Shown piece after piece: positions 1 to 64,000 of a DNA stretch of 64,000 bases (within the stretch, counting starts at the first letter, position 1; every line of letters starts with the position of its first letter). Both the position numbers and the translations under genes were made by a program. Location of the stretch: contig NZ_KI913949.1 in the NCBI RefSeq assembly GCF_000332095.2, forward strand, positions 4,363,048 through 4,427,047. The letters are read 5' to 3'. The notes under the pieces were generated by a model, which ran no database searches, had not been told where the DNA came from, and worked only from the letters and a program-made list of their open reading frames with translations. Source of the DNA: Leptolyngbya sp. PCC 6406. Lineage in GTDB: Bacteria > Cyanobacteriota > Cyanobacteriia > Phormidesmidales > Phormidesmidaceae.

Positions 1-29
1 TACAGCAGCGTTACGGGCAACAAGAGTAA
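1..29 (+). CDS. rpsC: 30S ribosomal protein S3, C-terminal end (partial)
   Basis: Only the last eight codons are present, reading QQRYGQQE in frame 3 and ending at TAA 27-29, five bases before the rplP ATG. Gln/Arg-rich tails are usual for cyanobacterial S3, and rpsC precedes rplP in S10 operons, so the call rests mainly on position. Another frame stays open to 46-48 but would overlap rplP. Confidence 0.5.
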
Positions 30-34
30 AAGCC

Positions 35-454
35 ATGCTAAGTCCTAGAAGAACAAAATTTCGGAAGCAGCACCGGGGCCGAATGCGCGGAATGGCGCAG
101 CGAGGCAGCACCCTCAATTTTGGGGATTTTGCGCTTCAGGCTACGGAGCCCTCATGGCTGACCTCTCGACAAATTGAGGCGGCACGACGAGCGATGACTC
201 GCTATGTTCGTCGGGGCGGCAAAATCTGGATTCGTGTTTTTCCAGACAAGCCCGTAACCATGCGGCCAGCAGAAACCCGAATGGGTTCTGGTAAGGGAAA
301 TCCTGAGTTTTGGGTGGCGGTGGTGAAGCCTGGTCGAATTATTTTTGAAATTGCTGGGGTTCCTGAAGAAACGGCGCGAGAAGCCATGCGACTTGCAGCC
401 TTTAAACTCCCCTTCAAAACCAAAGTTATTGCCCGTCAATCGGAGGAATCCTAA
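35..454 (+). CDS. rplP: 50S ribosomal protein L16
   Basis: L16 sits near the peptidyl-transferase centre and the A-site tRNA elbow. The 139-residue product has the family's usual length and begins [15 protein letters not shown], with the conserved [17 protein letters not shown] stretch around residues 84-100 and [14 protein letters not shown] near the C-terminus. It lies between rpsC and rpmC with spacings of only a few bases, so it is translated within the S10/spc transcript. Confidence 0.97.
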
Positions 455-457
455 GCC

Positions 458-724
458 ATGGCTTTATCCAAAATGGATGACATTCGTCAACTCAGTGACC
501 AAGAAGTGGTTGATGAGATTGCGGCAACGAGACGGCGGCTGTTTGATTTGCGTTTTCAAAAGGGCATTCGTCAGCTCAAAACGGGTTTCCACCAATTCAA
601 GCAAGAGCGCCATCGACTTGCCCAGTTGATGACCCTCCAGCGGCAACGACAACTAGCGACAACGGCAGAGACAAATAATGTTTCGACAGTGGCAGCGGAT
701 ACTGCTGAAGTCCAACAGGCATAG
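458..724 (+). CDS. rpmC: 50S ribosomal protein L29
   Basis: L29 lies near the polypeptide exit tunnel and contributes to the docking site for SRP and trigger factor. Residues 1-60 form the typical helical hairpin (DIRQLSDQEV, then RRRLFDLRFQKGIRQLK). At 88 aa it is longer than the 60-75 aa of many bacteria because of a low-complexity Thr/Ala/Gln tail. It starts three bases after the rplP stop and is followed by rpsQ. Confidence 0.95.
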   Translation: MALSKMDDIRQLSDQEVVDEIAATRRRLFDLRFQKGIRQLKTGFHQFKQERHRLAQLMTLQRQRQLATTAETNNVSTVAADTAEVQQA

Positions 725-738
725 GAATAAGGTGAGAT

Positions 739-990
739 ATGGCGGTAAAAGAACGGATCGGGTTGGTCGTCAGCGATAAGATGCAAAAAACGGTGGTTGT
801 CGCTGTGGAAAACCGAGTTCCCCATCCTAAGTACGGCAAGATTGTGGTGCAGACGAAGCGATATAAGGCCCATGATGAGGAAAATTCCTGTCAGGTCGGC
901 GATCGGGTCCGCATTCGAGAAACTCGCCCCCTCAGTCGCACTAAGCGGTGGGTGATTGCCGATGTACTCGATCGGGCATCCCAGGTCTAA
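739..990 (+). CDS. rpsQ: 30S ribosomal protein S17
   Basis: S17 is a primary 16S rRNA-binding OB-fold protein. The 83-aa product shows the family sequence [17 protein letters not shown] early, [10 protein letters not shown] around residues 28-37 and [18 protein letters not shown] near the C-terminus. An AAGGTGAG Shine-Dalgarno-like stretch lies just before ATG 739. It is cotranscribed with rpmC and rplN. Confidence 0.97.
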
Positions 991-1008
991 GTTAGGAAGG
1001 TAAAAGCG

Positions 1009-1374
1009 GTGATTCAGCAAGAAACCTATCTCAATGTGGCCGACAACAGTGGTGCCCGTAAGCTTCTATGCATTCGGGTGCTGGGTGGCAACCGCCGCTA
1101 TGCCGGTGTCGGTGATGTGGTAATCGCAGTAGTCAAAGACGCGATTCCCAACATGGCAGTAAAAAAGTCCGACGTGGTGCGGGCAGTCATTGTCCGGACT
1201 AAAAAAGGGCTACGGCGCAGTAGCGGTATGAGTATTCGCTTTGACGATAATGCCGCCGTCCTCATCAACAATGATGGTAACCCTCGGGGAACTCGGGTCT
1301 TCGGCCCCGTCGCTCGGGAACTGCGCGATAAAAGCTTTACCAAGATCGTTTCGTTAGCGCCGGAGGTGCTGTGA
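1009..1374 (+). CDS. rplN: 50S ribosomal protein L14
   Basis: L14 forms part of the 50S subunit interface. The 121-aa product reads [19 protein letters not shown] and contains the conserved [14 protein letters not shown] and [13 protein letters not shown] segments. The start is GTG at 1009, with a strong GGAAGG ribosome-binding site at 995-1000, and no upstream ATG fits. Its TGA stop overlaps the rplX ATG by one base. Confidence 0.97.
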
Positions 1375-1721
1375 TGCCCAAACGCGGAAGTGCGCCTGTG
1401 CGCCATACAATCCACGTCAAAAAGGGGGATACGGTCCAGGTCATTACGGGCCGGGACAAGGGTAAGGTTGGCGAGGTGATGAGTGTCATCACTAAAACTA
1501 GCAAGGTAATAGTGAAGGGCGTCAACATTCGGACCCGCCATGTCAAACCTAAGCAAGAAGAGGAGTCTGGACAAATTGTGACGGAGGAGTTTCCTATCCA
1601 CAGCTCCAACGTTATGCTCTACTCCGAAAAACAGAAGGTAGCCAGCCGGGTCTGTCATACCTTTACGGAGGACGGGCGAAAGGTACGCATGTTGAAGAAA
1701 ACTGGCGAGATCATCGATTGA
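1374..1721 (+). CDS. rplX: 50S ribosomal protein L24
   Basis: L24 is an assembly-initiator protein with a KOW fold. The KOW motif is visible as [19 protein letters not shown] at roughly residues 16-34. The ATG at 1374 overlaps the rplN stop as TGATG, a translational-coupling arrangement. A GTG three bases upstream is also open but would add only one residue. Cyanobacterial L24 normally begins MPxRG, which favours 1374. Confidence 0.95.
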
Positions 1722-1811
1722 GCCCCATTTCTATCAACAGCTTGGGTGTAGAGAGGTTGATTTTTGATAGCGTTCCTGACCAAGCCCAGGAACATCGCGA
1801 GGACATCTGCT

Positions 1812-2357
1812 ATGGCTGAACAACTCAAAACGTTTTATATCGACAAGGTTGTCCCGAAACTGATGGAGCAATTTGGCTATGCCAATAACCATCAGGTTCC
1901 CAAGCTGGTCAAGGTGACCGTAAATCGGGGCCTAGGGGAAGCATCTCAAAATGCGAAGGCACTGGAGTCTTCCCTTGGGGAAATCGCTCTGATCACTGGG
2001 CAGCGCCCCGTTGTGACTCGCGCCAAAAAAGCGATCGCAGGTTTCAAGATTCGGCAGGGGATGCCCGTGGGGGTAATGGTGACCCTGCGATCAGAGCGCA
2101 TGTATGCGTTTCTCAATCGCTTGATTAATCTTTCCCTGCCCCGTATCCGTGACTTTCGCGGTATTAGTCCCAAAAGCTTTGATGGCCGAGGCAATTACAC
2201 CCTGGGACTACGGGAGCAATTAATCTTCCCCGAGATCGAGTACGACAGCATTGACCAGATGCGCGGTATGGATGTCACTATCGTGACCTCCGCCGCCACA
2301 GACGAAGAAGGGCGGGCCCTGCTCAAGGAACTGGGTATGCCATTCCGGGACAATTAG
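1812..2357 (+). CDS. rplE: 50S ribosomal protein L5
   Basis: L5 binds 5S rRNA in the central protuberance. From ATG 1812 the product is 181 aa, the usual length, starting [17 protein letters not shown] and containing [20 protein letters not shown] and [20 protein letters not shown]. The frame is open upstream to 1764, but that extension does not resemble L5. The gene is preceded by a gap of 90 bases after rplX, the longest spacing so far in the operon. Confidence 0.95.
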
Positions 2358-2378
2358 TTTTAACCACTGGAGAGGACT

Positions 2379-2780
2379 ATGGCGGCTAACGACACTATCG
2401 CAGATATGTTGACGCGGATTCGCAACGCGAATCTGGCGCGTCATCAAACTGTAGATATTCCCTCCACCAAGATGACCCGGAGCATTGCTCAGGTATTGAA
2501 AGAAGAGGGATTCATTGCCGACTTTACCGAGGCTGACGAGGGTATTGCGTGCCACTTGGTACTGACCCTCAAGTATCGCGGCAAGGCTCGGGACCCTATC
2601 ATCAAAAACCTGAAGCGCGTCAGCCGTCCTGGATTACGGGTGTACTCCAATCGCAAGGAGCTACCTCGGGTACTAGGGGGAATTGGCATTGCCATCATTT
2701 CCACCTCCAGCGGAATCATGACCGATCGCGATGCCCGTCGTCAGGGGATTGGCGGTGAGGTGCTCTGCTACGTCTGGTAA
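2379..2780 (+). CDS. rpsH: 30S ribosomal protein S8
   Basis: S8 binds helix 21 of 16S rRNA and is a translational repressor of the spc operon in E. coli. The 133-aa product has [19 protein letters not shown] at its start and the C-terminal [20 protein letters not shown] signature. It follows rplE directly, without rpsN, the normal cyanobacterial arrangement. A GGAGAGG Shine-Dalgarno precedes ATG 2379. Confidence 0.97.
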
Positions 2781-2829
2781 CGGGGTTACGCCTCCCGGTC
2801 ATTGATAGTCTTGTAAGGAGTTGTGAGCA

Positions 2830-3369
2830 ATGTCTCGAATTGGTAAACGCCCAATCCCAATCCCTAGCAAGGTCACCGTGTCCATTGACGGCCAATTTGT
2901 GAGCGTCAAAGGGCCGAAGGGAGAGCTTTCCCGGACTTTGCCTACGGGGGTAGAAATTATCCAAGAGGGAGATACCCTTTTGGTGACGCGAATTAACGAG
3001 TCTCGTATGGCGCGGGCGCGCCATGGCCTCTGCCGTACCCTGGTTGCCAATATGGTGGAAGGGGTATCCAATGGTTTCCAAAAGCGTTTGGAGATTCAAG
3101 GGGTAGGCTACCGCGCCCAGATTCAAGGTCAATCCCTCAACATGAGTTTGGGGTACAGCCATCCCGTGGTATTTAATCCACCGGAGGGTATTCAGTTCAT
3201 CGTTGAAAACAACACAAATGTTGTGGTCAGCGGTATTGACAAGGAAATTGTCGGCAACGTGGCCGCCAGCATTCGTGCGGCCCGCCCCCCAGAACCCTAT
3301 AAGGGCAAAGGGGTTCGCTATGCCGGTGAGCAGGTTCGACGTAAGGCTGGTAAGGCAGGGAAGAAGTAA
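2830..3369 (+). CDS. rplF: 50S ribosomal protein L6
   Basis: L6 lies near the factor-binding site of the 50S subunit. The 179-aa product begins [17 protein letters not shown] and carries the C-terminal L6 signature [19 protein letters not shown] with a Lys-rich tail. An AAGGAG ribosome-binding site lies about nine bases before ATG. It is separated from rplR by three bases. Confidence 0.97.
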
Positions 3370-3372
3370 ACC

Positions 3373-3735
3373 ATGAAGGTCGCGCGCAAAGAACTCACCC
3401 GTCGCCGCCATCAACGCATTCGGCGGCGTGTCCTAGGTACTGCTGAACGCCCCCGGTTGGCTGTTTTCCGATCTAATCAGCATATTTACGCCCAAGTCAT
3501 TGACGATAGTCAGCATCAAACCTTGGCTGCTGCCTCCACCCTGGAAAGTGATATTCGCAGTCAGGGAGGGATCACGAGTACTGCCGCTGGCTCCGAGCTA
3601 GTGGGTAAGCTGATTGCCGAGCGTGCCCTCGAAAAGGGCATTACCCAAGTGGTCTTTGATCGGGGTGGCAAGCTCTATCATGGTCGGGTTGCCGCATTGG
3701 CGGACGCTGCCCGTGCCGCAGGGCTGTCCTTTTAG
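3373..3735 (+). CDS. rplR: 50S ribosomal protein L18
   Basis: L18 binds 5S rRNA with L5. The 120-aa product has the Arg-rich N-terminus ([15 protein letters not shown]), [18 protein letters not shown] in the first strand pair and [20 protein letters not shown] at the C-terminus, all typical. It starts immediately after the rplF stop, consistent with coupled translation. Confidence 0.97.
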
Positions 3736-3788
3736 GGACAGATTCTATACCAGTCACTTTGTTCTTAAGGGAGACCGAAGGAAAAACC

Positions 3789-4313
3789 ATGGCGAACAAC
3801 CGTCGAAAAAATACCCGCAATCGCGAAAAAGAAACGGAATGGCAAGAACGGGTCGTCCAAATTCGACGGGTGACCAAGGTTGTCAAGGGCGGTAAAAAGC
3901 TCAGCTTTCGAGCCATTGTGGTCATTGGTAACGAGCGAGGCCAGGTGGGTGTGGGTGTCGGTAAAGCTGGAGATGTTATTGGGGCGGTGAAGAAGGGCGT
4001 GGCTGATGGGAAAAAGCACCTCATTGATGTTCCCCTCACCAAGTCCTACTCCATCCCCCAGCCCAGCACCGGACGGGGCGGTGGCGCAAAAGTCTTTATG
4101 CGACCGGCAGCACCGGGAACTGGGGTAATTGCTGGGGGTGCGGTACGTACTGTTCTGGAGTTGGCAGGGGTTCGCAACATCCTGGCGAAGCAGTTGGGGT
4201 CTAATAATCCCCTCAATAATGCTCGGGCGGCAGCGGCAGCCCTTGCGTCTCTGCGGACTTTGTCTGATGTGGCGGAAGAGCGCGGCATTCCCATTGAGAA
4301 GCTATACGCCTAG
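3789..4313 (+). CDS. rpsE: 30S ribosomal protein S5
   Basis: S5 helps control decoding fidelity and mRNA unwinding at the 30S entry channel. The 174-aa product has a dsRBD-like first domain with [20 protein letters not shown] and the C-terminal ribosomal S5 fold with [20 protein letters not shown]. The ATG at 3789 gives [19 protein letters not shown]. An in-frame TTG at 3759 would add ten non-conserved residues. There is no rpmD between rpsE and rplO, as usual in cyanobacteria. Confidence 0.96.
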
Positions 4314-4386
4314 TTTTTGAGTGCGGAGCTAGGTCGAAGCTGCTAATTTTTGGTATTCACGGACTTGTATTCACGGAACTATCCCC

Positions 4387-4833
4387 ATGAGACTAACTGA
4401 TGTGCAGCCCAAGGCGGGCTCCAAGCATCGTCGCCGCCGGGTCGGTCGCGGTATTGCTGCCGGACAAGGGGCGAGCTGCGGCTTTGGTATGCGAGGGCAA
4501 AAGTCCCGCTCTGGTCGGAGCACTCGCCCCGGTTTTGAAGGGGGGCAAATGCCTCTGTACCGTCGGGTGCCTAAGCTAAAGCACTTCCCCTTGGTTAATC
4601 AGAAAACCTTTACCATTGTGAATGTGAGTGCTTTAGCCGATCTAGAGGCCCAGAGTGAAGTAACTTTGGCGTCTTTGATGGCGGTGGGCATTATTACAAC
4701 GAATGATGGTCCCCTAAAGGTGCTGGGAGATGGTGAGGTTTTGACCCCACTATCTGTGAAAGCGGCAGCTTTTACTCGCTCTGCCCGTGAGAAGATAGAG
4801 GCGGCTGGGGGCAGTTGTGAGGTAGTGGGCTAG
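4387..4833 (+). CDS. rplO: 50S ribosomal protein L15
   Basis: L15 is a late-assembly 50S protein. The 148-aa product begins [20 protein letters not shown] and shows the Gly/Arg-rich segments [20 protein letters not shown] and [19 protein letters not shown]. It lies directly before secY, as in nearly all spc operons. Confidence 0.97.
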
Positions 4834-4946
4834 AGCCTCTGGCGAGAGAGGGGGGAGACAAACTTAGTTGTGAGTGATCGACCCTAAGGTTCACATCGTT
4901 TATCTATTAGTCAGCAGCGTATCAGCAGATATGGAGGTACTCGAGC

Positions 4947-6257
4947 ATGGTTGTTAGCCGTGGCAAGAACCCTAGTGCTCAGGAGACATTTATGCAGATG
5001 GCCCAAGCGGCGGGTCTGCGAAGCCGAGTGCTGGTAACGCTGGGACTCCTTGTCTTGGTGCGTTTGGGGGTATTTATCCCTGTTCCTGGGATAGACCGGG
5101 TCGCCTTTGGTCAAGCTATCGAGAGTGGTAGTTTAGGCGGCTTTATTGGGTTTATCGACATTTTTGTTGGAGGCGGTCTATCTGCCCTGGGAATTTTTGC
5201 CTTAGGGATTTTGCCCTTTATCAATGCCTCTATCATCATGCAGTTGCTGACGGCAGCCCTACCGGCGTTGGAAGACCTGCAAAAGAATGAAGGGGAAGCT
5301 GGACGGCGACGGGTATCTCAGATCACTCGTTATGTTGCTTTTGGCTGGGCCATTCTTCAAAGTGCTCTCCTATCTATTTTCCTGCTGAGCCCCTTTGCTG
5401 AGCAGCCGGGGATATTTTTTGTCGTGCAGACGGTCATTGCCCTCACTGCGGGGTCAATGTTTGTGATGTGGGTGGGGGAAGTCATTACCGAGCGAGGCAT
5501 TGGTAATGGAGCTTCTCTGTTGATTTTTATCAATATTGTTTCGACGCTGCCGCGATCGCTAAGTCTCACGCTGGAATTGGCTAAGGGTGAAGACAGCAGG
5601 GTCGGTGGCGTGATTATTTTGCTGTTAGTCTTCTTGGCCATGATTGTGGGTATCGTCTTTGTCCAGGAAGGAACTCGGCGAATTCCAATCATTTCTGCTC
5701 GTCGCCAGGTGGGGCGTAAGCTCTATCTGGAGCAAAGCAATTATCTGCCACTGCGTTTAAACCAGGGCGGGGTTATGCCGATTATTTTTGCGTCGGCGGT
5801 GTTGGTACTGCCCTTGTCCTTGACGCAGTACGTGAGTAACCCTGCTTTTGTTGGAGCGGTGAATACCTATCTAAATCCGACTTCATGGGTGTATGTGCTG
5901 CTGTACCTCGTGATGATTCTGTTCTTCAGCTATTTCTATGCTTCGTTGGTGGTGAATCCTGAGGATATGTCGCGGAACCTGAAAAAGATGGGGGCTAGTA
6001 TCCCTGGTATTCGCCCCGGTAAGGCTACTACTGAATATATTGGTAGAGTTTTAAACCGCTTGACCTTTTTGGGGGCAATCTTTTTGGGTTTGGTGGCAGT
6101 GATTCCTAGTGCGGTGGAGGGGGCAACTCGGGTCCAAACCTTCCAGGGTTTGGGGGCTACATCACTGCTGATTCTGGTGGGGGTGGCCATTGAAACGGCT
6201 AAGCAGGTGCAGACCTATGTTATCTCCCAGCGTTATGAAGGGATGGTGAAACAGTAG
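4947..6257 (+). CDS. secY: Preprotein translocase subunit SecY
   Basis: SecY forms the protein-conducting channel, here serving the cytoplasmic and probably thylakoid membranes. The 436-aa product has about ten transmembrane segments. It contains [18 protein letters not shown] before the plug region, [16 protein letters not shown] and [21 protein letters not shown] ribosome-binding site lies before ATG 4947. Its TAG overlaps the adk GTG by one base. Confidence 0.97.
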
Positions 6258-6829
6258 TGGCAGCAGCTCGACTCGTCTTTCTTGGTCCACCGGGTTCTGG
6301 AAAGGGAACCCAAGCGACGCAAATATCTGAATTTTGTGGGGTTCCCCATATTTCTACGGGGGCAATTCTACGCTCATCTGTAGCTCAGGGTACTGAATTG
6401 GGCAAGAAGGCTCAGTTCTATATGGATGCCGGGGAACTGGTGCCTGATGAGCTGATACTGGGATTGATTCGAGAGCGATTGGGGGCTGATGATACCCAGT
6501 CTGGGTGGATCCTGGATGGCTTTCCCCGCAATGTAGAGCAAGCTAATTTTTTGGACGTTCTGCTTCAGGAGATGGATCAGCCCTGTGACTGTGTCGTGAA
6601 TCTGGATGTCCCAGATGAGGTGGTTGTGTCACGGATGCTCCTTCGGGGAGAGCAGGAAGGGCGTGCCGATGATAATCAGGCGACAATTCGGAATCGTTTA
6701 GAGGTTTACCGACAGCAGACGGAGCCTTTGATTGCGTTTTATCGTAATCGCCAACAATTGGTGTCAGTTGATGGCAATCAGCCGGTTGATTTGGTGACGG
6801 AAGAGCTAAAGAAAATTGTTCATGGATAG
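6257..6829 (+). CDS. adk: Adenylate kinase
   Basis: The enzyme catalyses AMP + ATP = 2 ADP in the cytosol. The 190-aa product shows the P-loop [11 protein letters not shown] at residues 10-20, the AMP-binding region with ISTGAILR, the signature [11 protein letters not shown] and a short LID ([11 protein letters not shown]) without zinc cysteines. The start is GTG at 6257, overlapping the secY stop by one base. No ATG gives a full P-loop. Confidence 0.96.
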
Positions 6830-6849
6830 TCCTTTGGGAGGATATCAGT

Positions 6850-7074
6850 TTGTCTAAGCAAGATTTGATTGAGATGGAGGGAACCGTTACAGAGTCCCTG
6901 CCCAATGCGATGTTTCGCGTTGATTTGGACAATGGGTTTAATGTATTGGCTCATATTTCTGGAAAAATTCGGCGCAACTACATCAAAATCTTGCCGGGGG
7001 ACCGGGTCAAGGTAGAATTGACGCCCTATGATCTGAGCAAAGGGCGTATCACTTACCGTCTCCGTAAGAAGTAG
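6850..7074 (+). CDS. infA: Translation initiation factor IF-1
   Basis: IF-1 binds the 30S A site during initiation. The 74-aa OB-fold product includes [40 protein letters not shown] and the C-terminal RITYRLRKK. It appears to start at TTG 6850, with GGGAGGA at 6836-6842 as ribosome-binding site. A rare initiator codon for IF-1 is noteworthy because IF-1 affects start-codon selection. It is the last gene of this ribosomal cluster. Confidence 0.95.
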
Positions 7075-7201
7075 GGTGCATTCAGGTTCATCATGCACCA
7101 GGGAACTTTTGAGGACTGAGCGAAGTACCCCGTACGAAGTGCCTTTTAAGAAACTTCCCTCTGTGGACAAGTCTGTCATTCCTCTGGTTTTTCCGTGCAT
7201 T

Positions 7202-7222
7202 ACCCAACATTTTGGGTTGGGT
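7202..7222 (+). terminator. Possible hairpin downstream of infA
   Basis: CCCAAC and GTTGGG arms flank a six-base loop, about 130 bases after infA. There is no T-run, so intrinsic termination is uncertain. The rest of 7075-7305 holds nothing I recognise; in particular no rpmJ is present. Confidence 0.3.
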
Positions 7223-7305
7223 CGGTTGCTCTAGAAGGGAAAAGTCCAATCAGCAGTTACGTCATTTGTGGGTGAGTTCCTAGGCTTGATCGAAAGTTGT
7301 CGGTG

Positions 7306-7497
7306 TTAAGTATACCGTTCTACAAAGCTACGACCTGCAGTAAGGGCGGCACTGCTGGTACGGTACAGGGTGCCGTTGCTGAGGACGTGGAGGTCGGCGT
7401 TGATGACCCAGCATTGGTAGCCTTGATCCTTGATGTGGCTAACACCGATGATCCAGCCGGATATGGCGGATAGTTGGATGACTTGGCTCTCTTCCAT
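7306..7497 (-). CDS. Small conserved-looking protein of unknown function
   Basis: This 63-residue ORF lies on the strand opposite to its neighbours and begins MEESQVIQLSAISGWIIG, preceded by a GGAG ribosome-binding site. It has a compact mixed hydrophobic pattern (GYQCWVINADLHVLSNG) and ends SSAALTAGRSFVERYT. It resembles small cyanobacterial hypothetical proteins, but I cannot name a family. Balanced composition and the plausible ribosome-binding site support it as real. Confidence 0.55.
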   Translation of the reverse strand: MEESQVIQLSAISGWIIGVSHIKDQGYQCWVINADLHVLSNGTLYRTSSAALTAGRSFVERYT

Positions 7498-7595
7498 AGC
7501 CCAATTTCTCCAGGATTTTTCCTTGGCATAAGCTTGTCATAACCTTAGCCCACGGAACCTGTAATCGCCTGCAAGAGTATTACACTCCATTTCTC

Positions 7596-8258
7596 ATGGC
7601 TAATCAAACCCTCGGCTTGGCTCCGGAGCTATATTCCTATCTTCTGGATTGTTCTCTGCGAGAACCGTCCATTCTGAGCCAATTGCGGCAGGAAACTGCG
7701 AGTCACCCTATGGCACAGATGCAGATTGCTCCGGAGCAGGGGCAGTTTATGGCTCTGCTAGTGCAGCTTATAGGGGCAAAGAAAACGCTTGAGGTGGGGG
7801 TGTTTACGGGCTATAGCACGCTGGCGATCGCGTTGGCTTTACCTTCTGGGGGACGGGTGGTGGCCTGTGATGTGAGTGAGGAATATACTGCGATCGCGCA
7901 GCGCTACTGGGCATTGGCGGAGGTGGGGGAGAAGATTGATCTCTACCTGGGGCCTGCGGTAGAGACGTTGCAGGAATTTCTTCACGGTGGACAAGCCAAT
8001 AGCTTTGATTTCGCCTTTATCGACGCGGATAAAAGCAACTATGACACCTACTATGAGCAGACGTTGGAACTGCTGCGTCCGGGGGGACTGATGGCAATCG
8101 ACAATGTGTTGTGGTCGGGACGGGTGGCGGATGCCACGGTTCAAGATAGCCGCACTGCCAAAATTCGAGCTTTGAATGCCAAAGTTCACCGGGATGATCG
8201 CGTGGATATGAGTCTGGTGCCCATTGCCGATGGTCTTACCCTGGCCCGGAAGCGTTAG
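7596..8258 (+). CDS. Class I SAM-dependent O-methyltransferase (caffeoyl-CoA OMT-like)
   Basis: The protein is likely to transfer a methyl group from SAM to a hydroxylated small molecule; the substrate is unknown. The 220-aa product has the methyltransferase-3 family signatures: KKTLEVGVFTGYSTLAIALA (SAM motif I) at residues 61-80, VACDVSEEYTAIAQRYW, FDFAFIDADKSNYDTYYE with the metal-binding Asp, and LLRPGGLMAIDNVLWSGRV. It stands alone between an unknown gene and an IS element. Length matches divalent-cation-dependent OMTs. Confidence 0.88.
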   Translation: MANQTLGLAPELYSYLLDCSLREPSILSQLRQETASHPMAQMQIAPEQGQFMALLVQLIGAKKTLEVGVFTGYSTLAIALALPSGGRVVACDVSEEYTAIAQRYWALAEVGEKIDLYLGPAVETLQEFLHGGQANSFDFAFIDADKSNYDTYYEQTLELLRPGGLMAIDNVLWSGRVADATVQDSRTAKIRALNAKVHRDDRVDMSLVPIADGLTLARKR

Positions 8259-8417
8259 GGTGGTTTCCTGTGGATTACCTTGGCGGGAAATCATCTAGTA
8301 CTGGCTGGCAGAAGTCCTGTGCCCATTTCCCCTAGGTGTGGCATTGCTGCGGTGCATTGCTTCGCGTGGGCGAAGCCACGCCTTAGCGTTACGCACCCTA
8401 CGAAACTTCTTTCCTGG

Positions 8418-8460
8418 TTCCCAGGCTCTGCCTGGGAATCCTCACCGAGGCTCTGCCTCG
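8418..8460. repeat. Short hairpin repeats of the GGCTCTGCC type
   Basis: Two adjacent palindromes built on GGCTCTGCC (TTCCCAGGCTCTGCCTGGGAA at 8418-8438, split here by its central loop, and CGAGGCTCTGCCTCG at 8446-8460) occupy the gap after the methyltransferase. A third, GCTTCGCGTGGGCGAAGC, lies near 8361. Such short hairpins are common in cyanobacterial intergenic DNA. No gene is visible in 8259-8481. Confidence 0.6.
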
Positions 8461-8561
8461 TCGTTAGAAAACGGCAAGGATATTTCCGCCGCCCAGTACT
8501 AGTACTGGGTGGCTGAAATGACCTTACCATTGAGAGGTAGGGTAAAGAGGACTTTTCTACA

Positions 8562-9140
8562 ATGGCTAGACTGACTGCCGCCAGGCTCACTTTGAGCGAA
8601 ACGGAGCGGAGCGACTTAGAGCAATTGATTCGACGTCAGCGGACGTCACAGCAGCTCGCTTTGCGCGCCAAGATTATCCTCACAGCTGATGAGGGCAAAG
8701 GCCATGGCGAAATCGCCCGAGACTTGGGGGTCAGCAAAGAGATGAGTCGCCGCTGGCGGGGGCGTTGGCTGGAGTTGAGTCAACAACAGGTCGCTGTGGA
8801 AGAGCGCCTACAGGATGTCCCTCGTCCCGGGGCTCCGGCTACCTTTAGCCTCGAACAAATCACGCAACTCTATGCCCTAGCTTGTGCACCGCCCGAGCAG
8901 TATGGCCGCCCCATCAGTCATTGGACCCCTGGAGAACTGGCCGATGAACTGAGCAAGCAGGGAATTGTCGAGAGTATCAGTCCCCGTCATGTGGGCCGAC
9001 TGTTGGCCGAGGCTGACCTCAAACCCCACCAGAGCCGTTACTGGCTCTCCCCCCCCCCGACCCTAACTTCGAGGACAAAGTCAAAGACATTTGCCAGGTC
9101 TACGAACAGGCTGCCACTCGTGCCGAACACGGCGAGCTGA
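8562..9140 (+). CDS. IS630-family transposase, N-terminal reading frame
   Basis: The 192-aa frame encodes the DNA-binding half. HTH-like segments include HGEIARDLGVSKEMSRRWRG at residues 47-66, followed by a second winged-helix region (ISPRHVGRLLAEADLKPHQS). After a run of ten C (9049-9058) this frame drifts into non-homologous sequence, while the expected DPNFEDKVKDICQ continues in the -1 frame. Either a -1 slip on the C-run makes the full transposase or the gene is broken. Confidence 0.85.
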   Translation: MARLTAARLTLSETERSDLEQLIRRQRTSQQLALRAKIILTADEGKGHGEIARDLGVSKEMSRRWRGRWLELSQQQVAVEERLQDVPRPGAPATFSLEQITQLYALACAPPEQYGRPISHWTPGELADELSKQGIVESISPRHVGRLLAEADLKPHQSRYWLSPPPTLTSRTKSKTFARSTNRLPLVPNTAS

Positions 9141-9157
9141 CCTTCAGCCTGGATGAG

Positions 9158-9763
9158 ATGACGGGAATCCAGGCTCTGGAACGGACGATGCCTGACATCG
9201 CCATGAAGCCGGGACGCTGTACCCGCATTGAGTTTGAGTATATTCGCCATGGCACTCAAACCCTGATTGCCTCATTCAATGTCGCTACCGGACAGGTGGA
9301 TCAGGCCACCGTGGGAGACACCCGCACCGAGCAAGACCTCGAGAGTCACCTCAGAGCCTTACTGGCCCAAGTTCCAGATGCCTCCAAGATTCATCTGGTC
9401 ATGGATTGCCTCAACACTCATCAATCGGAATCTCTCGTCCGACTGGTGGCGGAACGCGAGGAAAAACCGATTCATCTGGGCCAGAAAGGGAAGACGGGCA
9501 TTCTCCTGTCTATGGCGACCCGAGCGGCGTTCTTGAGCGACCCCAGCCATCGACTGGTCGTTCACTTCACCCCCAAGCATTGCTCCTGGCTCAATCAAAT
9601 TGAGCTTTGGTTCTCCATCCTGGTACGTAAGCTACTCCGACGTTCGAGTTTTACCAGTCAAGCCCAACTCAAGGCGAAGATTTTAGCGTTTGTCGATTAC
9701 TTCAATCGCACCATGGCTAAGCCCTTCAAGTGGAACTACACGGGTAAGCCCTTGGTCGCATAA
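9158..9763 (+). CDS. IS630-family transposase, C-terminal DDE reading frame
   Basis: This frame carries the catalytic DDE domain. The first Asp is just upstream of the listed ATG, in LDEMTGIQAL; the second is in IHLVMDCLNTHQS; the Glu is in CSWLNQIELWFSIL. The open frame begins at the C-run at about 9056, so 9158 is only the first ATG. The C-terminal YFNRTMAKPFKWNY is typical of IS630 transposases. Confidence 0.85.
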   Translation: MTGIQALERTMPDIAMKPGRCTRIEFEYIRHGTQTLIASFNVATGQVDQATVGDTRTEQDLESHLRALLAQVPDASKIHLVMDCLNTHQSESLVRLVAEREEKPIHLGQKGKTGILLSMATRAAFLSDPSHRLVVHFTPKHCSWLNQIELWFSILVRKLLRRSSFTSQAQLKAKILAFVDYFNRTMAKPFKWNYTGKPLVA

Positions 9764-9876
9764 ATGCCTTGGCCACTTCCGCCAAGCAGTACTAGTGCTT
9801 GGCGGCGGAAATGACCCTACTATTAAGTCCTAATGAGCCTAAGCTATATCGCTTACTGGTATTTCGCGATGGTAGG

Positions 9877-9908
9877 ACTACTTCCGCCCAGCAGCACTAG
9901 CACCGTGG
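9877..9908. repeat. Partial copy of the IS630 terminal palindrome
   Basis: CTTCCGCCCAGCAGCACTAG here resembles the IS630 ends at 8483 and 9776 but its second arm has diverged (CACCGTGGGGCGC). It may be a remnant end of another insertion. The rest of 9764-10039 has no gene; near 9950 a CCCTCTCCCAGGGGGCGAGG stretch forms a weak hairpin. Confidence 0.4.
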
Positions 9909-10039
9909 GGCGCAAATACACCAACCGTTTCATCGTGGCACACCTCGGCCCCTACCCTAGCCCTCTCCCAGGGGGCGAGGGGACCGGAAAATGTTGGGCT
10001 AGTGCGACAGAATAGCAAGCCTATTTCAGCCTAGGTGTA

Positions 10040-11848
10040 CTAGGCGGGGACGACGACGGCTTCAGTGCCGGCTAGCCCGAAGGCGTTGTGGACGGACTGG
10101 AGGGCTTTTACTCCATCGGTCTCGGCTACCAAGCAGCTAATTTTGATCTCTGAGGTGGCGATCATTTGGATATTGATGCCTGCGGTGGCTAGGGCTCTGA
10201 ACATACGGGCGGCGACACCGGGGGCGGCGACCATACCCATACCAACGATGCTGACCTTGGCGATGGCTTTATTGACTAGAACTTCACCCCAGCCCAGTTC
10301 GGTGGCGGCTTGGGTAACGACTAGACGAGCCTGGTCGGCTTCGGTCTGGGTGACGGTGAAAGCAATATCGCGGGTGGAGAGACCGTGGATGAGGCGACAG
10401 CGTTGGGACTGAATGATCATGTCTACGCTGATGCCTTCGTCCGCTAGCAGTTGAAACAATTGGGCCGCCATGCCGGGGCGGTCGGGGACGTGACGAATGG
10501 CTATTTGGGCTTGGTGGGGGTCGAGGGCAGCTCCCCGCACTTCCGGGGCTTGGGTTTCGATGGTGCTGACGGCTTTGAGGCGGGGAGAGCAGGTAACCTG
10601 AAATGCCTCACACAGGGCGGCAATGGCGCGATCGCAATCCTCCACATCCACGGTACAACTCACCTTGACCTCAGAGGTGGAGATCATCTGGATATTCACC
10701 CCTGCTGCTGCCAGGGTGGAGAACATCTTAGCGGCCACGCCGGGACGGCCAATCATCCCAGCTCCAGCAATGCTGACCTTGGCCACCCGGTTGTCTACTA
10801 ACACCTCCGCTTGACTGGTGTTGGTGATGTGATCCCGTAGAGCGGGGGCAATGGCGGTGGCCACTGCCTCTGCCCGACTGAGACTGGCCTGGGTGACAGT
10901 GAAGGCAATGTCGTTGGTATTGCCCTCGTGGATGGACTGAATCACCAAGTCAACATTCAGATTTTGGCTGGCTAATTCTCCAAATAGACGGGCGGCAATA
11001 CCGGGACAGTCGGGGATCCGCAGCAGGGCTACCTTGGCTTGGTTGGTGTCAAATTCGACAGCATCGACGGGATGGGCAAGCTCTAAGCCCTCCAGCGATC
11101 GTGGTTGGGGTTGGGGTGCAGAAACACGAGTGCCGGGATCCTCACTCCAGCTAGAGCGAACGACCAAGGGCACCCCGTAGTTACGGGCAATCTCCACCGC
11201 ACGGGGATGGAGTACCTTGGCCCCGAGGCTGGCCAATTCCAGCATTTCGTCGCAGGTAATTTCCCGCATGAGCTGGGCATCGGGTACAAGGCGTGGGTCG
11301 GTGGTGAGGATGCCAGGAACATCGGTATAAATCTCGCACTGACTAGCTTGGAGTGCCGCCGCCAAGGCCACCGCTGAGGTATCGGAGCCTCCCCGTCCCA
11401 GGGTGGTAATTTCCAGATCGGGGCTGGGGCTCATGCCCTGAAAGCCTGCAACGACGACAACCTTTCCGTCCTGGAGGTGGCGGGTCAATCGTTCGGTGCG
11501 AATATTGAGGATGCGGGCACGGGTATGGGATGATTCGGTCACAATGCCTACCTGGGCTCCGGTCAGGGAAATGGCTTGCTGGCCCAGCTCCTGCAAGGCC
11601 ATGGCCAGCAGGGCAATGGAAACCTGCTCCCCGGTGGAGAGCAGCATGTCCATTTCTCGGCGGTTGGGGTGGGGGGAAATCTCCTGGGCCAGTTTCACTA
11701 GGCCATCGGTGGTCTTGCCCATGGCGGACACCACCACCACTACCTGATGTCCCTGGGCCACGGTGCGTTGCACCCGCTGGGCTACGGTTTGAATCCGCTC
11801 TACGGACCCGACGGATGTACCGCCATATTTTTGAACAATCAGCGCCAT
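10040..11848 (-). CDS. lysC: Aspartate kinase with tandem ACT domains
   Basis: The enzyme phosphorylates aspartate in the first step to Lys, Thr, Met and Ile. The 602-aa product has an amino-acid-kinase domain at about residues 1-240 ([17 protein letters not shown] and [18 protein letters not shown]). Two pairs of ACT domains follow from about 265 to 590, including [20 protein letters not shown] and [20 protein letters not shown]. Four ACT domains are characteristic of cyanobacterial aspartate kinases and imply allosteric control by Lys/Thr. It is monocistronic on the minus strand. Confidence 0.96.
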
Positions 11849-11934
11849 GGTAATCGCCCCCGCGATCGCAATCTACTTGCACAGGAGGCCATTATAAATC
11901 GGTCCGCCGGAGTGCTTTGACCCCATTGGGATTT

Positions 11935-12516
11935 CTATTGGGCCAACACCTCGGGCCAGTTGGCATTGGCCTTGGCAATATTGCCGGAAATGTCCTGAGA
12001 CCAACGGGCCTGAATCTTAGCGTCGTAGTTTAAGTAAAGCTTACCCTCCACCACCTTCCAGGCTGTGGGGTCAATGGGGGCAGTGTAGCCCTGGCTGACA
12101 GCCCAGGCGCAGAAGCCGCCATATTGGGGGGCATAGCGATCGGGTTCACTGGCAAAAGTATCACGATTAGCGGCACTGGCGAATTGCCAGGTAGCCCCAC
12201 CCCAATCGTGGGTGTAGTCCTCTGTCCCTGGAACGTAGGCTCCCTCGGTAAAGTAGGCCACGGGATCGGCCCCACCAATGGCAACCCCATTGTCAGCATA
12301 GAAACTCACGGTTTCAGCCTCCGCCTCTGCCGAAGTGGCAGTGGTCGTCGTGTTGGGATCCGCTGTTTCTGATGCTTCGGTGGGAGTAGGGACGATGGCC
12401 TCTCCGGGCTGGTCCCCGACCATCTCGGTCGGTTCCGTCGGGGCAGTGGTGGTGGTGGCACAACCCATCGCCACGAGAGTGGTCGATGCCAGGGCAAGGA
12501 AGAGAGTAGAGCGCAT
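11935..12516 (-). CDS. YHS-domain putative lipoprotein
   Basis: This 193-aa exported protein has an N-terminal signal with a possible lipobox at LVAMGC, a Thr/Glu/Ala-rich linker, and a YHS-type domain in the second half: VAIGGADPVAYFTEGAYVPG, then YAPQYGGFCAWAVSQGYTAP. YHS domains are thought to bind metal in other proteins; the role here is unknown. The frame is also open to ATG 12582, whose ATGA overlaps the upstream gene's stop, so coupled translation from there is an alternative. The signal peptide favours 12516. Confidence 0.8.
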   Translation of the reverse strand: MRSTLFLALASTTLVAMGCATTTTAPTEPTEMVGDQPGEAIVPTPTEASETADPNTTTTATSAEAEAETVSFYADNGVAIGGADPVAYFTEGAYVPGTEDYTHDWGGATWQFASAANRDTFASEPDRYAPQYGGFCAWAVSQGYTAPIDPTAWKVVEGKLYLNYDAKIQARWSQDISGNIAKANANWPEVLAQ

Positions 12517-12578
12517 AGGTCTGAGGGATAACGGGTGAACAGCTTTATGCCTACAGAAATAACGCTTTAGTCTGAGAA

Positions 12579-13007
12579 TCATGTGAGCGTTCGTTTAATT
12601 TCTACTGCGCCTTCCTCTCTCAGCATTTTGATTAACCGCCCATCTACCTTCCAAGAACGTTTAATGCTGTAGCAAACCGGTTGATTCTTTGCCCCTAGAG
12701 CGACGGATTTTGGGGAAGGGATGGTCCGCAAAGGTTTGATGTAAAAGGTCTCAGGGGTGGCAGTACTGTAGATTGAAAATTGTCCACTCCTGACCAAGAA
12801 GTTCCTAAGACTATCGCTGTAACCTTGCTGCTGAACAAGGGTTTCAAGATTGACGCCATAGTGGTGCTGAAATTCGTGAATGAGCAGTTGAACTACAATC
12901 CAGGGGCCATGCTCTTCCGAGAAATTCCAAGTGATCACCTGCTCAATATGGTTCAGGAGTTGCTGTGAAGACAGATTGAATGGGGCAGGGGAGGATAAGT
13001 CACACAC
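12579..13007 (-). CDS. Unknown protein with a possible OST-HTH/LOTUS-like segment
   Basis: The product is 142 aa. Residues about 40-95 (LLIHEFQHHYGVNLETLVQQ, GYSDSLRNFLVRSG, then FSIYSTATPETFYIKPL) follow the helix-turn-helix plus wing pattern of LOTUS domains, which bind RNA. This is a pattern-level inference. The C-terminus (SWKVDGRLIKMLREEGAVEI) is amphipathic. The gene overlaps a possible start of the YHS gene by four bases (ATGA), suggesting a two-gene unit. Confidence 0.6.
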   Translation of the reverse strand: MCDLSSPAPFNLSSQQLLNHIEQVITWNFSEEHGPWIVVQLLIHEFQHHYGVNLETLVQQQGYSDSLRNFLVRSGQFSIYSTATPETFYIKPLRTIPSPKSVALGAKNQPVCYSIKRSWKVDGRLIKMLREEGAVEIKRTLT

Positions 13008-13179
13008 GATTCTAGCTATCCCAGTTTGCGAGGTTGGACGTGTTGATAGCTACAGAGGGGGGGTGCGAAATTCTCCTGGCCCTAGGGGTAGGGCTTTCCT
13101 CACCGAGAAAATACTGTTTCCCCCTTTCCCCCTCCCCCGGATGGTTTTGGGCAAGGGGGGTGGGCTAAGATGGCAGAGC

Positions 13180-13325
13180 AATTTTTACGCCGCCCCCTGG
13201 GGGGAAAGTCCGGTGCGTTGGGGCGGCTTCTGGGCCTTTCCGACTAGTCCGGCACTGTGCCGCAACTGTAATCCAGTGTTCTGTCTCAGAACCTGAGTCA
13301 GTCAGAATGCCCGCAGGTGGCGTCT
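13180..13325 (+). promoter_or_regulatory. Cobalamin (B12) riboswitch
   Basis: Conserved pieces occur in order: GGGAAAGTCCGGTG at about 13202-13215, the B12-box core GCCGCAACTGTAATCC at 13259-13274, and CCTGAGTCAGTCAGAATGCC at 13292-13311. Downstream, a GCAGGTG and CACCTGC pair near 13313 and 13342 could act as expression platform ahead of the cbiX ATG at 13368. The placement before a cobalamin/siroheme chelatase fits adenosylcobalamin-mediated repression. Confidence 0.9.
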
Positions 13326-13367
13326 TGTCCTTTCATCACCTGCGTTGCACAGGTCAGGATTTTCCCC

Positions 13368-14399
13368 ATGACGATTGCCCATATTCTTAGCGATCCCCGG
13401 CTCTTTGATCCCAGTGAGCCCCCGATTCTCGCTCCCTTGCCCCAGCGACGGCCTCTCTTGCTCATCGGCCATGGCAGCCGGGATGACCAAGGCCGTCAAA
13501 ATTTGCTGGATTTTGCTACGGCTTACCAGGCTTTGGACAATTCTCGACCTGTGATTCCCTGCTTTTTGGAGTTGACGGAGCCCACGATTCAGGATGGTGT
13601 TGATCGCTGTGTGGCAGAGGGCTATGAGGATATCTCTGCCCTACCTGTGTTGCTGTTTGCGGCTCGTCACAACAAGTTTGATGTCACCAATGCCTTGGAT
13701 TCTGCCCGCGATCGCAATCCTCAGGTGCGCTTTCACTACGGGCGGCATTTTGGCATTACCCCGGAAATTTTGGACCTATGGCGTGATCGCTTGGCCCACC
13801 TCGATCAACCCCAGCACAATCCCCACGCCATTGAGCGCCAACATACAGTGCTGCTGTTTGTGGGGCGAGGGGCAAGTGATCCCGATGCCAACGGAGACGT
13901 GGCCAAGTTGGCCCGCATCATGTGGGAGGGCAGCGGCTACAGCACAGTGGAAACCTGCTTTATTGGCATTACCCACCCTCGTTTAGAGGAGGGGTTCCGG
14001 CGGGCGCGGCTGTACCATCCCAAGCGGATTGTGGTTCTGCCCTATTTCCTCTTTACCGGGGTGCTGATGAAAAAAATTCAAGCGATCGCGGCCCAAGAGC
14101 AGAGTCAGTATCCCGAAACTGAGGTTGTGTGTTTGCCGGAAATGGGGCTGCATCCCCAGCTCATGGCGGTGATGCGACGGCGGGAAATCGAAACCCAGCA
14201 GGGCACGGTTGCCATGAATTGTGAGATGTGCAAATTTCGCCTAGCGGCGGTAGCGGGAACCAGCGACCACGGTCATGATCATGGCCACAGTCACGGACAT
14301 GGCCACGGACATGGCCACGGTCACGGACATGATCATCCTGCTGAGGATCCCTATAGGGAGCCTGCTCAGTACCATGAGCGTATCTGGCAGGTGCCCTAA
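13368..14399 (+). CDS. cbiX: Sirohydrochlorin cobaltochelatase CbiX, His-rich long form
   Basis: CbiX inserts Co2+ into sirohydrochlorin in the anaerobic-type cobalamin pathway. The 343-aa product has two chelatase lobes. The first has [16 protein letters not shown] with the catalytic His; the second has [16 protein letters not shown], where the His position is Arg. [12 protein letters not shown] Cys pair follows near residue 285, and then a long HGH/GHD histidine tail at about 300-325, likely a metal store. ATG 13368 is chosen because it lies after the riboswitch; the frame is open upstream to 13317. Confidence 0.93.
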
Positions 14400-14407
14400 A
14401 CCCAAGA

Positions 14408-14516
14408 TTTTACCCTGGGAAACTCACGCTTCCTATCTGTCACGTTTTAACGGCTGGCCAGTAGTTGTTGAGTTTCCTCGTTTTTACCCTGGAAAGCTCA
14501 CACTTCCCATCTGTCA
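14408..14516 (+). repeat. Direct repeat pair, about 35 bp
   Basis: Two near-identical copies, at 14408-14443 and 14482-14516, share TTTTACCCTGG, CTCAC and ATCTGTCAC. They lie just downstream of cbiX. Function is unknown. Confidence 0.7.
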
Positions 14517-14572
14517 CCCCTCGTTAGAATGGGGCAAGATTGGCGGTCAAGCGCTCATCCTATAGGCATCCT

Positions 14573-14716
14573 ATGGCCTTTGCCCTCGAATTCAGCATCC
14601 CCATTCTGCCGGATGGTCCTCAGTTCCTGGAAGCCGACGGCACCTTGCCCGCCCCAGATTGGCGGGTTGATTTTGCGACCCAGTTGCCAGCCCTGGAGAT
14701 AGGACCAGAGTTGTGA
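14573..14716 (+). CDS. 47-aa small protein coupled to mutL
   Basis: The ORF from ATG 14573 begins MAFALEFSIPILPDGPQFLE and ends PALEIGPEL. Its stop overlaps the mutL GTG as GTGA, a classic translational-coupling overlap, which is the main argument for its being real. No domain is recognised. Composition is ordinary and acidic. Confidence 0.45.
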   Translation: MAFALEFSIPILPDGPQFLEADGTLPAPDWRVDFATQLPALEIGPEL

Positions 14717-16431
14717 GGGTATCTGATCGGCAGGGGGCTGGGCCAGAACCAGTGGATAGGGGGCTAATCCAGTGCCTGCCCCAAGATGTGGTGCAGTTGA
14801 TGGCGGCAGGGGAGGTGATCGACTCTCCGGCGGCGGTGGTGCGAGAACTGGCGGAAAATGCCCTGGATGCGAGGGCAACCCGTATCACCGTGGCGGTGCA
14901 GACCCAACCCTGGCAGATTCAGGTAACGGACAATGGGACAGGATTGTCGGTGGTGGATCTGCGGCAAGCCGCCAGCGCCCACAGCACTAGCAAATTGGGG
15001 GATTGCCAGGACCTCTGGCGCATCCAGACCCTAGGTTTTCGAGGGGAGGCGCTCCATAGCTTGAGTCGGCTGGCGCGGCTGACCCTGTGTAGTCGTCCCC
15101 AATCCGGGGACAGTAACGGCTATCGGGTCACCTACGATCGCGATGGTCAGCCTACCAATATTGAGCCCATTGCTATGGCTCCGGGAACTCAGGTTACTGT
15201 GACAGACCTGTTCTATCCCCTCCCTGCTCGTCAGCAGGCTGCGCCCAGTCGCCAACAGCAAACCCGTGCGGTGCAAAAAGTTCTGCATACTTTGGCTCTG
15301 TGTCATCCCCAGGTGACGTGGCAGGCCATCCAGGAAAATCGCCCTTGGTTTACGCTGTGGCCAGGGGATTCGGCGCTGCACCTTCTCCCCCAGGTGCTGG
15401 GGCGGGTACAGGTGACGGATCTGCGGGTGCAGGTTCGGGCGGTGGCTTTGCCTGATGGGGAGGGGCGTTTGGAACTGGTGTTGGGGTTGCCGGATCGCTG
15501 CCACCGTCCCCGCCCGGATGGCATTTTACTGGCCTTGAATGGTCGCCCGGTGCAGATTGCGGAGATTGCGGAGGGGCTGGCTCAGGTGCTACGGCGATCG
15601 CTGCCCCGCGATCGCAATCCTGTGGCCTTTGTCCATCTCCATGCTCCCCCGGCCCATATCGACTGGCACCGCTCGCCGGATAAGTCGCGGGTGTACCTGC
15701 GCCATTTGGATCTCTGGGGTGATGCCCTCAAGGAGGCTATTACGGCTACTCTCACCGGTGCGATCGCAACCCCCACTGAAGGGCAGCAGCGACTTCACCA
15801 ATTGATCACCCTAGCGGAGGCAGAGCAGGGCTATAACGGCAGTCCCGCCATAGCCACGGGAGACACCGGAGGCCACAATCCCCTAGAACTTCGGGCCATC
15901 GCCCAAGTCCACAATCGCTACATTTTGGCGGAGCATCCAGCAGGGTTGTGCCTGGTGGAGCAGCACATTGCCCATGAGCGGGTGTTGTACGAGGCCCTAT
16001 GCGATCACTGGCAGATTGTGCCCCTGGCGGCCCCCGTAGTGCTGTCGGGATTAGACCCCGATCAGGTGGCCCAACTCCAGCGCATTGGTCTTACGGTGGA
16101 GCCCTTTGGCCCGGATTGGTGGGCAGTGCGGACCGCTCCGGCCCCCTTGGCGGACCGGCTCGACTGCGCTGATGCCCTGCGGGAATTGAGCCAGGGCAGC
16201 GATCTCGACAGTGCCCTTGTGGCCACCGCCTGTCGCACTGCTGTCCGCAACGGCACCCCTCTCACGTCTACTGCGATCGCGGAACTCTTGGCGGCTTGGC
16301 AACGGACCCGCCACCCCCAGACCTGCCCCCACGGCAGACCCATTTGCCTCACCCTGAACGAGTCCAGTCTGGCCCGCTATTTCCGCCGCCACTGGGTCAT
16401 TGGCAAAAGTCATGGCTTAGAGAGCCCCTAG
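14713..16431 (+). CDS. mutL: DNA mismatch repair protein MutL
   Basis: MutL is the GHKL ATPase linking MutS mismatch recognition to strand incision. The 572-aa product has VVRELAENALDARATRI (motif I, Glu/Asn), VTDNGTGLSV (motif II) and TLGFRGEALHSLSRLARLTL (motif III). The C-terminal domain carries LVEQHIAHERVLYE, a variant of the DQHA(X)2E(X)4E endonuclease motif with Glu for Asp. The start is GTG 14713. The TAG stop is contributed by the edge of a MITE-like repeat. Confidence 0.94.
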   Translation: MRVSDRQGAGPEPVDRGLIQCLPQDVVQLMAAGEVIDSPAAVVRELAENALDARATRITVAVQTQPWQIQVTDNGTGLSVVDLRQAASAHSTSKLGDCQDLWRIQTLGFRGEALHSLSRLARLTLCSRPQSGDSNGYRVTYDRDGQPTNIEPIAMAPGTQVTVTDLFYPLPARQQAAPSRQQQTRAVQKVLHTLALCHPQVTWQAIQENRPWFTLWPGDSALHLLPQVLGRVQVTDLRVQVRAVALPDGEGRLELVLGLPDRCHRPRPDGILLALNGRPVQIAEIAEGLAQVLRRSLPRDRNPVAFVHLHAPPAHIDWHRSPDKSRVYLRHLDLWGDALKEAITATLTGAIATPTEGQQRLHQLITLAEAEQGYNGSPAIATGDTGGHNPLELRAIAQVHNRYILAEHPAGLCLVEQHIAHERVLYEALCDHWQIVPLAAPVVLSGLDPDQVAQLQRIGLTVEPFGPDWWAVRTAPAPLADRLDCADALRELSQGSDLDSALVATACRTAVRNGTPLTSTAIAELLAAWQRTRHPQTCPHGRPICLTLNESSLARYFRRHWVIGKSHGLESP

Positions 16432-16558
16432 GGCGTGTGGACAATTAACGAGGAAACCCTTGCGGAATAGGCATGACCACGCCCGCCCTACTGAATCAAG
16501 CTAGGGGCTGTAACCGCCCCATAACAAGGAATCTGGCTTGATTGTCCACAGCCCCTAG
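16428..16558. repeat. MITE-like element A, copy 1 (about 131 bp)
   Basis: The ends are inverted repeats: CTAGGGCGTGTGGACAATTA on the left and CTAGGGGCTGTGGACAATCA reading in from the right. The interior matches the copy at 51005-51136. It encodes no protein. It sits exactly between two convergent genes, and its terminal CTAG motifs form the stop codons of both mutL and the downstream minus-strand gene. Confidence 0.85.
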
Positions 16559-17229
16559 TCCGTGTCCAGAACCAACACCACCTCTGCCCCTAAGCGTTCT
16601 AGATCCTGCTTGTAGTCCTCAGCGATAGCACGGGAGAGCCCCACCTGAATCGGCTGAGGTGGGTTTCGCACCATGGCCTTGACCGTCTTCCAGTCCTTTC
16701 CAGTCAACCTTTGTAGGGTCCGGATAATGTCTCGCCGCTGGGCGGGGGGCACGGTTTCCAGAACCACGGTAAAGGTGGGCTCAGGGGTGGACCGCAACAG
16801 CCGACTATCCACCTCCCCCAAGTTAAAGCAGTAGGTGATGCCACCTTCGCTATCCACTTGAAAGGTGGCGTCGTACTCGCGGGCACGATCCCCCAAATAG
16901 GCCGTCGCCTGCACCCCTGTCAGCTTCGCTTCCATGGCAAAACGGAGCGGGGTCACCTTGCCTCGTCCCGCCTTGACTAGGGCAAAAAATACCCCCTGCA
17001 AGCGCTCTGATTCCTGTCTCCGTCGCTGGTGCTGGGCTGCGAGAATCAGTCCCACTCCTCCCGCGATCGCGGGTACTCCCACCACTATCCCAGCGGTGAT
17101 CGTTTCCCGGCGATCCACGCGATTAGGATTCGAGTCCAGGGTCGTTTCCAGGACTCGCCCTAGACAAAGAAACCCCACCAGTAGTAATAATCCGGCAGCA
17201 ATCTGCTGAACCTGTTGAATCCACCGCAT
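16555..17229 (-). CDS. Membrane protein with ribosomal L7/L12 C-terminal-like domain
   Basis: The 224-aa product starts MRWIQQVQQIAAGLLLLVG. It has two transmembrane helices (about 9-28 and 48-68), then a cytoplasmic middle region. Residues about 165-222 read RDIIRTLQRLTGKDWKTVKA, PIQVGLSRAIAEDYKQDLER and LGAEVVLVLD, a close pattern match to the L12 C-terminal domain. That domain recruits translation factors in L12; in this membrane context its partner is unknown. The frame extends to 17310, but ATG 17229 places the first helix sensibly. Confidence 0.75.
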   Translation of the reverse strand: MRWIQQVQQIAAGLLLLVGFLCLGRVLETTLDSNPNRVDRRETITAGIVVGVPAIAGGVGLILAAQHQRRRQESERLQGVFFALVKAGRGKVTPLRFAMEAKLTGVQATAYLGDRAREYDATFQVDSEGGITYCFNLGEVDSRLLRSTPEPTFTVVLETVPPAQRRDIIRTLQRLTGKDWKTVKAMVRNPPQPIQVGLSRAIAEDYKQDLERLGAEVVLVLDTD

Positions 17230-17237
17230 GGGTAGCC

Positions 17238-17924
17238 TCAGCGCGTAGCCTCTAGCAAGCGGGAGAAGTAAAACTGAGTTTTGTGCATGGCCCGCCGTTG
17301 AATCGTCCATCCCAAGGACTCTAGAATCGTCACCACATCCTTCTCGGCATGGAGATAGGCGCGCGTCGCTTTGCTCGGCCCAGGAAAGAGGCTACCCACC
17401 TGCTTCAACAGGCTATAGCACAGAGTTTTGGGAGCAAAGCTCAGGAGCAGGCGAGATTCCGCCAGACTACTGAGGTGGGCAATCATCTCCGCCGCGTCGG
17501 CCTGGGGATAGTGAATCAGCACATCCAGGCAGATAACCGTGTGGTAGCGCCCAGAGAGATCCTGTAAATCTGAGACCTGGAAATTCGGCACCTGCTCAGG
17601 CGATAGGGTCGCCTGAGCCCGTGTCTCAGCTTCCTCCACCATTTTGGCGGAGATGTCGCTGGCGAAAACTTTGGCCCCCGTCGCTGCCAAGGGCAGGCTG
17701 AGGCTACCCACACCACAGCCCGCATCGCACACTGACAGCCCCGGCAGGGTTTCATCCTCCTGCAACCAAGTCATGACCGTATCCACGGTTTTCTGGTGGC
17801 CTTTGCGAATGTCGAGCTGGACCTTGTTGACTTCGCCATCGCCGTAGATCCGCCGCCAGCGGTCAAAGCCGGTGGCGTTGAAGTATTCGCGAACGATGGT
17901 CTTGTCGTCTACAACGTTGGTCAT
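17238..17924 (-). CDS. chlM: Magnesium-protoporphyrin IX methyltransferase
   Basis: ChlM methylates Mg-protoporphyrin IX using SAM, a committed step of chlorophyll synthesis. The 228-aa product begins MTNVVDDKTIVREYFNATGF, has the SAM motif LSVCDAGCGVGSLSLPLAA at about 63-81, and FDRWRRIYGDGEVNKVQLDI early, typical of ChlM/BchM. The frame continues upstream through repeat DNA to 18140, but ATG 17924 matches family length. It is followed after eight bases by the L12-like membrane protein gene. Confidence 0.95.
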   Translation of the reverse strand: MTNVVDDKTIVREYFNATGFDRWRRIYGDGEVNKVQLDIRKGHQKTVDTVMTWLQEDETLPGLSVCDAGCGVGSLSLPLAATGAKVFASDISAKMVEEAETRAQATLSPEQVPNFQVSDLQDLSGRYHTVICLDVLIHYPQADAAEMIAHLSSLAESRLLLSFAPKTLCYSLLKQVGSLFPGPSKATRAYLHAEKDVVTILESLGWTIQRRAMHKTQFYFSRLLEATR

Positions 17925-17985
17925 GGTGGATGGGGTGGATGGGTGGGAGGGTGGATGGGTGAGAGGGTGGATGGGTGGATGCCTC
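17925..17985. repeat. G-rich short tandem repeat (TGGATGGG type)
   Basis: Imperfect tandem copies of TGGATGGG and related GGTGGATG units lie immediately upstream of chlM on its coding strand's 5' side. They resemble the short tandemly repeated sequences of cyanobacterial intergenic regions. The remaining gap to 18371 holds dispersed repeat B (18151-18232) and a GGCAGGGGATTTCCCCTGCC hairpin near 18246; no gene is seen. Confidence 0.6.
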
Positions 17986-18150
17986 CGTAGGGGCAATCCC
18001 TTGCCTGTCCTGAGCTGAGTCGTAGGATGGTTGCCCGGTGGGCGGTTGACCGATATTGGGGTGGATGGGGTGACAAGTGTATTGCCTCTAAAATCATCCC
18101 ATGGATCGATCAAACCCGTTGCCCTCAGGGATTTGCCCAAAAATATAGAG

Positions 18151-18232
18151 GTTCCCTTAATGTTATGAGGTACACCTCAACTTAATGACACTTTGGTGAA
18201 CAAGGGGCTTAAGCCCCTTGCCTGTACTTAGC
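18151..18232 (-). repeat. Dispersed repeat B, copy 1
   Basis: On the minus strand this reads GGCTAAGTACAGGCAAGGGG, then AAGTGTCATTAAGTTGAGGT, and matches 42864-42960 on the plus strand. It contains the inner palindrome AAGGGGCTTAAGCCCCTT. It lies upstream of gcvT. Confidence 0.8.
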
Positions 18233-18371
18233 CATGAAGTCTCATCGGCAGGGGATTTCCCCTGCCTGCCCTTAAGCTCCATTGCTCTGGAGGAGCAATG
18301 GAGCTGTGCCAATCTTGCCCCCACCCTAACCAGGGGGGAAGATGGGAAGCATGAGTTTTACTAGGCTTTTC

Positions 18372-19469
18372 ATGTCCCTTTCCCGTACACCCCTCTTCGA
18401 TCTCTCCGCCGATCTCAAGGCCCGCTTTACCGAGTTTTCCGGCTGGGATATGCCGGTACAGTACGGCGGCATCAAACAAGAACACCAGGCCGTGCGGGAA
18501 AAAGCGGGGATGTTCGACATTTCCCACATGGGCAAGTTTTTTCTCCGGGGGCCGGGGGTACTGGCCCAGTTGCAGCGGCTGGTGCCCTCGGACCTGAGCC
18601 CTCTGAGGGCGGGGCAGGCGCAATATACGGTGCTGCTCAATCCCCAAGGGGGCATCATTGACGACTTGATCATCTATTGCCAGGGCCAAGAGACTGACGG
18701 GACGGAACGGGTGGCCATCATCGTCAATGCCGCCACGACGGAAAAGGATCGCGCTTGGATTGGGGATCATCTGGCGGCGACGGTGGACTTTCAGGATGTC
18801 TCCCGCGATCGCGTTCTCATCGCCGTCCAGGGACCGGAGGCGGTGGCCCAGTTGCAAGCCGTCACCGCAGAGAATCTGGATCACGTCTCCCGGTTTGGCC
18901 ACCTAGAGGGAACCGTCTTGGGGCAACCTGCCTTCCTAGCGCGCACCGGCTACACCGGGGAAGATGGCTTCGAGGTCATGATGCAGCCAGAGGCGGGACA
19001 GGCACTCTGGCAAACGCTGTACCAAAATGGCGTCACCCCCTGCGGCCTAGGGGCACGGGACACGCTGCGCCTAGAAGCGGCCATGGCCCTCTATGGCCAG
19101 GACATCACCGACGCTACCACCCCCCTGGAAGCGGGGCTACGGTGGCTGGTCCAGGTAGACCGCGTTCAAGACTGTATTGGACGGGAGGTGCTGGTGCAGC
19201 AGCAAACCCAGGGCGTGGAGCGGCGCTTGGTGGGGTTGCAAATGGCGGACCGCAACATCGCCCGCCACGACTATCCGGTGCTGCACCAGGGCAGCACCAT
19301 TGGCACCGTCACCAGTGGCACCCTTTCCCCCACCTTGGGTTACCCCATTGCCCTAGCCTATGTGCCCAGCGCCTTAGCCAAGGTGGGCCAAGGGCTACAG
19401 GTGGAAATTCGGGGCAAGCCTTACCCCGCCCAAGTCGTTAAAAGACCCTTTTACAAGCGGGAATGCTAA
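18372..19469 (+). CDS. gcvT: Glycine cleavage system T protein (aminomethyltransferase)
   Basis: GcvT transfers the aminomethyl carbon from H-protein lipoamide to tetrahydrofolate, part of photorespiratory glycine breakdown. The 365-aa product from ATG 18372 begins MSLSRTPLFDLSADLKARFT. It has AGMFDISHMGKFFLRGPG, the folate-binding Asp region QYTVLLNPQGGIIDDLIIY, ARTGYTGEDGFEV and CGLGARDTLRLEAAMALYGQ, all typical of GcvT. In-frame ATGs at 18342 and 18351 also exist. It stands alone, bracketed by dispersed repeats B and C. Confidence 0.95.
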   Translation: MSLSRTPLFDLSADLKARFTEFSGWDMPVQYGGIKQEHQAVREKAGMFDISHMGKFFLRGPGVLAQLQRLVPSDLSPLRAGQAQYTVLLNPQGGIIDDLIIYCQGQETDGTERVAIIVNAATTEKDRAWIGDHLAATVDFQDVSRDRVLIAVQGPEAVAQLQAVTAENLDHVSRFGHLEGTVLGQPAFLARTGYTGEDGFEVMMQPEAGQALWQTLYQNGVTPCGLGARDTLRLEAAMALYGQDITDATTPLEAGLRWLVQVDRVQDCIGREVLVQQQTQGVERRLVGLQMADRNIARHDYPVLHQGSTIGTVTSGTLSPTLGYPIALAYVPSALAKVGQGLQVEIRGKPYPAQVVKRPFYKREC

Positions 19470-19486
19470 GAAGTAGAAATCAAACT

Positions 19487-19566
19487 AACGTGGGATAGCC
19501 GTCCCGGCTGTCCACGTTCAGGCAAGATGCCTGAACCACAAGAATTGCACACGATAAGGATCCGGA
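19487..19566 (-). repeat. Dispersed repeat C, copy 1
   Basis: On the minus strand it runs TCCGGATCC through GTGCAATTCTTGTGG, CAGGCATCTTGCCTGA and ACAGCCGGGACGGCTATCCC. It matches 42749-42828 on the plus strand. Weaker similarity continues toward the gcvT stop. Two internal hairpins are visible. Confidence 0.8.
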
Positions 19567-19594
19567 ATGCTAAGCAAGCAGGAGCAGATCTGGC

Positions 19595-20242
19595 ATGGCT
19601 GAGATCACGAGGTCAAGATCCGGTTTTGACGGCCTATCTCAACAAAATCGAAGTACGACTCCAAAAATTCAGCTTTTGCAGACCGCCACCTCCGAGGCGT
19701 GGCTGACCCAGGCATTGGCAAACCTGGATCTGATTCTGCTGGACCATTCCCACTGTGAACGGAAGGCGGCGGGGGTGGCTCTGAACCTAATGTTTCGCTA
19801 TCCCTCCAGTGAGAAACTGGTGCGGACCCTAACCGCGATCGCGCAAGAAGAACTCAGCCACTTTGAGCTGGTTAACCAATGGCTAGAGCGACGGCAGATC
19901 CCCCTGCGATCGCTGCCTGCGCCCCCCTATGGAGCGGCCCTCAGCCGCCACATCCGTCGGGAAGAGCCAGAGCGAATGCTGGACTCGCTGCTGGTGGCAG
20001 CCTTGATCGAAGCCCGCAGCCATGAACGTTTGGGCCTCCTGGCGGACCATTGCCCCGAACCGGAATTAGCCCAGTTCTACCGCAGCTTGATGGCCTCCGA
20101 AGCCCGCCATTACGGCATCTATTGGGTACTGGCCACCACCTATTTTGAGCGCGAGATTGTAGACATCCGTCTGGCAACCCTGGCCACTCTTGAAGGGGAA
20201 CTCTTGGCCACGGTATACCCCCAACCTCGAATTCATAGTTAG
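19595..20242 (+). CDS. miaE: tRNA-(ms2io6A)-hydroxylase MiaE
   Basis: MiaE is a non-haem di-iron monooxygenase that hydroxylates the isopentenyl side chain of ms2i6A-37 in tRNA. The 215-aa four-helix-bundle product carries the iron ligands in LLDHSHCERKAAG, AIAQEELSHFELVNQ, IEARSHERLGLL and SEARHYGIYWVLAT. The first 30 residues are poorly conserved, so the start is uncertain. It is monocistronic. Confidence 0.9.
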   Translation: MAEITRSRSGFDGLSQQNRSTTPKIQLLQTATSEAWLTQALANLDLILLDHSHCERKAAGVALNLMFRYPSSEKLVRTLTAIAQEELSHFELVNQWLERRQIPLRSLPAPPYGAALSRHIRREEPERMLDSLLVAALIEARSHERLGLLADHCPEPELAQFYRSLMASEARHYGIYWVLATTYFEREIVDIRLATLATLEGELLATVYPQPRIHS

Positions 20243-20415
20243 GGGAGGGGTGATGGGGTTATTCCCGTAGGGGCAATCCCTTGCCTGTCCTGATCGGGTC
20301 GTATAGCCCTTCGGGCATGGCTAACGCTAGGGCGGAGCCTGCCCAGAGGGCATAGGATGGTTGCCTTGTTGCCGGGTGACCCGGTGTTGGCGAAGCCTGC
20401 CCGAAGGGCTTAGGG

Positions 20416-20481
20416 GTAGGGGCGCGGTTTCCGCGCCCAATGCAGAGTGTCGCGGTAGGGGCGCGGTTTCCGCGCCCAATG
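20416..20481. repeat. GGGCGCGG hairpin repeat, two copies
   Basis: Two copies of GTAGGGGCGCGGTTTCCGCG followed by CCCAATG lie at 20416-20442 and 20455-20481, just upstream of coaD. Each can fold as GGGCGCGG/CCGCGCCC. The same family recurs at 37772-37921 and 50285-50388. Confidence 0.85.
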
Positions 20482-20542
20482 AATGTTAGGTGAGATTCTG
20501 GGGCTCCGGTATAATCGCTGCATTCTTTCCAGTCCACCCCCT

Positions 20543-21022
20543 GTGATTGCGATTTACCCTGGCAGCTTCGATCCCATTACCTGTGGACACTTGGATATTA
20601 TTCAGCGGGCCAGTCGGCTGTTTGACACCATCATCGTCGTGGTGTCCCTCAACCCCAACAAGCAGCCCCTCTTCAATGCTGAGAAACGGATGGCCCAAAT
20701 TCGGGAATCGGTGCAGGATCTGCCTAATGTAGAAGTAGATTGTTTTAACGGCCTGACGGTAACCTATGCCAGAATGCGTAAGGCTAAGGTACTGCTGCGG
20801 GGCCTGCGGGTGCTATCGGATTTTGAAAAAGAACTCCAGATGGCCCACACTAATAAGACCCTCGCTGAGGACTTGGAAACCGTATTTCTAGCCACCTCCA
20901 CGGAGTATGGCTTTTTAAGCAGTAGCCTTGTGAAGGAAATTGCCCAGTTTGAGGGCGCGGTGGATCACTTGGTTCCCCCCCATGTTGCGCGGGATATTTA
21001 CCAATGCTACGTCCAGACTTAA
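20543..21022 (+). CDS. coaD: Phosphopantetheine adenylyltransferase
   Basis: CoaD makes dephospho-CoA from 4'-phosphopantetheine and ATP. The 159-aa product has the nucleotidyltransferase motif [19 protein letters not shown] at the N-terminus, [20 protein letters not shown] mid-protein, and [20 protein letters not shown], typical of the family. The start is GTG 20543, giving VIAIYPG; the longer frame to 20483 runs into repeat DNA. It overlaps the next gene by 19 bases. Confidence 0.95.
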
Positions 21023-21816
21023 CCCCCCCTGACGCCCCTGAATCTTCTCGGGAGAGCAGTGCTAATTGGCAGCCACCGACGGATGAGGCGGTGCGGCGAC
21101 TTGATATTCAGCAGTCTCTAAACGTGCTGGAAGAGTTGATCCTAGGTAGCCCCCGAGTTCCTTTCTCTCGCCGGACCCTGGTAGATGAGGATCAATTGCT
21201 GGAGCAGCTCGATCGCATTCGCCTGAATCTGCCCAGCGTCTTTCAAGAGGCGGTACAGATCGTGCAGCAGCGCCACACGATTCTCAGCGAGGCCGATCTC
21301 TATGCCCGAGAGTTGCGGGCAGCAGCGGACCAGCAAGCGGCCCAGCGACTGGATGATCTAGGCATCATTCGCCAAGCTGAGGCTGAAGCTCAACTCCTGC
21401 GGCAACAGGCTCAACAGGATTGCGACGCGGCGCGATCGCAGGTTATGGCAGAAATTGAACAATGGCAAGAGGCTGCCCGTCAAAACTGGGAACAGATGCG
21501 GCAGCAGGCAGAAGCCAACTGCGCCACCCTTCAGGAGGAGGCGGATATCTACGCAGCTCAGGTTTTGCATAACATCGAGCACCAGTTAACCGACATGCTG
21601 CGGGTGGTCCACAACGGACGACAGGCACTTCAGACGGAGTCACCTGGGGATAAGCAGACTTCAGGGACTCCCCCAAAGGGGCTGCAAAACGGCCCTGCCA
21701 CTAGTGGCCAGAATGGGAAAGATACTCCCCGCCGCCGCGAGGAAGGGAGCAAGGTGTTGCCTCAAGCTCGCCCGCGTCCCCGACCTGAATCCCGCCCCCG
21801 TCGCATCACTGGATAG
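21004..21816 (+). CDS. DivIVA-like coiled-coil protein (Cdv3-type candidate)
   Basis: The 270-aa product has an N-terminal ordered region ([20 protein letters not shown]), a long Glu/Gln/Ala coiled coil at about 90-195 ([20 protein letters not shown], then [20 protein letters not shown]), and a disordered Pro/Arg-rich tail. This layout matches cyanobacterial DivIVA/Cdv3-type proteins linked to cell division, often found near coaD. The match is by architecture, not a diagnostic motif. The 19-base overlap with coaD implies coupled translation. Confidence 0.65.
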
Positions 21817-21828
21817 GGCTCCCCTTCT

Positions 21829-22455
21829 ATGCTGAGCTATCTCAAGGGCACCCTGGCGGATATCCAAAAACCGGGGGGCAATCGGGTCTGGGTCACTCTA
21901 GAGGTGAATCAGATGGGTTATGACCTCCAGGTTACGCCTCGGGTCTTGGCGACATTGCCCCCGCTGGGGGAGTCGCTGCAACTGTTCTGTCATCTTCAGG
22001 TCAAGGATGACCAGCCCGTTCTGTTTGGCTTTAGCAGTCGCCCTGAGCGCGACCTGTTTCGCCAGTTGGTCACCGTCAGCGGCATTGGTCCCCAGGTGGC
22101 CATGGCGCTCCTGGATACCCTCGGGCTCCAGGATTTGGTGCAGGCGGTGGTGGCAGCGAATATTCGGCTCCTCTCCCGCACGCCGGGGGTGGGCAGCAAG
22201 ACGGCGGAGCGTCTGGTGCTGGAACTCAAGGGTAAGCTGGCGGAGTGGCGGCAGCAGTCGGGCCTGACGACGGCTCCCATGGGTGGTCCCATCGCGGCGG
22301 TGCAGGAGGAGGTGGAAATGACTCTCTTGGCTCTGGGCTATACCAGTAACGAAATTATGACGGCCCTAGAGGCGGTAGGGCGCAATAGCGCGATCGCAAA
22401 AACGGGCGATACGGAAGCCTGGATTCGAGATGCGATCGCATGGCTAAGTCAGTAG
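21829..22455 (+). CDS. ruvA: Holliday junction branch migration protein RuvA
   Basis: RuvA tetramers bind Holliday junctions and load the RuvB motor. The 208-aa product has the N-terminal OB domain (MLSYLKGTLADIQKPGGNRV), two helix-hairpin-helix motifs (VSGIGPQVAMALLDTLG and TPGVGSKTAERLVLELKGKL), and the RuvB-binding C-terminal domain (EMTLLALGYTSNEIMTALEA). It follows the DivIVA-like gene by 12 bases. Confidence 0.95.
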   Translation: MLSYLKGTLADIQKPGGNRVWVTLEVNQMGYDLQVTPRVLATLPPLGESLQLFCHLQVKDDQPVLFGFSSRPERDLFRQLVTVSGIGPQVAMALLDTLGLQDLVQAVVAANIRLLSRTPGVGSKTAERLVLELKGKLAEWRQQSGLTTAPMGGPIAAVQEEVEMTLLALGYTSNEIMTALEAVGRNSAIAKTGDTEAWIRDAIAWLSQ

Positions 22456-22729
22456 ACTGTGACGGATCACCCAAAGCTGGATCTGGGGTGGGATGGGGCG
22501 GGAGTGGGTGGGATGAGCTGGGATGCCCTGGGGCTGGGGGTTTGGGGCGGCGGCTCGGGGTGGATTGCGGTGGGGGGACTGATCGGGCAAAACTGGATCT
22601 TGCCGATCAGCTTTGAAAAGTTGTGGGGCCGGGGGCGGGGTGCTCTCGACCTTTGTTGTGGGGTGGGAATCGTGGGGGATTGCGGGGACTTTGGGGCAGT
22701 TTAGGGGAAGCTGCTTTGGAGGGGCTTTG

Positions 22730-23437
22730 ATGTCTAAGAACCGATGGATGATCGCGGCTATTGTGGCTGCTGGGGTTGTGTTTTGGGGCGGGGTATTTGG
22801 CTGGAGATATATAGAAGAGCGCCAGGACGCGCATCAGGCGGAGGTGAAGCGCCAAGAAGAGATTGCGGCGGCGTGGGATGATGCGCTGGAGCTGGGAATG
22901 GAGGCGGCTGTGGCGGCTCAGTCTGCTACCACCGAGCGCCAGTGGGTGATGGTGAGTGACAAGTGGCTGGCGGCGATCGCGACGCTGGAGCTGGTCGCGG
23001 CGGATGACCCAAACTACCCGGCAGCACAGGCGAAGATTGCTGAGTATGAGGCGAATCAGGCGGCGGCGATCGCGCGACTGGAGGCGCGGCAGGCTGAGAT
23101 GGCGGAGCGGGATGCGGCGGTGGCGGGCAATGCCTCCAGTGACGTTGAGGCCTCCGTAGCCGCGATAGACGCCTACCTGGCAGCCCAGGATCCCAACAAG
23201 GAGCTATTTCTGGGGGCAGATACTTTGCCCGATAGCGACTACGAGCTAGGGATAGTGGTTGGCCCTGCATGGGCGTTGCTAGAGGACAGCAACAAAGAAT
23301 TTTTCATCGGGGAGTTTGGCCGGATTTGGCAGGAACAGCGCAGCCCCGGAGATCCTGGCAAGGCCATTCTTTGGGTGATTCAAGGCGAGGACATTGTTGG
23401 TATCTATGACAGTCGAGGGGTGACACTGCGCGACTAA
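22730..23437 (+). CDS. Membrane-anchored protein of unknown function
   Basis: The 235-aa product starts MSKNRWMIAAIVAAGVVFWG, with one N-terminal transmembrane helix, then a basic and Ala/Glu-rich coiled-coil stretch. It contains the repeat-like segment KWLAAIATLELVAADDPNYP followed by AAQAKIAEYEANQAA. This motif recalls repeats in the caspase-like protein at 53157-55154 and in other cyanobacterial anchored proteins. ATG 22730 has GGAGGGG upstream. The preceding 275 bases are G-rich and gene-free. Confidence 0.65.
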   Translation: MSKNRWMIAAIVAAGVVFWGGVFGWRYIEERQDAHQAEVKRQEEIAAAWDDALELGMEAAVAAQSATTERQWVMVSDKWLAAIATLELVAADDPNYPAAQAKIAEYEANQAAAIARLEARQAEMAERDAAVAGNASSDVEASVAAIDAYLAAQDPNKELFLGADTLPDSDYELGIVVGPAWALLEDSNKEFFIGEFGRIWQEQRSPGDPGKAILWVIQGEDIVGIYDSRGVTLRD

Positions 23438-23463
23438 CCTTGCAATGCGGGGGTAGGACGTGA

Positions 23464-23498
23464 AAAGGCCGGGGGCTGTGGGCTCCCGGCCTTTTTTG
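23464..23498 (+). terminator. Rho-independent terminator
   Basis: AAAAGGCCGGG pairs with CCCGGCCTTTT across a short loop and ends in TTTTTTG, about 27 bases after the preceding stop codon. It serves the membrane-anchored unknown gene. Confidence 0.9.
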
Positions 23499-23573
23499 TT
23501 GGGGGATTTTGGGGGTTAGTTGGCGGGGGGGGTGAGGGCGAGTTTCTGGATGATCTCGGAGATAGACACAAAA

Positions 23574-23603
23574 CAACTGAGCGCCAGACCTGGCGCTCAG
23601 TTG
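23574..23603 (-). terminator. Terminator of the RhlE-type helicase gene
   Basis: A near-perfect palindrome (CAACTGAGCGCCA/TGGCGCTCAGTTG) is followed on the minus strand by TTTTGTGT. It lies 27 bases beyond the helicase stop. Confidence 0.8.
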
Positions 23604-23630
23604 TAATCTCATTTCAATCCCCAGACTTTC

Positions 23631-24947
23631 CTAGCTAGACTTGCGCTGGGAATAGCTGCTACTGGGGGCAGCCCGCCGGGATCTCGTCCCCGTAGGAGCC
23701 GCAGGACCGCGATCGCCGATGGCCCGTCGCCGAGAAGGCGGTGCACTGCTGGAAGCCGTGCGGCGCTGGGGAGGCTGACGCCGACCGACCTTCACCTCGT
23801 GGGGCAGCGGCCCTGCGGGCTCATAACCGGGGATCACATCCTTAGGCAGATCCTGCTTTAGCAACCGCTCAATGCTGCGGAGCAGGGGATATTCCTCAGA
23901 AGACACCAGGGACACCGCCTGTCCCGTATTCCCCGCCCGTCCGGTGCGACCAATGCGGTGAACATAGTCCTCAGAGACATTGGGGAGTTCAAAGTTGACC
24001 ACATGGGGCAGATGGTCAATGTCCAGACCCCGAGCGGCAATATCCGTAGCTACCAGCACACGCACCGCCCCTTTTTTGAAATCCTGGAGGGCGCGGGTCC
24101 GGGCTCCCTGGCTCTTGTTGCCGTGGATGGCGGCGGTCTTGAGGCCGTCCCGTTCTAGCTGTTCCGCCAGACGGTTGGCCCCATGCTTGGTGCGGGTAAA
24201 CACCAGCACCTGCTGCCAGTTGTGCTGGCCAATCATGTAGGACAGGAGTTCCCGCTTGCGTTGGCGATCCACAGGATGCACCACCTGGCTGATTTTATCG
24301 GCGGTGCTGTTGCGGGCGGCAACCTCCACCAACACGGGGTCGCGAAGAATATCGTCCGCTAGTTTCTTGATCTCATTAGAGAAAGTCGCGGAGAACATCA
24401 GGGTTTGGCGCTCTGCCGGTAGCTCATTCAGCAAACGTCGAATGTCGTGGATAAAGCCCATATCCAACATGCGATCGGCTTCGTCCAAGACCAACACTTC
24501 TACTTGGCTCAGATCCACGGTGCGTTGACCCACGTGGTCCAACAGTCGCCCTGGGGTAGCTACGAGGACATCCACGCCGCGCTGAAGTTTATGGATTTGG
24601 GGCTGAATTTTGACCCCGCCAAAGACCACCGCTGTACGCAGCGGCACGTACTTGCCATAGGTGGCGATGCTTTCAGCAACTTGGGCTGCAAGTTCACGGG
24701 TGGGGGTCAGCACGAGGGCACGGGGGGGACGGCGTCCCTGCCCCCGGCCAGCACTGGCCAGTTTGTGCAAAATGGGTAGGGTAAAGCCTGCGGTTTTACC
24801 AGTCCCAGTTTGGGCACTGGCCATTAAATCCTTTCCTTCTAGTACCAAGGGAATGGCCTTGGCTTGAATTGGGGTAGGGGTGCTGTACCCTTGATCTTCA
24901 ACAGCACGAAGAATACCGGCAGCAAGGCCGAGAGTTTCAAAAGACAT
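23631..24947 (-). CDS. DEAD-box RNA helicase, RhlE-like
   Basis: An ATP-dependent RNA unwinding enzyme. The 438-aa product has the Q motif ([11 protein letters not shown]), [13 protein letters not shown] (motif I), [11 protein letters not shown] (Ia), [11 protein letters not shown] (Ib), [13 protein letters not shown] (II), MFSATFS (III), and the C-terminal motifs [17 protein letters not shown] (V) and [13 protein letters not shown] (VI). A basic Arg/Ser/Pro tail from about 385 probably binds RNA. Cyanobacterial DEAD-box helicases are often cold-induced; no regulatory element is visible here. Confidence 0.93.
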
Positions 24948-25366
24948 TGAGTTGATGTTGCTCCTACTGTGCTCCTAACCCCAATCCAATGGCTGGGCCC
25001 AGTCTAAGAGCAAAAAGTTATTGTGTTCAGAAGGGTGGCCGAGTGGCGTTATCCCGTCAGCGTCACCCACAGACCGGAATGCAGTGACCACTTTATATCC
25101 TATCAAAGTTTGTTGCAAAGTGTTGCAACTTTAGCTTTTACTTCAATTTGAAAATCTCTCTGAAAAGTTCTCTGGGATACCCGATGCCATCGGCAGCGAG
25201 GGCTACAATCCTGTGTCTCTCTCCCCTAGGATGGGAATCATTCCTGCCCTCAGCAATGCCTGCTTAAAGCTGAACTGCCCGTCATGTTGAATCTGTTGTG
25301 CTGAAACCGTTGTGTTGAAGGTCAGCAGTTCTGTTCATTTGTCCTCACCCCACCTATTTCCCCACC
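24948..25366. other. Intergenic region between divergent rhlE-like and FAD-oxidase genes
   Basis: No gene or clear RNA is seen. A tRNA-like start, GGTGGCCGAGTGGC, occurs near 25034 but no tRNA folds from it. The region is probably the two promoters plus a long 5' leader, given the A+T-richer centre at 25080-25160. Confidence 0.5.
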
Positions 25367-26728
25367 ATGCCTGCCTCTGCTACCGCGATTAACTGGGATG
25401 CTTTTATCGCTGACCTGGGAGAGATGGAGGTCATCCGCGATCGCACCCAGCTTGAGAAGCTTTCCAAGGACTACTACTACTTCAGTCCCATTTTGCAGCC
25501 CCAACTGGTGGACAAGGTGGCGGATCTGGTGGTGCGGCCCCGATCAGAAGCGGCGGTCCTCCGGGTGGCCCGTATTTGTGCGGCGGCGAAGGTACCCCTC
25601 ACAGTGCGGGGGGCAGGCACGGGCAACTATGGTCAGTGCATTCCCCTGGCGGGGGGGGTGATCCTTGACCTCAGCGGCATGAACGAAGTGAAGTGGGTAA
25701 AGCCGGGAATCGCCTGTGTGGAGCCGGGAGTCAAGCTGGCGGCCATCGACAAGGTGACTCGACCCCAGGGCTGGGAAATTCGTATGTACCCCTCCACCTA
25801 CCGCACCGCCACCATCGGCGGCTTCATTGGCGGTGGTAGCGGCGGCATTGGCTCCATTACCTATGGGCAATTGCGCGATCGCGGCAACCTGAACGCGGTA
25901 CGGGTAGTCACCCTAGAGGACGAGCCCCGTGTGATTGAACTGCGAGGAGACGCGGTGCAACAGGTCAACCACGCCTACGGCACCAACGGCATCATCACCG
26001 AACTGGAAATTCCCCTCGGCCCCGCCTATCCCTGGACCGAAGTCATCGTCACCTTTGGGGACTTCATGACAGCGGCCCGCTTTGGCCAAGCCCTCGGGGA
26101 TGCCGATGGCCTGATCAAAAAGCTGATCAGTATCCATGCATGGCCCATCCCCAGCTACTTTGCCGCCCTGAAGCCCTACCTGCCAGAGGGGCAGGCCGCT
26201 GCCTTGGTCATGGTGGCGGAACCCTCCATGGAGTCCTTTGCCGAACTGGTGGCGGACTGGGGCGGCACCATCACCTATCGCAAGGAAGCTCAGGATGCCA
26301 ACAAGGGCGTGGCCCTAGCGGAATTTACTTGGAACCACACCACCCTCCACGCCCGCAGCGTAGACACCCGCTTCACCTATCTGCAAACCCTCTTTCCCTA
26401 CGATCCCGACTTAAAGCTAGTGCAGCACATGGTTGAGCACTTCGGCGACGAGGTGCTGATGCACTTGGAATACCTGCGGATGAATAGCACCGTTGTCCCC
26501 GCCGCGTTGCAACTGGTGCGCTACACCACCCCAGAACGACTCCAGGAAATCATCCGCTATCACGAAGCCCAAGGAGCCTTCATTGCCAACCCCCACACCT
26601 ACATCCTGGAGGACGGAGGCCGCAAGACCATTGACACCGCCCAGGTCAATTTCAAGGCCCAGGTAGACCCCCACGGGTTGCTCAATCCCGGCAAGATGCG
26701 GGGCTGGCTAGAGCGTAGGGCATCGTGA
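25367..26728 (+). CDS. FAD-binding oxidoreductase (GlcD/FAD_binding_4 type)
   Basis: The 453-aa product has the FAD-binding PCMH fold: LVVRPRSEAAVLRVARICAA, VPLTVRGAGTGNYGQ and GGVILDLSGMNEVKW. YPSTYRTATIGGFIGGGSGG contacts the FAD pyrophosphate. The C-terminus (KAQVDPHGLLNPGKMRGWL) matches the FAD-linked oxidase family. The substrate, probably a 2-hydroxy acid, is unknown. It stands alone. Confidence 0.85.
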   Translation: MPASATAINWDAFIADLGEMEVIRDRTQLEKLSKDYYYFSPILQPQLVDKVADLVVRPRSEAAVLRVARICAAAKVPLTVRGAGTGNYGQCIPLAGGVILDLSGMNEVKWVKPGIACVEPGVKLAAIDKVTRPQGWEIRMYPSTYRTATIGGFIGGGSGGIGSITYGQLRDRGNLNAVRVVTLEDEPRVIELRGDAVQQVNHAYGTNGIITELEIPLGPAYPWTEVIVTFGDFMTAARFGQALGDADGLIKKLISIHAWPIPSYFAALKPYLPEGQAAALVMVAEPSMESFAELVADWGGTITYRKEAQDANKGVALAEFTWNHTTLHARSVDTRFTYLQTLFPYDPDLKLVQHMVEHFGDEVLMHLEYLRMNSTVVPAALQLVRYTTPERLQEIIRYHEAQGAFIANPHTYILEDGGRKTIDTAQVNFKAQVDPHGLLNPGKMRGWLERRAS

Positions 26729-26842
26729 TTTGGGGTCGGACTAGGCTAATGCTTCGGGATTCATAATTAATGACCACACAATGACCACACAAATCTATGT
26801 CCTGGGTAGGGGCGTTAGCGTAGCCATGCCGAAGGCTTTAAG

Positions 26843-26939
26843 GCTTTTCGCCCTTTGCAGCATTGTGCGATCGTTCCCTTGAAGCCGTAGGACGACGATC
26901 CTTCGGTGAAAAGCTTTTCGCCCTTTGCAGCATTGTGCG
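26843..26939 (+). repeat. 27-bp direct repeat pair
   Basis: GCTTTTCGCCCTTTGCAGCA followed by TTGTGCG occurs exactly at 26843-26869 and again at 26913-26939. The gap 26729-27015 also holds a GTAGGGGCGTTAGCGTAGCC stretch and a REP-like palindrome at 26991-27028, and no gene. Confidence 0.8.
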
Positions 26940-26990
26940 CAATTAGCCGGACATCATATCAATCCTGGAGGTGCCAAATTCGCAAGCAAG

Positions 26991-27028
26991 CGCGATGGCC
27001 CCTTGGGGTTGGCCCTTAACCATCGCGG
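26991..27028. repeat. REP-like palindrome F, copy 1
   Basis: CGCGATGGCCCCTTGGGGTT followed by GGCCCTTAACCATCGCGG. It forms a stem through GCGATGG/CCATCGC and overlaps the stop of the PG-binding/HEAT protein gene. Confidence 0.7.
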
Positions 27029-28446
27029 TAGGGAGTAGAGGGATCGGGAGAGAGGGTATCGCGCGGGGTGCTGCTGGGTAAGCTGGGGGAATCGGTGCCT
27101 ACCGTCTTGAGGCGCATTCGATTGAACTGCTCCATGGCCCAGGCAGCGGTTTGGCGCACATCGGCATCTTCATCACTAGCCGCTTGACCCAGGAGATGGC
27201 TCACTTGCCCCATCAGATCATAGACACGGGTGAGATCGCGGATGGCATTTTTGCGAACCTCTGGATTTTCGTCCTGGAGGGAGATAGCTAGAGCACGGTT
27301 CAGGGGTTTGAGGGTGCGGCTGCTAATTTCTCCCAGGGCTGCCAAGATCAAACTGCGCTCCTTAGAGTCAGCATCCATCATGACATTCACCAAGGGCTGC
27401 ACCGCCAAGGAGTTGCCCCGTTGCCCTAGTTCCCAAATAGCCTTGCGGCGGGTGGTGGGGTCTGGATTGCTCAGATCCTGAATCAGCTCATCAACAATAT
27501 TAATCCGGCTCATGCGGGGGGTGGGTTCCGCGGCCAAGGGTGCGACCATAGGCGATATGGCGGCAGTTGGAGGACCGCCATTTTGGGGCGCAGTTGTTGA
27601 CGTAGCTGCTTGGGGAGGGCTAGAGCGATACTCAAAAGGCATCGGTCCAGGGAATGCCTCCCCCGGTAATGCTTCATCGTTTGGCGTTTGTGTCTCTAGG
27701 TTCGTCGATTCGCTGCGACGGGACAGTAGTAATAGCATCCCACCGCCAATGGTACCTAACAGAGCCACCCCTAATCCCAGCAGGGCGAGGGTAATAGGCA
27801 ACCGTGGGGAAGTAGTCTCGCTGGGAGCGTCTTCTGGGGTTGCCTCCGCCCCCGCTTCAGGGACTTCCGTCTCAGGGGCTGCCCCCTCTGTAGTCACCGA
27901 GGGGGTGAGGTCACTGTCGGGCGGTCCATCGACCCCGGCTTCCGGAAAGAGTGTGGTGGCTGCGGGGGGGGCTTCCGGGGGTTCGGCAGGTTCGGTCGGG
28001 GCAGAGGGGGCGGCACTGGGAGTTGTCAAGGATGGCGGAGGGGACCCATCCAAGCGAGATTGGGTCAGGGGGTCGAGAATGCCTGTTCGGGCCAAGCCCA
28101 TGCTCTGCTGAAAGTCCGAAATGGCCGCGCGGGTTTCGTCCCCATAGAGACCATCCACCGGGCCTGTGTAATGGCCCAGTTCCGTCAGTCGCTGTTGAAC
28201 CGCTGAGATCGCGGGGGAAGGGGTTGCCACCGGAGCGGTTTCCCCTGTGTCAGCGGGGAGTTGGGCTAGGGGAGCCGCACGATAGTCTATAGGTGACCTT
28301 TCAGGACTAGGGTCGAGGCCCAACCCTTGGGGGGTATCGGGCCGGGGTTCTGCGGGCAGACTGCCCTGGGCCAGAGTCTCTGGGGCCACGGTCAGGGTAG
28401 CCCCAGAAATCAGTGCTATCAACATCACATGATGAAACATGCCCAA
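27016..28446 (-). CDS. Peptidoglycan-binding / transmembrane / HEAT-repeat protein
   Basis: The 476-aa product has a signal peptide, a PG_binding_1 domain at about 80-135 (VQQRLTELGHYTGPVDGLYG, then ETRAAISDFQQSMGL), a Pro/Glu-rich linker, and a transmembrane helix at about 218-240 (ITLALLGLGVALLGTIGGGM). C-terminal HEAT-like repeats follow at about 315-450 (TTRRKAIWELGQRGNSLAVQ and DADVRQTAAWAMEQF). It probably spans the inner membrane, touching peptidoglycan outside and a protein partner inside. Its stop lies next to a REP-like palindrome. Confidence 0.75.
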   Translation of the reverse strand: MGMFHHVMLIALISGATLTVAPETLAQGSLPAEPRPDTPQGLGLDPSPERSPIDYRAAPLAQLPADTGETAPVATPSPAISAVQQRLTELGHYTGPVDGLYGDETRAAISDFQQSMGLARTGILDPLTQSRLDGSPPPSLTTPSAAPSAPTEPAEPPEAPPAATTLFPEAGVDGPPDSDLTPSVTTEGAAPETEVPEAGAEATPEDAPSETTSPRLPITLALLGLGVALLGTIGGGMLLLLSRRSESTNLETQTPNDEALPGEAFPGPMPFEYRSSPPQAATSTTAPQNGGPPTAAISPMVAPLAAEPTPRMSRINIVDELIQDLSNPDPTTRRKAIWELGQRGNSLAVQPLVNVMMDADSKERSLILAALGEISSRTLKPLNRALAISLQDENPEVRKNAIRDLTRVYDLMGQVSHLLGQAASDEDADVRQTAAWAMEQFNRMRLKTVGTDSPSLPSSTPRDTLSPDPSTPYRDG

Positions 28447-28607
28447 TTCTCGTTCTGGTCGACGGCCTATGATGACCTAAATCTACTTAAATGCATTTCC
28501 CAACACTGCCGGAATTTTGGGAAATTGGGGAATGGCCCCTGATTTGGAGACTTGACGCACACTTTGCCCCACTGTAGCCCAACCCTTCGGTGTTTACGGA
28601 CAAAAGT

Positions 28608-29795
28608 TTAGGGCCATCTGCCCGAAGAGATGGGACGGTGAGCTGAGATCACGTTCAACAGTAGAATTCCCCCCGCCAACAGCACCACCGTAACGCTACA
28701 CCAACCGAAGGTAGTGGCCATTCCTACCACCTCGGTAACGGGCTGACTCAGGATCGGGGACATAAACTGTCCCAGAAATAGGCAGGTCGTTAACGCCCCC
28801 ACCGCCCGTCCGCGAACTCGTACTGGAGCCACCGCGTTGATCCAAACATTCAAATTTGGAATGTTCAGTCCCAGGGATATCCCTGCCACTAGCAGTCCCG
28901 CCAGCACCACCCCGTAGCTCGTGGCTAGGGCAATGATGCCGTAGCCTACCCCCATCATCAGAAAACCCAGGGCGCTAATCGCCCCAAAGGAGAGGCGTTC
29001 TTTGAGAGCGCGATAGCCCATGGAGACAATGGCGCTGACGAGATTAGGGGCGGCAATGGCGATACCCGTAGCCCCGCTGCTACCCTGTCCTGCTGCTAAC
29101 TGATCCAGGTAAAACGGAAGCTGTACAGGGATGAGATAGAAGGTCGCCATGGACCAAAACACCAGGCCGTAGATGCCGACTAAAGCCCAGAGGGGGACGG
29201 GATCAGCGGGCAGAAGATCCGCTTCCAGGATGGCCCCCGCCCCCTTACGAGGGGCTTCATCCAGACAAAATAGGGCCATGGCCGCCACCCCAAAAGCGGC
29301 TAAATAGATCAAGAAGGGTAGCCGCCAACCACTGTCCGCTATGGCTCCACTGACGACGAGAAAGACCACCCCACCAAAGCTCATAAAGGCGGCTTGAATT
29401 CCCATCACCCGGTTGCGCTCGGAGCCTTGGTAGTAATCGGCAATGAGGGCGGTGGAGGCGGTCATGACGCCCCCTACCGCTAGCCCCAGCAGTGCCCGCC
29501 CCAGCAACAGGCCAGTAATGGAACTCAGATAAAGGCCCGAGGTACCGCCAATGCCGTAGATCAGGGCACTGACCACCAATAGCGGTTTGCGTCCCATCCG
29601 ATCCGCGATCGCACCCGCAAAGGGAGCCGCGATCGCGGTGAACAGTCCCGGCAGCGTCAGCATCAGCTTGACCCAAAACACCGACCGGGGCTCCGCCGCA
29701 AAGAAACTCTGGATCTGGGGCAGGGCCGGAGACAAAGCCGCCCCCGCCATCACCGTCATACTGCTCGCCAGCAGTAGCGTTAATAGTTTGAACAT
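28608..29795 (-). CDS. Major facilitator superfamily transporter
   Basis: The 395-aa product has about twelve hydrophobic helices. The MFS loop 2-3 motif is visible as GAIADRMGRKPLLVVSALIY. The N-terminal helix (LLASSMTVMAGAALSPALPQ) and overall layout resemble drug/sugar efflux permeases of the MFS_1 group; substrate unknown. It starts at ATG 29795 and is monocistronic. Confidence 0.88.
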   Translation of the reverse strand: MFKLLTLLLASSMTVMAGAALSPALPQIQSFFAAEPRSVFWVKLMLTLPGLFTAIAAPFAGAIADRMGRKPLLVVSALIYGIGGTSGLYLSSITGLLLGRALLGLAVGGVMTASTALIADYYQGSERNRVMGIQAAFMSFGGVVFLVVSGAIADSGWRLPFLIYLAAFGVAAMALFCLDEAPRKGAGAILEADLLPADPVPLWALVGIYGLVFWSMATFYLIPVQLPFYLDQLAAGQGSSGATGIAIAAPNLVSAIVSMGYRALKERLSFGAISALGFLMMGVGYGIIALATSYGVVLAGLLVAGISLGLNIPNLNVWINAVAPVRVRGRAVGALTTCLFLGQFMSPILSQPVTEVVGMATTFGWCSVTVVLLAGGILLLNVISAHRPISSGRWP

Positions 29796-29992
29796 ATAGC
29801 GGTATTCATCTCAATCCAGTACGCCCAGGGTAGAGGCGCACGGCTGTTCGCCCTAAGGGATGTACGCAATCCAACTGTATGTCGCTATGGATAGGGCAGG
29901 GGAAGATTCGAAGCCTCAGGAACTATCTGTAGCCTCCGGTTGGATCTCAGAAATATTGAATCGCAGAAATCCAGTGCCGTCGCATAGAACTC

Positions 29993-30877
29993 TCAGGCCG
30001 CAGGAGCCAACCAGAGGGCCAAATTCTGGAAATAGGCGTAAACCCCCACCAGTCCCGTGGGATCGGCCTTGACCCCATTCCCCGGCGGCTCATCCACAAA
30101 GCTGGGGCAGCCCCGACTAACCTCCAGGTTGTAATCCACAAAGTGATGGAATGTCGACTGGGCCACCACGCGCCCCAGGAATTCCGCCTCGGTGGCAGGA
30201 CCATAATCGCAGGCCACCACCAGAGTAAAGCTCCGTCCGGTGACCTTACTGGTTCCCAGGGCCACCACCCGCGCCCCCGGCAAATCCTCCGGCACCCCCA
30301 CACTCCCCTCGTGGGGATGGGCCGGGAAGCGATCGATCACGCCATCTGCCCTTTTCAGTAGGGGATAGAGGGGATCCACCGGGGTAATGGTCTGGTAGTC
30401 ACCATTAGCGCCGGAATGGTAGTTAGGCCAGTCAATAGTCAGCGTGTAGGGGTCATCCCGACAGCAGCGATCGGGGTCCGGATCCGGCTGCTGGCTATGG
30501 AAAAAGTGAAACTTGCCCAAGGTGGGCAGCGCCGCCATAGATAGCCCCATATCCTGGTGGTCACGGGTGGTCAAAATCCCACCCCCCTGCCGATGAAAGC
30601 GAGTAATCCCAGCGCTATCAGCCTCACTCAGGCCATCCCCCACATCTAGGGCAAACAGCCACAACTCGTCAAACTCCCCTCGATTCAGACGACTCAGTAC
30701 CGGGTCATTGCCCTGGGCATCCGGTTCGCGATCGCGGGCCATCACCTCACACAGGGGGGATCCATCCGCTCCCACCAACCCCGTCAGATAGTCTCGCAGG
30801 AGGGAAAAGTGACGAATCGTCCAGTCGTCGGTTTCCGTCGCCAACAGGGTGGTCTGGAGCAAGATGCGAATAGCCAT
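29993..30877 (-). CDS. Conserved protein of unknown function
   Basis: The 294-aa soluble product begins MAIRILLQTTLLATETDDWT. It contains FDELWLFALDVGDGLSEADS and FHRQGGGILTTRDHQDMGLS. This pattern (a Gly-rich turn after a predicted strand, with the ILTTRDHQD loop) is reminiscent of ThuA/class I amidotransferase-like Rossmann folds, but no catalytic Cys is seen. It includes a Cys pair (DRCCRDD). I cannot assign a function. Confidence 0.65.
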   Translation of the reverse strand: MAIRILLQTTLLATETDDWTIRHFSLLRDYLTGLVGADGSPLCEVMARDREPDAQGNDPVLSRLNRGEFDELWLFALDVGDGLSEADSAGITRFHRQGGGILTTRDHQDMGLSMAALPTLGKFHFFHSQQPDPDPDRCCRDDPYTLTIDWPNYHSGANGDYQTITPVDPLYPLLKRADGVIDRFPAHPHEGSVGVPEDLPGARVVALGTSKVTGRSFTLVVACDYGPATEAEFLGRVVAQSTFHHFVDYNLEVSRGCPSFVDEPPGNGVKADPTGLVGVYAYFQNLALWLAPAA

Positions 30878-31110
30878 GGCTGATCTTCCAAAACGATAGC
30901 TTTGGCCAATTTGCTGCAAACACGGGGAACCGCTCTGATGCTGAGTGTCAAAGCAAACTGGCTTGCAGTCTTGTCCTAACCGGACTGGCGACTGCTATCG
31001 CGCTAACCTAATCATTCTCGCCCTTCGGGAATTGCATCCTAGCCCACCCCATCCAGTACCCACCCATTTCCCGATAGGATCAGCAGGATCAGACCAAGCA
31101 AGGGGGCAGG

Positions 31111-31212
31111 ATGGATCCGGGAGGCAGTTGGCAAGACTGGATCACCGTGGGGGGCTATCTAGCCTTTACCCTGGTCATTCTGTGGCAGGTCGTTTTGCGG
31201 AGCAGAGGGTAG
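31111..31212 (+). CDS. 33-aa predicted single-helix membrane protein
   Basis: From ATG 31111 the product starts MDPGGSWQDW and continues with one hydrophobic helix (YLAFTLVILWQVVL) and a basic end (RSRG). A purine-rich AGGGGGCAGG lies directly upstream. Such tiny single-span proteins are frequent in cyanobacterial photosynthetic and NDH complexes, but it matches none that I remember. It ends 17 bases before the HAD gene start, suggesting an operon. Confidence 0.5.
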   Translation: MDPGGSWQDWITVGGYLAFTLVILWQVVLRSRG

Positions 31213-31229
31213 GGGTGGAAAATTCTGGG

Positions 31230-32069
31230 ATGCTCAAGGCGCTAATTTTCGATGTGGATGGCACCCTAGCGGAGACAGAACGGGACGGCCATCGCGTCGC
31301 CTTTAACGACACCTTTCGCGCTGCCGGATTGGACTGGCACTGGTCCGTAGAGACCTACGGCTCACTCATCAATGTGGCTGGAGGCAAGGAACGCATTCGC
31401 CACTACATCAACACCGTTCAGCCCCCGATTCCCCCCGACACCGATCTGGATATCCTGATTGCAGAGCTGCACCAGGCCAAAACCCACCGCTACCGTACCC
31501 TACTCCAAACCAACGGGATTGCCCTGCGTCCCGGTGTGCGGCGGTTGATTACCGCTGCCCGATCAGCAGGCGTGTCCCTCGCCATCGCCACCACTAGCCA
31601 CCTCGATAATGCGATCGCACTTCTAGAGGCCACCCTCGGCCCCGACACCCTCACCTGGTTTGAGGTCATCGCCGCCGGAGACATCGTCCCCCACAAAAAA
31701 CCCGCCCCCGACATCTACTACTACGTCCTGGAAAAACTAGCCCTCCCCCCACAGCATTGCCTCGTGATTGAAGACAGTCACCAAGGACTCACCGCCGCCA
31801 CCACCGCCGGACTCTGCACCGTCATCACCGTCAACGCCTACACCCGCCACCACGATTTTGGACCCGCATCCCTGGTGCTGAGTCATCTCGGGGAACCGGA
31901 TCAGCCCTGGGAGATTTTGCAGGGTCCGGGAATAGGCCATGGCCCCTCTGAGCCAGTCTTTGACCCTCCCATCTTCACCCTTGCCACCGCCAACACCCTA
32001 CTGGACTCTGGTTACTCAGGGTATCAACTCAAAGCGGGACAAATCTCTTGGGGAGGAGTTAGGAGTTAG
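31230..32069 (+). CDS. HAD-family hydrolase (CbbY/phosphatase-like)
   Basis: The protein is likely a sugar-phosphate phosphatase. The 279-aa product has HAD motif I (LIFDVDGTLAETERDGHRVA), motif II in LAIATTSH, the Lys of motif III in VPHKKPAPDIYYYVLEKL, and VIEDSHQGLTAATTAGL (motif IV). CbbY-type proteins remove inhibitory sugar phosphates of Rubisco, a plausible role. ATG 31230 is chosen; the frame continues upstream without homology. Its last 16 residues derive from repeat D; without it the protein would end SGYSKS. Confidence 0.88.
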   Translation: MLKALIFDVDGTLAETERDGHRVAFNDTFRAAGLDWHWSVETYGSLINVAGGKERIRHYINTVQPPIPPDTDLDILIAELHQAKTHRYRTLLQTNGIALRPGVRRLITAARSAGVSLAIATTSHLDNAIALLEATLGPDTLTWFEVIAAGDIVPHKKPAPDIYYYVLEKLALPPQHCLVIEDSHQGLTAATTAGLCTVITVNAYTRHHDFGPASLVLSHLGEPDQPWEILQGPGIGHGPSEPVFDPPIFTLATANTLLDSGYSGYQLKAGQISWGGVRS

Positions 32070-32149
32070 GAGCCAGAATCTAGGAGAGTACTGGATTCTG
32101 ACTCCTGAATTCTTCGGAACCAATATTATCTCGGCTTACGTTGATACCC
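32019..32149. repeat. MITE-like element D, copy 1 (131 bp) with 8-bp target duplication
   Basis: The ends are GGGTATCAAC and GTTGATACCC. The interior carries an imperfect hairpin around AGGAGCCAGAATC and GGATTCTGACTCCT. GTTACTCA flanks it directly on both sides (32011-32018 and 32150-32157). It matches 50120-50250 over its whole length. It has inserted in the 3' end of the HAD gene. Confidence 0.92.
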
Positions 32150-32194
32150 GTTACTCAAAATCATGACGATTTTGAGTGGGTCTATTTTTGGAGG

Positions 32195-32252
32195 CAGAGC
32201 ATCCCCAGACAGAGCATCCCCAGGGAGCGCATCCCCAGGCAGAGCCTGGAGA
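32195..32252 (+). repeat. Short tandem repeat, about 15-bp unit
   Basis: GCAGAGCATCCCCAG and close variants occur four times in a row between the HAD gene and the convergent DUF3782-like gene. Confidence 0.6.
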
Positions 32253-32282
32253 CCAGACCATCAAATCCGCTCCGCCCATGGG

Positions 32283-32918
32283 CTACCACTTTCTAGGCTG
32301 GAAGTGCTCATCGTTCAAAACCATCACCGTTTCCCCCGACTGGGCCAGCACAAAGAGTCCTCGACGATAGGCATAGCGGGCCACTTCCGTGGGCACCACC
32401 ATCCCCGCCACAGCTCCCATGGCCTCCACATCGCTATAGCGGGGCATCAAGCGCTTAAACTTAGCCAATCGCTCCAGATGCTCATCCACATCCCCCTGGG
32501 AGAGCTTGCTCTTCACCTCCACCAAGATGGCCTCGGTGGTGTTGACCACCAACAGGTCTACTTCAAAAGCTTCCCCGCCCCGCTGAATAGACACCTCCGG
32601 CATCATCTCGTGGACTTCAATACCCCGCTCTTGAAACAGCTTCACCACCGCCGGTCGCACTTGCCACTCAACAAACTCCCCCAGGCGGTTTCCCAGCTTG
32701 CCCAACTCTTGTTGCAATTGCTTCATGCGACGATCCCCCTCCCGAATTTGCACTTCCAATTGGCGGGCAGACTCCTTCAGTTGGAGATCGGTTTCCTGCT
32801 GGGCAGCCCAGAGTGCCTCCTGAGCAACCCTGAGTTCCTGCTGAGAGGTACTAAGTTCCTTTTGGGAAGCAGCAATTTCGCCTAATATTCGCCAAACATC
32901 ATCTGCGGTGGTGGCCAT
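32283..32918 (-). CDS. DUF3782-like protein, probable PD-(D/E)XK nuclease fold
   Basis: The 211-aa product has an N-terminal coiled coil at about 15-75 (IAASQKELSTSQQELRVAQE) and a C-terminal domain with FEVDLLVVNTTEAILVEVKS. In that stretch D, E-x-K and the preceding acidic residues fit a PD-(D/E)XK active site. Such proteins are abundant in cyanobacteria, with unknown role. ATG 32918 is chosen over an upstream in-frame codon. Confidence 0.75.
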   Translation of the reverse strand: MATTADDVWRILGEIAASQKELSTSQQELRVAQEALWAAQQETDLQLKESARQLEVQIREGDRRMKQLQQELGKLGNRLGEFVEWQVRPAVVKLFQERGIEVHEMMPEVSIQRGGEAFEVDLLVVNTTEAILVEVKSKLSQGDVDEHLERLAKFKRLMPRYSDVEAMGAVAGMVVPTEVARYAYRRGLFVLAQSGETVMVLNDEHFQPRKW

Positions 32919-33009
32919 GGGACTTCTGCACACGATTGCCTAGCTCCATTTTAAGCACTGTTCTCAGAAGCCCAGGCTGCGATACCAAAGGGAAAAAACT
33001 GGGGAGCAG

Positions 33010-33045
33010 CGCGATGGTCAGAGACCGGCCCCAAAAGGCCATCCC
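33010..33045. repeat. REP-like palindrome F, copy 2
   Basis: GCGATGGTCAGAGACCGGCC followed by CCAAAAGGCCATCCC. It belongs to the family at 26991, 39079, 42071 and 57539. The surrounding gap 32919-33282 contains no gene and is presumably the leader of the downstream SLH protein. Confidence 0.65.
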
Positions 33046-33282
33046 AGTGGAGTCGAGGCAAGAGATCTGTGAAGTTGCGAATGGGTAAAGAGGACGACGA
33101 CAGCGGAGGATCATCATAAAGGAAGGTTAAGGTTTCCGAAAAAGCCTGGAACCGAATTGTATTAAGCCAGTCCTTTTCTGCTAGTGTGCTCAGATTTTGG
33201 CGATTTTCGCCCGTTTTGGTGCCTACCCGTTTCGGTGCCTACCTCAGGAGCTCACACAGTCAACAGATAGGGATCAAGAAGA

Positions 33283-35388
33283 ATGCAAACATTTACTCAT
33301 AGCGCACCCACACCTAGGGCGCGGCAGATTGCCGTTGCCATGACCCTCAAGGGCCGATTTTTAACCCTCGCGGGGATTGCAGCCCTAGCCCTAATGCCCG
33401 TTCCCGCCCTAGCCTTTAATATCAACACCCAAACGGGAGAAACCGCTGGTAATCCCGCTGGTCAAGCCCTGGAAGAAGTTGAGATTACCGCCAACGATAT
33501 CGGCCAAAGCTTTGTGGTCAACTGGGCTTTACCCGGTAGCGGCAGCCGCGCCGATCTCACCGCCAGCGCCGAGTTCACCATCGTCGAATTGACCAGCAAT
33601 AGCCTGGTCCTCGATGTGACCCTAACCAACCAAACCAGCAGCAGTTTCCAGGCCGCCATTATGAGCCTGGGCTTAGCGGTCAACACCACCTTGTCCAATG
33701 TCACCTTGGCTAGCGCAGGCGGCACCTTTAGCAGCATTACCCCCAACCCCACCCAAAACTTTCCCGGCGGTTTCAAGAACATCAATGCCTGTATCTTTGC
33801 CGCCAACACCTGTAGCGGGGGCGCGATCTTCAACGGGCTTCAGTCCGGGGGGAATGGCGATAGCTTCCGAGTCACCCTGTCCGGCAGCTTTGCCAGCAGC
33901 GTCACCCTGGCCTCCTTCCCCATCAAGTTCCAGACCGAAGCCGGGAGCTACGAGCTAGCGGGTAGCTTTGGTGCCGCCTCCAGTACAACGCTGATTACCG
34001 AATCCTCCAGCAGTGAGGAGAGCGTCGAAACCACGAGTGTCAGCCAGACCCAGACCACTGAGACTGTCACTAGCGAAACCGTGGTCAGTCAAACTACGAC
34101 CACGACGACCACGGAATTTAGCGAGACGGTCGCCCAGACGATCTTGCAGCAGGTTTCCCAACAGTCCAACATTTCCATCTCGGAGCTACGCATTCTAGAG
34201 GTCAGCCGCCAAACTTGGTCCGATGGCTGTCTCGGGCTGGGGCAACCCGGCACTGCCTGCACCCAGGCGCTGGTAGAGGGCTATTGGGTCACCGTCGCCA
34301 GCCGTCAGGATGTCTTTGTCTACCGCACTAATAGTGTGGGCTCCTTGGTGGTGATTGACCAAGTCCGCACCCAGGAGTACCGCAGTAAGCGTCCCCGCCG
34401 CCGCAAGGTGAAGCTCTCTCGGCGCGTTCATCAATCGGTCCTGCAAAAAATCGCCGAAACCTATCAAGTGGATGTCTCTAGCTTGCGAGTAAGCAAGGTC
34501 AAGCGAAAGCACTGGCGCAATGACTGTCTTGGGCTGCCCGCTGGTCCCGGTCGGGGCAGAGCCTGCGGACGTGGCAAGGTCAAGGGTTACATGATTGTAG
34601 TCACCAGCGGCCAGGATTCCTGGGTCTGCCGTAGCGATCGCAGGGGCACCTACGTGGTCGTGGACGAACAGGCGACCCAACTGCGGCGTCGGCAAAAGCA
34701 AAACCGTAGCAGTCGCCAAGTGGTGCGCTACACCGATGTTTCCCGTAGTCACTGGGCTTGGGAATATATTCAGGAGTTATCTAGCCTAAATATTCTGGCG
34801 GGCTATCCCGATGGCGACTATCGCCCCGACCAACAGGTCAACCGGGGTGAGCTGGCGGCGATTGTCAGTCGCGCCTTTGAATATTCCCAGATTCGGGAGT
34901 CGGTGTCCTTCACCGACATCTCCACCAACTACTGGGGCTACAATGCCGCCCAGGCAGCCTACCAACTGGGTTTCCTGGAAACCCTGACGGGCAATGCCTT
35001 CCAGCCCCAGGCTAGCCTCACCCGCGCCGCCGCTCTCTTGGCGATTGCCAACGGCTTGGAGATTCCCAACATGACTGGCGGTGCAGCCCAGTCCCTGCTG
35101 TCTAACTACAGTGGTCTTGCTACCTCTGGCGAAGTGCAGCAATTGCTGGCATCCCTGATTCAGGAGGGTATCTTTGTCAGCTACCCCAACGGCAACCAAC
35201 TCAATCTGGATCAGCCAATTACTCGGGCTGAGGTGGCGGTTCTGATCTATCAGGCTCTGGCCAGCTTGGGGAGCGTGGAGAGCATCCCCTCTGACTTCAC
35301 CGGGGGCACGGTGGCGGAGGATGAGGTGGAGATTGTCGATGATGATCTCCTGGACGACTTCGACGATCTCGAAGACATTGAGGGTTAA
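33283..35388 (+). CDS. Large exported S-layer-homology protein with novel architecture
   Basis: The 701-aa product has a signal peptide ending near ALMPVPALA. An N-terminal beta-rich domain follows (about 45-230, one Cys pair, resembling cyanobacterial PEP-CTERM-type exported domains), then a Ser/Thr-rich linker (VSQTTTTTTTEFSETVAQ). Two copies of a module with SDGCLGL/NDCLGL, paired Cys and RTNSVGSLVVID/SDRRGTYVVVD lie at about 285-365 and 380-470. Three SLH-type domains follow from about 485 (YTDVSRSHWAWEYIQEL, FTDISTNYWGYNAAQAAYQL). The tail is very acidic. It is probably an outer-membrane/peptidoglycan-anchored envelope protein. Confidence 0.8.
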   Translation: MQTFTHSAPTPRARQIAVAMTLKGRFLTLAGIAALALMPVPALAFNINTQTGETAGNPAGQALEEVEITANDIGQSFVVNWALPGSGSRADLTASAEFTIVELTSNSLVLDVTLTNQTSSSFQAAIMSLGLAVNTTLSNVTLASAGGTFSSITPNPTQNFPGGFKNINACIFAANTCSGGAIFNGLQSGGNGDSFRVTLSGSFASSVTLASFPIKFQTEAGSYELAGSFGAASSTTLITESSSSEESVETTSVSQTQTTETVTSETVVSQTTTTTTTEFSETVAQTILQQVSQQSNISISELRILEVSRQTWSDGCLGLGQPGTACTQALVEGYWVTVASRQDVFVYRTNSVGSLVVIDQVRTQEYRSKRPRRRKVKLSRRVHQSVLQKIAETYQVDVSSLRVSKVKRKHWRNDCLGLPAGPGRGRACGRGKVKGYMIVVTSGQDSWVCRSDRRGTYVVVDEQATQLRRRQKQNRSSRQVVRYTDVSRSHWAWEYIQELSSLNILAGYPDGDYRPDQQVNRGELAAIVSRAFEYSQIRESVSFTDISTNYWGYNAAQAAYQLGFLETLTGNAFQPQASLTRAAALLAIANGLEIPNMTGGAAQSLLSNYSGLATSGEVQQLLASLIQEGIFVSYPNGNQLNLDQPITRAEVAVLIYQALASLGSVESIPSDFTGGTVAEDEVEIVDDDLLDDFDDLEDIEG

Positions 35389-35469
35389 TAATCTCTCACG
35401 GCTCTCTATTGTCAAAGCATTGCGGCCTGAGTTTATGATCGGCTGGATGCGTTGATGTCGTGAGAATTG

Positions 35470-36606
35470 GTGAACGCCGTAGCCGATCCCTTAACCCTGG
35501 TAATCAAAATTGGTACCTCTAGCCTGACCCAGGGAGCCACCGGGCAGTTGGCCCTCTCCACCATTGCCAGTTTGGTGGAAACCCTTAGCGCCCTGCGCCA
35601 CCAAGGGCATCAGGTAATCCTGGTGTCCTCGGGGGCGGTGGGGGTGGGCTGCGCCCGGTTGGGGTTGGCGGAGCGGCCCCGCACCATTGCCATGAAACAG
35701 GCGGTGGCGGCGGTGGGGCAGGGTCGGCTGATGCGGATCTATGACGATCTGTTTACCACCCTGGGCCAACCCATCGCCCAAGTCTTGCTGACCCGAACTG
35801 ATCTGGTGCAGCGATCGCGCTATGTGAATAGCTACCGAACCTTTCGCCAACTGCTTCAGCTTGGCGTCATTCCCGTGGTGAATGAAAATGACACCGTCGC
35901 CGTGGAGGAGCTGAAGTTTGGTGACAACGACACCCTCTCGGCCCAGGTCGCCAGCCTTGTCGGGGCAGACTGGTTGTTTCTGCTTACGGACGTGGACCAG
36001 CTTTACTCCGCCGATCCTCGGTCAAACCCCGATGCCCAACCCATTTACGTGGTGGAAAGGGTAGAGCAATTGGCGGACCTTCAGGTGCAGGTGGGGGATC
36101 GCGGTAGTCAGTGGGGTACCGGGGGCATGATGACCAAGATTGAAGCTGCCCGCATCGCCACTACCGCTGGAGTCCGCACCGTCATCACCGAAGGTCGCCA
36201 TCCCGAGAATTTGCTCAAGATCCTTTCCGGTGAGGCTCTGGGCACTCAATTTACCCCCCAAGCCCGCCCCGCCAGTGCCCGCAAGCGCTGGATCGCCCAT
36301 AGTCTGATGGCGGCGGGCAAGTTGTATGTGGATGAGGGGGCGGTACAGGCGATTTGTCAGGCTGGTAAATCTTTGCTGGCGGCGGGTATTACTGAAGTGG
36401 AAGGGGAGTTTGAACGGCAGGACGCGGTGCAATTGTGCGATCGCACTGGGCGAGAGGTCGCCCGAGGCATCGTCAACTACGGCCACAGTGACCTAGAGAA
36501 AATTCGCGGTCACCACTCCGACGAGATCCCTGACCTGCTGGGCTATCGCGGCGCAGACACCGTCATCCACCGCGACAACCTGGTTATCAGCACCAACAGC
36601 GAATAG
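35470..36606 (+). CDS. proB: Glutamate 5-kinase
   Basis: ProB phosphorylates glutamate in the first step of proline synthesis. The 378-aa product has [54 protein letters not shown] and [19 protein letters not shown], followed by a C-terminal PUA domain (from about 280). The start is GTG 35470 or the preceding TTG 35467; no ATG is available. galE follows after a C-rich tandem tract. Confidence 0.95.
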
Positions 36607-36614
36607 CATCGCCC

Positions 36615-36659
36615 CCCACTCCCCCACTCCCCCACTCCCCATCACTCCCCCCCTCCCCC
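36615..36659. repeat. C-rich short tandem repeat
   Basis: CACTCCCC units repeat several times between proB and galE. It is similar in style to the octamer tracts at 37663 and 50437. Confidence 0.6.
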
Positions 36660-36663
36660 TGAC

Positions 36664-37665
36664 ATGTCCTCCCCCCAACCCACCATCCTCGTTACTGGCG
36701 GCGCAGGCTACATCGGCTCCCATGGGGTCTTGGCCCTAGAGGCAGCGGGGTATCCCGTTGTTATCCTTGATACCCTGGAGTACGGCCATCGGGAACTGGT
36801 GGAACAGCACCTCCAGGCCCAACTGATTGTGGGGAGCACCACCGATCGCGCCCTACTGGATGAGATTTTCCAGGCCCACAACATTGGGGCAGTGATGCAC
36901 TTCGCCGCCTACATCGCCGTAGGGGAATCGGTACAGAAACCCGCCGAGTACTACCACAACAATGTGGTGGGCACCTTGACCCTGCTGGAGGCTATGCTGG
37001 CCGCCGATGTGAAGCGACTCGTGTTTTCCTCTACCTGCGCCATCTACGGTCCACCCAAAACCGTCCCCATTCCCGAAGACCATCCCCAAAACCCCATCAG
37101 CCCCTACGCCACCAGCAAACTGATGGTGGAGCACATGCTCCGGGACTTTGACGCCGCCTATGGGCTGAAGGCGGTGGCCTTTCGCTACTTCAATGCCGCC
37201 GGGGCCGATCCCCAGGGCCGCCTCGGGGAAGATCACCATCCGGAAACCCATCTGATTCCCCTGGTGCTGCTCACGGCCCTGGGTAAACGGCAGTCTATTG
37301 CCATCTTTGGCACCGACTACGACACCCCCGACGGGACCTGTATCCGTGACTATGTTCATGTCTCTGACCTAGCCTCAGCCCACGTCAAGGGGGTGGATTA
37401 TTTGTTGGCCGGCGGTGACAGTACCTTTATTAATCTGGGCAACGGCAATGGCTTCTCGGTGCGGGAGGTGATTGACACGGCCCGCCGCATGACGGGGCGA
37501 GAGATTCCCGCTGTCGAGTGCGATCGCCGTCCCGGTGATCCCCCTAGTCTGGTGGGCAGCAGCGATCGCGCCCGTGATCTCCTGGGCTGGGAGCCTGCCT
37601 ATCCCGATTTGGACTCCATCATTGCCCATGCTTGGCGGTGGCATCGGGAGCGGCATGGGGGGTGA
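36664..37665 (+). CDS. galE: UDP-glucose 4-epimerase
   Basis: GalE interconverts UDP-glucose and UDP-galactose using bound NAD. The 333-aa SDR-type product has VTGGAGYIGSHGVLALEAAG (NAD loop), the catalytic Ser/Thr in LVFSSTCAIYGPP, and the YATSK Tyr-Lys pair at about residues 146-150. GTCIRDYVHVSDLASAH is also typical. Its TGA lies at the start of the TGATGGGG repeat tract. Confidence 0.94.
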   Translation: MSSPQPTILVTGGAGYIGSHGVLALEAAGYPVVILDTLEYGHRELVEQHLQAQLIVGSTTDRALLDEIFQAHNIGAVMHFAAYIAVGESVQKPAEYYHNNVVGTLTLLEAMLAADVKRLVFSSTCAIYGPPKTVPIPEDHPQNPISPYATSKLMVEHMLRDFDAAYGLKAVAFRYFNAAGADPQGRLGEDHHPETHLIPLVLLTALGKRQSIAIFGTDYDTPDGTCIRDYVHVSDLASAHVKGVDYLLAGGDSTFINLGNGNGFSVREVIDTARRMTGREIPAVECDRRPGDPPSLVGSSDRARDLLGWEPAYPDLDSIIAHAWRWHRERHGG

Positions 37666-37694
37666 TGGGGTGATGGGGTGATGGGGTGATGGGG
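37663..37694. repeat. Octamer tandem repeat TGATGGGG x4
   Basis: Four exact units start inside the galE stop codon. It is the reverse complement of the CCCCATCA tract at 50437-50500. Confidence 0.9.
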
Positions 37695-37771
37695 TGTTGG
37701 CGAAGCCTGCCCGAAGGGCTTAGGGGTGTGGAGGTGACAGGTGAGAGAGAGTTTTGAATTTTGAATTTCTT

Positions 37772-37921
37772 GTAGGGGCGCGGTTTCCGCGCCCAATGCA
37801 GGATGTCGCCGTAGGGGTATGGTTTCTGTGTCCAATGGAGGATGCCCCAATGGTGGGGACGCGGTTTCTGTGTCCAATGGAGGACGCTGACAATGGTAGG
37901 GGCGCGGTTTCCGCGCCCAAT
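37772..37921. repeat. GGGCGCGG hairpin repeat cluster
   Basis: There are two perfect copies (37772-37798 and 37895-37921) and two diverged copies (about 37811-37837 and 37852-37880, with GGTTTCTGTGTCC in place of GGTTTCCGCGCCC). The whole cluster is open in the menE reading frame. Confidence 0.85.
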
Positions 37922-37939
37922 GTAGGGTGGGGTGGATGG

Positions 37940-39511
37940 GTGAAGGGGGGGTTGGGTTTGGCGGCGCGGGATATTCTTGGGGCTCAATGCGATCGCAATT
38001 GGCTGGTGGGGTTGGACAGCGCTCAATTCTGGCGGCGGTGGCGGCGGCGATGTCGGAATTTAGAGACTCTGCTGACCAGTGAGGGGGAAGTCTCTATCCT
38101 GCTGGTGACTGCTGATCCGCTGGAAGCTTTGGCGGGCTTTTTTGCGGCATGTTGCTATCCGGTCCATCTCTGGTTGGGTAATCCCACTTGGGGGCAGCGG
38201 GAATGGCGGCAGGTGCTCGGGCAAATTGGTCCGGCTGAGTTTTGGGGTACGGTGCCAGCGGGGATCCGGTTGCCGTCGCTATCGTCCGGGACCAATGCCC
38301 TGGGGTCGGGAGATGCCCTGTTACCGTCGCCAGCCACCACCCAAATCTGGATTCCCACTGGGGGGTCTTCGGGGGATCTGCGTTTTGCCTGCCATGACTG
38401 GACAACTTTGACCGCTTCGGTGGCGGGATTTTGCCAGCATTTCCAAGCTATTTGTCCTAGGACGGCGGTGACGGCCTACTGTGTGCTGCCGCTGTACCAT
38501 GTCAGCGGGCTGATGCAGGCGCTGCGCTGTTTGGTGACGGGGGGACAATTGTGGGTGCAGTCCTTTAAGGAACTCCAGCAGGGGGAGCCTTTGCCGGGGC
38601 GGGCGGATTTCCTCTCTCTGGTGCCCACGCAATTGCAGCGGCTCCTTACTCCAGGGTCGGAGCGAGTGGTTCCCCAATCCAGGTCAATGGGGACAGGCGG
38701 AACGGCGGCAGGGCGCGCCGTTCTGTCTTCTGATCAGGGTTCTGGGATGGAGCCAATGGGGATCGACCCAGAACGGCTGGCTTGGCTGCGGGGATTCACC
38801 GCTATCCTGCTGGGGGGTGGCCCTCCGTGGCCGGAATTGCTGGCGCGATCGCGGGTTGCCCGTCTACCCTTGGCCCCCACCTACGGCATGACGGAAACCG
38901 CTTCCCAAGTGGCAACCCTATTGCCCTCGGCATTTTTGGCGGGCAACAGTAGTAGTGGACAAGCTCTCCCCCACAGTCACATCACTATCCAGAGTCCGGA
39001 GGGGGAACCCCTGCCACCCAATACCTCGGGGCTGATCACGATCTCGGCGGAGTCTCTCGCTGGTCGCTATCGGCACAGCGCGATGGCCCCTTTGGGCCGG
39101 TCCCTGACCATCGCGGTGCCCTTTCAACCCGGCGATCGGGGGTATTTGGATGCCGCAGGCTATCTATATGTTTTGGGGCGTCAGGGTAATCTGATCATTT
39201 CCGGTGGGGAAAAGGTCCAACCTGAGGAGGTGGAGGCGGCGTTGCTGGCGACGGGGCAGGTGGTGGATGTGGGGGTGGTGGGGGTGCCGGATGGCGATTG
39301 GGGATCTGCGATCGCGGTCCTCTGGGTTCCCCGCAATGCTGCTGCTGCTGCCGATCCCACCCTCTTGAAAGCTGCTCTCAAGGGCCAACTCAGCCCCTAC
39401 AAAATCCCCAAGCACTGGCTGACCTGCCCCGAACTACCCCGCAATGCCCAGGGCAAACTCAACCGTAGGGTTTTACAACAGCAGGCTATGGAGATCCTAT
39501 CGACCCCTTAA
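37940..39511 (+). CDS. menE: 2-Succinylbenzoate-CoA ligase
   Basis: MenE activates o-succinylbenzoate with CoA and ATP in phylloquinone synthesis. The 523-aa product has the adenylate-forming core IWIPTGGSSGDLRFACHDWT, LAPTYGMTETASQVATLLPS, DRGYLDAAGYLYVLGRQGNL and the C-terminal Lys in NAQGKLNRRVL. The start is uncertain: GTG 37940 is the first plausible start after the repeat cluster, since the frame is open through it to 37754. A non-conserved insert lies near residues 233-270, and a REP-like palindrome is embedded in the coding region at 39079-39116. Confidence 0.88.
   Translation: MKGGLGLAARDILGAQCDRNWLVGLDSAQFWRRWRRRCRNLETLLTSEGEVSILLVTADPLEALAGFFAACCYPVHLWLGNPTWGQREWRQVLGQIGPAEFWGTVPAGIRLPSLSSGTNALGSGDALLPSPATTQIWIPTGGSSGDLRFACHDWTTLTASVAGFCQHFQAICPRTAVTAYCVLPLYHVSGLMQALRCLVTGGQLWVQSFKELQQGEPLPGRADFLSLVPTQLQRLLTPGSERVVPQSRSMGTGGTAAGRAVLSSDQGSGMEPMGIDPERLAWLRGFTAILLGGGPPWPELLARSRVARLPLAPTYGMTETASQVATLLPSAFLAGNSSSGQALPHSHITIQSPEGEPLPPNTSGLITISAESLAGRYRHSAMAPLGRSLTIAVPFQPGDRGYLDAAGYLYVLGRQGNLIISGGEKVQPEEVEAALLATGQVVDVGVVGVPDGDWGSAIAVLWVPRNAAAAADPTLLKAALKGQLSPYKIPKHWLTCPELPRNAQGKLNRRVLQQQAMEILSTP
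39079..39116. repeat. REP-like palindrome F inside menE
   Basis: GCGCGATGGCCCCTTTGGGC and GGTCCCTGACCATCGCGG, nearly identical to the copy at 26991, here translated in frame as SAMAPLGRSLTIA. Confidence 0.75.
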
Positions 39512-39912
39512 CCCATGGCTTGCAACCACTGGTCCAGAATTTCCGGTAGGGGGTGGCGGCGGCGAGTGGCGGTGTCAATACAGAGATGACGGGTGGTGAC
39601 GGTAGCTGCGGTCTTAGCTTCTGGCCCTTGCACGTCGTAATGAATTTCAAACCCATGATCCCCTTGGCGCTGGGGATGGCCGTGAATAATGAGGGCATCA
39701 CCGCACCGCAGCGGTCGGCGAAAGTCCACTGAACTGTGGACGATGGGTATCGCCAGTGGACCCGGTCCAAAAAAGGTGACGAGAACGATGCCCGCGTCCC
39801 CTAAGGCGGCCTCATAGGCATCATGGCAAATCGCCAAGACATTCGCGAAGTACATCACCCCAGCAGCATCAGTGTCCCGAAACCGCACGACGTAGGGATA
39901 GATAAAGGCCAT
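39508..39912 (-). CDS. 1,4-Dihydroxy-2-naphthoyl-CoA thioesterase (4HBT family)
   Basis: The protein hydrolyses DHNA-CoA in phylloquinone synthesis. The 134-aa hot-dog-fold product has FRDTDAAGVMYFANVLAICH near the N-terminus, including the catalytic Asp, and HSSVDFRRPLRCGDALIIHG, as in the Synechocystis Slr0204 group. It converges on menE with a four-base stop overlap, so the two pathway neighbours are transcribed toward each other. Confidence 0.88.
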   Translation of the reverse strand: MAFIYPYVVRFRDTDAAGVMYFANVLAICHDAYEAALGDAGIVLVTFFGPGPLAIPIVHSSVDFRRPLRCGDALIIHGHPQRQGDHGFEIHYDVQGPEAKTAATVTTRHLCIDTATRRRHPLPEILDQWLQAMG

Positions 39913-39920
39913 GGTGGCCG

Positions 39921-41147
39921 TTAGCTGGCATTGGGCTGGGCTGGACGGTAGGGAATTTCTACCGGCTCTAACTCGGTCGCGGCTTCCGCTTGGGCTCCCG
40001 TTAGGGCACTTAAGGCTTGTAGAGGCTGATTCAGAGTATGCATGAGATTGACCTTGGCGTAGGCCAAGAGGTCATTGGGATCCACCAACACCCAGCCTTG
40101 GGCAGTGAGTTGTCGCAGCTCAAAATGGAGGTGGGGTCCGGTGGAGTTGCCCGTGCTGCCCACCAAGCCAATGACCTCACCCTGCTCTACTGTTTCTCCA
40201 GGACGCACCATCAATTGAGACATGTGGGCGTAGCGGGTTTCCTGGTTGCCATCCTCGTGGCGCAGAATCACTGTTAATCCATAGCCACCTAAATAATCGG
40301 CGGTGATTACCGTGCCGGCCTTGGCAGCTAGGATTGGGGTTCCCGTGGGGGCACCCAAATCGGTACCAGCATGGAAGCGACTATCGCCAAAAATAGGGTG
40401 GGTGCGCCATCCAAACAGGGAAGTAATGGGAGCGGGGGTTGCCAGCGGAAAGATAAATTCCTCGACGCCGCGTCGGATCACATTCAAAGGGCGCAGGCTC
40501 GCATTCAGGGCTTCCCGACTGATGAGGGTGGTATTGCCCACGGTGACGCCATCAATGCCGACGGTGACGGGACCGACGCGGACATTGCCGGATCCTGCTT
40601 GGGTGCCACTGCCCCCAGTTGCACCGGCATCGCCATTCGCGCCATAGCCTGCGACGCCACCCACGGCTGGGGCCGCACCGCCACAACTCCGGGCGGGAGC
40701 GGTTTGTCCTTGGGCAACGGTGATGCGACAGCCTGTTGATCGTTCTGAAAAGACTACGGTGGGGCTATTGGGGGAGCGTGTCGCCCCCACCCCATACTCG
40801 GTCGGATCGATAAAGGAGCCGTTGTAGCTCTCGGGCACATTGGGTTGGGCTGGGGCTACCTGGGGTGCTGGGGCTGGGGGCGTCACTGGCTGGACAGCGG
40901 GAGCCGCAGGTTCCGGGGCTGGGGCTTGGGGCCGCAGCAGGGATTCGGCAGAGGTCTCTACAGGAGCCGCTGTGGGGGTGGATTCCTCTGCCCGTGCCGG
41001 AGTACCGATTAAAGTCCAGCCGCTGACGATGCCCACGCTGCCCGCGATCGCAAATTTTTGCCACATTGCCATGGTGGGTAAAGCCTTCAATATTGCTTTG
41101 CTGGTGACCTGCTCGGAACCCATTTTGACTACTCCGTCAAACACCAT
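39921..41147 (-). CDS. M23-family peptidase (LytM-like), exported
   Basis: The protein is likely a cell-wall endopeptidase or divisome/EnvC-like factor. The 408-aa product has an N-terminal hydrophobic segment (FAIAGSVGIVSGWTLIG), a long Pro/Ala linker and a C-terminal M23 domain with zinc ligands in FHAGTDLGAPTGTPILAAKA and STGPHLHFELR, plus YAHMSQL. ATG 41147 lies in the second unit of a 24-bp tandem duplication. An internal ATG at MGSEQVTSK is an alternative start. Confidence 0.88.
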   Translation of the reverse strand: MVFDGVVKMGSEQVTSKAILKALPTMAMWQKFAIAGSVGIVSGWTLIGTPARAEESTPTAAPVETSAESLLRPQAPAPEPAAPAVQPVTPPAPAPQVAPAQPNVPESYNGSFIDPTEYGVGATRSPNSPTVVFSERSTGCRITVAQGQTAPARSCGGAAPAVGGVAGYGANGDAGATGGSGTQAGSGNVRVGPVTVGIDGVTVGNTTLISREALNASLRPLNVIRRGVEEFIFPLATPAPITSLFGWRTHPIFGDSRFHAGTDLGAPTGTPILAAKAGTVITADYLGGYGLTVILRHEDGNQETRYAHMSQLMVRPGETVEQGEVIGLVGSTGNSTGPHLHFELRQLTAQGWVLVDPNDLLAYAKVNLMHTLNQPLQALSALTGAQAEAATELEPVEIPYRPAQPNAS

Positions 41148-41184
41148 TGCCAAACCTTAGTCAAACACCATTGCCAAACCTTAC
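41137..41184 (-). repeat. 24-bp tandem duplication over the M23 gene start
   Basis: Two copies differing by one base lie at 41137-41160 and 41161-41184. Each contains an ATG; the upstream one reads MVFD followed by TAA, making a four-codon leader ORF just before the true start. The birA stop codon is inside the upstream copy. Confidence 0.85.
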
Positions 41185-41993
41185 GCATTGTAGCCTAGCT
41201 GAATCTCGCCCGGTTTCAGCGCTTGGATAGAGATCCCCGTGGGAGAGAAAACCTGCACTTGCAGGTGACCCGTTTCAGAGACGCCGATAATCGTTGCGGG
41301 GTGCCCTGCGACCGTGACACTTTGGCCCCTATTGACCAGATATTGATGATACTGGTCTAGCAACGTCGGGATCCCCTGCTGCTGCCAGCAATAGTAGCCC
41401 TGGAGCATCCCGCGCAGTGCGATCGCGGCTAAATCTTCCAAACTTTGCAGGGCTATCGGGGGGGAATCCGGCAGTAGTTCCACCAATCGCTGACCTGTTT
41501 CAGGGACGGGGTTAGTCCAATTCAGCCCCACCCCCACCACAGCCATGGGCATCCGCTGGTTGACCCTGCGCGTCTCCGTGAGAATTCCCCCCACCTTGCG
41601 CCCCTGGGAGATCAAGTCATTGGGCCATTTAATCTGAATCGGCAGTCCTAAACGGTTCAAGGCCGCCGTAATGCCCCAGGCAGTGGCAAGGGTGAGAAGA
41701 GCCCGATCCCCCAAGACCACTTCTAACTCCAGCACGAGGGATAGATACAGTCCCCCGACCGCAGAGGTCCACGGACGCCCCCACTGCCCCCGCCCCGCCG
41801 TTTGCTCCTGGGCGATGACCACGGTGCCACTCCCCGCCCCCGCTGCCACCAAACGCCACGCTTCGCTATTGGTAGAGGGCAGTTGTGAATACAGATGCAG
41901 GTCAAAGCGAGGGCGTAGACATCCCCAAGTCGGGTCTATCCCCAGATCTGGGGCAGGACGCTTGAGGGCAGCATCAAGACGATTGCGATCCAT
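41181..41993 (-). CDS. birA: Biotin-[acetyl-CoA carboxylase] ligase
   Basis: BirA attaches biotin to the biotin carboxyl carrier protein of acetyl-CoA carboxylase. The 270-aa product has STNSEAWRLVAAGAGSGTVV, the biotin-adenylate loop AQEQTAGRGQWGRPWTSAVG, and IKWPNDLISQGRKVGGILTE with the catalytic Lys. No N-terminal HTH is seen, so it is probably a monofunctional ligase. ATG 41993 gives MDRNRLDAALKRP. The M23 gene follows with 33 bases between. Confidence 0.93.
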   Translation of the reverse strand: MDRNRLDAALKRPAPDLGIDPTWGCLRPRFDLHLYSQLPSTNSEAWRLVAAGAGSGTVVIAQEQTAGRGQWGRPWTSAVGGLYLSLVLELEVVLGDRALLTLATAWGITAALNRLGLPIQIKWPNDLISQGRKVGGILTETRRVNQRMPMAVVGVGLNWTNPVPETGQRLVELLPDSPPIALQSLEDLAAIALRGMLQGYYCWQQQGIPTLLDQYHQYLVNRGQSVTVAGHPATIIGVSETGHLQVQVFSPTGISIQALKPGEIQLGYNA

Positions 41994-42050
41994 GGGGCGA
42001 GAACTATTCTTTTGAGTACAAGTAAGGTACAAGTCGCAAATTCTTCGGTA

Positions 42051-42723
42051 TTACTGGACGGGTGTTGATGGCGCGATGGTCTTCGACCGGCCTATGGCCA
42101 TCGCAGATCCAATTCTCTTCAGAATCTGCAAAACCGATTGCCATTCCTCCCCTAGGGTGTAGAGCGAAAATACCCGCGATAGGTCGTACTGACCTAGGGA
42201 CTGAGGAGCCAATTTCACAAATAAAACATCATCGCCATTGGTCATCAGGCCAAAGGTTGGACGGTCCGCATCGGTGTTTGTCATCATATAGGCCAGGGTT
42301 TGAGGCAAGGCCGATCGTGTCGAAATCATCGTTTTTTTGGCCTCCAAGACCAACACCCAAAAACTTTGATTCAGAACCAGGGCATCAATGTGGCCTCGCA
42401 ACACTTCCTCCCCGTCATCTACCGAAATCTCTACTGCCGCCTCTGCCCTGAGCTTGAAAGGGGGATCGTAAAACCCCGTCAGTTCCAACAATGGGGAAGC
42501 AACGAGCAACATCACCGATCCCTCCAGCAGTTCCCCATCGGCGCGGTGGTACAACAACCGTTGTCATATCACGGTCAAGCGGTCTTGCTCCGTGGGCGTG
42601 AGGCTGGGTTGGGGTTCCCGCCATTCTGGGAAAAAGGTAATCTTCACTGTGGCGCAACCCCAGGCGGGCTTCCAGCTCCGCCAAGGTCTTGAATGCCTCT
42701 GTCATTGCAACAACCTTAGCCAT
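42051..42723 (-). pseudogene. Broken restriction/nuclease-like protein
   Basis: The reading starts MAKVVAMTEAFKTLAELEAR and should continue DYLFPEWREPQPSLTP, but one extra T in a T-run near 42631 shifts the frame. The restored frame then meets TGA at 42564-42566 before LLYHRADGELLEGSVMLLVA. The second half has HIDALVLNQSFWVLVLEAKK (a D then E-x-K pattern typical of PD-(D/E)XK folds) and resembles cyanobacterial type I restriction R-N-like stand-alone proteins. Two independent lesions mark it as inactive. Confidence 0.8.
42071..42105. repeat. REP-like palindrome F, copy 4
   Basis: GCGCGATGGTCTTCGACCGG then CCTATGGCCATCGCAGA. It lies at the 3' end of the broken nuclease-like gene. Confidence 0.7.
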
Positions 42724-42748
42724 CCTGATGTCTCGGTCTCTTAGGAAC

Positions 42749-42828
42749 CCGGATCCTGAATAATGTGCAATTCTTGTGGGTCAGGCATCTTGCCTGACTG
42801 TGGACAGCCGGGACGGCTATCCCACGTT
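42749..42828 (+). repeat. Dispersed repeat C, copy 2
   Basis: It matches 19487-19566 in reverse complement, with hairpins CAGGCATCTTGCCTG and AGCCGGGACGGCT. Similarity weakens but continues some 25 bases further to the right. Confidence 0.8.
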
Positions 42829-42863
42829 ATTTGGTCTCTACTCCTTACTAGCGGTTCTCACTT

Positions 42864-42960
42864 GGGTTAAGTACAGGCAAGGGGCTTAACCCCCTTGTTC
42901 GACCCCTTGTTCGCCGAAGTGTCATTAAGTTGAGGTGTCCCTTATACATTAAGGAACCGC
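42864..42960 (+). repeat. Dispersed repeat B, copy 2
   Basis: It matches 18151-18232 in reverse complement, with an extra internal TTCGACCCCTTG duplication. It lies 36 bases after repeat C copy 2, in the same order as around gcvT. Together the two repeats fill the gap 42724-43020. Confidence 0.8.
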
Positions 42961-43020
42961 TATGGGTCTTCCGGTTAACCGGCCTCTTGTATCATCTTTA
43001 CCAAAATCCTACCGAAACCC

Positions 43021-43836
43021 ATGAATCATGTCTGGTCTTGGTCTACTTGGGAGGGACAGCCCTACTTAACTACGGATTTACTGAGTCCCTGGCCCCATGG
43101 CTTCTTTACGGCCCAGTCATGGCCCCAAACCCCAGAAACCCTGACGCCGGGACTGGCCTCTCCTGCTATGGTCTATCGAGCCCAGCAGGTTCACGGCAAT
43201 CGCATTGTGCAGCCCGAGGACTTTCCCCCTGGGGTGTCCGTCGATCCGCTTGCAGTCAACGGGATGGAAACTCTAACACCGCCCCGCCCAGAAGCGGATG
43301 GGGTCATGTCTACGGCGGCGGGTCAGGCGCTGTGGGTGTGTTCCGCCGACTGCACCCCGGCCCTAATTGCCGATGGTGAGACTGGACAGGCGGTGGCGGT
43401 CCATGCCGGGTGGCGCGGCACCGCCCAGAAAATTGTGCCCCTGGCCATTGCCCGTATGCAAGCCCAGGGAAGTGATTTGGCCGATTTGCGGGTGGCTCTG
43501 GGGCCTGCGATCGCAGGTCAGGTTTACCAAGTCAGCACCCAGGTTGCGGTGGAGGTGGGCCGATCCCTGCTGGGGGAGGATGCTGAGACTGAGGAGGCGG
43601 CGATTCTGAAACACCTGAGCCAAGGAGAAGCCCCACCGATTCTGCCCGATCCCCAGCCCGGTCGCGTGCGGCTAGATGTCCGCCGTATTTTGGCAAGGCA
43701 ACTGACCCAACTGGGTTTAGAGGCAGAACAAGTTGCGATCGCGCCCCACTGTACCTATCAAGAGCCGGAGCGCTTTTTCTCCTATCGCCGCACCAAGGAA
43801 AAGAAGGTGCAGTGGTCTGGCATCGTCAGTTGTTAG
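43021..43836 (+). CDS. pgeF: Peptidoglycan editing factor PgeF / laccase-domain protein
   Basis: The YfiH/PgeF family uses a zinc/copper site to remove mis-incorporated stem residues or act on purine nucleosides. The 271-aa product has QQVHGNRIVQPEDF, the metal-binding WVCSADCTPALIAD and VAVHAGWRGTAQKI (His/Cys ligands), and RFFSYRRTKEK near the C-terminus. The length is normal for the family. It stands alone. Confidence 0.9.
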   Translation: MNHVWSWSTWEGQPYLTTDLLSPWPHGFFTAQSWPQTPETLTPGLASPAMVYRAQQVHGNRIVQPEDFPPGVSVDPLAVNGMETLTPPRPEADGVMSTAAGQALWVCSADCTPALIADGETGQAVAVHAGWRGTAQKIVPLAIARMQAQGSDLADLRVALGPAIAGQVYQVSTQVAVEVGRSLLGEDAETEEAAILKHLSQGEAPPILPDPQPGRVRLDVRRILARQLTQLGLEAEQVAIAPHCTYQEPERFFSYRRTKEKKVQWSGIVSC

Positions 43837-43870
43837 CCTGCATTTTCAGGTGGCATCAATCGTGTAGAAG

Positions 43871-45208
43871 CTAATAGGGAAGGCAGGTCTCTAAATTGCT
43901 GGTTGACTGAGACGAGTTGATTAAGCCATTGTTTTCAAGGATTGACTCAATCGTCTGTTGGCTGACGCTGAAATATTCAGCCGCATCCTCTATGGCGGAT
44001 TCCGAATAGTCATCAGCCAAGTAAGACTGCAAGCTACTGAGAGGACAAAGAAACTCCGCAGCAAAAGCACGTTGATACTTTTGTCGTGAGGTTCTAAGGT
44101 CTGTGCTGGCAAGCCATGATTTTCCATGGCTACTGTAGAACAAGTAATCACCAATAAATCTAGCCAATTCAAATCTTCTTGCAATTGGATGTCTTTTTCT
44201 AGGGTGAAACTTAAACCCGGTTTGTTTCGATGGAACTGCGATTGAAATGGCCTGCCGACTTGGAGGATTCCATGCTTCATATTCAGACTTTTGTAGACCC
44301 AGTAAGTCATACAGTTTATCGTTCACAACTGGATCATCTCCAATATCTATGGCATCGCGTAGAGAGGATGCCAACTTGTTCGCCTGCTGCCAAGGCACCT
44401 TTGGAAGTTCTTGCAGAACAGAGTTTTCAATGGAAATTTCGGGTTTTCCATACAGTCCTAATTCTTGAGTTAATTCTGCGATTGTTTCGCTAAGTGGTTG
44501 CGCCTCTGATATATATTTGCTATAGGCAGGAGCTATTTCCGAAAAAGTCTCTTTCCCAATTTTTTCGGCAAGATCTAGAGCATCTGTGACAAGGTTTTCA
44601 GAAGCCTCGTCAGGATCAAAACCCAATTCAGCTTCACAACGACGATACTGACTTGAATATGAGTCAGAAAGCTCTTCTTGAACTTCTTCCCAAAGATTAG
44701 CGAGTGGTGTTTCCGCAACGCCTGTTGCGTTAAGACGAGATAGGACAGACTCAATGAAATCTCTTGCCTTTTGCTCAAAATCAAGAAGGCTTATTGGGAA
44801 TGACTGATTAAGGCTATTGATGTACCTAACTGATTGTTGATCAGCAGTGTTAGATGTTGTAGACCATATCTGCATTAATTCGGTATCTGAAGCGAGTACT
44901 ACTCTGGGCCAAATGAATCCTTGATTCGCTGCCGTCAGCTCATGGGCCATCCTCCAATTGGCTGAAGGCTTAGTGCCTTTAGGAGGAAGAGGCTCGTAGA
45001 GTAACCTCCACCATGCGGAAACCATCCATGCAGCTAGAGGATAGGCAGAGACTAGAACAGTGTCACGAATTGTTTGAGACCAGGTATCTTCATTTCTAGT
45101 AAGACTGATATCTCCTACGCTTAATCCAAACATACCCATAGTCTGCTGGATCTCGGGCGAATCATTTCCGCTTGTAAGCCAGTCAAAATTAAGACTTAGC
45201 GAGTTCAC
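43871..45208 (-). CDS. ImmA/IrrE-like protein lacking the HExxH motif
   Basis: The 445-aa product has a long N-terminal region of unknown type. Its C-terminal part (about 325-420) follows the ImmA/IrrE pattern: PIARRFELARFIGDYLFYSS sits where RFxLAHELGH would be, so His, Glu and His become Arg, Phe and Asp. YQRAFAAEFLCPLSSLQSYL then corresponds to the AnrFAaeLLmP segment, and IEDAAEYFSVSQQTIESILE to the following HTH-like helix pair. It overlaps the upstream gene by 20 bases and is A+T-rich. It is probably a regulator, toxin or defence component rather than a protease. Confidence 0.7.
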   Translation of the reverse strand: MNSLSLNFDWLTSGNDSPEIQQTMGMFGLSVGDISLTRNEDTWSQTIRDTVLVSAYPLAAWMVSAWWRLLYEPLPPKGTKPSANWRMAHELTAANQGFIWPRVVLASDTELMQIWSTTSNTADQQSVRYINSLNQSFPISLLDFEQKARDFIESVLSRLNATGVAETPLANLWEEVQEELSDSYSSQYRRCEAELGFDPDEASENLVTDALDLAEKIGKETFSEIAPAYSKYISEAQPLSETIAELTQELGLYGKPEISIENSVLQELPKVPWQQANKLASSLRDAIDIGDDPVVNDKLYDLLGLQKSEYEAWNPPSRQAISIAVPSKQTGFKFHPRKRHPIARRFELARFIGDYLFYSSHGKSWLASTDLRTSRQKYQRAFAAEFLCPLSSLQSYLADDYSESAIEDAAEYFSVSQQTIESILENNGLINSSQSTSNLETCLPY

Positions 45209-45635
45209 TCCGAATCCTCCATTGCTTAATTACTTCTTCACAGAATGGATCCTTAGTTTGCATCGGATAGCCATGATAGGATCCCTGCTCGGCTGACTCA
45301 AGTTGTGCCTCTAGCGGAGTCCCATCATCCATAACAGACCAAACATTCTTAGGCCACTTCCCTATAAAACGCTCACTAACCAAGCCATTTCTTATCCCCT
45401 TTCTGAGTAGATTTAGCGCTTCCTTCTTGGCAAATATATTGACAGAGTCACAGAGAGACTTGCCTGCTCTAGGCCCACTAGGAGGTGTTAAGTTGAAATC
45501 TCCTGGATTTCTTTTGTGCTCGGAATTTCCACCATATTGAGCTTGCAGCGAAAGGGCCAAAAGTTCATGAAAGTCGCACTTTTCCGGCTTAAGCATTCTG
45601 CGTTTAGGATTAAACTGACCATTACGCTTTTTCAT
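45189..45635 (-). CDS. Unknown partner gene of the ImmA-like protein
   Basis: The 148-aa product from ATG 45635 starts MKKRNGQFNPKRRMLKPEKC and contains FIGKWPKNVWSVMDDGTPLE followed by AQLESAEQGSYHGYPM. It ends in a short DPFCEEVIKQW segment. This Trp-rich C-terminal pattern recalls hypothetical proteins of mobile islands, but I cannot name the family. The frame is open upstream into the kinase gene. ATG 45596 is an alternative start. The overlap with the next gene implies coupled expression. Confidence 0.65.
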   Translation of the reverse strand: MKKRNGQFNPKRRMLKPEKCDFHELLALSLQAQYGGNSEHKRNPGDFNLTPPSGPRAGKSLCDSVNIFAKKEALNLLRKGIRNGLVSERFIGKWPKNVWSVMDDGTPLEAQLESAEQGSYHGYPMQTKDPFCEEVIKQWRIRSELAKS

Positions 45636-45700
45636 GAAATACTTTTTTATGGCATCAACAAAAACGTTTCTTCCCAGTGTAATTTTTGCTGGCGGGAATT

Positions 45701-47620
45701 TCAGGGTTCGCTGCTCTCCTGGGAAGCGCGCAATTGTCCTACCTGATACTGGGCGTCTTGGTAGCACTGCACTCGTCCTAGGGATAGGCACTGTTGGGCC
45801 GCTGTTTCCAAATCCGCGATCGCAGCCTCAGTATTGCCCAACTCTGCCTGCAACAAACCGCGATCGTAGCGGGCAAACACGTACTCCGGGTTCAGGTCCA
45901 GAGCCTTAGAAAAATCCGCCAACGCCCCTGGAAAATCCCTCAGGGATTGTCGGGTCAGTCCGCGATTGTAGTAAGGATCGGGACTATCCGGTTCAATCTG
46001 GATGGCAATGTTGTAGTCCTGGATTGATCCCTGAAAATCTCCCAAGCGTCGCCGCACCAGCCCCCGGTTTTCGTAGGCCAGACTGTGACTGGGTCGTAAA
46101 TTAATGGCCTCCGTGCAGTCCTTCAATGCCTGTCCCTGCTGATCAATATTGGAATAGGACAAACAGCGATTCAGATAGGCCGCCGCCTGAACTTCTTGGT
46201 CTGTGCTCAGGGCAAGGGCCTGAGTATAGTCCTGGATTGCCCCCTGCTCATCCCCCCAATCTGCCCGAGCACTGCCTCGATTCAGATACGCCTTGACCAG
46301 GGTCGAATCCAACCGCAGGGCTTGGGTGTAGTCCTCCAGTGCCCCCTGGATATCCCCCACGCCAAAGCGAACATTGCCCCGCTGATAAAACAGGGTGGCC
46401 TGCTTAGGGTTAATCTCCAAAGCCTGGGTCAGGTCTGCCAAGGCGGCATTGGACTGGCCCCGCTGAGCATTCAGCATCCCCCGTTCCGTTAGGGCTTGGG
46501 CATTCTGGGGCATTCGGGCCAAGGCGGCATCATAATGCGCGATCGCGGTCTCCGTTTCCCCTGCCTGCTCAGCGGTTTGAGCCGCCCGCAGCGATCGCGC
46601 CACTGACCACCGCTGGGGCAGTCCTAGGGCCAGTAGTCCCCCCACTAAAGTCAAAAGGGCAATTCCCCCCAGCGCCCAGCGCCAGTGTCGCGGGGGCGGG
46701 GAAGTAATAGGGATGTCCGTCTCTGGGGCCGTCATCGCTACCTCTGAACTGTCCAAAGTCACCTGGGGGGCATCCGCCGAAGTGGCCCTACGATTTAGAT
46801 CCGCCAGAACTGCGATCGCTTTCTGGTAGCGGCGGTCAGGGTCAGGGTGCAACATCCCCGCCAGCACCCCCGCCACCTTAGGGTCGAGCCCAGAAACATC
46901 CTGAAGTCGTGCCGTCAAAGCCTGTTGCAGATCGGGATGCTCCGCATCCGGCAGGTCTTCCACGGGCAGCCCCGTTAGGGCCTGAAGCGCGATCATTCCC
47001 AAAGCATAGTGGTCGGTACAAAACCGGGGCTGGCCCCGCCGCTGTTCTAGGGGAACATAGACCCAGTCTTTGGGTAGTTTGCCATTCTCAACGATTTCCC
47101 GGCCAGAAACCTCGCGCCCCAGTTCCTTCAACAGGCTAAAGTCCAGCAACACAAGGCGGCGGTCCCCTTGATGACGAATGATATTGCTGGGCTTAAGGTT
47201 GCCATGGATTACCCCATGCTCCTGCAAAAATACCAGCACCTCCAACACTCCCCGCAAAAACGCCAGCACATCCTGTTCCTGCCAAGGATGGCCGGGATCT
47301 AGCTCATGGTTCAGAGATCGGCCAGGAACAAACTCCTGAACCAGATAAAAATGTTGATGGTCCTCAAAAAAAGCAAAGGTATTGGGCACCTGCCTATGGT
47401 GTCCCAAGACCTCCAGCACCTCTATTTTCTTTTTCAAAAGGCTGAGGATAAACCGCAGGGTGGTGGGGTTACGGGTGGGCAACTGGATCTGCTTCACCAC
47501 GCATTTGGGGTGGCCAGGATGATGCAGATCCGCTACCAACAGCGTCTGGCTACCACTCCCCACCCCCAACATTTGGATAAACTGATAGCGTCCCCCCAGA
47601 AGACGGTTCTTCGCAGACAT
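45701..47620 (-). CDS. Ser/Thr kinase-like protein with TPR repeats (probable pseudokinase)
   Basis: The 639-aa product has a kinase domain at about 1-270: MLGVGSGSQTLLVAD (Gly loop), CVVKQIQL (Lys), and VIHGNLKPSNIIRHQ where HRDxKxxN is expected. The catalytic Asp is Asn, and VLLDFSLLKELG replaces DFG by DFS. A transmembrane helix at about 320-340 (WALGGIALLTLVGGLLALG) is followed by about eight TPR units (AIAHYDAALARMPQNAQALT and later repeats). Kinase-TM-TPR layouts are common in cyanobacteria; here phosphotransfer is doubtful. Confidence 0.88.
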   Translation of the reverse strand: MSAKNRLLGGRYQFIQMLGVGSGSQTLLVADLHHPGHPKCVVKQIQLPTRNPTTLRFILSLLKKKIEVLEVLGHHRQVPNTFAFFEDHQHFYLVQEFVPGRSLNHELDPGHPWQEQDVLAFLRGVLEVLVFLQEHGVIHGNLKPSNIIRHQGDRRLVLLDFSLLKELGREVSGREIVENGKLPKDWVYVPLEQRRGQPRFCTDHYALGMIALQALTGLPVEDLPDAEHPDLQQALTARLQDVSGLDPKVAGVLAGMLHPDPDRRYQKAIAVLADLNRRATSADAPQVTLDSSEVAMTAPETDIPITSPPPRHWRWALGGIALLTLVGGLLALGLPQRWSVARSLRAAQTAEQAGETETAIAHYDAALARMPQNAQALTERGMLNAQRGQSNAALADLTQALEINPKQATLFYQRGNVRFGVGDIQGALEDYTQALRLDSTLVKAYLNRGSARADWGDEQGAIQDYTQALALSTDQEVQAAAYLNRCLSYSNIDQQGQALKDCTEAINLRPSHSLAYENRGLVRRRLGDFQGSIQDYNIAIQIEPDSPDPYYNRGLTRQSLRDFPGALADFSKALDLNPEYVFARYDRGLLQAELGNTEAAIADLETAAQQCLSLGRVQCYQDAQYQVGQLRASQESSEP

Positions 47621-47821
47621 AAGGCAGATGGGCTCCCTTGGTCAAAGCCATTCCCCAGGCAGTGCCCACCGAAGCACTCCACGGGCATCTTACTTTGGCA
47701 GTACAGCTTTACCCCAGGGTGCCCAAGCCCCCTCAAAAGCAACCTGAACAGCTAATTGACTGACAAAAGCTGTCGCCCACGGTAAAAGAATTTACTTCGT
47801 GATTCAGCCAAAATCACCCGA

Positions 47822-47906
47822 TTTTAAACCTTGCCCAAGTCCAGAAGTGGAGTTTTCCCGGTGAGGAAACTCCAGATTTCGAGCTGAACTTGGTCTGGAC
47901 TTGGTA
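47822..47906. repeat. Dispersed hairpin repeat E, copy 1
   Basis: CCTTGCCCAAGTCCAGAAG through GGTCTGGACTTGG, with inner arms GGAGTTTTCCC and GGAAACTCC. It matches 55319-55390. It lies immediately downstream of tRNA-Arg on the minus strand, where it could end transcription. Confidence 0.75.
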
Positions 47907-47917
47907 TATAACCTTAA

Positions 47918-47990
47918 CGAGCATGAAGGGATTCGAACCCCCGACCCTCAGAACCGGAATCTGATGCTCTATCCACTGAGCTACATGCCC
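47918..47990 (-). tRNA. tRNA-Arg (anticodon CCG)
   Basis: The 73-nt cloverleaf folds completely. Acceptor GGGCATG pairs with CATGCTC, the D stem is GCTC/GAGC, the anticodon stem is TCAGA/TCTGA around loop TTCCGGT, and the T arm is GGGGG-TTCGAAT-CCCTT with discriminator G. CCA is not encoded. The anticodon reads CGG codons. Confidence 0.95.
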
Positions 47991-48067
47991 TTGATGCTCT
48001 GGCATTGTAGCATCCACAGCCTGTAAGCGCGCTACGATGGGGACGATTTCCACAAAGTGCCCGTCCT

Positions 48068-48751
48068 ATGGCTGCTGAGACTGTTTCCGAACTCCAGAGC
48101 GACCTTGATCAGGCTGCCACGGCCTTGGATGAGGCGGCAACCCAGAGGGGCTTGACCCCTGAGCAGTACAAGGCCAAGATGGCTCGCCGCAAGACGGTAC
48201 AAGATCAGCGACTGGCGGAGCGCAACCAAGAAAAGGGCTTAATTATTGTCCATACGGGCAATGGCAAGGGTAAGACGACGGCAGCGCTGGGTATGGTGAT
48301 GCGCTCCCTGGGCCATGGCTACCAAGTGGCCATTATCCAGTTCATCAAGGGGGCCTGGGAACCGGCGGAAAAGGCGGTGCTCGGTCAGTGGGAGCAGCAA
48401 CTGGCTTTCCACGCGATGGGGGAAGGCTTTACCTGGGAAACTCAAGATCGCGATCGCGATATCACCAAGGCCCAAGCCGCCTGGGAACTAGCCCTGACCT
48501 ACCTCCGCAACCCCACCTATCGCACCATTCTGCTGGATGAGGTCAACATCGCCCTCAAACTGGGCTATCTGAACCCAGAACAGGTCTTGGCAGGGTTGAA
48601 CGAAAAGCCCACCGCCACCCATGTGATTTTGACTGGGCGGGGGGCTCCCGAGGCCCTGATCGAACAGGCTGATCTGGTTACCGAAATGACCCTGATCAAG
48701 CACCCGTTCCGGGAACAAGGGGTAAGAGCCCAAGCGGGCATTGAGTATTAG
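48068..48751 (+). CDS. cobO: Cob(I)yrinic acid a,c-diamide adenosyltransferase
   Basis: CobO/BtuR adenosylates the corrin cobalt. The 227-aa product has the P-loop HTGNGKGKTTAALGMVMRSL at about 62-81, IIQFIKGAWEPAEK, ILLDEVNIALKLGYLNPEQV and HVILTGRGAPEALIEQADLV, all diagnostic. A helical extension occupies residues 1-55. No cobalamin riboswitch is visible upstream, unlike cbiX. Confidence 0.95.
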   Translation: MAAETVSELQSDLDQAATALDEAATQRGLTPEQYKAKMARRKTVQDQRLAERNQEKGLIIVHTGNGKGKTTAALGMVMRSLGHGYQVAIIQFIKGAWEPAEKAVLGQWEQQLAFHAMGEGFTWETQDRDRDITKAQAAWELALTYLRNPTYRTILLDEVNIALKLGYLNPEQVLAGLNEKPTATHVILTGRGAPEALIEQADLVTEMTLIKHPFREQGVRAQAGIEY

Positions 48752-48827
48752 GGTTGCCCTCAACGCCTGGAACGGTGAGTAACATGGGTGCCTGATCTCG
48801 GCGGGATACCCTGTTGGCATATTGACC

Positions 48828-50108
48828 ATGGCCCAGCCTTCTTCCAGGGGAAAGTCCCCGATCTTAAAAGCCCATTCCTTCGCTCAATTGCCCGCTACTG
48901 TTCAGGGGGTATTGGACCAGGAAGCCCTGAAAAATGAGAAAAAATTTGCTACGGTGCGGGCCTTGGTACTGTTGGCCTCCACCATCCTAGACGTACTGGT
49001 CTTTTGCTTTCCCCAAACCCTAATTGGCCAACCTTCGGTGTCTCCTACCGTGGCGATGATTGGCCTCACCGCAACGGGATGTTCGGTGGGGATTGTAGCG
49101 CTGCTGCGTCGTCCGGTGGCCCTGGTTTGGCTCTCTAAGCTGCAACTGCTATTGCCTCTCTTCGATGGGCTACTGTTGCTGGTATTTATTGGCAATATCT
49201 GGCGGGTCTTTGGTGAAGATCAGCCCCTCATTCTGACCAATGTGGTGGCCCTCTGCGCCCTGCTGGCGGTATCGGGGGGAATGCGGTTTCGGGCGCTGGC
49301 GTCACTGGTCACCACTGCGATCGCGGCTCTAGCTTTCCTCTACGGAGCTTATCTATTTCAGGTCACCTTCACCATTGCCCTGTTCACTTTTTTCACTATC
49401 TTGGGCATTGGCTTTCTGAGCCTGATGATTGGTGATATCGTCCGCCACCAGATCCGGGGAGAGGCGGGACGGTTTTTAATGGAACGGTTTTTGCCCCCCG
49501 AAGTCGTAAACACCGCCTTTAATCAACCTCAGGATCTGTTTCGAGAACCTCTGATCTGTGATGTGACGGTGATGATTACAGACTTGCGGGGCTTTACCCA
49601 CTATTCAGAAAAGCTGGAACCCGCAGCGGTGCTTGCCTTTTTAAGCCAGGTGCAAGGACTACTTTCAGAAATTGTCGAGGCCCACGGCGGCTGGGTCAAC
49701 AAGTTTATGGGGGATGGCATGTTAGCGGTCTTTGGTGCCCCGACCCCGTTGGATAACCATGCTGAAATTGCCCTGGCAGCAGCCCAAGTCATGCTGCAAA
49801 AGTTGCCCCAAATTTCTCCCTTGGCCATGGGCATTGGCCTCCATTCTGGTCCAGTGGTGGCGGGCTACCTCGGAGATGGTCATCACGTTGAGTTCACTGT
49901 CATTGGCGACACCGTCAATGTGGCCTCCCGCATCGAAGCCCTAACCAAGGAGGTCGGGCCGGGGCTGCTGATCAGCGCTACCACCTATGGGCAAATTCAC
50001 CTGCCGATGATCTCGGTGGGCTATTGGCCGCTACGGGGCCGAGATCAGTCCCTGGAACTGTTTACCCTGCCCCCGGAGGCGCTCCGCCTTGACCTGCCAA
50101 GGCATTAG
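48828..50108 (+). CDS. Membrane-bound class III adenylate/guanylate cyclase
   Basis: The protein makes cAMP, or less likely cGMP. The 426-aa product has about six N-terminal transmembrane helices (residues 40-205) and a C-terminal cyclase domain. That domain contains VMITDLRGFTHYSEKLEPAA (first metal Asp), GGWVNKFMGDGMLAVFGAPT (Lys plus second metal Asp) and FTVIGDTVNVASRIEALTKE (Asn/Arg). Lys in NKFMGDG favours ATP over GTP. It lies alone, followed by MITE-like element D copy 2. Confidence 0.9.
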   Translation: MAQPSSRGKSPILKAHSFAQLPATVQGVLDQEALKNEKKFATVRALVLLASTILDVLVFCFPQTLIGQPSVSPTVAMIGLTATGCSVGIVALLRRPVALVWLSKLQLLLPLFDGLLLLVFIGNIWRVFGEDQPLILTNVVALCALLAVSGGMRFRALASLVTTAIAALAFLYGAYLFQVTFTIALFTFFTILGIGFLSLMIGDIVRHQIRGEAGRFLMERFLPPEVVNTAFNQPQDLFREPLICDVTVMITDLRGFTHYSEKLEPAAVLAFLSQVQGLLSEIVEAHGGWVNKFMGDGMLAVFGAPTPLDNHAEIALAAAQVMLQKLPQISPLAMGIGLHSGPVVAGYLGDGHHVEFTVIGDTVNVASRIEALTKEVGPGLLISATTYGQIHLPMISVGYWPLRGRDQSLELFTLPPEALRLDLPRH

Positions 50109-50119
50109 GGACGTGGAAT

Positions 50120-50250
50120 GGGTATCAACTCAAAGCGGGACAAATCTCTGGGGGAGGAGTTAGGAGTTAGGAGCCAGAATCTAGGAGAGTACTGGATTCT
50201 GACTCCTGAATTCCTCGGAACCAATATTGTCTCGGCTTACGTTAATACCC
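50120..50250. repeat. MITE-like element D, copy 2 (131 bp)
   Basis: It has the same length and termini as the copy at 32019-32149 (GGGTATCAAC at the left, GTTAATACCC at the right). It is flanked by CGTGGAAT and GGTGGAAT, an 8-bp target duplication with one mismatch. It begins 11 bases after the cyclase stop. Confidence 0.9.
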
Positions 50251-50284
50251 GGTGGAATTACCCCCCCCTACCTGTCACCCTCTG

Positions 50285-50388
50285 CATTGGGCGCGGAAAC
50301 CGCGCCCCTACCGGGAATTCCGCATTGGGCACAGGCACCACGCCCCTACGGCAACATCCTGCATTGGGCGCGGAAACCGCGCCCCTAC
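50285..50388. repeat. GGGCGCGG hairpin repeat cluster (inverted)
   Basis: Two good copies (50285-50311 and 50362-50388) and one diverged copy (about 50322-50349) of the family at 20416 and 37772, here in reverse orientation. Confidence 0.85.
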
Positions 50389-50436
50389 GGGTAATTCAAT
50401 TCAAAATTCAAAATTCAAAACTTTCTGTCCACCCCA

Positions 50437-50500
50437 CCCCATCACCCCATCACCCCATCACCCCATCACCCCATCACCCCATCACCCCATCACCCCATCA
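50437..50500. repeat. Octamer tandem repeat CCCCATCA x8
   Basis: Eight exact consecutive units without spacers. It lies directly downstream of the NTF2-like gene. The same unit, inverted, occurs four times at 37663-37694. Confidence 0.95.
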
Positions 50501-50515
50501 CCCCCCCTCACCCCC

Positions 50516-50905
50516 CTACTTCATAACCGGGCTGCCATGATGATGGATCAGGTACCAGCGATCCCCCAGGCGCTCTAGGATATTGGTGGCCATAGACTGG
50601 GCCTCTAGCCGCTGTCCGTCGCTAATTTGCAGGACATTTTCCACCGCCACCACAGCGGCCAAATCAGCCTGCACCGTCACCGATACCACCTCTACATCCA
50701 CCTCTAGGTAGCGGGTATTTTTGAAAATTTGCGCCCAAGACTCCCGAATAGCGCCCCAGCCCTTGAGGGCATCTCGACCGGGGTGAATACAAACGCTCTC
50801 GGTGCCCTGGGACCAGACCTTTTCCATGGCCTCCAGATTCTTTTTCTCAAAGGCGCGGTAAAAGGCACTATGGGCTGCCAATACTGAGTCGCGATCATCT
50901 GCCAT
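50516..50905 (-). CDS. NTF2-like / SnoaL-like domain protein
   Basis: The 129-aa product from ATG 50905 begins MADDRDSVLAAHSAFYRAFE and contains EKVWSQGTESVCIHPGRDAL, AAVVAVENVLQISDGQRLEA and NILERLGDRWYLIHHHGSPV. This is the standard cone-shaped NTF2 fold sequence of the SnoaL_3/DUF4440 group. The exact substrate or partner is unknown. GGAGGTGG precedes the ATG. A GTG at 50914 is an alternative start. Confidence 0.85.
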   Translation of the reverse strand: MADDRDSVLAAHSAFYRAFEKKNLEAMEKVWSQGTESVCIHPGRDALKGWGAIRESWAQIFKNTRYLEVDVEVVSVTVQADLAAVVAVENVLQISDGQRLEAQSMATNILERLGDRWYLIHHHGSPVMK

Positions 50906-51004
50906 GGACTCCACCTCCGGGTCCGAGAATCTAGGGGTTTGGACCCCATCATGGGCTAGTCTAGCTTTACAGTCCCGGCAACTGGGGACTCGGGCTTGGC
51001 TTTC

Positions 51005-51136
51005 CTAGGGCGTGTGGACAATTAACGGGGAAGCCTTTGCGGGGTAGGCATAACCACGCCCACCCCACTGCATCAAGCTAGGGGCTGTAACCGCCCCGTA
51101 ACCAGGAATCTGGCTTTGATTGCCCACAGCCCCTAG
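51005..51136. repeat. MITE-like element A, copy 2
   Basis: It matches 16428-16558, with CTAGGGCGTGTGGACAATTA at the left and a slightly diverged right end (ATTGCCCACAGCCCCTAG). It occupies the divergent intergenic region between the NTF2-like gene and the ABC ATPase, ending 40 bases before the ABC start. Confidence 0.85.
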
Positions 51137-51176
51137 TATCTTGGTTCTGTTAGCCCCCTTCGACCCCAGCGTGTCT

Positions 51177-52079
51177 ATGCTCAGGCTCCAAAACCTCCAC
51201 AAAACCTATGGTCAACGAGCTGCCCTCTCCGATCTAACCCTGCATATTCCACCGGGGGAGGTGTACGGTCTCCTCGGCCCCAATGGCGCAGGCAAAACGA
51301 CCGTGATCAACCTGATCTGCGGCCTGCTGCGGGCCGACAGCGGACAGATCTTCATCAACAGCCGAGCTGCCAGTGCTGCCACAAAGTCTTGGATTGGGGT
51401 CATGCCCCAGGAAAACCTGCTCTACCGCAGTCTCTCCTGCGAAGAAAATCTTGCCTTTTTTGCCAAAATCTACGGGATGCCCCGACGAGTGCGATCGCGG
51501 CGCATTCTAGAGTGTTTAGCGGCGGTGAATTTGCTTGACCGGGCCAAGACACCGGCGGAGGATCTCAGCGGGGGGATGCAGCGGCGACTGAGTCTAGCCA
51601 TCGCCATCGTCCATCGCCCCAAACTGCTGATTTTGGATGAACCCACCACCGGGCTGGATATCGAAGCCCGCCACGATGTCTGGGAGTTGATCCGTCACCT
51701 CACCCGCCAGGAGGGCATGACGGTGCTGCTCACCACCCATTTGCTGGACGAGGTAGAACGTCTCTGCCAACGCATCGGCATTATTAAGCAGGGGCAGCTT
51801 CTCACCGAAGGAACCCTGGAGGATCTGCGCCAAGCCATCCCCGCCCAAGAGATTGTCACCCTAGAAACCCCGACCCCTGAGGCGGCGATTGCCCGCGCCC
51901 AGGTCCACGGCTTTACGCCCCGCCGCTACGGCTCTGACTTGGCCTTTTGGGTTCCCGACCGCCTTGAACTGAAGGATCTCCTAGACCGCTTTGATGGCAT
52001 CGCTTTGGACTCCATCGCTCGTCATCCGGTGCGGCTGGAGCATATCTATCTAGAGGCAACGACCAAGGCGGGACTTTGA
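51177..52079 (+). CDS. ABC transporter ATP-binding protein
   Basis: The 300-aa ATPase has Walker A LLGPNGAGKTTVINLICGLL, a Q-loop at GVMPQENLLYRSLSC, the signature LSGGMQRRLSLAIAIVHRPK, Walker B LLILDEPTTGLD and the H-loop LLTTHLLDEVERLCQR. The C-terminal 80 residues form a DUF4162-like regulatory extension (TPEAAIARAQVHGFTPRRYG). It belongs to the CcmA/NatA type exporters, but no permease gene is adjacent. ATG 51177 is chosen because the frame before it lies in element A. Confidence 0.9.
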   Translation: MLRLQNLHKTYGQRAALSDLTLHIPPGEVYGLLGPNGAGKTTVINLICGLLRADSGQIFINSRAASAATKSWIGVMPQENLLYRSLSCEENLAFFAKIYGMPRRVRSRRILECLAAVNLLDRAKTPAEDLSGGMQRRLSLAIAIVHRPKLLILDEPTTGLDIEARHDVWELIRHLTRQEGMTVLLTTHLLDEVERLCQRIGIIKQGQLLTEGTLEDLRQAIPAQEIVTLETPTPEAAIARAQVHGFTPRRYGSDLAFWVPDRLELKDLLDRFDGIALDSIARHPVRLEHIYLEATTKAGL

Positions 52080-52108
52080 ATTTTCAGATTGAACTATAAC
52101 CATTTCCC

Positions 52109-53038
52109 ATGAACCAAGGCTGGACCTACTACAACCAAGTCCAGGCTAGTGATGCCGGTCTAACGCTGCTGGACTACTACAGTCAGCGCTACCCCCACTC
52201 CTCTCGGGGGGAATGGTGCGATCGCATTCAATCCGGCCAAGTAGAGGTAGATGGCAGGCAGGGCAGCGAGGAGGCAATACTAAAGCCGAGACAGCGCTTG
52301 GCCTACCATCGCCCCCCCTGGGAAGAGCCCCCGGCACCCCTGAACTTCGGGGTTCTGTACGAGGATGGAGATCTGCTGGTGGTGGATAAGCCTGCGGGGT
52401 TGCCCGTGCTGCCAGGGGGCGGATTCCTGAATCACACTCTGCTGCATCAACTGCGCCAGCACTATCCCCAGGAGACTCCGGTGCCTATCCATCGCCTGGG
52501 GCGGGGGACATCGGGGCTGCTGCTCTTGGGGCGATCATCCCTGGCAAAATCCGTCCTCAGCCAGCAGATGCGGGCCAGCACCGAGGGCCACAGCACAACG
52601 GGTCTGGAGAAATGCTATCGAGCCCTGATTGGTCCCAGTACCCTCCCTGATACCTTGACCCTCACCACTCCCATCGGCAAGCTACCCCATCCCACCCTGG
52701 GGTATGTCTACGGAGCCAGTGCTATGGGAAAAACAGCCCACAGTCAGGTCCGGGTGGTGCAACGCACCACCACCCAAACCCTGATTGAGGTCATCATCCG
52801 CACTGGACGGCCCCACCAGATTCGGATTCACCTAGCGGCGGCGGGCTATCCTCTGCTGGGAGACCCCCTCTACCAGGTTGGGGGAATTCCCCGTTCTCTA
52901 GATGTCATGGGGAAAATGGAGGCGGTGCCGGGAGACTGTGGCTACCATCTCCACGCCCACCGCCTCACCTTCCGCCATCCCCGCACCCAAGCTCTTGTGA
53001 CCCTGACGGCACCGTTACCCCCAACCCTCTGGGGTTAA
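52109..53038 (+). CDS. RluA-family pseudouridine synthase-like protein
   Basis: The 309-aa product has an S4-like N-terminal region (GEWCDRIQSGQVEVDGRQGS) and the RluA fold: VVDKPAGLPVLPGGGFLNHT, YRALIG and HQIRIHLAAAGYPLLGDPLY. The catalytic loop reads PIHRLGRGTSGLLLLGRSSL, so the usual catalytic Asp of HRLDxxTSG is Gly. A similar HRLGRGTSG loop is known to me from some plant/cyanobacterial members, so it may be a natural subfamily. It follows the ABC ATPase by 29 bases. Confidence 0.85.
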   Translation: MNQGWTYYNQVQASDAGLTLLDYYSQRYPHSSRGEWCDRIQSGQVEVDGRQGSEEAILKPRQRLAYHRPPWEEPPAPLNFGVLYEDGDLLVVDKPAGLPVLPGGGFLNHTLLHQLRQHYPQETPVPIHRLGRGTSGLLLLGRSSLAKSVLSQQMRASTEGHSTTGLEKCYRALIGPSTLPDTLTLTTPIGKLPHPTLGYVYGASAMGKTAHSQVRVVQRTTTQTLIEVIIRTGRPHQIRIHLAAAGYPLLGDPLYQVGGIPRSLDVMGKMEAVPGDCGYHLHAHRLTFRHPRTQALVTLTAPLPPTLWG

Positions 53039-53156
53039 GGTGCTGGAGCAGATTGGCCCGTAGTCTTGCCCGAATGGTGATGTCCGTTGATGACGCCCAA
53101 CGCATCCAAGGCCCATGACTAGGATTTGGTATTAGACCCGTGACCGGGATTGGGGA

Positions 53157-55154
53157 TTAGATTTGGCCTTGCCAGCGCTGGATTTCTTGCTGAGCTTGGT
53201 CGTGGACAGGGGTGCTACTGGGAACCAGTTGAGCCGCTGAGATCGCTTCTGAAAACCGACTCTGAGCCGCCCGAGCCCGAGCGATCACCAAAATGTCCTC
53301 ACTCCACTGGGCAACCCGTTCCTGGGCGGTTGCGTACTCCGGCTGATCGGGGGTAATTTGTCGCACCTGCTCAATGGCCTTTTGAAAACTGCTGGCTTGT
53401 CCGGGTTGGAGAGAGGCTTGGGCCTGCTGGATGAGTTGACGGTTGGTCGATTGCTGCTGCCAGCGGGCAATGTTTTCCTGGGCCTGACGATAAACCGCTG
53501 GGCGATCCGGCGGCACCAGTTGGGCCGCTGCGATCGCACCAGCGAGATCCCCTGTGGCAGCGCGCCCCTCCGCCAAATCTAGGATGATGCGACTCCAGCG
53601 GTCAATATCCGCCTGGGCCTGTTCGTAGTAGGGATCCGCCGGGGGAATTTGGCGGGCGGTTTCGATGGCGTTATTAAACAGGGAAGCCGAAATGGGCTGA
53701 ATCTGTCGCCGTGCCTCATTCAGAATGGTCTGATTGCGCTCTGCGGCCTGGGCTGTCCCCCCTTCGGCCTGCTGACGCAACTGTTGATAGGCTTCGTCCT
53801 GCTGTTCTGGCGCGACCAAGTCCAACCAGGCACGGGCTTCCCCATAGCGTTCAGCTGAGATCGCAGCCTCAGCCCATTGCACCGCTGATGCCGCTGGCAA
53901 AGGGGCGGGGGGTTCTGGCTCTGGAGTGATGCCCTGAAGATTTTCTGGGGTGGGCTGGAGGGTAGTGGGATCTGGATCCACCTCAGCGGCAGGGTCTTCA
54001 ACAGCGGCGGGGTCTTCTGCTTCCAGTACCTCCATAGACTCCGGGTCCGCCGGGACAACCTCCGTTGTGTCCGCTGATTCCGTCTGCCCCGTCCCCCTCA
54101 GGAAAGGTTGGTAGCGGGCCAAGACGCCCAAAAGCAGTACCAATGCCGCCCCTAAAATACCCCAGTTCCAGAGAGCGGCGCGAGCGGCATTAGGCGCGTC
54201 CTCCCGTGAGGGAGTTCCCACAGGCTGCATTTTTTCCAATGAACGCGCTGGATCCGCAGGCAGAGGCGGCAAGGGGGCCGCAGAGATCTCCGGAGTATCT
54301 ACGTCGGGGGGTATGGTCTCTGGAGACATGGCAGCGACCATGGCAGGGGAAGTAAACCCAAAGGCTTGGGCCTGATCGGCTTCCGCCTTTTCCGTCATTG
54401 GGAGGGTCGCTATCGCCTCAGCGGGCACCACCATCATGAATTTTTCGGCGGCAGGAATCACCGCCACTGGATTTTGCTGGGGTCGCCAGTGGTGCTGGCT
54501 CAATTCGGGAACACGATCGCTGACATAGGCTGCCAGTTGCGAAGCTGTCACACAGCCGTGATAGCGCAATCCCTCCAGAATTGCCTGGGCAAAAAGGCCG
54601 TGGCGCACCGCCATGGTTTCGTGGGAGTACTGCTGGGGTTGACAGGCCAACAGAATGGGAATTTCAAAGTCTTTGGCAAGAGCTAGGGTTTGTTGGCCCA
54701 GGTTGTGGTGGCCGGTGGCTCCCTGGCTGTGGCTCATATCCAAAGCCAGCAACACATGGGGAGTGGGCGCAGCCTTGAGCGTATCTAAGACCCAAGCTAG
54801 GGAAATGGCGCTTTCCGCCAGATGGTCTGGGGTGCTATCGATGGCCAGCAGGTAGTCTTGCCCCCCTTCGCTGAGGCCATAGCCGCTAAAAAACACCCAC
54901 AGCATGTCCTCCGGTTGGACCCGCTCCTGGCACATCTCCAAAAGTTGCGATCGCAGCGTTTCCCTCAGGGGATAGTGGGCGTAGGGCTCAATCGCAGCAG
55001 ACAGATCCGTCAAGAGGATGCAGTGATTGACGGGCAACCCCACCTCATCCACAAAAAAGTTGCGTAGTCCCACTGCATCTGCTTGGGCATACATCAACGG
55101 CTGCAAGGCAGGGTACTGGTTAATCCCAATGAGGAGAGCCCACTGATTTGCCAT
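53157..55154 (-). CDS. Pseudo-orthocaspase (caspase-like domain with lost catalytic dyad)
   Basis: The 665-aa product has an N-terminal caspase-like p20 domain (ALLIGINQYPALQPLMYAQA at the start). The catalytic His motif reads WVFFSGYGLSEGGQDYLLAI (Tyr for His) and the Cys motif VLLALDMSHSQGATG (Ser for Cys). A transmembrane helix lies at about 335-355. The C-terminal half carries repeated segments of the form AIAAAQLVPPDRPAVYRQAQ ENIARWQQ. This is presumably a non-proteolytic scaffold. It is monocistronic. Confidence 0.88.
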   Translation of the reverse strand: MANQWALLIGINQYPALQPLMYAQADAVGLRNFFVDEVGLPVNHCILLTDLSAAIEPYAHYPLRETLRSQLLEMCQERVQPEDMLWVFFSGYGLSEGGQDYLLAIDSTPDHLAESAISLAWVLDTLKAAPTPHVLLALDMSHSQGATGHHNLGQQTLALAKDFEIPILLACQPQQYSHETMAVRHGLFAQAILEGLRYHGCVTASQLAAYVSDRVPELSQHHWRPQQNPVAVIPAAEKFMMVVPAEAIATLPMTEKAEADQAQAFGFTSPAMVAAMSPETIPPDVDTPEISAAPLPPLPADPARSLEKMQPVGTPSREDAPNAARAALWNWGILGAALVLLLGVLARYQPFLRGTGQTESADTTEVVPADPESMEVLEAEDPAAVEDPAAEVDPDPTTLQPTPENLQGITPEPEPPAPLPAASAVQWAEAAISAERYGEARAWLDLVAPEQQDEAYQQLRQQAEGGTAQAAERNQTILNEARRQIQPISASLFNNAIETARQIPPADPYYEQAQADIDRWSRIILDLAEGRAATGDLAGAIAAAQLVPPDRPAVYRQAQENIARWQQQSTNRQLIQQAQASLQPGQASSFQKAIEQVRQITPDQPEYATAQERVAQWSEDILVIARARAAQSRFSEAISAAQLVPSSTPVHDQAQQEIQRWQGQI

Positions 55155-55583
55155 GGATGATTAATAGATGAACCTAAACACCTAGACTGTCACAACCACT
55201 AAGAGCATGACTCCAGCGATAGGACGCCTATACAGTAGCGGATTTGATACCAGACGATACCATACCCGATTAGAAACGGAGCCAATGGACCATTGAGATG
55301 CAACAGTCCTCAAAACTAAACCTTGCCCAAGTCCAGAAGCAGAGTTTTCCCAGTGGGGAAACTCCAGATTTCGAGCTGGACTTGGTATAGGACTCAAAAT
55401 TGACGATTGCGCCAGGGATGGCTACAGTTAAAGCGGCCAAAAGGTTCTCACTTCATTGGATTCAGCCCCTACACTAGGGCCATCGGGCTTTAATCTTAGG
55501 ACCGTCTTCTCAGGCCATGCCCTGACTGCCTCGGTTCTGAACAAGGCCCACAGCTTTTCAAGACCTCTAGGGATAGCAGCACC
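55155..55583. repeat. Intergenic region with dispersed repeat E, copy 2
   Basis: Repeat E (CCTTGCCCAAGTCCAGAAGC through GAGCTGGACTTGGTA) lies at 55319-55390 and matches 47822-47906. The remainder between the divergent genes shows no gene; it presumably contains the two promoters. Confidence 0.6.
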
Positions 55584-56012
55584 ATGTTCCAATCACCTTT
55601 AGCCTCCCCAGATCAGTCCCGGCTTCCTTGCCGCCAACCCCTGATCAGTTGGGGACTCTCTGCCCTCCTGCTGAGTAGTGGTGCGATCGCCACCACAGTA
55701 CTTTTGGCCACCCCTCCCGCTGCCCAGGCGTACACTGCTCGGGTCAGCCTCTTTGTCTACCGCGACTCCGGTGAACCCTACGAGAACTTCCTGCGGCGGG
55801 CGGAGGCGATCTCCCGCGCTGGGGTTCAACGCAGCCTCGATGCCGACCTCCTGACCACTGAAGTGATTGTGACCGTGGTAGGAGAAAACCAAGGTATCTC
55901 TGTCCCCATCATGGATGTGCAGGTAACCCGAAACCAATGGCGCGATCGCCCCGATCCCCAATACTGGGCCACCTACTACGAGAGCGCCTCCCTGCTGCTG
56001 GGCTTCTTTTAA
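55584..56012 (+). CDS. Small exported protein of unknown function
   Basis: The 142-aa product has a signal peptide (SWGLSALLLSSGAIATTVLL, cleavage probably after PPAAQA). A mature domain of about 90 residues follows, starting YTARVSLFVYRDSGEPYENF and containing TTEVIVTVVGENQGISVPIM, then NQWRDRPDPQYWATYYESA. It looks like conserved cyanobacterial secreted hypotheticals; no function is assigned. An A+T-poor gap of 245 bases follows before rpmF. Confidence 0.7.
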   Translation: MFQSPLASPDQSRLPCRQPLISWGLSALLLSSGAIATTVLLATPPAAQAYTARVSLFVYRDSGEPYENFLRRAEAISRAGVQRSLDADLLTTEVIVTVVGENQGISVPIMDVQVTRNQWRDRPDPQYWATYYESASLLLGFF

Positions 56013-56258
56013 GCGCCTTGCCAGATTCAGAGTATTCCCGCTAAATCCTTGTCCCGCATTTTCATCAACGATCCAGCGGATGCCATCCTTAGGACAGTAG
56101 GCTTAATCGATCCACGGGATCACTTTTTAGATGGAATAGTCTCAGAAAAGCACGCTTCTCTCTGGCCGCTGGGAGTAGGAATGAAGAAAAATCTTCGTCG
56201 TGGGGAGAAACAAGGTGCTACTATTGAAAGGTTGTAAGCAGCCACCCCTAGGTTAGCC

Positions 56259-56438
56259 ATGGCGGTTCCTAAGAAGAAAACTTCTAAATCCAAGCGAAAT
56301 ATGCGCAAAGCATACTGGAAGCGCACGGCGGCGCTACAGGCTCAAAAAGCTTTGTCCCAAGGTAAGTCCGTTCTCACCGGTCGGTCTACCGGCTTCGTTT
56401 ATCCTACCCCTGATGACGACGAGGACGACGAAGAATAG
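56259..56438 (+). CDS. rpmF: 50S ribosomal protein L32
   Basis: L32 is a small 50S protein. The 59-aa product begins [20 protein letters not shown], the classic L32 start, followed by [20 protein letters not shown] and an acidic tail (DDDEDDEE) as in cyanobacteria and plastids. The zinc-binding Cys residues are absent, as in the plastid-type protein. A clear terminator follows 24 bases downstream. Confidence 0.93.
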
Positions 56439-56461
56439 CGGTGACTAGATAGAACACAACG

Positions 56462-56495
56462 AACAGGGGGAAGGTATAAACTTCCCCCTGTTTTT
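56462..56495 (+). terminator. Rho-independent terminator of rpmF
   Basis: AACAGGGGGAAG pairs with CTTCCCCCTGTT across a TATAAA-type loop, followed by TTTTTG. Confidence 0.92.
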
Positions 56496-56682
56496 GTCGT
56501 GCCTCAGCGGCCCAAACTCCGCAGGGAGTGCGTCAAAACAGAGTGCGTAAAAATACGGTGAAAATAGGCTCAGTTCCCTGGGGACTGTGCCATATTCCGT
56601 ACTGTCATGGACGTGAATTTTATCGGGAAACTTGCAGGATAGGACAGTAGAGATATCTACGACCGTTTCCAGAATTTTTCCC

Positions 56683-56826
56683 ATGGCTAACTCCGTCCGG
56701 TGTCCCCACTGCGGCCATACCCACCTCAAGCGCATCCGGGTGCGCGGTATTCGCAAATGTGCCTCCTGCCAGAATTTTGTCGATATTCGTAAAGAGTCTT
56801 GGTGGCGCAAGGTTCTTTCTGCCTAG
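56683..56826 (+). CDS. Small zinc-ribbon protein
   Basis: The 47-aa product begins MANSVRCPHCGHTHLKRIRV and has two Cys pairs (CPHC and CASC, about 19 residues apart), which should hold one zinc ion. A basic, Trp-containing tail (ESWWRKVLSA) follows. Small zinc ribbons of this size bind nucleic acid or protein in other systems; the role here is unknown. Confidence 0.6.
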   Translation: MANSVRCPHCGHTHLKRIRVRGIRKCASCQNFVDIRKESWWRKVLSA

Positions 56827-56958
56827 GGCTCCCCGCCAGATTTGGGCCAACCTAGCCACCCCTAGGGGCTGCCATTGGGGCAGTATCCCCGATCATGGCA
56901 ATCATTGGCAGCGCTATGATCGAGGCTGTACTGTCGTGACCCAGCACCAGGAAGGGCG

Positions 56959-57549
56959 ATGAAATTTTTTGAGCAGCCCGGACCCCACCAAGCCGACCGC
57001 GTTCCCCCAGGACAACATTTGGCCAAAGGATTCCCGGTGCTCACCTATGGCGAAACGCCCCAGGTGAGTCAAGGTGACTGGGCTTTGCAGGTGTTTGGGC
57101 TGGTGGCCCCCAAGACCTTTCACTGGACTGACATTCTGGCGCTGCCCCAGCAAGCCTTCACCGCTGATTTTCACTGTGTCACCACCTGGTCTAAGTTAGA
57201 TGTGAAGTGGACGGGGGTGGCAATCTCAGACTTTATGGCCCAAGTGAGTCTGTTGTCTGAAGCCGCCTATGTCTTAATCCACTGCTACGGTGGCTACACA
57301 ACCAACCTGAGTCTGGCGGATTTTGTCCGGCCCGAGAACTTCCTGGCCCTTACCCTATTTGGCGAACCTTTGCCTGCGGCCCATGGTGGTCCCCTGCGAG
57401 TTGTGGTGCCCCATCTCTATGCCTGGAAAAGTGCCAAGTGGATCAATGGGCTGGAGTTTTTGTCGGAGGAGGCGTTGGGCTTCTGGGAGTGCAATGGCTA
57501 CCACCGTCGAGGAGACCCCTGGGCTAAACAGCGCTATAGCGATCGCTAG
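56959..57549 (+). CDS. Sulfite oxidase-like molybdopterin oxidoreductase (YedY/MsrP family)
   Basis: The 196-aa product is a single oxidoreductase molybdopterin domain. The Moco-ligating Cys is in TADFHCVTTWSKLDVKWTGV; LTLFGEPLPAAHGGPLRVVV and PHLYAWKSAKWINGLEFL are typical. There is no Tat signal or haem domain, so it is probably a cytoplasmic short form with unknown substrate. It ends next to a REP-like palindrome. Confidence 0.88.
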   Translation: MKFFEQPGPHQADRVPPGQHLAKGFPVLTYGETPQVSQGDWALQVFGLVAPKTFHWTDILALPQQAFTADFHCVTTWSKLDVKWTGVAISDFMAQVSLLSEAAYVLIHCYGGYTTNLSLADFVRPENFLALTLFGEPLPAAHGGPLRVVVPHLYAWKSAKWINGLEFLSEEALGFWECNGYHRRGDPWAKQRYSDR

Positions 57550-57572
57550 AGGCCGGTCAAAGACCATCGCGG
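57539..57572. repeat. REP-like palindrome F, copy 5 (partial, inverted)
   Basis: AGCGATCGCTAGAGGCCGGT and CAAAGACCATCGCGG. It overlaps the stop of the sulfite-oxidase-like gene, whose last codons and TAG lie in it. Confidence 0.6.
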
Positions 57573-57721
57573 ATTCTAATCTTCACGCCTCTTCCCCACC
57601 ATCGACCTCATGATGTAGGGAACCCCATAGCACTTTTTGTTATCTCTGACTACAGATACGATACTGTTTCCCCTCTTCAGGGAAGCCTAGCTTCTAAGGA
57701 AACTACGGATTCGCAATTCCT

Positions 57722-58489
57722 ATGGTCTTTGTGCAACCGGACAATGACCCAATTTTCGGCTCTTTGCCCCTCCAGGCTAAGGGTTGGTTAGAGGGACTGC
57801 CCTGGGAACAGCGACGCTATGTGCTTTCCCTGTGCCACCTGATGTCGGCCTCTCCCCCGGAGATGCAGGCGGAATTTTTGGATGATTACACAGCGGATGG
57901 CCTCGTCTTCCGCGTGATTCAAGACCAGGACACCAAGCAAAAGGTCAGCAGCTATCTTCAGCAGTTTCACATCCAGACCGAACTCACGGAACCGGTCCTA
58001 CGCAGCTACATTCGCCAGTTCTACATTCACTCGGCCCAGGATGCTCGCCAGCAACCTGATCTGTACCTAGAGTCGGCTCTCCGCTTGATGATTAGCACCC
58101 AGGAGCGCAACAGCGTCTTTAGCTACATGCTGGGGTTTGAGTTGATCAAGCTCATGTTCCAGATGAGTTGGTCCCAACAGGAGCGGCTGTACCGGATTCA
58201 GATCAGCCAGGAAGAGTTTATCCGCAACTACATTCGCCCCATCCAGCACACCCACCGCATCAATGGCATCGTGGTCCCCAAGGATGAGGATCAGTTTTTT
58301 GCCCGTCGGGACTACTTTGTGAAGAAGCCCGCTCTTCAGGGGAAGCGCTTGGTGGAGTTAGTGATGGCCACCTTCACCGCTGAAACCGTTAGTAGTTTTG
58401 GCTTTGGGATCATTCGTACCCAGAATTCCTTTCAGTTTGACTATGAGTATATCTATGCGGCGGAGCCTGCTGAGGCAATTTTTGACTAG
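57722..58489 (+). CDS. Conserved cyanobacterial protein of unknown function
   Basis: The 255-aa helical product begins MVFVQPDNDPIFGSLPLQAK and contains WEQRRYVLSLCHLMSASPPE, RSYIRQFYIHSAQDARQQP and a C-terminal basic/aromatic region (FFARRDYFVKKPALQGKRLV). No known catalytic motif is visible. Composition matches the host, so it is not recently acquired. I do not recognise the family with confidence. Confidence 0.7.
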   Translation: MVFVQPDNDPIFGSLPLQAKGWLEGLPWEQRRYVLSLCHLMSASPPEMQAEFLDDYTADGLVFRVIQDQDTKQKVSSYLQQFHIQTELTEPVLRSYIRQFYIHSAQDARQQPDLYLESALRLMISTQERNSVFSYMLGFELIKLMFQMSWSQQERLYRIQISQEEFIRNYIRPIQHTHRINGIVVPKDEDQFFARRDYFVKKPALQGKRLVELVMATFTAETVSSFGFGIIRTQNSFQFDYEYIYAAEPAEAIFD

Positions 58490-58710
58490 GTTCCGTTGGC
58501 CCCGTTATACCTCGGTTAGAGCCTGGTGGCGGTTTTGACGGCGGCTTCAGCAGCATCGCCCAAGGCATGAGCGGTGCTGGTGGCGTTGCCAAAGCCATCG
58601 GTCATGGCCCCTCGCAGTCAGTGGGTGAATGTCGCCATGGCGCGGGGTTGAAATCAGATTGGGTGCTAGTGACATAATAGAGTCCACGCTGACCCGCAAG
58701 GTGCTGTCCC

Positions 58711-59505
58711 ATGGCTGAGACCACCGGACTGATTTCTGATCCCATCCTTTACCCCGACTCCGATGGGCAACCGATGACCGAAAGCGATGCCACCCGCGAT
58801 TATCTGCTGTACTGCGTTGAGGTGTTGCGGCTTTATTTCAAGGGCCGCTCTAATGTTTACGTTTCGGGTAACTTGTTTGTTTACTACGAAGAAGGCAATC
58901 CCAAGGCTGCGATTTCCCCTGACGTATTTGTCATTTTTGGGGTGAGCAACCGCAAGCGCCGCAGCTATAAAACCTGGCAGGAAGGGGGCAAGTTGCCCAA
59001 TTTCGTCCTGGAAGTTACCTCCCGCAGTACGAAACGACAAGACGAAGTGGAAAAACCTCGCCTCTATGCCAGTCTGGGGGTACAAGAATACTTTCAGTAC
59101 GATCCCACGGCTGATTATCTCAACCCCCAATTGCGGGGGGCGCAACTGGTGGATGGCACTTACCAGCCATTGCCCCTGGCCTCAACCGCCGCTGGCTTGC
59201 CCTATATCCATAGCGCGGTGCTGGGGCTAGATTTGCAACTGCATCCCCCCTATCCAGAACTGGGACTAGCCCCTGCGGCTCAGGCGCTGCGGTTCTACGA
59301 TCCTCAAACGGGGACTAAGCTCCTGAGCCGAGATGAGCTGGAGCAGTTGCGGGAGGCGCTCCAGGAGGAGAATGGGTTGATTCAGCAGGATCGCGATGCC
59401 GCCCAGCAGGAACGCGATGCTGCTCAGCAGGAGCGCGATGCCGCCCAGCAACGGGCTGAGACTCTAGCCGCCCGCCTGCGGGAGTTGGGGATTGACCCGG
59501 AGTAG
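58711..59505 (+). CDS. Uma2-family (DUF820) endonuclease-like protein
   Basis: Uma2 proteins have a PD-(D/E)XK fold and are greatly expanded in cyanobacteria. The 264-aa product contains NPKAAISPDVFVIFGVSNRK (catalytic Asp), GGKLPNFVLEVTSRSTKRQD (E-x-T/K region) and GVQEYFQYDPTADYLNPQL. The C-terminal coiled coil is built from a 21-bp DNA repeat giving RDAAQQE units three times. The substrate is unknown. Confidence 0.88.
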   Translation: MAETTGLISDPILYPDSDGQPMTESDATRDYLLYCVEVLRLYFKGRSNVYVSGNLFVYYEEGNPKAAISPDVFVIFGVSNRKRRSYKTWQEGGKLPNFVLEVTSRSTKRQDEVEKPRLYASLGVQEYFQYDPTADYLNPQLRGAQLVDGTYQPLPLASTAAGLPYIHSAVLGLDLQLHPPYPELGLAPAAQALRFYDPQTGTKLLSRDELEQLREALQEENGLIQQDRDAAQQERDAAQQERDAAQQRAETLAARLRELGIDPE

Positions 59506-59580
59506 GACCTGGGTGCTTTACTCAGCGATGCATGGCCCTAAGAGGATATTTGAAAACACGGGGAAGGGGTATGAAAAGCC

Positions 59581-59883
59581 TCACGCGAGTCTCCGTAGCA
59601 TGATGCGAATCATGGCGATGTGGATCAGTGTCTCGGAGGATTCAGGCAAGCGCTCATAATCTACATTCAGCCGACGGCACCAATGGAGCCAGCCATAGGT
59701 GCGCTCCACCACCCAGCGCCTGGGTAAAAGGACGAACCCCTTGGCCCCTTGAGGACGCAATACCACTTCCACCACTATCGCAAACCAGTCAATTACCGTC
59801 TTGAAGAAGTCCACGCCCGAAAAGCCCCCATCCACCCAGATGAGCCCCAGGCGAGGCAGACGTTCTCGTTCCGGAGCGAACAA
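59581..59883 (-). CDS. IS5-family transposase, C-terminal frame
   Basis: This frame carries the second Asp (LIWVDGGFSGVDF) and the DDE Glu (VVERTYGWLHWCRRLNVDYE). It continues the N-terminal frame after a shift at about 59883. The listed start codon is only the first in frame; the natural product is the fusion. Confidence 0.8.
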   Translation of the reverse strand: MFAPERERLPRLGLIWVDGGFSGVDFFKTVIDWFAIVVEVVLRPQGAKGFVLLPRRWVVERTYGWLHWCRRLNVDYERLPESSETLIHIAMIRIMLRRLA

Positions 59884-60373
59884 CCGATAGCAGTTGTTTG
59901 GCTCCTTCCCGCTCCGGGACGCTGGCGGCTACCACCTTCACCGCCACTAATAACCCCAAGGTATCAACCAGGGTAAACCGCTTGCGACCCTTGATTTTCT
60001 TACCCCCGTCATAGCCCACCGATTGGCTCACCATGACTGCACTGGGCACGCTCTGAGAATCGAGAGTTCCCGCACTTGGGGTCGGAGCTCGGTCTTCGGC
60101 CACCCTCACCCAGGCCACCAAATGGTCATGCACTCGCTTCCAAGTGCCGTCGTTTTTCCACTGTCGGAAGTAGTAATACACCGTGGAATAGGGCGGAAAG
60201 GTCTTGGGCAACAGTGACCAGGCACAGCTCGTCGCTAAAACATACAGAATGGCGTTGATGACATCATAGAGGTCAACGGTGCGAGGTCTCCCTGTCGCTT
60301 TCGGGCCAGGGAGCAAGGGGAATAGGAGATCCCACTGGTCACGGGTCAGACTGCTGGAATATTCTGATGTCAT
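59789..60373 (-). CDS. IS5-family transposase, N-terminal frame
   Basis: It begins MTSEYSSSLTRDQWDLLFPL and contains YDVINAILYVLATSCAWSLL plus the first Asp in GTLDSQSVPSAV, then GYDGGKKIKGRKRFTLVDTL. Past LSVV the frame loses homology. A one-base shift at CGGTTGTTCGC joins it to the C-terminal frame: either programmed frameshifting, known in some IS5 subgroups, or decay. Confidence 0.8.
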   Translation of the reverse strand: MTSEYSSSLTRDQWDLLFPLLPGPKATGRPRTVDLYDVINAILYVLATSCAWSLLPKTFPPYSTVYYYFRQWKNDGTWKRVHDHLVAWVRVAEDRAPTPSAGTLDSQSVPSAVMVSQSVGYDGGKKIKGRKRFTLVDTLGLLVAVKVVAASVPEREGAKQLLSVVRSGTRTSASPGAHLGGWGLFGRGLLQDGN

Positions 60374-60558
60374 GGCTTCCAAGGGGCTACAGTTTTCATT
60401 AATCTGAGCCTAATACCGAGGAAGCCTTTTCTACGATCCGGGTTTCTATGTGCTAATTGATACTTTCCAAATATCCTCTTAGACCATCTGTCTGTTTCAG
60501 GGTAATTCGATTGCCTTCGCCAAGCTGCCGCCGGATGCAGTAGATAGATTGAATACAG

Positions 60559-61905
60559 TTACTCATCACCATATTCCCCTTCCATATCTGCCATGCTACG
60601 AGTATTTCCTGCCCACTCGATTGGCTTCAACAAAGCAGCTTTAGGATTGCCAATTTGGTCTCTATATTTTTGCTTCAAATCACGAACCTTATCTTTTATC
60701 TTTAGCCCTAATGAATGGCTAATAATACTGGAAATAAGCTTCCGTTCTGTTTTCCCACCTACAATTCTGCGTGTGCCTGGATTCCAGATCAAATTAGCCC
60801 AAGGAGAATCATCGATATCCATCGATATGTTTTCCATAATTGCGCCAATAGTTTCCGGAATTGACTTATCTTGAATGCCCGCAAGCATAAGCACCTCGGC
60901 AAGTATATATTGCCCCATAGGACGGGCGAAAATACTACCACCTGGCAAGGGATTGCCAGCATCATCAATTATCATTTTCCCATCTGAATCTGTTTTTTTT
61001 CTAAGATCACCCGGAGTTTTCTTCCCCTTTAATACTTGATCAAATCCTGGAGCTTTACCTAAGAGTTGCATCCACACCTGCTCAAGAAAGCCATAGTACT
61101 CATCTAGATCTTCATTAGAAGGTCTAAATTGCTTGAAACTACCATCAATATCACGCCCCATTTTGTAAGCAGGAATAGCTATCAAAATTTCGTTGGTCTC
61201 ATAAAATGCACTTAGAGTTGTGATGTAGGGATCGTTACCTTTACTAGGAGTAATTTGTTTCGACCCTAGTTTGCATAGAACTAAATTCTTTAAAACGCTA
61301 CTTTCTTTAACCAAGCGCCTTGTGACGATTGCAATAGCATCATCCTCGTCAATAGCAATATTAACTCCGGAAGATGTTGGCTTTGCTCGACGATTTAATG
61401 TTGAGAATAATCTACGAGTTCGTTGCAAGCCCTCTTTAGTATTTTCATGATTGAGGATAATTACAGTAATTTCTTCTTGCCTTAGATCAGGATCCATTGC
61501 AATAGCTTCTTGAATCGATCGCAAGCGATGTTGTCCATCTAGGGCGTAATAAACCTGACTTCCATCAAAGCGTAGTAGGCCAAACCCATAGCTGTGCTTA
61601 TCATCATCAAGGTCATTGAGAAGATCATGTTCAGCGACTTTGACAGGAGAAAACTCAGGTTCACCACCATACACTGCAACAACCAATGCGCCATAAAATC
61701 TTTGAGGCTCATTTAGAAGATAGGGAACCATCTCTTTTGAGACACGATTAGAAATTTCGCGCTGAATCACTTCGTCTAAATCTTTGTGCGCATGGATCTC
61801 TTCTGCTAGTTGACATTCTTTGGCAATCTTTCCAAGCTTCATAACAGTAACATAGTACTGCCAGTCTCCCATTCTAGCCTTTAATGCGGGCACATAATCA
61901 GCCAT
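60559..61905 (-). CDS. DGQHR-domain protein (DndB-like)
   Basis: The 448-aa product has the DGQHR motif in QVYYALDGQHRLRSIQEAIA at about 115-135, with preceding FYGALVVAVYGGEP and later RTRRLFSTLNRRAKPTSSG, the DndB/ParB-like pattern. DndB represses phosphorothioation (dnd) operons in several bacteria. Here dndC-like and other genes lie upstream on the same strand. The gene is A+T-rich. The frame is open to TTG 61911; ATG 61905 is chosen. Confidence 0.88.
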   Translation of the reverse strand: MADYVPALKARMGDWQYYVTVMKLGKIAKECQLAEEIHAHKDLDEVIQREISNRVSKEMVPYLLNEPQRFYGALVVAVYGGEPEFSPVKVAEHDLLNDLDDDKHSYGFGLLRFDGSQVYYALDGQHRLRSIQEAIAMDPDLRQEEITVIILNHENTKEGLQRTRRLFSTLNRRAKPTSSGVNIAIDEDDAIAIVTRRLVKESSVLKNLVLCKLGSKQITPSKGNDPYITTLSAFYETNEILIAIPAYKMGRDIDGSFKQFRPSNEDLDEYYGFLEQVWMQLLGKAPGFDQVLKGKKTPGDLRKKTDSDGKMIIDDAGNPLPGGSIFARPMGQYILAEVLMLAGIQDKSIPETIGAIMENISMDIDDSPWANLIWNPGTRRIVGGKTERKLISSIISHSLGLKIKDKVRDLKQKYRDQIGNPKAALLKPIEWAGNTRSMADMEGEYGDE

Positions 61906-61955
61906 GATCAAAAAACTCCCATGATAAAACTGATGAACAATGTAAGAGAGAAAAG

Positions 61956-62468
61956 CTATTCAAAAGCTTTTCCCCATAATCTTTGATGGCTAGGAATAGC
62001 CTCATTACAAGGTGGTCTACAACACATTAAAAGATGCTCTTCTACAGTATCGACATACACTCTTGGTAGCTGCGCCCACCAAAAGTATAGACACGTCTTA
62101 TACTTATTAAGCATCTTCACAACACTTTTACGACCTTTTGCATCTTGTTGCTCTTTGAAGTAATTTTCAAATCTTTCAGATAGATAACCAGGCGCGGCCT
62201 TTCCAATATACATAGGTAGATGCAATTCTTCTGGGAAAGGGTTTCCTAGTTGAATTGAAAAGCAGTAAACTCCATGCTTATCTGGGATCAGCTGTCTAGA
62301 TGCTTTCAGGAATTTGCACTTGTCCCATTTCAGTTCTACATCACCTACCACCTTAGGAAACTCATCGATATACTCAGGAAGCCATCGAAGGTTAAATTCA
62401 AAATCTTTTGGAAAATATCCTTGTATTGCTTCCTTTTGCTTCGCAAAATCATATGGCTCTTGACTCAT
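61956..62468 (-). CDS. GIY-YIG-like nuclease-fold protein
   Basis: The 170-aa product shows the GIY-YIG signature in order: HGVYCFSIQLG (GIY position), LPMYIGKAAPGYLSERFENY (YIG plus the conserved Arg), VDTVEEHLLMCC (Glu) and RPPCNEAIP (Asn). The N-terminal 60 residues are unique. It lies 51 bases upstream of the DGQHR gene on the same strand and is A+T-rich. The assignment is by motif order and spacing. Confidence 0.7.
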   Translation of the reverse strand: MSQEPYDFAKQKEAIQGYFPKDFEFNLRWLPEYIDEFPKVVGDVELKWDKCKFLKASRQLIPDKHGVYCFSIQLGNPFPEELHLPMYIGKAAPGYLSERFENYFKEQQDAKGRKSVVKMLNKYKTCLYFWWAQLPRVYVDTVEEHLLMCCRPPCNEAIPSHQRLWGKAFE

Positions 62469-62725
62469 AAATATTCTGTAATTTTACATGGATGATGTCA
62501 GATTAGGCTGAGACAAGTAGGCTACTTCTATTGAAATGAATTCTCAAAGGTTTAAGTTTTCGAGGGATAAGACATATATCAATATTTGTTTCGACTATCT
62601 AATTCTGCAAAAACATCTACTTGTACACAGTTTGTTTTATTCATAATTCCCATAAGTGCTTTGAATTTAACAGTGGTAAAATTCTTCTCCCACAATCTCA
62701 AGAAAAACATGAAAAATTGATGTCT
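62469..62725. other. A+T-rich gap within the accessory island
   Basis: No ORF, tRNA or clear hairpin is visible in these 257 bases. The strong A+T bias and its position ahead of the GIY-YIG gene on the minus strand suggest a promoter region. Confidence 0.4.
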
Positions 62726-63122
62726 TTAACAGGAAAGCTGTGCATTATCCAATTCCGACTCCTCAGGTTGTACTCCTAACGCTTTCAACTGCTCCACCAG
62801 CGGTTCTGCTCGTGCTTGGGCAGTCTCAGCCGCTTCCTCCGGAGTTGGTACTTGCTCCCCTGAAGAATGAAAGTACCGCAGAGTCTCATCTTTTAGATCT
62901 ATACATAGACTCAACATCTCACTCCATCGCCATCCGGCTTCATTAGAGGAGATCGCCTCATAGTGCTGACCAGCCAAGCAATAGCCCTCAAACTCCAGCG
63001 TCTCTGGAGAGAACCAGAAATACTCTGGAATTCTAAAGCGAACTTTCCATTTCTGGCTCATTGCTCTCTAGCTGGGTCGCATCTGGCATCAGGTCTGCCA
63101 ATTGTTGAGCAGTCATGACCAT
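62726..63122 (-). pseudogene. Uma2-family gene with internal deletion
   Basis: ATG 63122, preceded by AGGAAGGA, starts MVMTAQQLADLMPDATQLES, a typical Uma2 N-terminus, and stops after 29 codons. In the next frame the C-terminal part resumes with FRIPEYFWFSPETLEFEGYC and ends at 62726. The catalytic core (Asp and E-x-K strands) is missing, so a deletion plus frameshift has inactivated it. The C-terminal frame alone reads 111 codons. Confidence 0.8.
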
Positions 63123-63197
63123 AGCTCGTTCATCCTTCCTGCTAGTTACTCCTATTGTATGATCGGTCAAAGAAAGCAGAGTCCATTTCCCAAAAGG

Positions 63198-64000
63198 TTA
63201 CAGATGGCAGGCGAGGCATGGGAGTCGATCATCCTCATCCTCCAAAACTTGGGCTAACACATCGGCTAGTTTTCGTGAGGGGTTCTGTTGCTGCTGCCGT
63301 GCCATTGACCGCTCATGCTCGGCAATGATCACATCTTTACGCTGGAGTAACTCCAACAAGGTTTCTCCCTCCGTCCAGGTGTAGGTGCGTCCATCCGCAT
63401 GATTTTGTTCATACTCTATCGCCTCAGCAAATAGGTCAGGATGCTCTTGGGCCAGCATCACCCACTCATATTTACGCTGGAAGAAGCAAAAAAAGCATCC
63501 AGATCGGCTCCGCCAACGATAATAATCAGGCAGTCCAATACCACTTTCTTCTAATAAACGATAGATATCAGCTTTAACCAACCCATATTCTTTGAATGGA
63601 AATATAGGAGTAATATTAGACTTCTTAGAAATATAGCCGTCTCTATTTTCATCAGCCCGAATGCCGATATAGCTAATTGCCTCATCATCACCAATGAACT
63701 TTTCTAACGGAAGAATCTTCATTTGTTTCGTACACCAGCGCATATTAGGCGACGGCAGCGCCCCGCCGTACACATCTAACCAGTGATCAAAGCCTCTTTC
63801 AGCTTCTAGGCGCAAGATTTTTATGCCTAGTCTAACCTCAATTCTATCTAGATATTCCTCTGTTTCTGGCAATTCCTTATGGGTATCGCAGAAAAAATAC
63901 TCGATATTAAGCTCAGGATATTTTTGACGCATTAAGACAGCTAAAGCCGTACTGTCTTTACCGCCAGAGAGACCCAAAATATGTCTAACAGGCTTACTCA
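63198..64000 (-). CDS. PAPS-reductase/DndC-like ATP-pyrophosphatase (5' end beyond window)
   Basis: The visible 267 residues begin SKPVRHILGLSGGKDSTALA, where SGGKDS is the PP-loop. They continue with YFFCDTHKELPETEEYLDRI, NMRWCTKQMKILPLEKFIG, RADENRDGYISK and SRSGCFFCFFQRKYEWVMLA. A C-terminal CLACHL pair plus the RWC and CFFC cysteines could hold an iron-sulfur cluster, as in DndC. The frame continues off the window edge, probably by only a few codons. It is shorter than classical DndC. It leads the minus-strand island operon. Confidence 0.88.
   Translation of the reverse strand, partial: SKPVRHILGLSGGKDSTALAVLMRQKYPELNIEYFFCDTHKELPETEEYLDRIEVRLGIKILRLEAERGFDHWLDVYGGALPSPNMRWCTKQMKILPLEKFIGDDEAISYIGIRADENRDGYISKKSNITPIFPFKEYGLVKADIYRLLEESGIGLPDYYRWRSRSGCFFCFFQRKYEWVMLAQEHPDLFAEAIEYEQNHADGRTYTWTEGETLLELLQRKDVIIAEHERSMARQQQQNPSRKLADVLAQVLEDEDDRLPCLACHL

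Follow-up and report, generated by a model that had tools for sequence, protein, structure and literature searches.

The closest described systems are a cyanobacterial MITE and a group of transposase families. The MITE, Nezha, resides in Anabaena/Nostoc. Its movement by ISNpu3-like elements has been proposed (PMC3049150). Nezha resembles the family presented below in being a short non-coding cyanobacterial MITE tied to an insertion sequence (IS) through common ends, and it differs in its named partner, an ISNpu3-like element rather than the DUF6399 IS proposed here. The transposase families are those grouped as p-MULT, which comprise IS256, ISH6, ISLre2/TnGBS, ISKra4/ISMich2/ISAzba1 and the Mycoplasma ICEs. 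They generate 8–9-bp duplications and have 18–39-bp ends with a terminal C. Their transposases carry a D-D-E triad, a C/D(2)H motif 11–19 residues past the second D, and a helical insert of 99–138 residues between the second D and the E (PMC3942029).

The window analysed in this study is a 64,000-nucleotide stretch of the Leptolyngbya sp. PCC 6406 genome (NZ_KI913949.1, positions 4,363,048 to 4,427,047). A MITE copy, designated D, occupies positions 32019–32149 on the forward strand, with the left end GGGTATCAACTCAAAGCGGGACAAA and the right end TCTCGGCTTACGTTGATACCC. An earlier note, made from the sequence alone, had described a 131-bp MITE-like element with a clear 8-bp target duplication; the length of 131 bp proved exact, and the octamer GTTACTCA is identical on both sides (32011–32018 and 32150–32157). 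The core of D consists of imperfect AGGAGTT/CTCCTGA heptamers. Its hairpin folding was stronger than that of 200 of 200 shuffles (z = −4.0), as expected for an inverted-repeat element, and no Rfam family matched at D. Short GCATCCCCAG-type repeats lie immediately 3′ of the element (32185–32260). D is a real, well-defined and ordinary MITE; what the analysis adds is that its parent can be placed in a protein family whose function had not been known.

The second copy listed in the same note was found where expected, at 50120–50250 on the forward strand. It is also 131 bp long and 97% identical to D, and its flanks, CGTGGAAT (50112–50119) and GGTGGAAT (50251–50258), match at seven of eight positions. 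It is adjoined by GCATTGGGCGCGGAAACCGCGCCCCTAC-type repeats and then a CATCACCC tandem run (50270–50500).

The second copy was thus real, but the count of two fell far short of the family. The genome searched comprised 5,776,957 bases (5.78 Mb) in 3 contigs. BLAST with D returned 46 matches, mostly full-length copies. A left-end pattern allowing up to 3 mismatches hit 67 sites, compared with 0 for the reversed control pattern, and the right-end pattern hit 71. Altogether, at least one MITE end was present at 80 sites (69 plus 11 further right-end sites). Both ends were recognised in 62 of the 69, the left end being missed in one and the right end in six; a degenerate left end was present at four of the 11 extra sites, giving elements of 121–145 bp. 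Another three of these 11 (L239, L240 and L241) do not resemble MITE copies, and the copy number is therefore given as about 77. Four left ends lie on one strand inside 8 kb (G000:C1:128968–136518). Plasmid and phage collections contained no match to the MITE sequence.

Flanking sequences of the 62 two-ended copies demonstrated a target duplication of fixed length. The flanks matched at 8/8 positions in 17 copies, 7/8 in five, 6/8 in four and fewer in 36, while mismatched left/right flank pairs used as a control matched at 8/8 in 2 of 3782 cases, both stemming from two copies that share one duplication sequence by chance. The excess was seen at length 8 only, and the duplications had no common consensus. 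Among the 36 copies with fewer than 6/8 matches, a 7–9-bp repeat adjoined the ends in just four; together, these two counts indicate that loss of the duplication is common. Recombination between copies was considered as the cause of the missing duplications and rejected, as swapped flank pairs were limited to the duplication sequence common to two copies and to a small number of cross matches at 7/8. Near-consensus copies often have no duplication either, and flank swapping or shifted repeats fail to account for most of them. Most copies (44 of 62) fall on a length ladder of 124, 131 and 138 bp, which reflects cores that have gained or lost units of 7 bp. Short, non-coding, bounded by terminal inverted repeats and dispersed in many copies with 8-bp duplications, D belongs to a MITE family.

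The copies are of varied age. Their identity to the consensus ranged from 79% to 99%, barring one copy of 81 bp (L060), which has an internal deletion, agrees fully with the consensus in its retained part and has an 8/8 duplication. Consensus identity was slightly higher in copies with at least 7/8 matching flanks than in the others (0.933 vs. 0.915, p = 0.08), and the family moved over a long period, with no single fresh burst. The recent mobility inferred earlier from two copies of equal length with duplications therefore needs qualification. The duplication of D is perfect; however, D shares 94.7% identity with the consensus and 97.7% with the copy closest to it, the flanks of 36 of the 62 copies match at fewer than six of eight bases, and the genome has no intact gene for the parent transposase.

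When the flanks of each copy were joined, 20 of 62 junctions fell within open frames of at least 100 aa, compared with 87% of 3000 random positions in a crude test that used no gene caller and took the window alone as control. Such strong depletion from coding sequence, together with the strong hairpin (z = −4.0), would also suit a structured regulatory or terminator element of the REP/BIME type, kept by selection rather than left as a transposon fossil. We regard this explanation as quite unlikely. Transposition is marked by just such precise 8-bp duplications and ends like those of an IS, selection against insertions would be expected to keep copies out of genes, and Rfam offered no match. 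Furthermore, the heptamer numbers of the two hairpin arms were uncorrelated (r = −0.18), for which reason no selected structure is claimed. Single copies may have a structural or regulatory role, but none is needed, and no function of the MITE beyond mobility was found in this analysis.

The transposon reading of the repeats gained a candidate parent from related genomes. A search of 39 genomes (the window's own included) with D returned 25-bp left-end matches at contig ends in one relative (G006) and a single match in another (G005, Leptolyngbya sp. PCC 7375). The left-end pattern was present in 9 of 63 genomes of the taxonomic family, again including the window's own, and the MITE and the G006 copies agree at 24 of 25 bases of the left end. 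One left-end site (L128) leads into a truncated helix-turn-helix frame, and a search with the L128 fragment retrieved full-length elements in G005. The IS with the same ends and 8-bp duplications that had been suggested as a check thus exists in relatives, with related ends. Full-length copies measure 1.74–1.76 kb and have cognate ends and 8-bp duplications; the commonest G005 element is 1756 bp long, with perfect duplications. The sole long frame between the IS ends carries the PF19936 domain, which is DUF6399, a 'Family of unknown function', in Pfam and likewise in RefSeq, and public plasmid records name relatives 'DUF6399 domain-containing protein'.

Forty full-length DUF6399 frames represented 33 distinct insertions, of which 23 had 8/8 duplications; 13 of these 23 are copies of one G005 element, and the end finder ranks pairs by end similarity plus duplication and hence leans towards duplications, with end positions identical in all those G005 copies. 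One of the 23, on a gammaproteobacterial plasmid, has other ends and an 8-bp duplication. DUF6399 was detected in 31 of 388 sampled cyanobacterial genomes (29 over the family cut-off) and in 0 of 14 control genomes.

The MITE shares its ends with this autonomous IS of equal duplication length. In a 24-base comparison with one IS copy (L156), the left ends agreed at 21 and the right ends at 20 positions, while shuffles reached 15 at the 99.9th percentile and 18 at maximum. The match is good, if imperfect, and the IS found does not contain the MITE core as an internal segment. Pairing like with like scored higher than mirror pairing in five of seven elements for the right end (one tie, one lower) and in four of seven for the left end (three lower); given these mixed scores, a clear signal of orientation is restricted to the elements most similar to the MITE, L156 and L229 among them.

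On these grounds, we consider it highly probable that D is a non-autonomous MITE moved in trans by the DUF6399 transposase of a full-length IS that has since decayed, and that the altered tail of the HAD gene arose by its insertion. D would carry the two ends of the IS family and no gene. The transposase, provided in trans from a full-length IS, is predicted from sequence to recognise the ends GGGTATCAAC...GCGGGAC / GTC(C/T)CGGCTTA...GTTGATACCC and would insert the element into target DNA cleaved with a stagger of 8 bp, repair of which would leave the 8-bp duplication. The autonomous IS of the window's genome would later have decayed to a relic, with about 77 orphan copies staying behind, mostly in intergenic positions. 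D itself would have inserted two codons before the HAD stop, creating a new tail of 16 residues and a new stop codon.

Another possible source of mobility is a known family with 8–9-bp duplications in the same genome, of IS256 or ISKra4 type, in which case the likeness to DUF6399 IS ends would reflect shared ancestry only. In the genome, an IS256-type transposase is represented by a single open frame of 432 aa and ISKra4 by one weak match, and these families too make 8–9-bp duplications (PMC3942029). However, the duplication at the genome's IS256-type element is 9 bp long, and its ends, GAGCTATGCTC..., agree with the MITE at 8 of 24 bases. Of 32 cyanobacterial IS256 and ISKra4 loci inspected, 10 had ends that could be located, with 7–11 of 24 bases like the MITE, against up to 21 and 20 of 24 for the DUF6399 IS. 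This makes movement by IS256-type or ISKra4-type elements very unlikely.

Under the preferred DUF6399 parentage, the MITEs of the window's genome look orphaned. No DUF6399 domain or N-terminal match was found in this genome, and no DUF6399 gene in three other genomes of the genus (61–87% complete). An unpaired right end (L239, G000:C1 at about 4,438,740–4,438,840) belongs to a relic of ~100 bp that covers transposase residues about 122–161 in two frames (translated BLAST, E = 4e-5, small set). These residues, which include GADETFFGLP, the motif with the first predicted catalytic D, are fused to the right end ...GGCTCGGCTTAAGTTGATGCCC, and the relic indicates that the parent IS was once present in the genome. 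Another site (L240, G000:C2:107220–107240, on a 196-kb contig) has an IS-like right end and a flanking long direct repeat, TTTTACCCAACTTCTT, with no recognisable left end. IS4-type transposase frames (273 aa and 417 aa) occur genome-wide in many equal-scoring copies; other IS families thus appear to have been active recently, unlike the DUF6399 family.

Homologous MITEs with a similar core were detected in four other genomes (G019, G050, G058 and G064), which belong to two genera (g7 and g12); together with the window's genome, the MITE family spans three genera. The core scored z = 4.5–7.8 in 10 of 12 homologous loci, two being without the right end, and two of the homologous MITEs (L127 and L136) have 8/8 duplications. 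In a further genome (G076), the inverted ends of the IS itself enclose a 274-bp element, apparently a simple deletion derivative.

The DUF6399 protein has several traits of a transposase. Residues D165, D219, D239, H242 and E471 (L154-frame numbering) were invariant in 17 distinct proteins, and D165, D219 and E471 are the putative catalytic residues. The invariant D239-x-F-H242, separated from D219 by 19 residues, corresponds to D(2)H. The DUF6399 IS also agrees with p-MULT elements (PMC3942029) in the length of its duplications and in the length and terminal C of its ends; its protein differs in having 251 residues between D219 and E471, well beyond the insert of 99–138 given there. A structure model built from seven alignment rows was poor (pLDDT 49.4), with its more confident part between the second D and the E being helical. 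In profile–profile comparison, transposases of IS256 and ISKra4 lined up with DUF6399 at the second D, the D(2)H motif and the E, without significance: hhalign E-values were 0.0025 (11.8%) with 17 sequences and 0.023 (2.1%) with 23 for the IS256 set, 0.066 and 0.024 for the ISKra4 set, and 0.68 and 0.4 for the IS4 control.

No NCBIfam model of the p-MULT families reached its cut-off on DUF6399; sub-threshold matches include IS21, ISLre2 and the Mycoplasma ICE transposase. The ISKra4 family (NF033572) shares GGG ends, 8–9-bp duplications and frequent occurrence in cyanobacteria with the DUF6399 IS. In contrast, it was absent from the NCBIfam matches listed up to E = 10, where HMMER filters may hide very weak ones, and its ends agree at only 7–9 of 24 bases at loci with ends found. 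A PDB sequence search yielded nothing relevant, and no DUF6399 relatives were found in viral contigs. Judged by these motifs, the DUF6399 protein would work like a Mutator-type DDE transposase, and it is not filed here as a member of that group. We lean towards a broader interpretation, namely that DUF6399 represents a new deep p-MULT branch with an enlarged helical insert and serves as transposase in an IS family not yet described. This IS family would be present in cyanobacteria and in one gammaproteobacterium or more, and would have given rise to MITEs that have homologous palindromic cores in three genera of a single cyanobacterial family, the MITEs outliving the parent in the window's species. 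Among the literature matches listed, there was no paper on DUF6399 and no description of the MITE/IS family, and the IS may be named in ISfinder; passages of PMC4666352 (triplex repeats) and PMC10969869 (a MITE review) contain nothing bearing on the D family. The analysis makes a family of unknown function a testable transposase, supplies ends and a duplication length for annotating DUF6399 IS, and explains a large repeat family of the window's genome.

D also altered the gene whose end it overlaps. The HAD-family hydrolase gene (31230–32069, forward strand) encodes 279 residues, with PF00702 at residues 3–194, and its last 16 codons and stop lie inside the MITE. As the earlier note had proposed, the C-terminus was rewritten: with D removed and one repeat dropped, the frame reads ...TANTLLDSGYSKS and stops after SGYSKS, while with D present it reads ...SGYSGYQLKAGQISWGGVRS up to a TAG within D, 16 codons of the left end of D thereby replacing two residues. 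The comparison with HAD relatives suggested at that time included 29 proteins, and the 16-residue tail was found in 0 of 28 readable C-termini, the frame of one relative being left out; the same-genus protein of G003, for example, ends in ...ATAERLLDSNQ. These relatives were at most 71% identical, and no empty site for D was found at the nucleotide level. We found nothing to favour an ancestral longer C-terminus overlapped by the element by accident, and this is next to impossible given the 28 relatives without it, the presence elsewhere of the repeat whose left end encodes the 16-residue stretch, and the normal stop that joined flanks give two codons further on.

D exemplifies how a MITE may outlive its autonomous partner and modify gene ends, here by adding 16 residues to a hydrolase. 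Since the altered tail lies outside the domain, its effect is probably small, perhaps neutral, and the change looks incidental. A position in a gene tail is not unusual for the family, as 12 of the 20 in-frame junctions precede the stop codon of the longest frame of this kind by 5–42 codons. Peptides similar to the 16-residue tail occur in short open frames at other repeat copies. The L239 relic, for its part, sits at the 3′ end of an EAL-like frame (labelled by eye), another gene tail altered by the family.

Follow-up and report, generated by a model that had tools for sequence, protein, structure and literature searches.

The GIY-YIG-like gene and the DGQHR gene near the end of the 64,000-nucleotide window analyzed here raise the question of which system they serve. 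The preliminary description had grouped them with a PAPS-reductase-family protein as a possible reduced or alternative Dnd system. The genes that it named do exist, all on the minus strand and close to where it had placed them (Table 1). The full gene order is sspB-sspC-sspD-[Uma2 relic]-GIY-YIG-DGQHR. As judged from its gene content, the island corresponds to the 3' half of an SspBCD DNA-phosphorothioation (PT) operon. The possibility, raised earlier, that more genes lie beyond position 64000 was borne out: sspC and sspB are found just past it, with successive genes overlapping by 4 bp. A complete Dnd operon at that position is ruled out by the presence of these two genes.

Table 1. Features of the island and its surroundings, in window numbering.
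Feature	Position	Strand	Length and evidence
sspA relic, codons 27-55	58522..58608	-	87 bp; similarity to intact sspA of same genome
IS5-type transposase, two overlapping frames, island edge	59581..60382	-	Pfam DUF4096 3.3e-27, DDE_Tnp_1 1.4e-7
DGQHR / DndB-domain protein	60559..61911	-	450 aa; ATG at 61905 is the likely start, matching homologues
GIY-YIG nuclease-like protein	61956..62468	-	170 aa; motif residues, family profile
Uma2 C-terminal remnant	62726..63061	-	111-aa ORF; sub-threshold Pfam Uma2 match (E=0.0028) restricted to profile positions 121-163
sspD, ATP-pyrophosphatase/sulfurtransferase	63198..64001	-	267 aa; PADLOC SspD 7.4e-115
sspC	63998-67477 (L002:9998-13477)	-	1159 aa; 63998..64000 = 3' end inside window
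sspB (DUF4007)	67474-68415 (L002:13474-14415), outside window	-	313 aa

By profile comparison, the modification half is the known Ssp system, with complete sspB and sspC genes upstream of sspD, and the reading as a Dnd variant gives way to it. The SspBCD family is known for single-stranded PT marks in the DNA backbone, which serve as a self-mark. The PAPS-reductase-family protein, previously described as short, is a full-length SspD that matches the PADLOC model over its whole extent; its first base is 64001, and the window edge clips the gene at a single codon. The SGGKDS PP-loop, RWC, GCxFC and C-terminal CxxC motifs are kept in six SspD proteins, and this protein scored 29.9 bits with the DndC equivalog model (cut-off 290.4). 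SspC scored 1470 bits with the PADLOC SspC model versus 503 bits with BrxC, SspB matched PADLOC SspB (1.4e-112) and Pfam DUF4007 (1.5e-92), and neither DndD nor DndE was recognized among the flanking open reading frames that were read. An intact sspA lies 1.8 Mb from the island (C1:2619320-2620468; SspA, 444 bits, 61% identity), encoding a desulfurase to which the SspA and DndA models give nearly equal scores. A relic with 72% identity to this gene (E=1.5e-7; 87% at the DNA level over 84 bp) persists downstream of the DGQHR gene, at the position where relatives carry sspA. SspB, SspC and SspD, with the cysteine desulfurase supplied in trans, would place single-stranded PT marks on the host DNA.

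The restriction half of the system is less conventional. No SspE (a DUF262 + DUF1524 chain) was recognizable in this genome, in which the best candidate was a partial 30-bit match, and the search for SspF gave no match here, nor in the control genomes. According to Wang et al. (PMC8092258), 2,211 of 2,678 sspBCD loci lack both SspE and SspFGH, and further restriction partners were raised as one possibility for sspBCD loci. A conserved pair of a nuclease and a ParB-like NTPase within the ssp operon would be a concrete, testable candidate for this missing partner.

The first member of the pair had been described as GIY-YIG-like, and family comparison bears this out. Alone, the protein has no Pfam match, and no single family member reaches the Pfam cut-off; a profile of seven family members nevertheless matched UvrC in two genomes (E values of 7e-4 and 9.8e-4), with the GVY...YIG...R...E...N motif lined up. 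Residues Y87, G89, R99 and E143 are invariant in the seven relatives, and Y68 and N155 are present in six of them, the first GIY tyrosine being lost from the phage copy; the window protein holds all five catalytic residues (Tyr, Tyr, Arg, Glu, Asn). The AlphaFold model, built from few aligned sequences, has a mean pLDDT of 44.2 and a strand and helix order that fits the fold at low confidence. We propose that this protein is the nuclease subunit.

Our analysis of the DGQHR protein separates it from the DndB with which it had been compared. It matches Pfam DndB (3.9e-31) and the NCBIfam DGQHR family TIGR03187 (3.1e-29; 102.6 bits, cut-off 58.85), but scores 81.3 bits against the DndB equivalog model, whose cut-off is 328, and two of its relatives (L009 and L055) adjoin a genuine dndB; identity with DndB is thereby ruled out. 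Its score against GmrSD_N was 17.3 bits (cut-off 33.2). The QR (50-51), DGQHR (125-129) and FxxxN (169-173) motifs are invariant in the seven relatives. The AlphaFold model (mean pLDDT 54.7, below 50 in the N-terminal domain, few aligned sequences) returned no useful Foldseek match, and hhalign comparison with SspE N-termini was not significant and gave no support for homology to SspE. We propose the DGQHR protein as a candidate ParB/Srx-type NTPase and PT sensor.

Seven distinct loci (the window, L006, L008, L009, L010, L055 and the phage contig L041), which span Cyanobacteria, Alpha- and Gammaproteobacteria and one phage contig, have the two genes of the type 1 pair side by side with their order unchanged, and in three of these loci the genes overlap. 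Genes of the ssp or dnd type lie beside the pair in six of the seven, the phage contig carrying it without modification genes nearby, and a second, barely related GIY-YIG and DGQHR pair (type 2) occupies the slot after sspD in all four cyanobacterial loci where it was found (G170, G338, G340 and G352); these frequencies are biased, since the loci were gathered with DGQHR or GIY protein queries. An hhalign comparison of the two GIY types was not significant and gave no support for treating the pair types as orthologous. When the GIY protein was the sole query, every record returned also contained DGQHR; all of the close GIY homologues found adjoin a DGQHR gene, and the sole strong GIY match among 386 cyanobacterial genomes was the window protein itself. 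Neither the GIY alignment nor a Roseobacter DGQHR protein found a match in viral scans, the PDB sequence profiles gave none, and nothing in the E. coli genomes matched the Salmonella pair. The IS5 element and the Uma2 remnant betray a rearranged locus, in which the genes could have met by chance within an A+T-rich island; with their order kept across three bacterial classes and in two divergent pair types, this is scarcely credible. Chance linkage of GIY-YIG and DGQHR is ruled out by their conserved linkage, the point on which the preliminary description had called for comparison with other genomes.

These results would be consistent with a two-protein effector, and we consider it fairly probable that the pair is a split counterpart of SspE, DndI or GmrSD that forms the restriction half of the Ssp PT operon. 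The two proteins would act together, perhaps as a physical complex: the DGQHR protein, a proposed ParB/Srx-fold NTPase, would sense PT-DNA and gate the separate GIY-YIG nuclease, which would nick or cut incoming unmarked (phage) DNA and so confer an anti-phage effect. The labor would be split as in SspE and DndI, where one chain joins a DUF262 NTPase to an HNH nuclease, or as in the two chains GmrS and GmrD. Alternatively, the DGQHR protein could regulate the PT operon in the manner of DndB, with the GIY-YIG protein serving independently as a backup (suicide) nuclease triggered by system failure. The Pfam assignment to the DndB family would fit such a role, as would accounts of DndB as a repressor modulated by ATP (PMC4507180, with a review in PMC10853773) and the view of Rakesh et al. 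(PMC10853773), who propose a backup effector role for standalone URI/GIY-YIG genes in the vicinity of Dnd loci. Yet in L009 and L055 the pair already has a true dndB next to it, the equivalog score of the DGQHR protein is far below the cut-off, and the two strictly adjacent genes move as a unit and give way jointly to the second pair. Strict adjacency and joint replacement fit poorly with two independent functions, and we regard this alternative as unlikely.

The split effector resembles several known systems without coinciding with any of them. It shares sspB, sspC and sspD with SspABCD-SspE, in which one chain, SspE, unites a nuclease with a ParB-like NTPase of the DUF262 type that bears a DGQQR motif (PMC9646914, PMC13251355); SspE is absent here, however, the DGQHR protein belongs to the DndB family and not to DUF262, and the nuclease is separate and GIY-YIG rather than HNH. 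The IscS-DndBCDE-DndI system likewise combines a ParB-like NTPase with a nuclease able to act alone as PT restriction partner, although DndI belongs to a Dnd system and joins DUF262 and HNH in a single chain (PMC11662687). GmrS and GmrD form a two-gene or fused ParB/Srx NTPase and nuclease, a type IV restriction enzyme in which GmrS has the QR, DGQ(H/Q)R and FxxxN motifs in common with DGQHR proteins (PMC4619093); in contrast, GmrD is an HNH protein, and GmrSD cuts modified phage DNA without a tie to a PT operon. In SspABCD-SspFGH, the same modification genes work with a different restriction partner, made up of three genes, and the negative SspF search in this genome was made without a positive control. 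GIY-YIG nucleases have also been linked to PT modification genes as URI/GIY-YIG genes at Dnd loci, where the available portion of Rakesh et al. (PMC10853773) describes them as standalone boundary genes and mentions neither pairing with DGQHR nor Ssp loci.

SspE accompanies the pair in L006, SspFGH in the Rhizobium locus L008 and a DndI-like gene in L055, a distribution that does not fit simple substitution for these partners. In Roseofilum, an HNH protein takes the place of the GIY-YIG gene ahead of the same DGQHR, so the nuclease looks swappable, and one Anabaena locus has DGQHR with neither GIY-YIG nor HNH. We see about even chances that GIY-YIG and DGQHR constitute an undescribed modular PT-sensing restriction effector common to Ssp and Dnd, with swappable nucleases (GIY-YIG type 1, type 2 and HNH), accounting for part of the sspBCD loci in which neither SspE nor SspFGH is present. 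If so, two separate, exchangeable proteins can together implement the SspE/DndI logic, in which a nuclease is gated by an NTPase that senses PT. The suggestion of an uncharacterized modification or defense module thus holds in part: the locus is PT-related and no description of the pair was found in the searchable literature, but the modification half is the known SspBCD.

Base composition sets the pair apart from its surroundings. The A+T-richness ascribed to the whole island applies to the GIY-YIG gene (38.8% G+C), the DGQHR gene (40.6%) and sspD (44.4%), but not to sspC and sspB (53.9% and 53.6%), which are close to the window mean of 55.8%. The two genes of the pair are alike in G+C and below the adjoining modification genes in the window, L006, L008, L009 and L010; sspE in L006 has a G+C content as low as that of the pair. 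With its occurrence beside SspE, SspFGH, DndI or true DndB, this lower G+C makes the pair look like a separable module. A self-contained mobile or addiction-like cassette of nuclease and controller, residing in defense islands and making no use of the PT mark, could have the same low G+C, turn up alike in ssp, dnd, SspE, SspFGH and DndI contexts, and be carried on a phage contig without modification genes. Such a cassette is nonetheless improbable, given the PT modification genes that adjoin nearly all type 1 and all type 2 loci and the position of several pairs, flanked by sspD and sspA inside the ssp operon or directly after sspABCD; the split effector gated by PT sensing remains the reading that we prefer.

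The Uma2 remnant between sspD and the pair is probably not part of this system. As the preliminary description had recognized, the gene is dead: only a C-terminal piece is left, and no further Uma2 sequence was found upstream of it in any frame. The IS5 element reported at the island edge was also recovered, and together with the Uma2 remnant it is a sign of past rearrangement at the locus.

When the analysis was extended into the neighbouring DNA (L002, window 54001-74000; the window comprises bases 4363048-4427047 of the 5.47-Mb main contig, in a genome of 5.78 Mb that gene content and cyanobacterial relatives place in the Cyanobacteria), sspC and sspB were found beyond position 64000. Because of the matches to SspD, SspC and SspB and the 4-bp overlaps between the genes (see table), the locus is assigned as an sspB-sspC-sspD operon, which provides the modification half in Ssp phosphorothioate (PT) systems, in place of the reduced or alternative Dnd-like island proposed in the preliminary description. 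The gene labelled there as PAPS/DndC-like is sspD; its product scores 29.9 bits on the DndC equivalog, against a cut-off of 290.4 bits. The accompanying remark on cysteines in this protein held, with RWC, GCxFC and the C-terminal CxxC kept in six SspD relatives, as is the SGGKDS loop (n = 6; SGGRDS variant in two).

Features of the window and of related loci (positions within the window unless a locus is named)
Feature	Position	Description
sspD	63198-64001, - (start just past window edge)	PADLOC SspD 7.4e-115, whole model
sspC	4-bp overlap with sspD	1159 aa; SspC model 1470 bits
sspB	4-bp overlap with sspC	313 aa; DUF4007 1.5e-92
GIY-YIG-like gene	61956-62468, -	170 aa
DGQHR gene	60559-61911, -	DndB/DGQHR family, 3.9e-31
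sspA relic	58522-58608	29 codons; 72% identity to the genome's intact sspA, E=1.5e-7
PemK/MazF-like toxin gene and possible small antitoxin gene	L002:14747-15321 (window 68747-69321)	just upstream of sspB
YhcG/DUF1016 nuclease gene	L002:15631-16386 (window 69631-70386), +	N-terminally shortened; PADLOC PDC-S02
Region of the intact sspA	L048:11315-14227	sspA overlaps a small ORF, next to a Uma2 gene
L006, cyanobacterium UBA2566		sspB-C-D-sspE-GIY-DGQHR-sspA
L010, Roseobacter plasmid		sspA-B-C-D-GIY-DGQHR
L010, beside ssp locus	L010:11477-15901	PbeA-like SF2 helicase, HATPase, PLD-family protein
L008, Rhizobium plasmid		GIY-DGQHR-sspF-G-H; sspD and sspC opposite
L009, Rhizobium NXC14 plasmid		GIY-DGQHR-methyltransferase-dndBCDE-cysteine desulfurase
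L055, Salmonella Infantis integrative element		GIY-DGQHR-dndI, convergent with dndBCDE; DGQHR frameshifted in draft sequence
L041, phage contig		without visible modification genes; GIY gene incomplete
L041, gene row	L041:8821-14025	adenine-methylase-like gene, GIY fragment, DGQHR, large ORF
HNH_4 gene, Roseofilum	L007:8796-9965
Helicase and HATPase genes, Anabaena	L005:11390-14831	PbeA-like SF2 helicase

In the relatives L005, L006 and L007, sspA lies just downstream of DGQHR or of subsequent helicase/HATPase genes, a position occupied in the window instead by an IS5-type transposase, a Uma2 gene and the sspA relic. The intact sspA (SspA model, 444 bits) is 1.8 Mb distant and adjoins a Uma2 gene that shares 87% DNA identity with the window's Uma2 gene. 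Since sspA or iscS is reported to work from elsewhere in the genome (PMC8092258), the Ssp system may be complete, with a distant sspA. The relic may be what is left of the original sspA or may have arisen by duplication of part of the distant locus, and the sspA and Uma2 similarities suggest duplication or recombination between L048 and window 58522-59541. The small ORF in L048 and its neighbour resemble a HEPN/MNT pair.

The GIY-YIG-like protein had no match in a Pfam search and its AlphaFold model has a pLDDT of 44; membership of the GIY-YIG superfamily is taken as shown at the level of motif and profile rather than of structure. Y87 (the second Tyr), G89, R99 and E143 are invariant in 7/7 relatives, including the window protein, the first Tyr and Asn of the motif are present in six of the seven, and the family profile matches UvrC in two genomes (E <1e-3) with the motifs aligned. 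The DGQHR protein was rejected as a DndB equivalog (81 bits against a cut-off of 328 bits). Its relatives share invariant QR, DGQHR and FxxxN motifs, which are listed for GmrS and DGQHR domains (PMC4619093), and a DGQQR motif is found in SspE and DndI (PMC13251355, PMC11662687). Direct profile-profile comparison with the N-termini of SspE proteins gave no significant match, so the support for a putative kinship to SspE comes from motifs and the literature. Many cyanobacterial genomes also encode a single protein of 500-560 aa that matches DGQHR distantly (L015-L040) and belongs to a separate widespread family.

The two genes are adjacent and in the same order in seven loci (the window, L006, L010, L008, L009, L055 and L041), and they overlap in L008, L009 and L010. 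Among the plasmid records, searches with the GIY proteins alone matched five, exactly those that scored best for DGQHR. The large ORF in the L041 phage contig begins with a region resembling a GHKL ATPase and has no Pfam match. The G+C content of the GIY and DGQHR genes is similar, and below that of the adjoining modification genes, in the window, L006, L008, L009 and L010, and the DGQHR protein shares 74% identity with its Anabaena counterpart versus only 51% for SspB and 54% for SspC; these patterns suggest that movement of the pair is not tied to that of the modification genes.

Searches of the genome detected no SspE (best match 30 bits, partial) and no match to SspF, the latter a weak negative in that control genomes also gave none; on this basis, the GIY-YIG/DGQHR pair is the strongest candidate at the locus for the role of restriction half. 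SspBCD would place the PT mark on host DNA, and the DGQHR protein would sense PT-DNA and hydrolyse NTP, thereby gating the GIY-YIG nuclease and directing cleavage to invading DNA that lacks the mark; PT might either switch the nuclease on, as for SspE, or hold it off self DNA, as for DndI. The main rival explanation is a DndB-like regulator beside an independent backup nuclease of the sort proposed for URI genes near Dnd (PMC10853773); the strict pairing of the two genes argues against it, as does the true dndB that adjoins the pair in L009 and L055. We found no paper on the pair in the literature searched (main texts of open-access papers and a minority of preprints), and it is provisionally considered undescribed; URI/GIY-YIG genes have been mentioned at the boundaries of Dnd loci (PMC10853773).

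Other nuclease-like genes occupy the slot of the window's GIY-YIG gene. G170, a genome of the same family as the host, encodes SspB, SspC and SspD 70%, 73% and 84% identical to the window's, and between sspD and sspA a different, 223-aa GIY-YIG protein (PGIYAW...PIYIGMS...R...E...N) with a 762-aa DGQHR protein. Among 386 cyanobacterial genomes, the only other carriers of this second type are G338, G340 and G352, where its GIY-YIG gene always directly follows sspD and precedes the DGQHR gene; orthology of the two GIY types was not demonstrable by profile comparison. In Roseofilum (L007/L049), an HNH_4 protein takes the GIY-YIG position before a DGQHR protein 69% identical to the window's. This genome (G213) contains sspB, sspC, HNH, DGQHR and sspA, and no sspD at E<=1e-30; its system may be broken or served by another sulfurtransferase. 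A ~390-aa HNH_4 (Cas9-like HNH) protein recurs beside sspD in ssp loci of cyanobacteria, whether or not DGQHR is there (L060, L063, L064, L067, L077, L080 and L007:8796-9965), and is possibly another ssp-linked nuclease. In Anabaena (L005/L050), DGQHR has no preceding nuclease, and a PbeA-like helicase and a HATPase come after it. Such helicase and HATPase genes recur beside ssp loci (also L091-L094), often between DGQHR and sspA.
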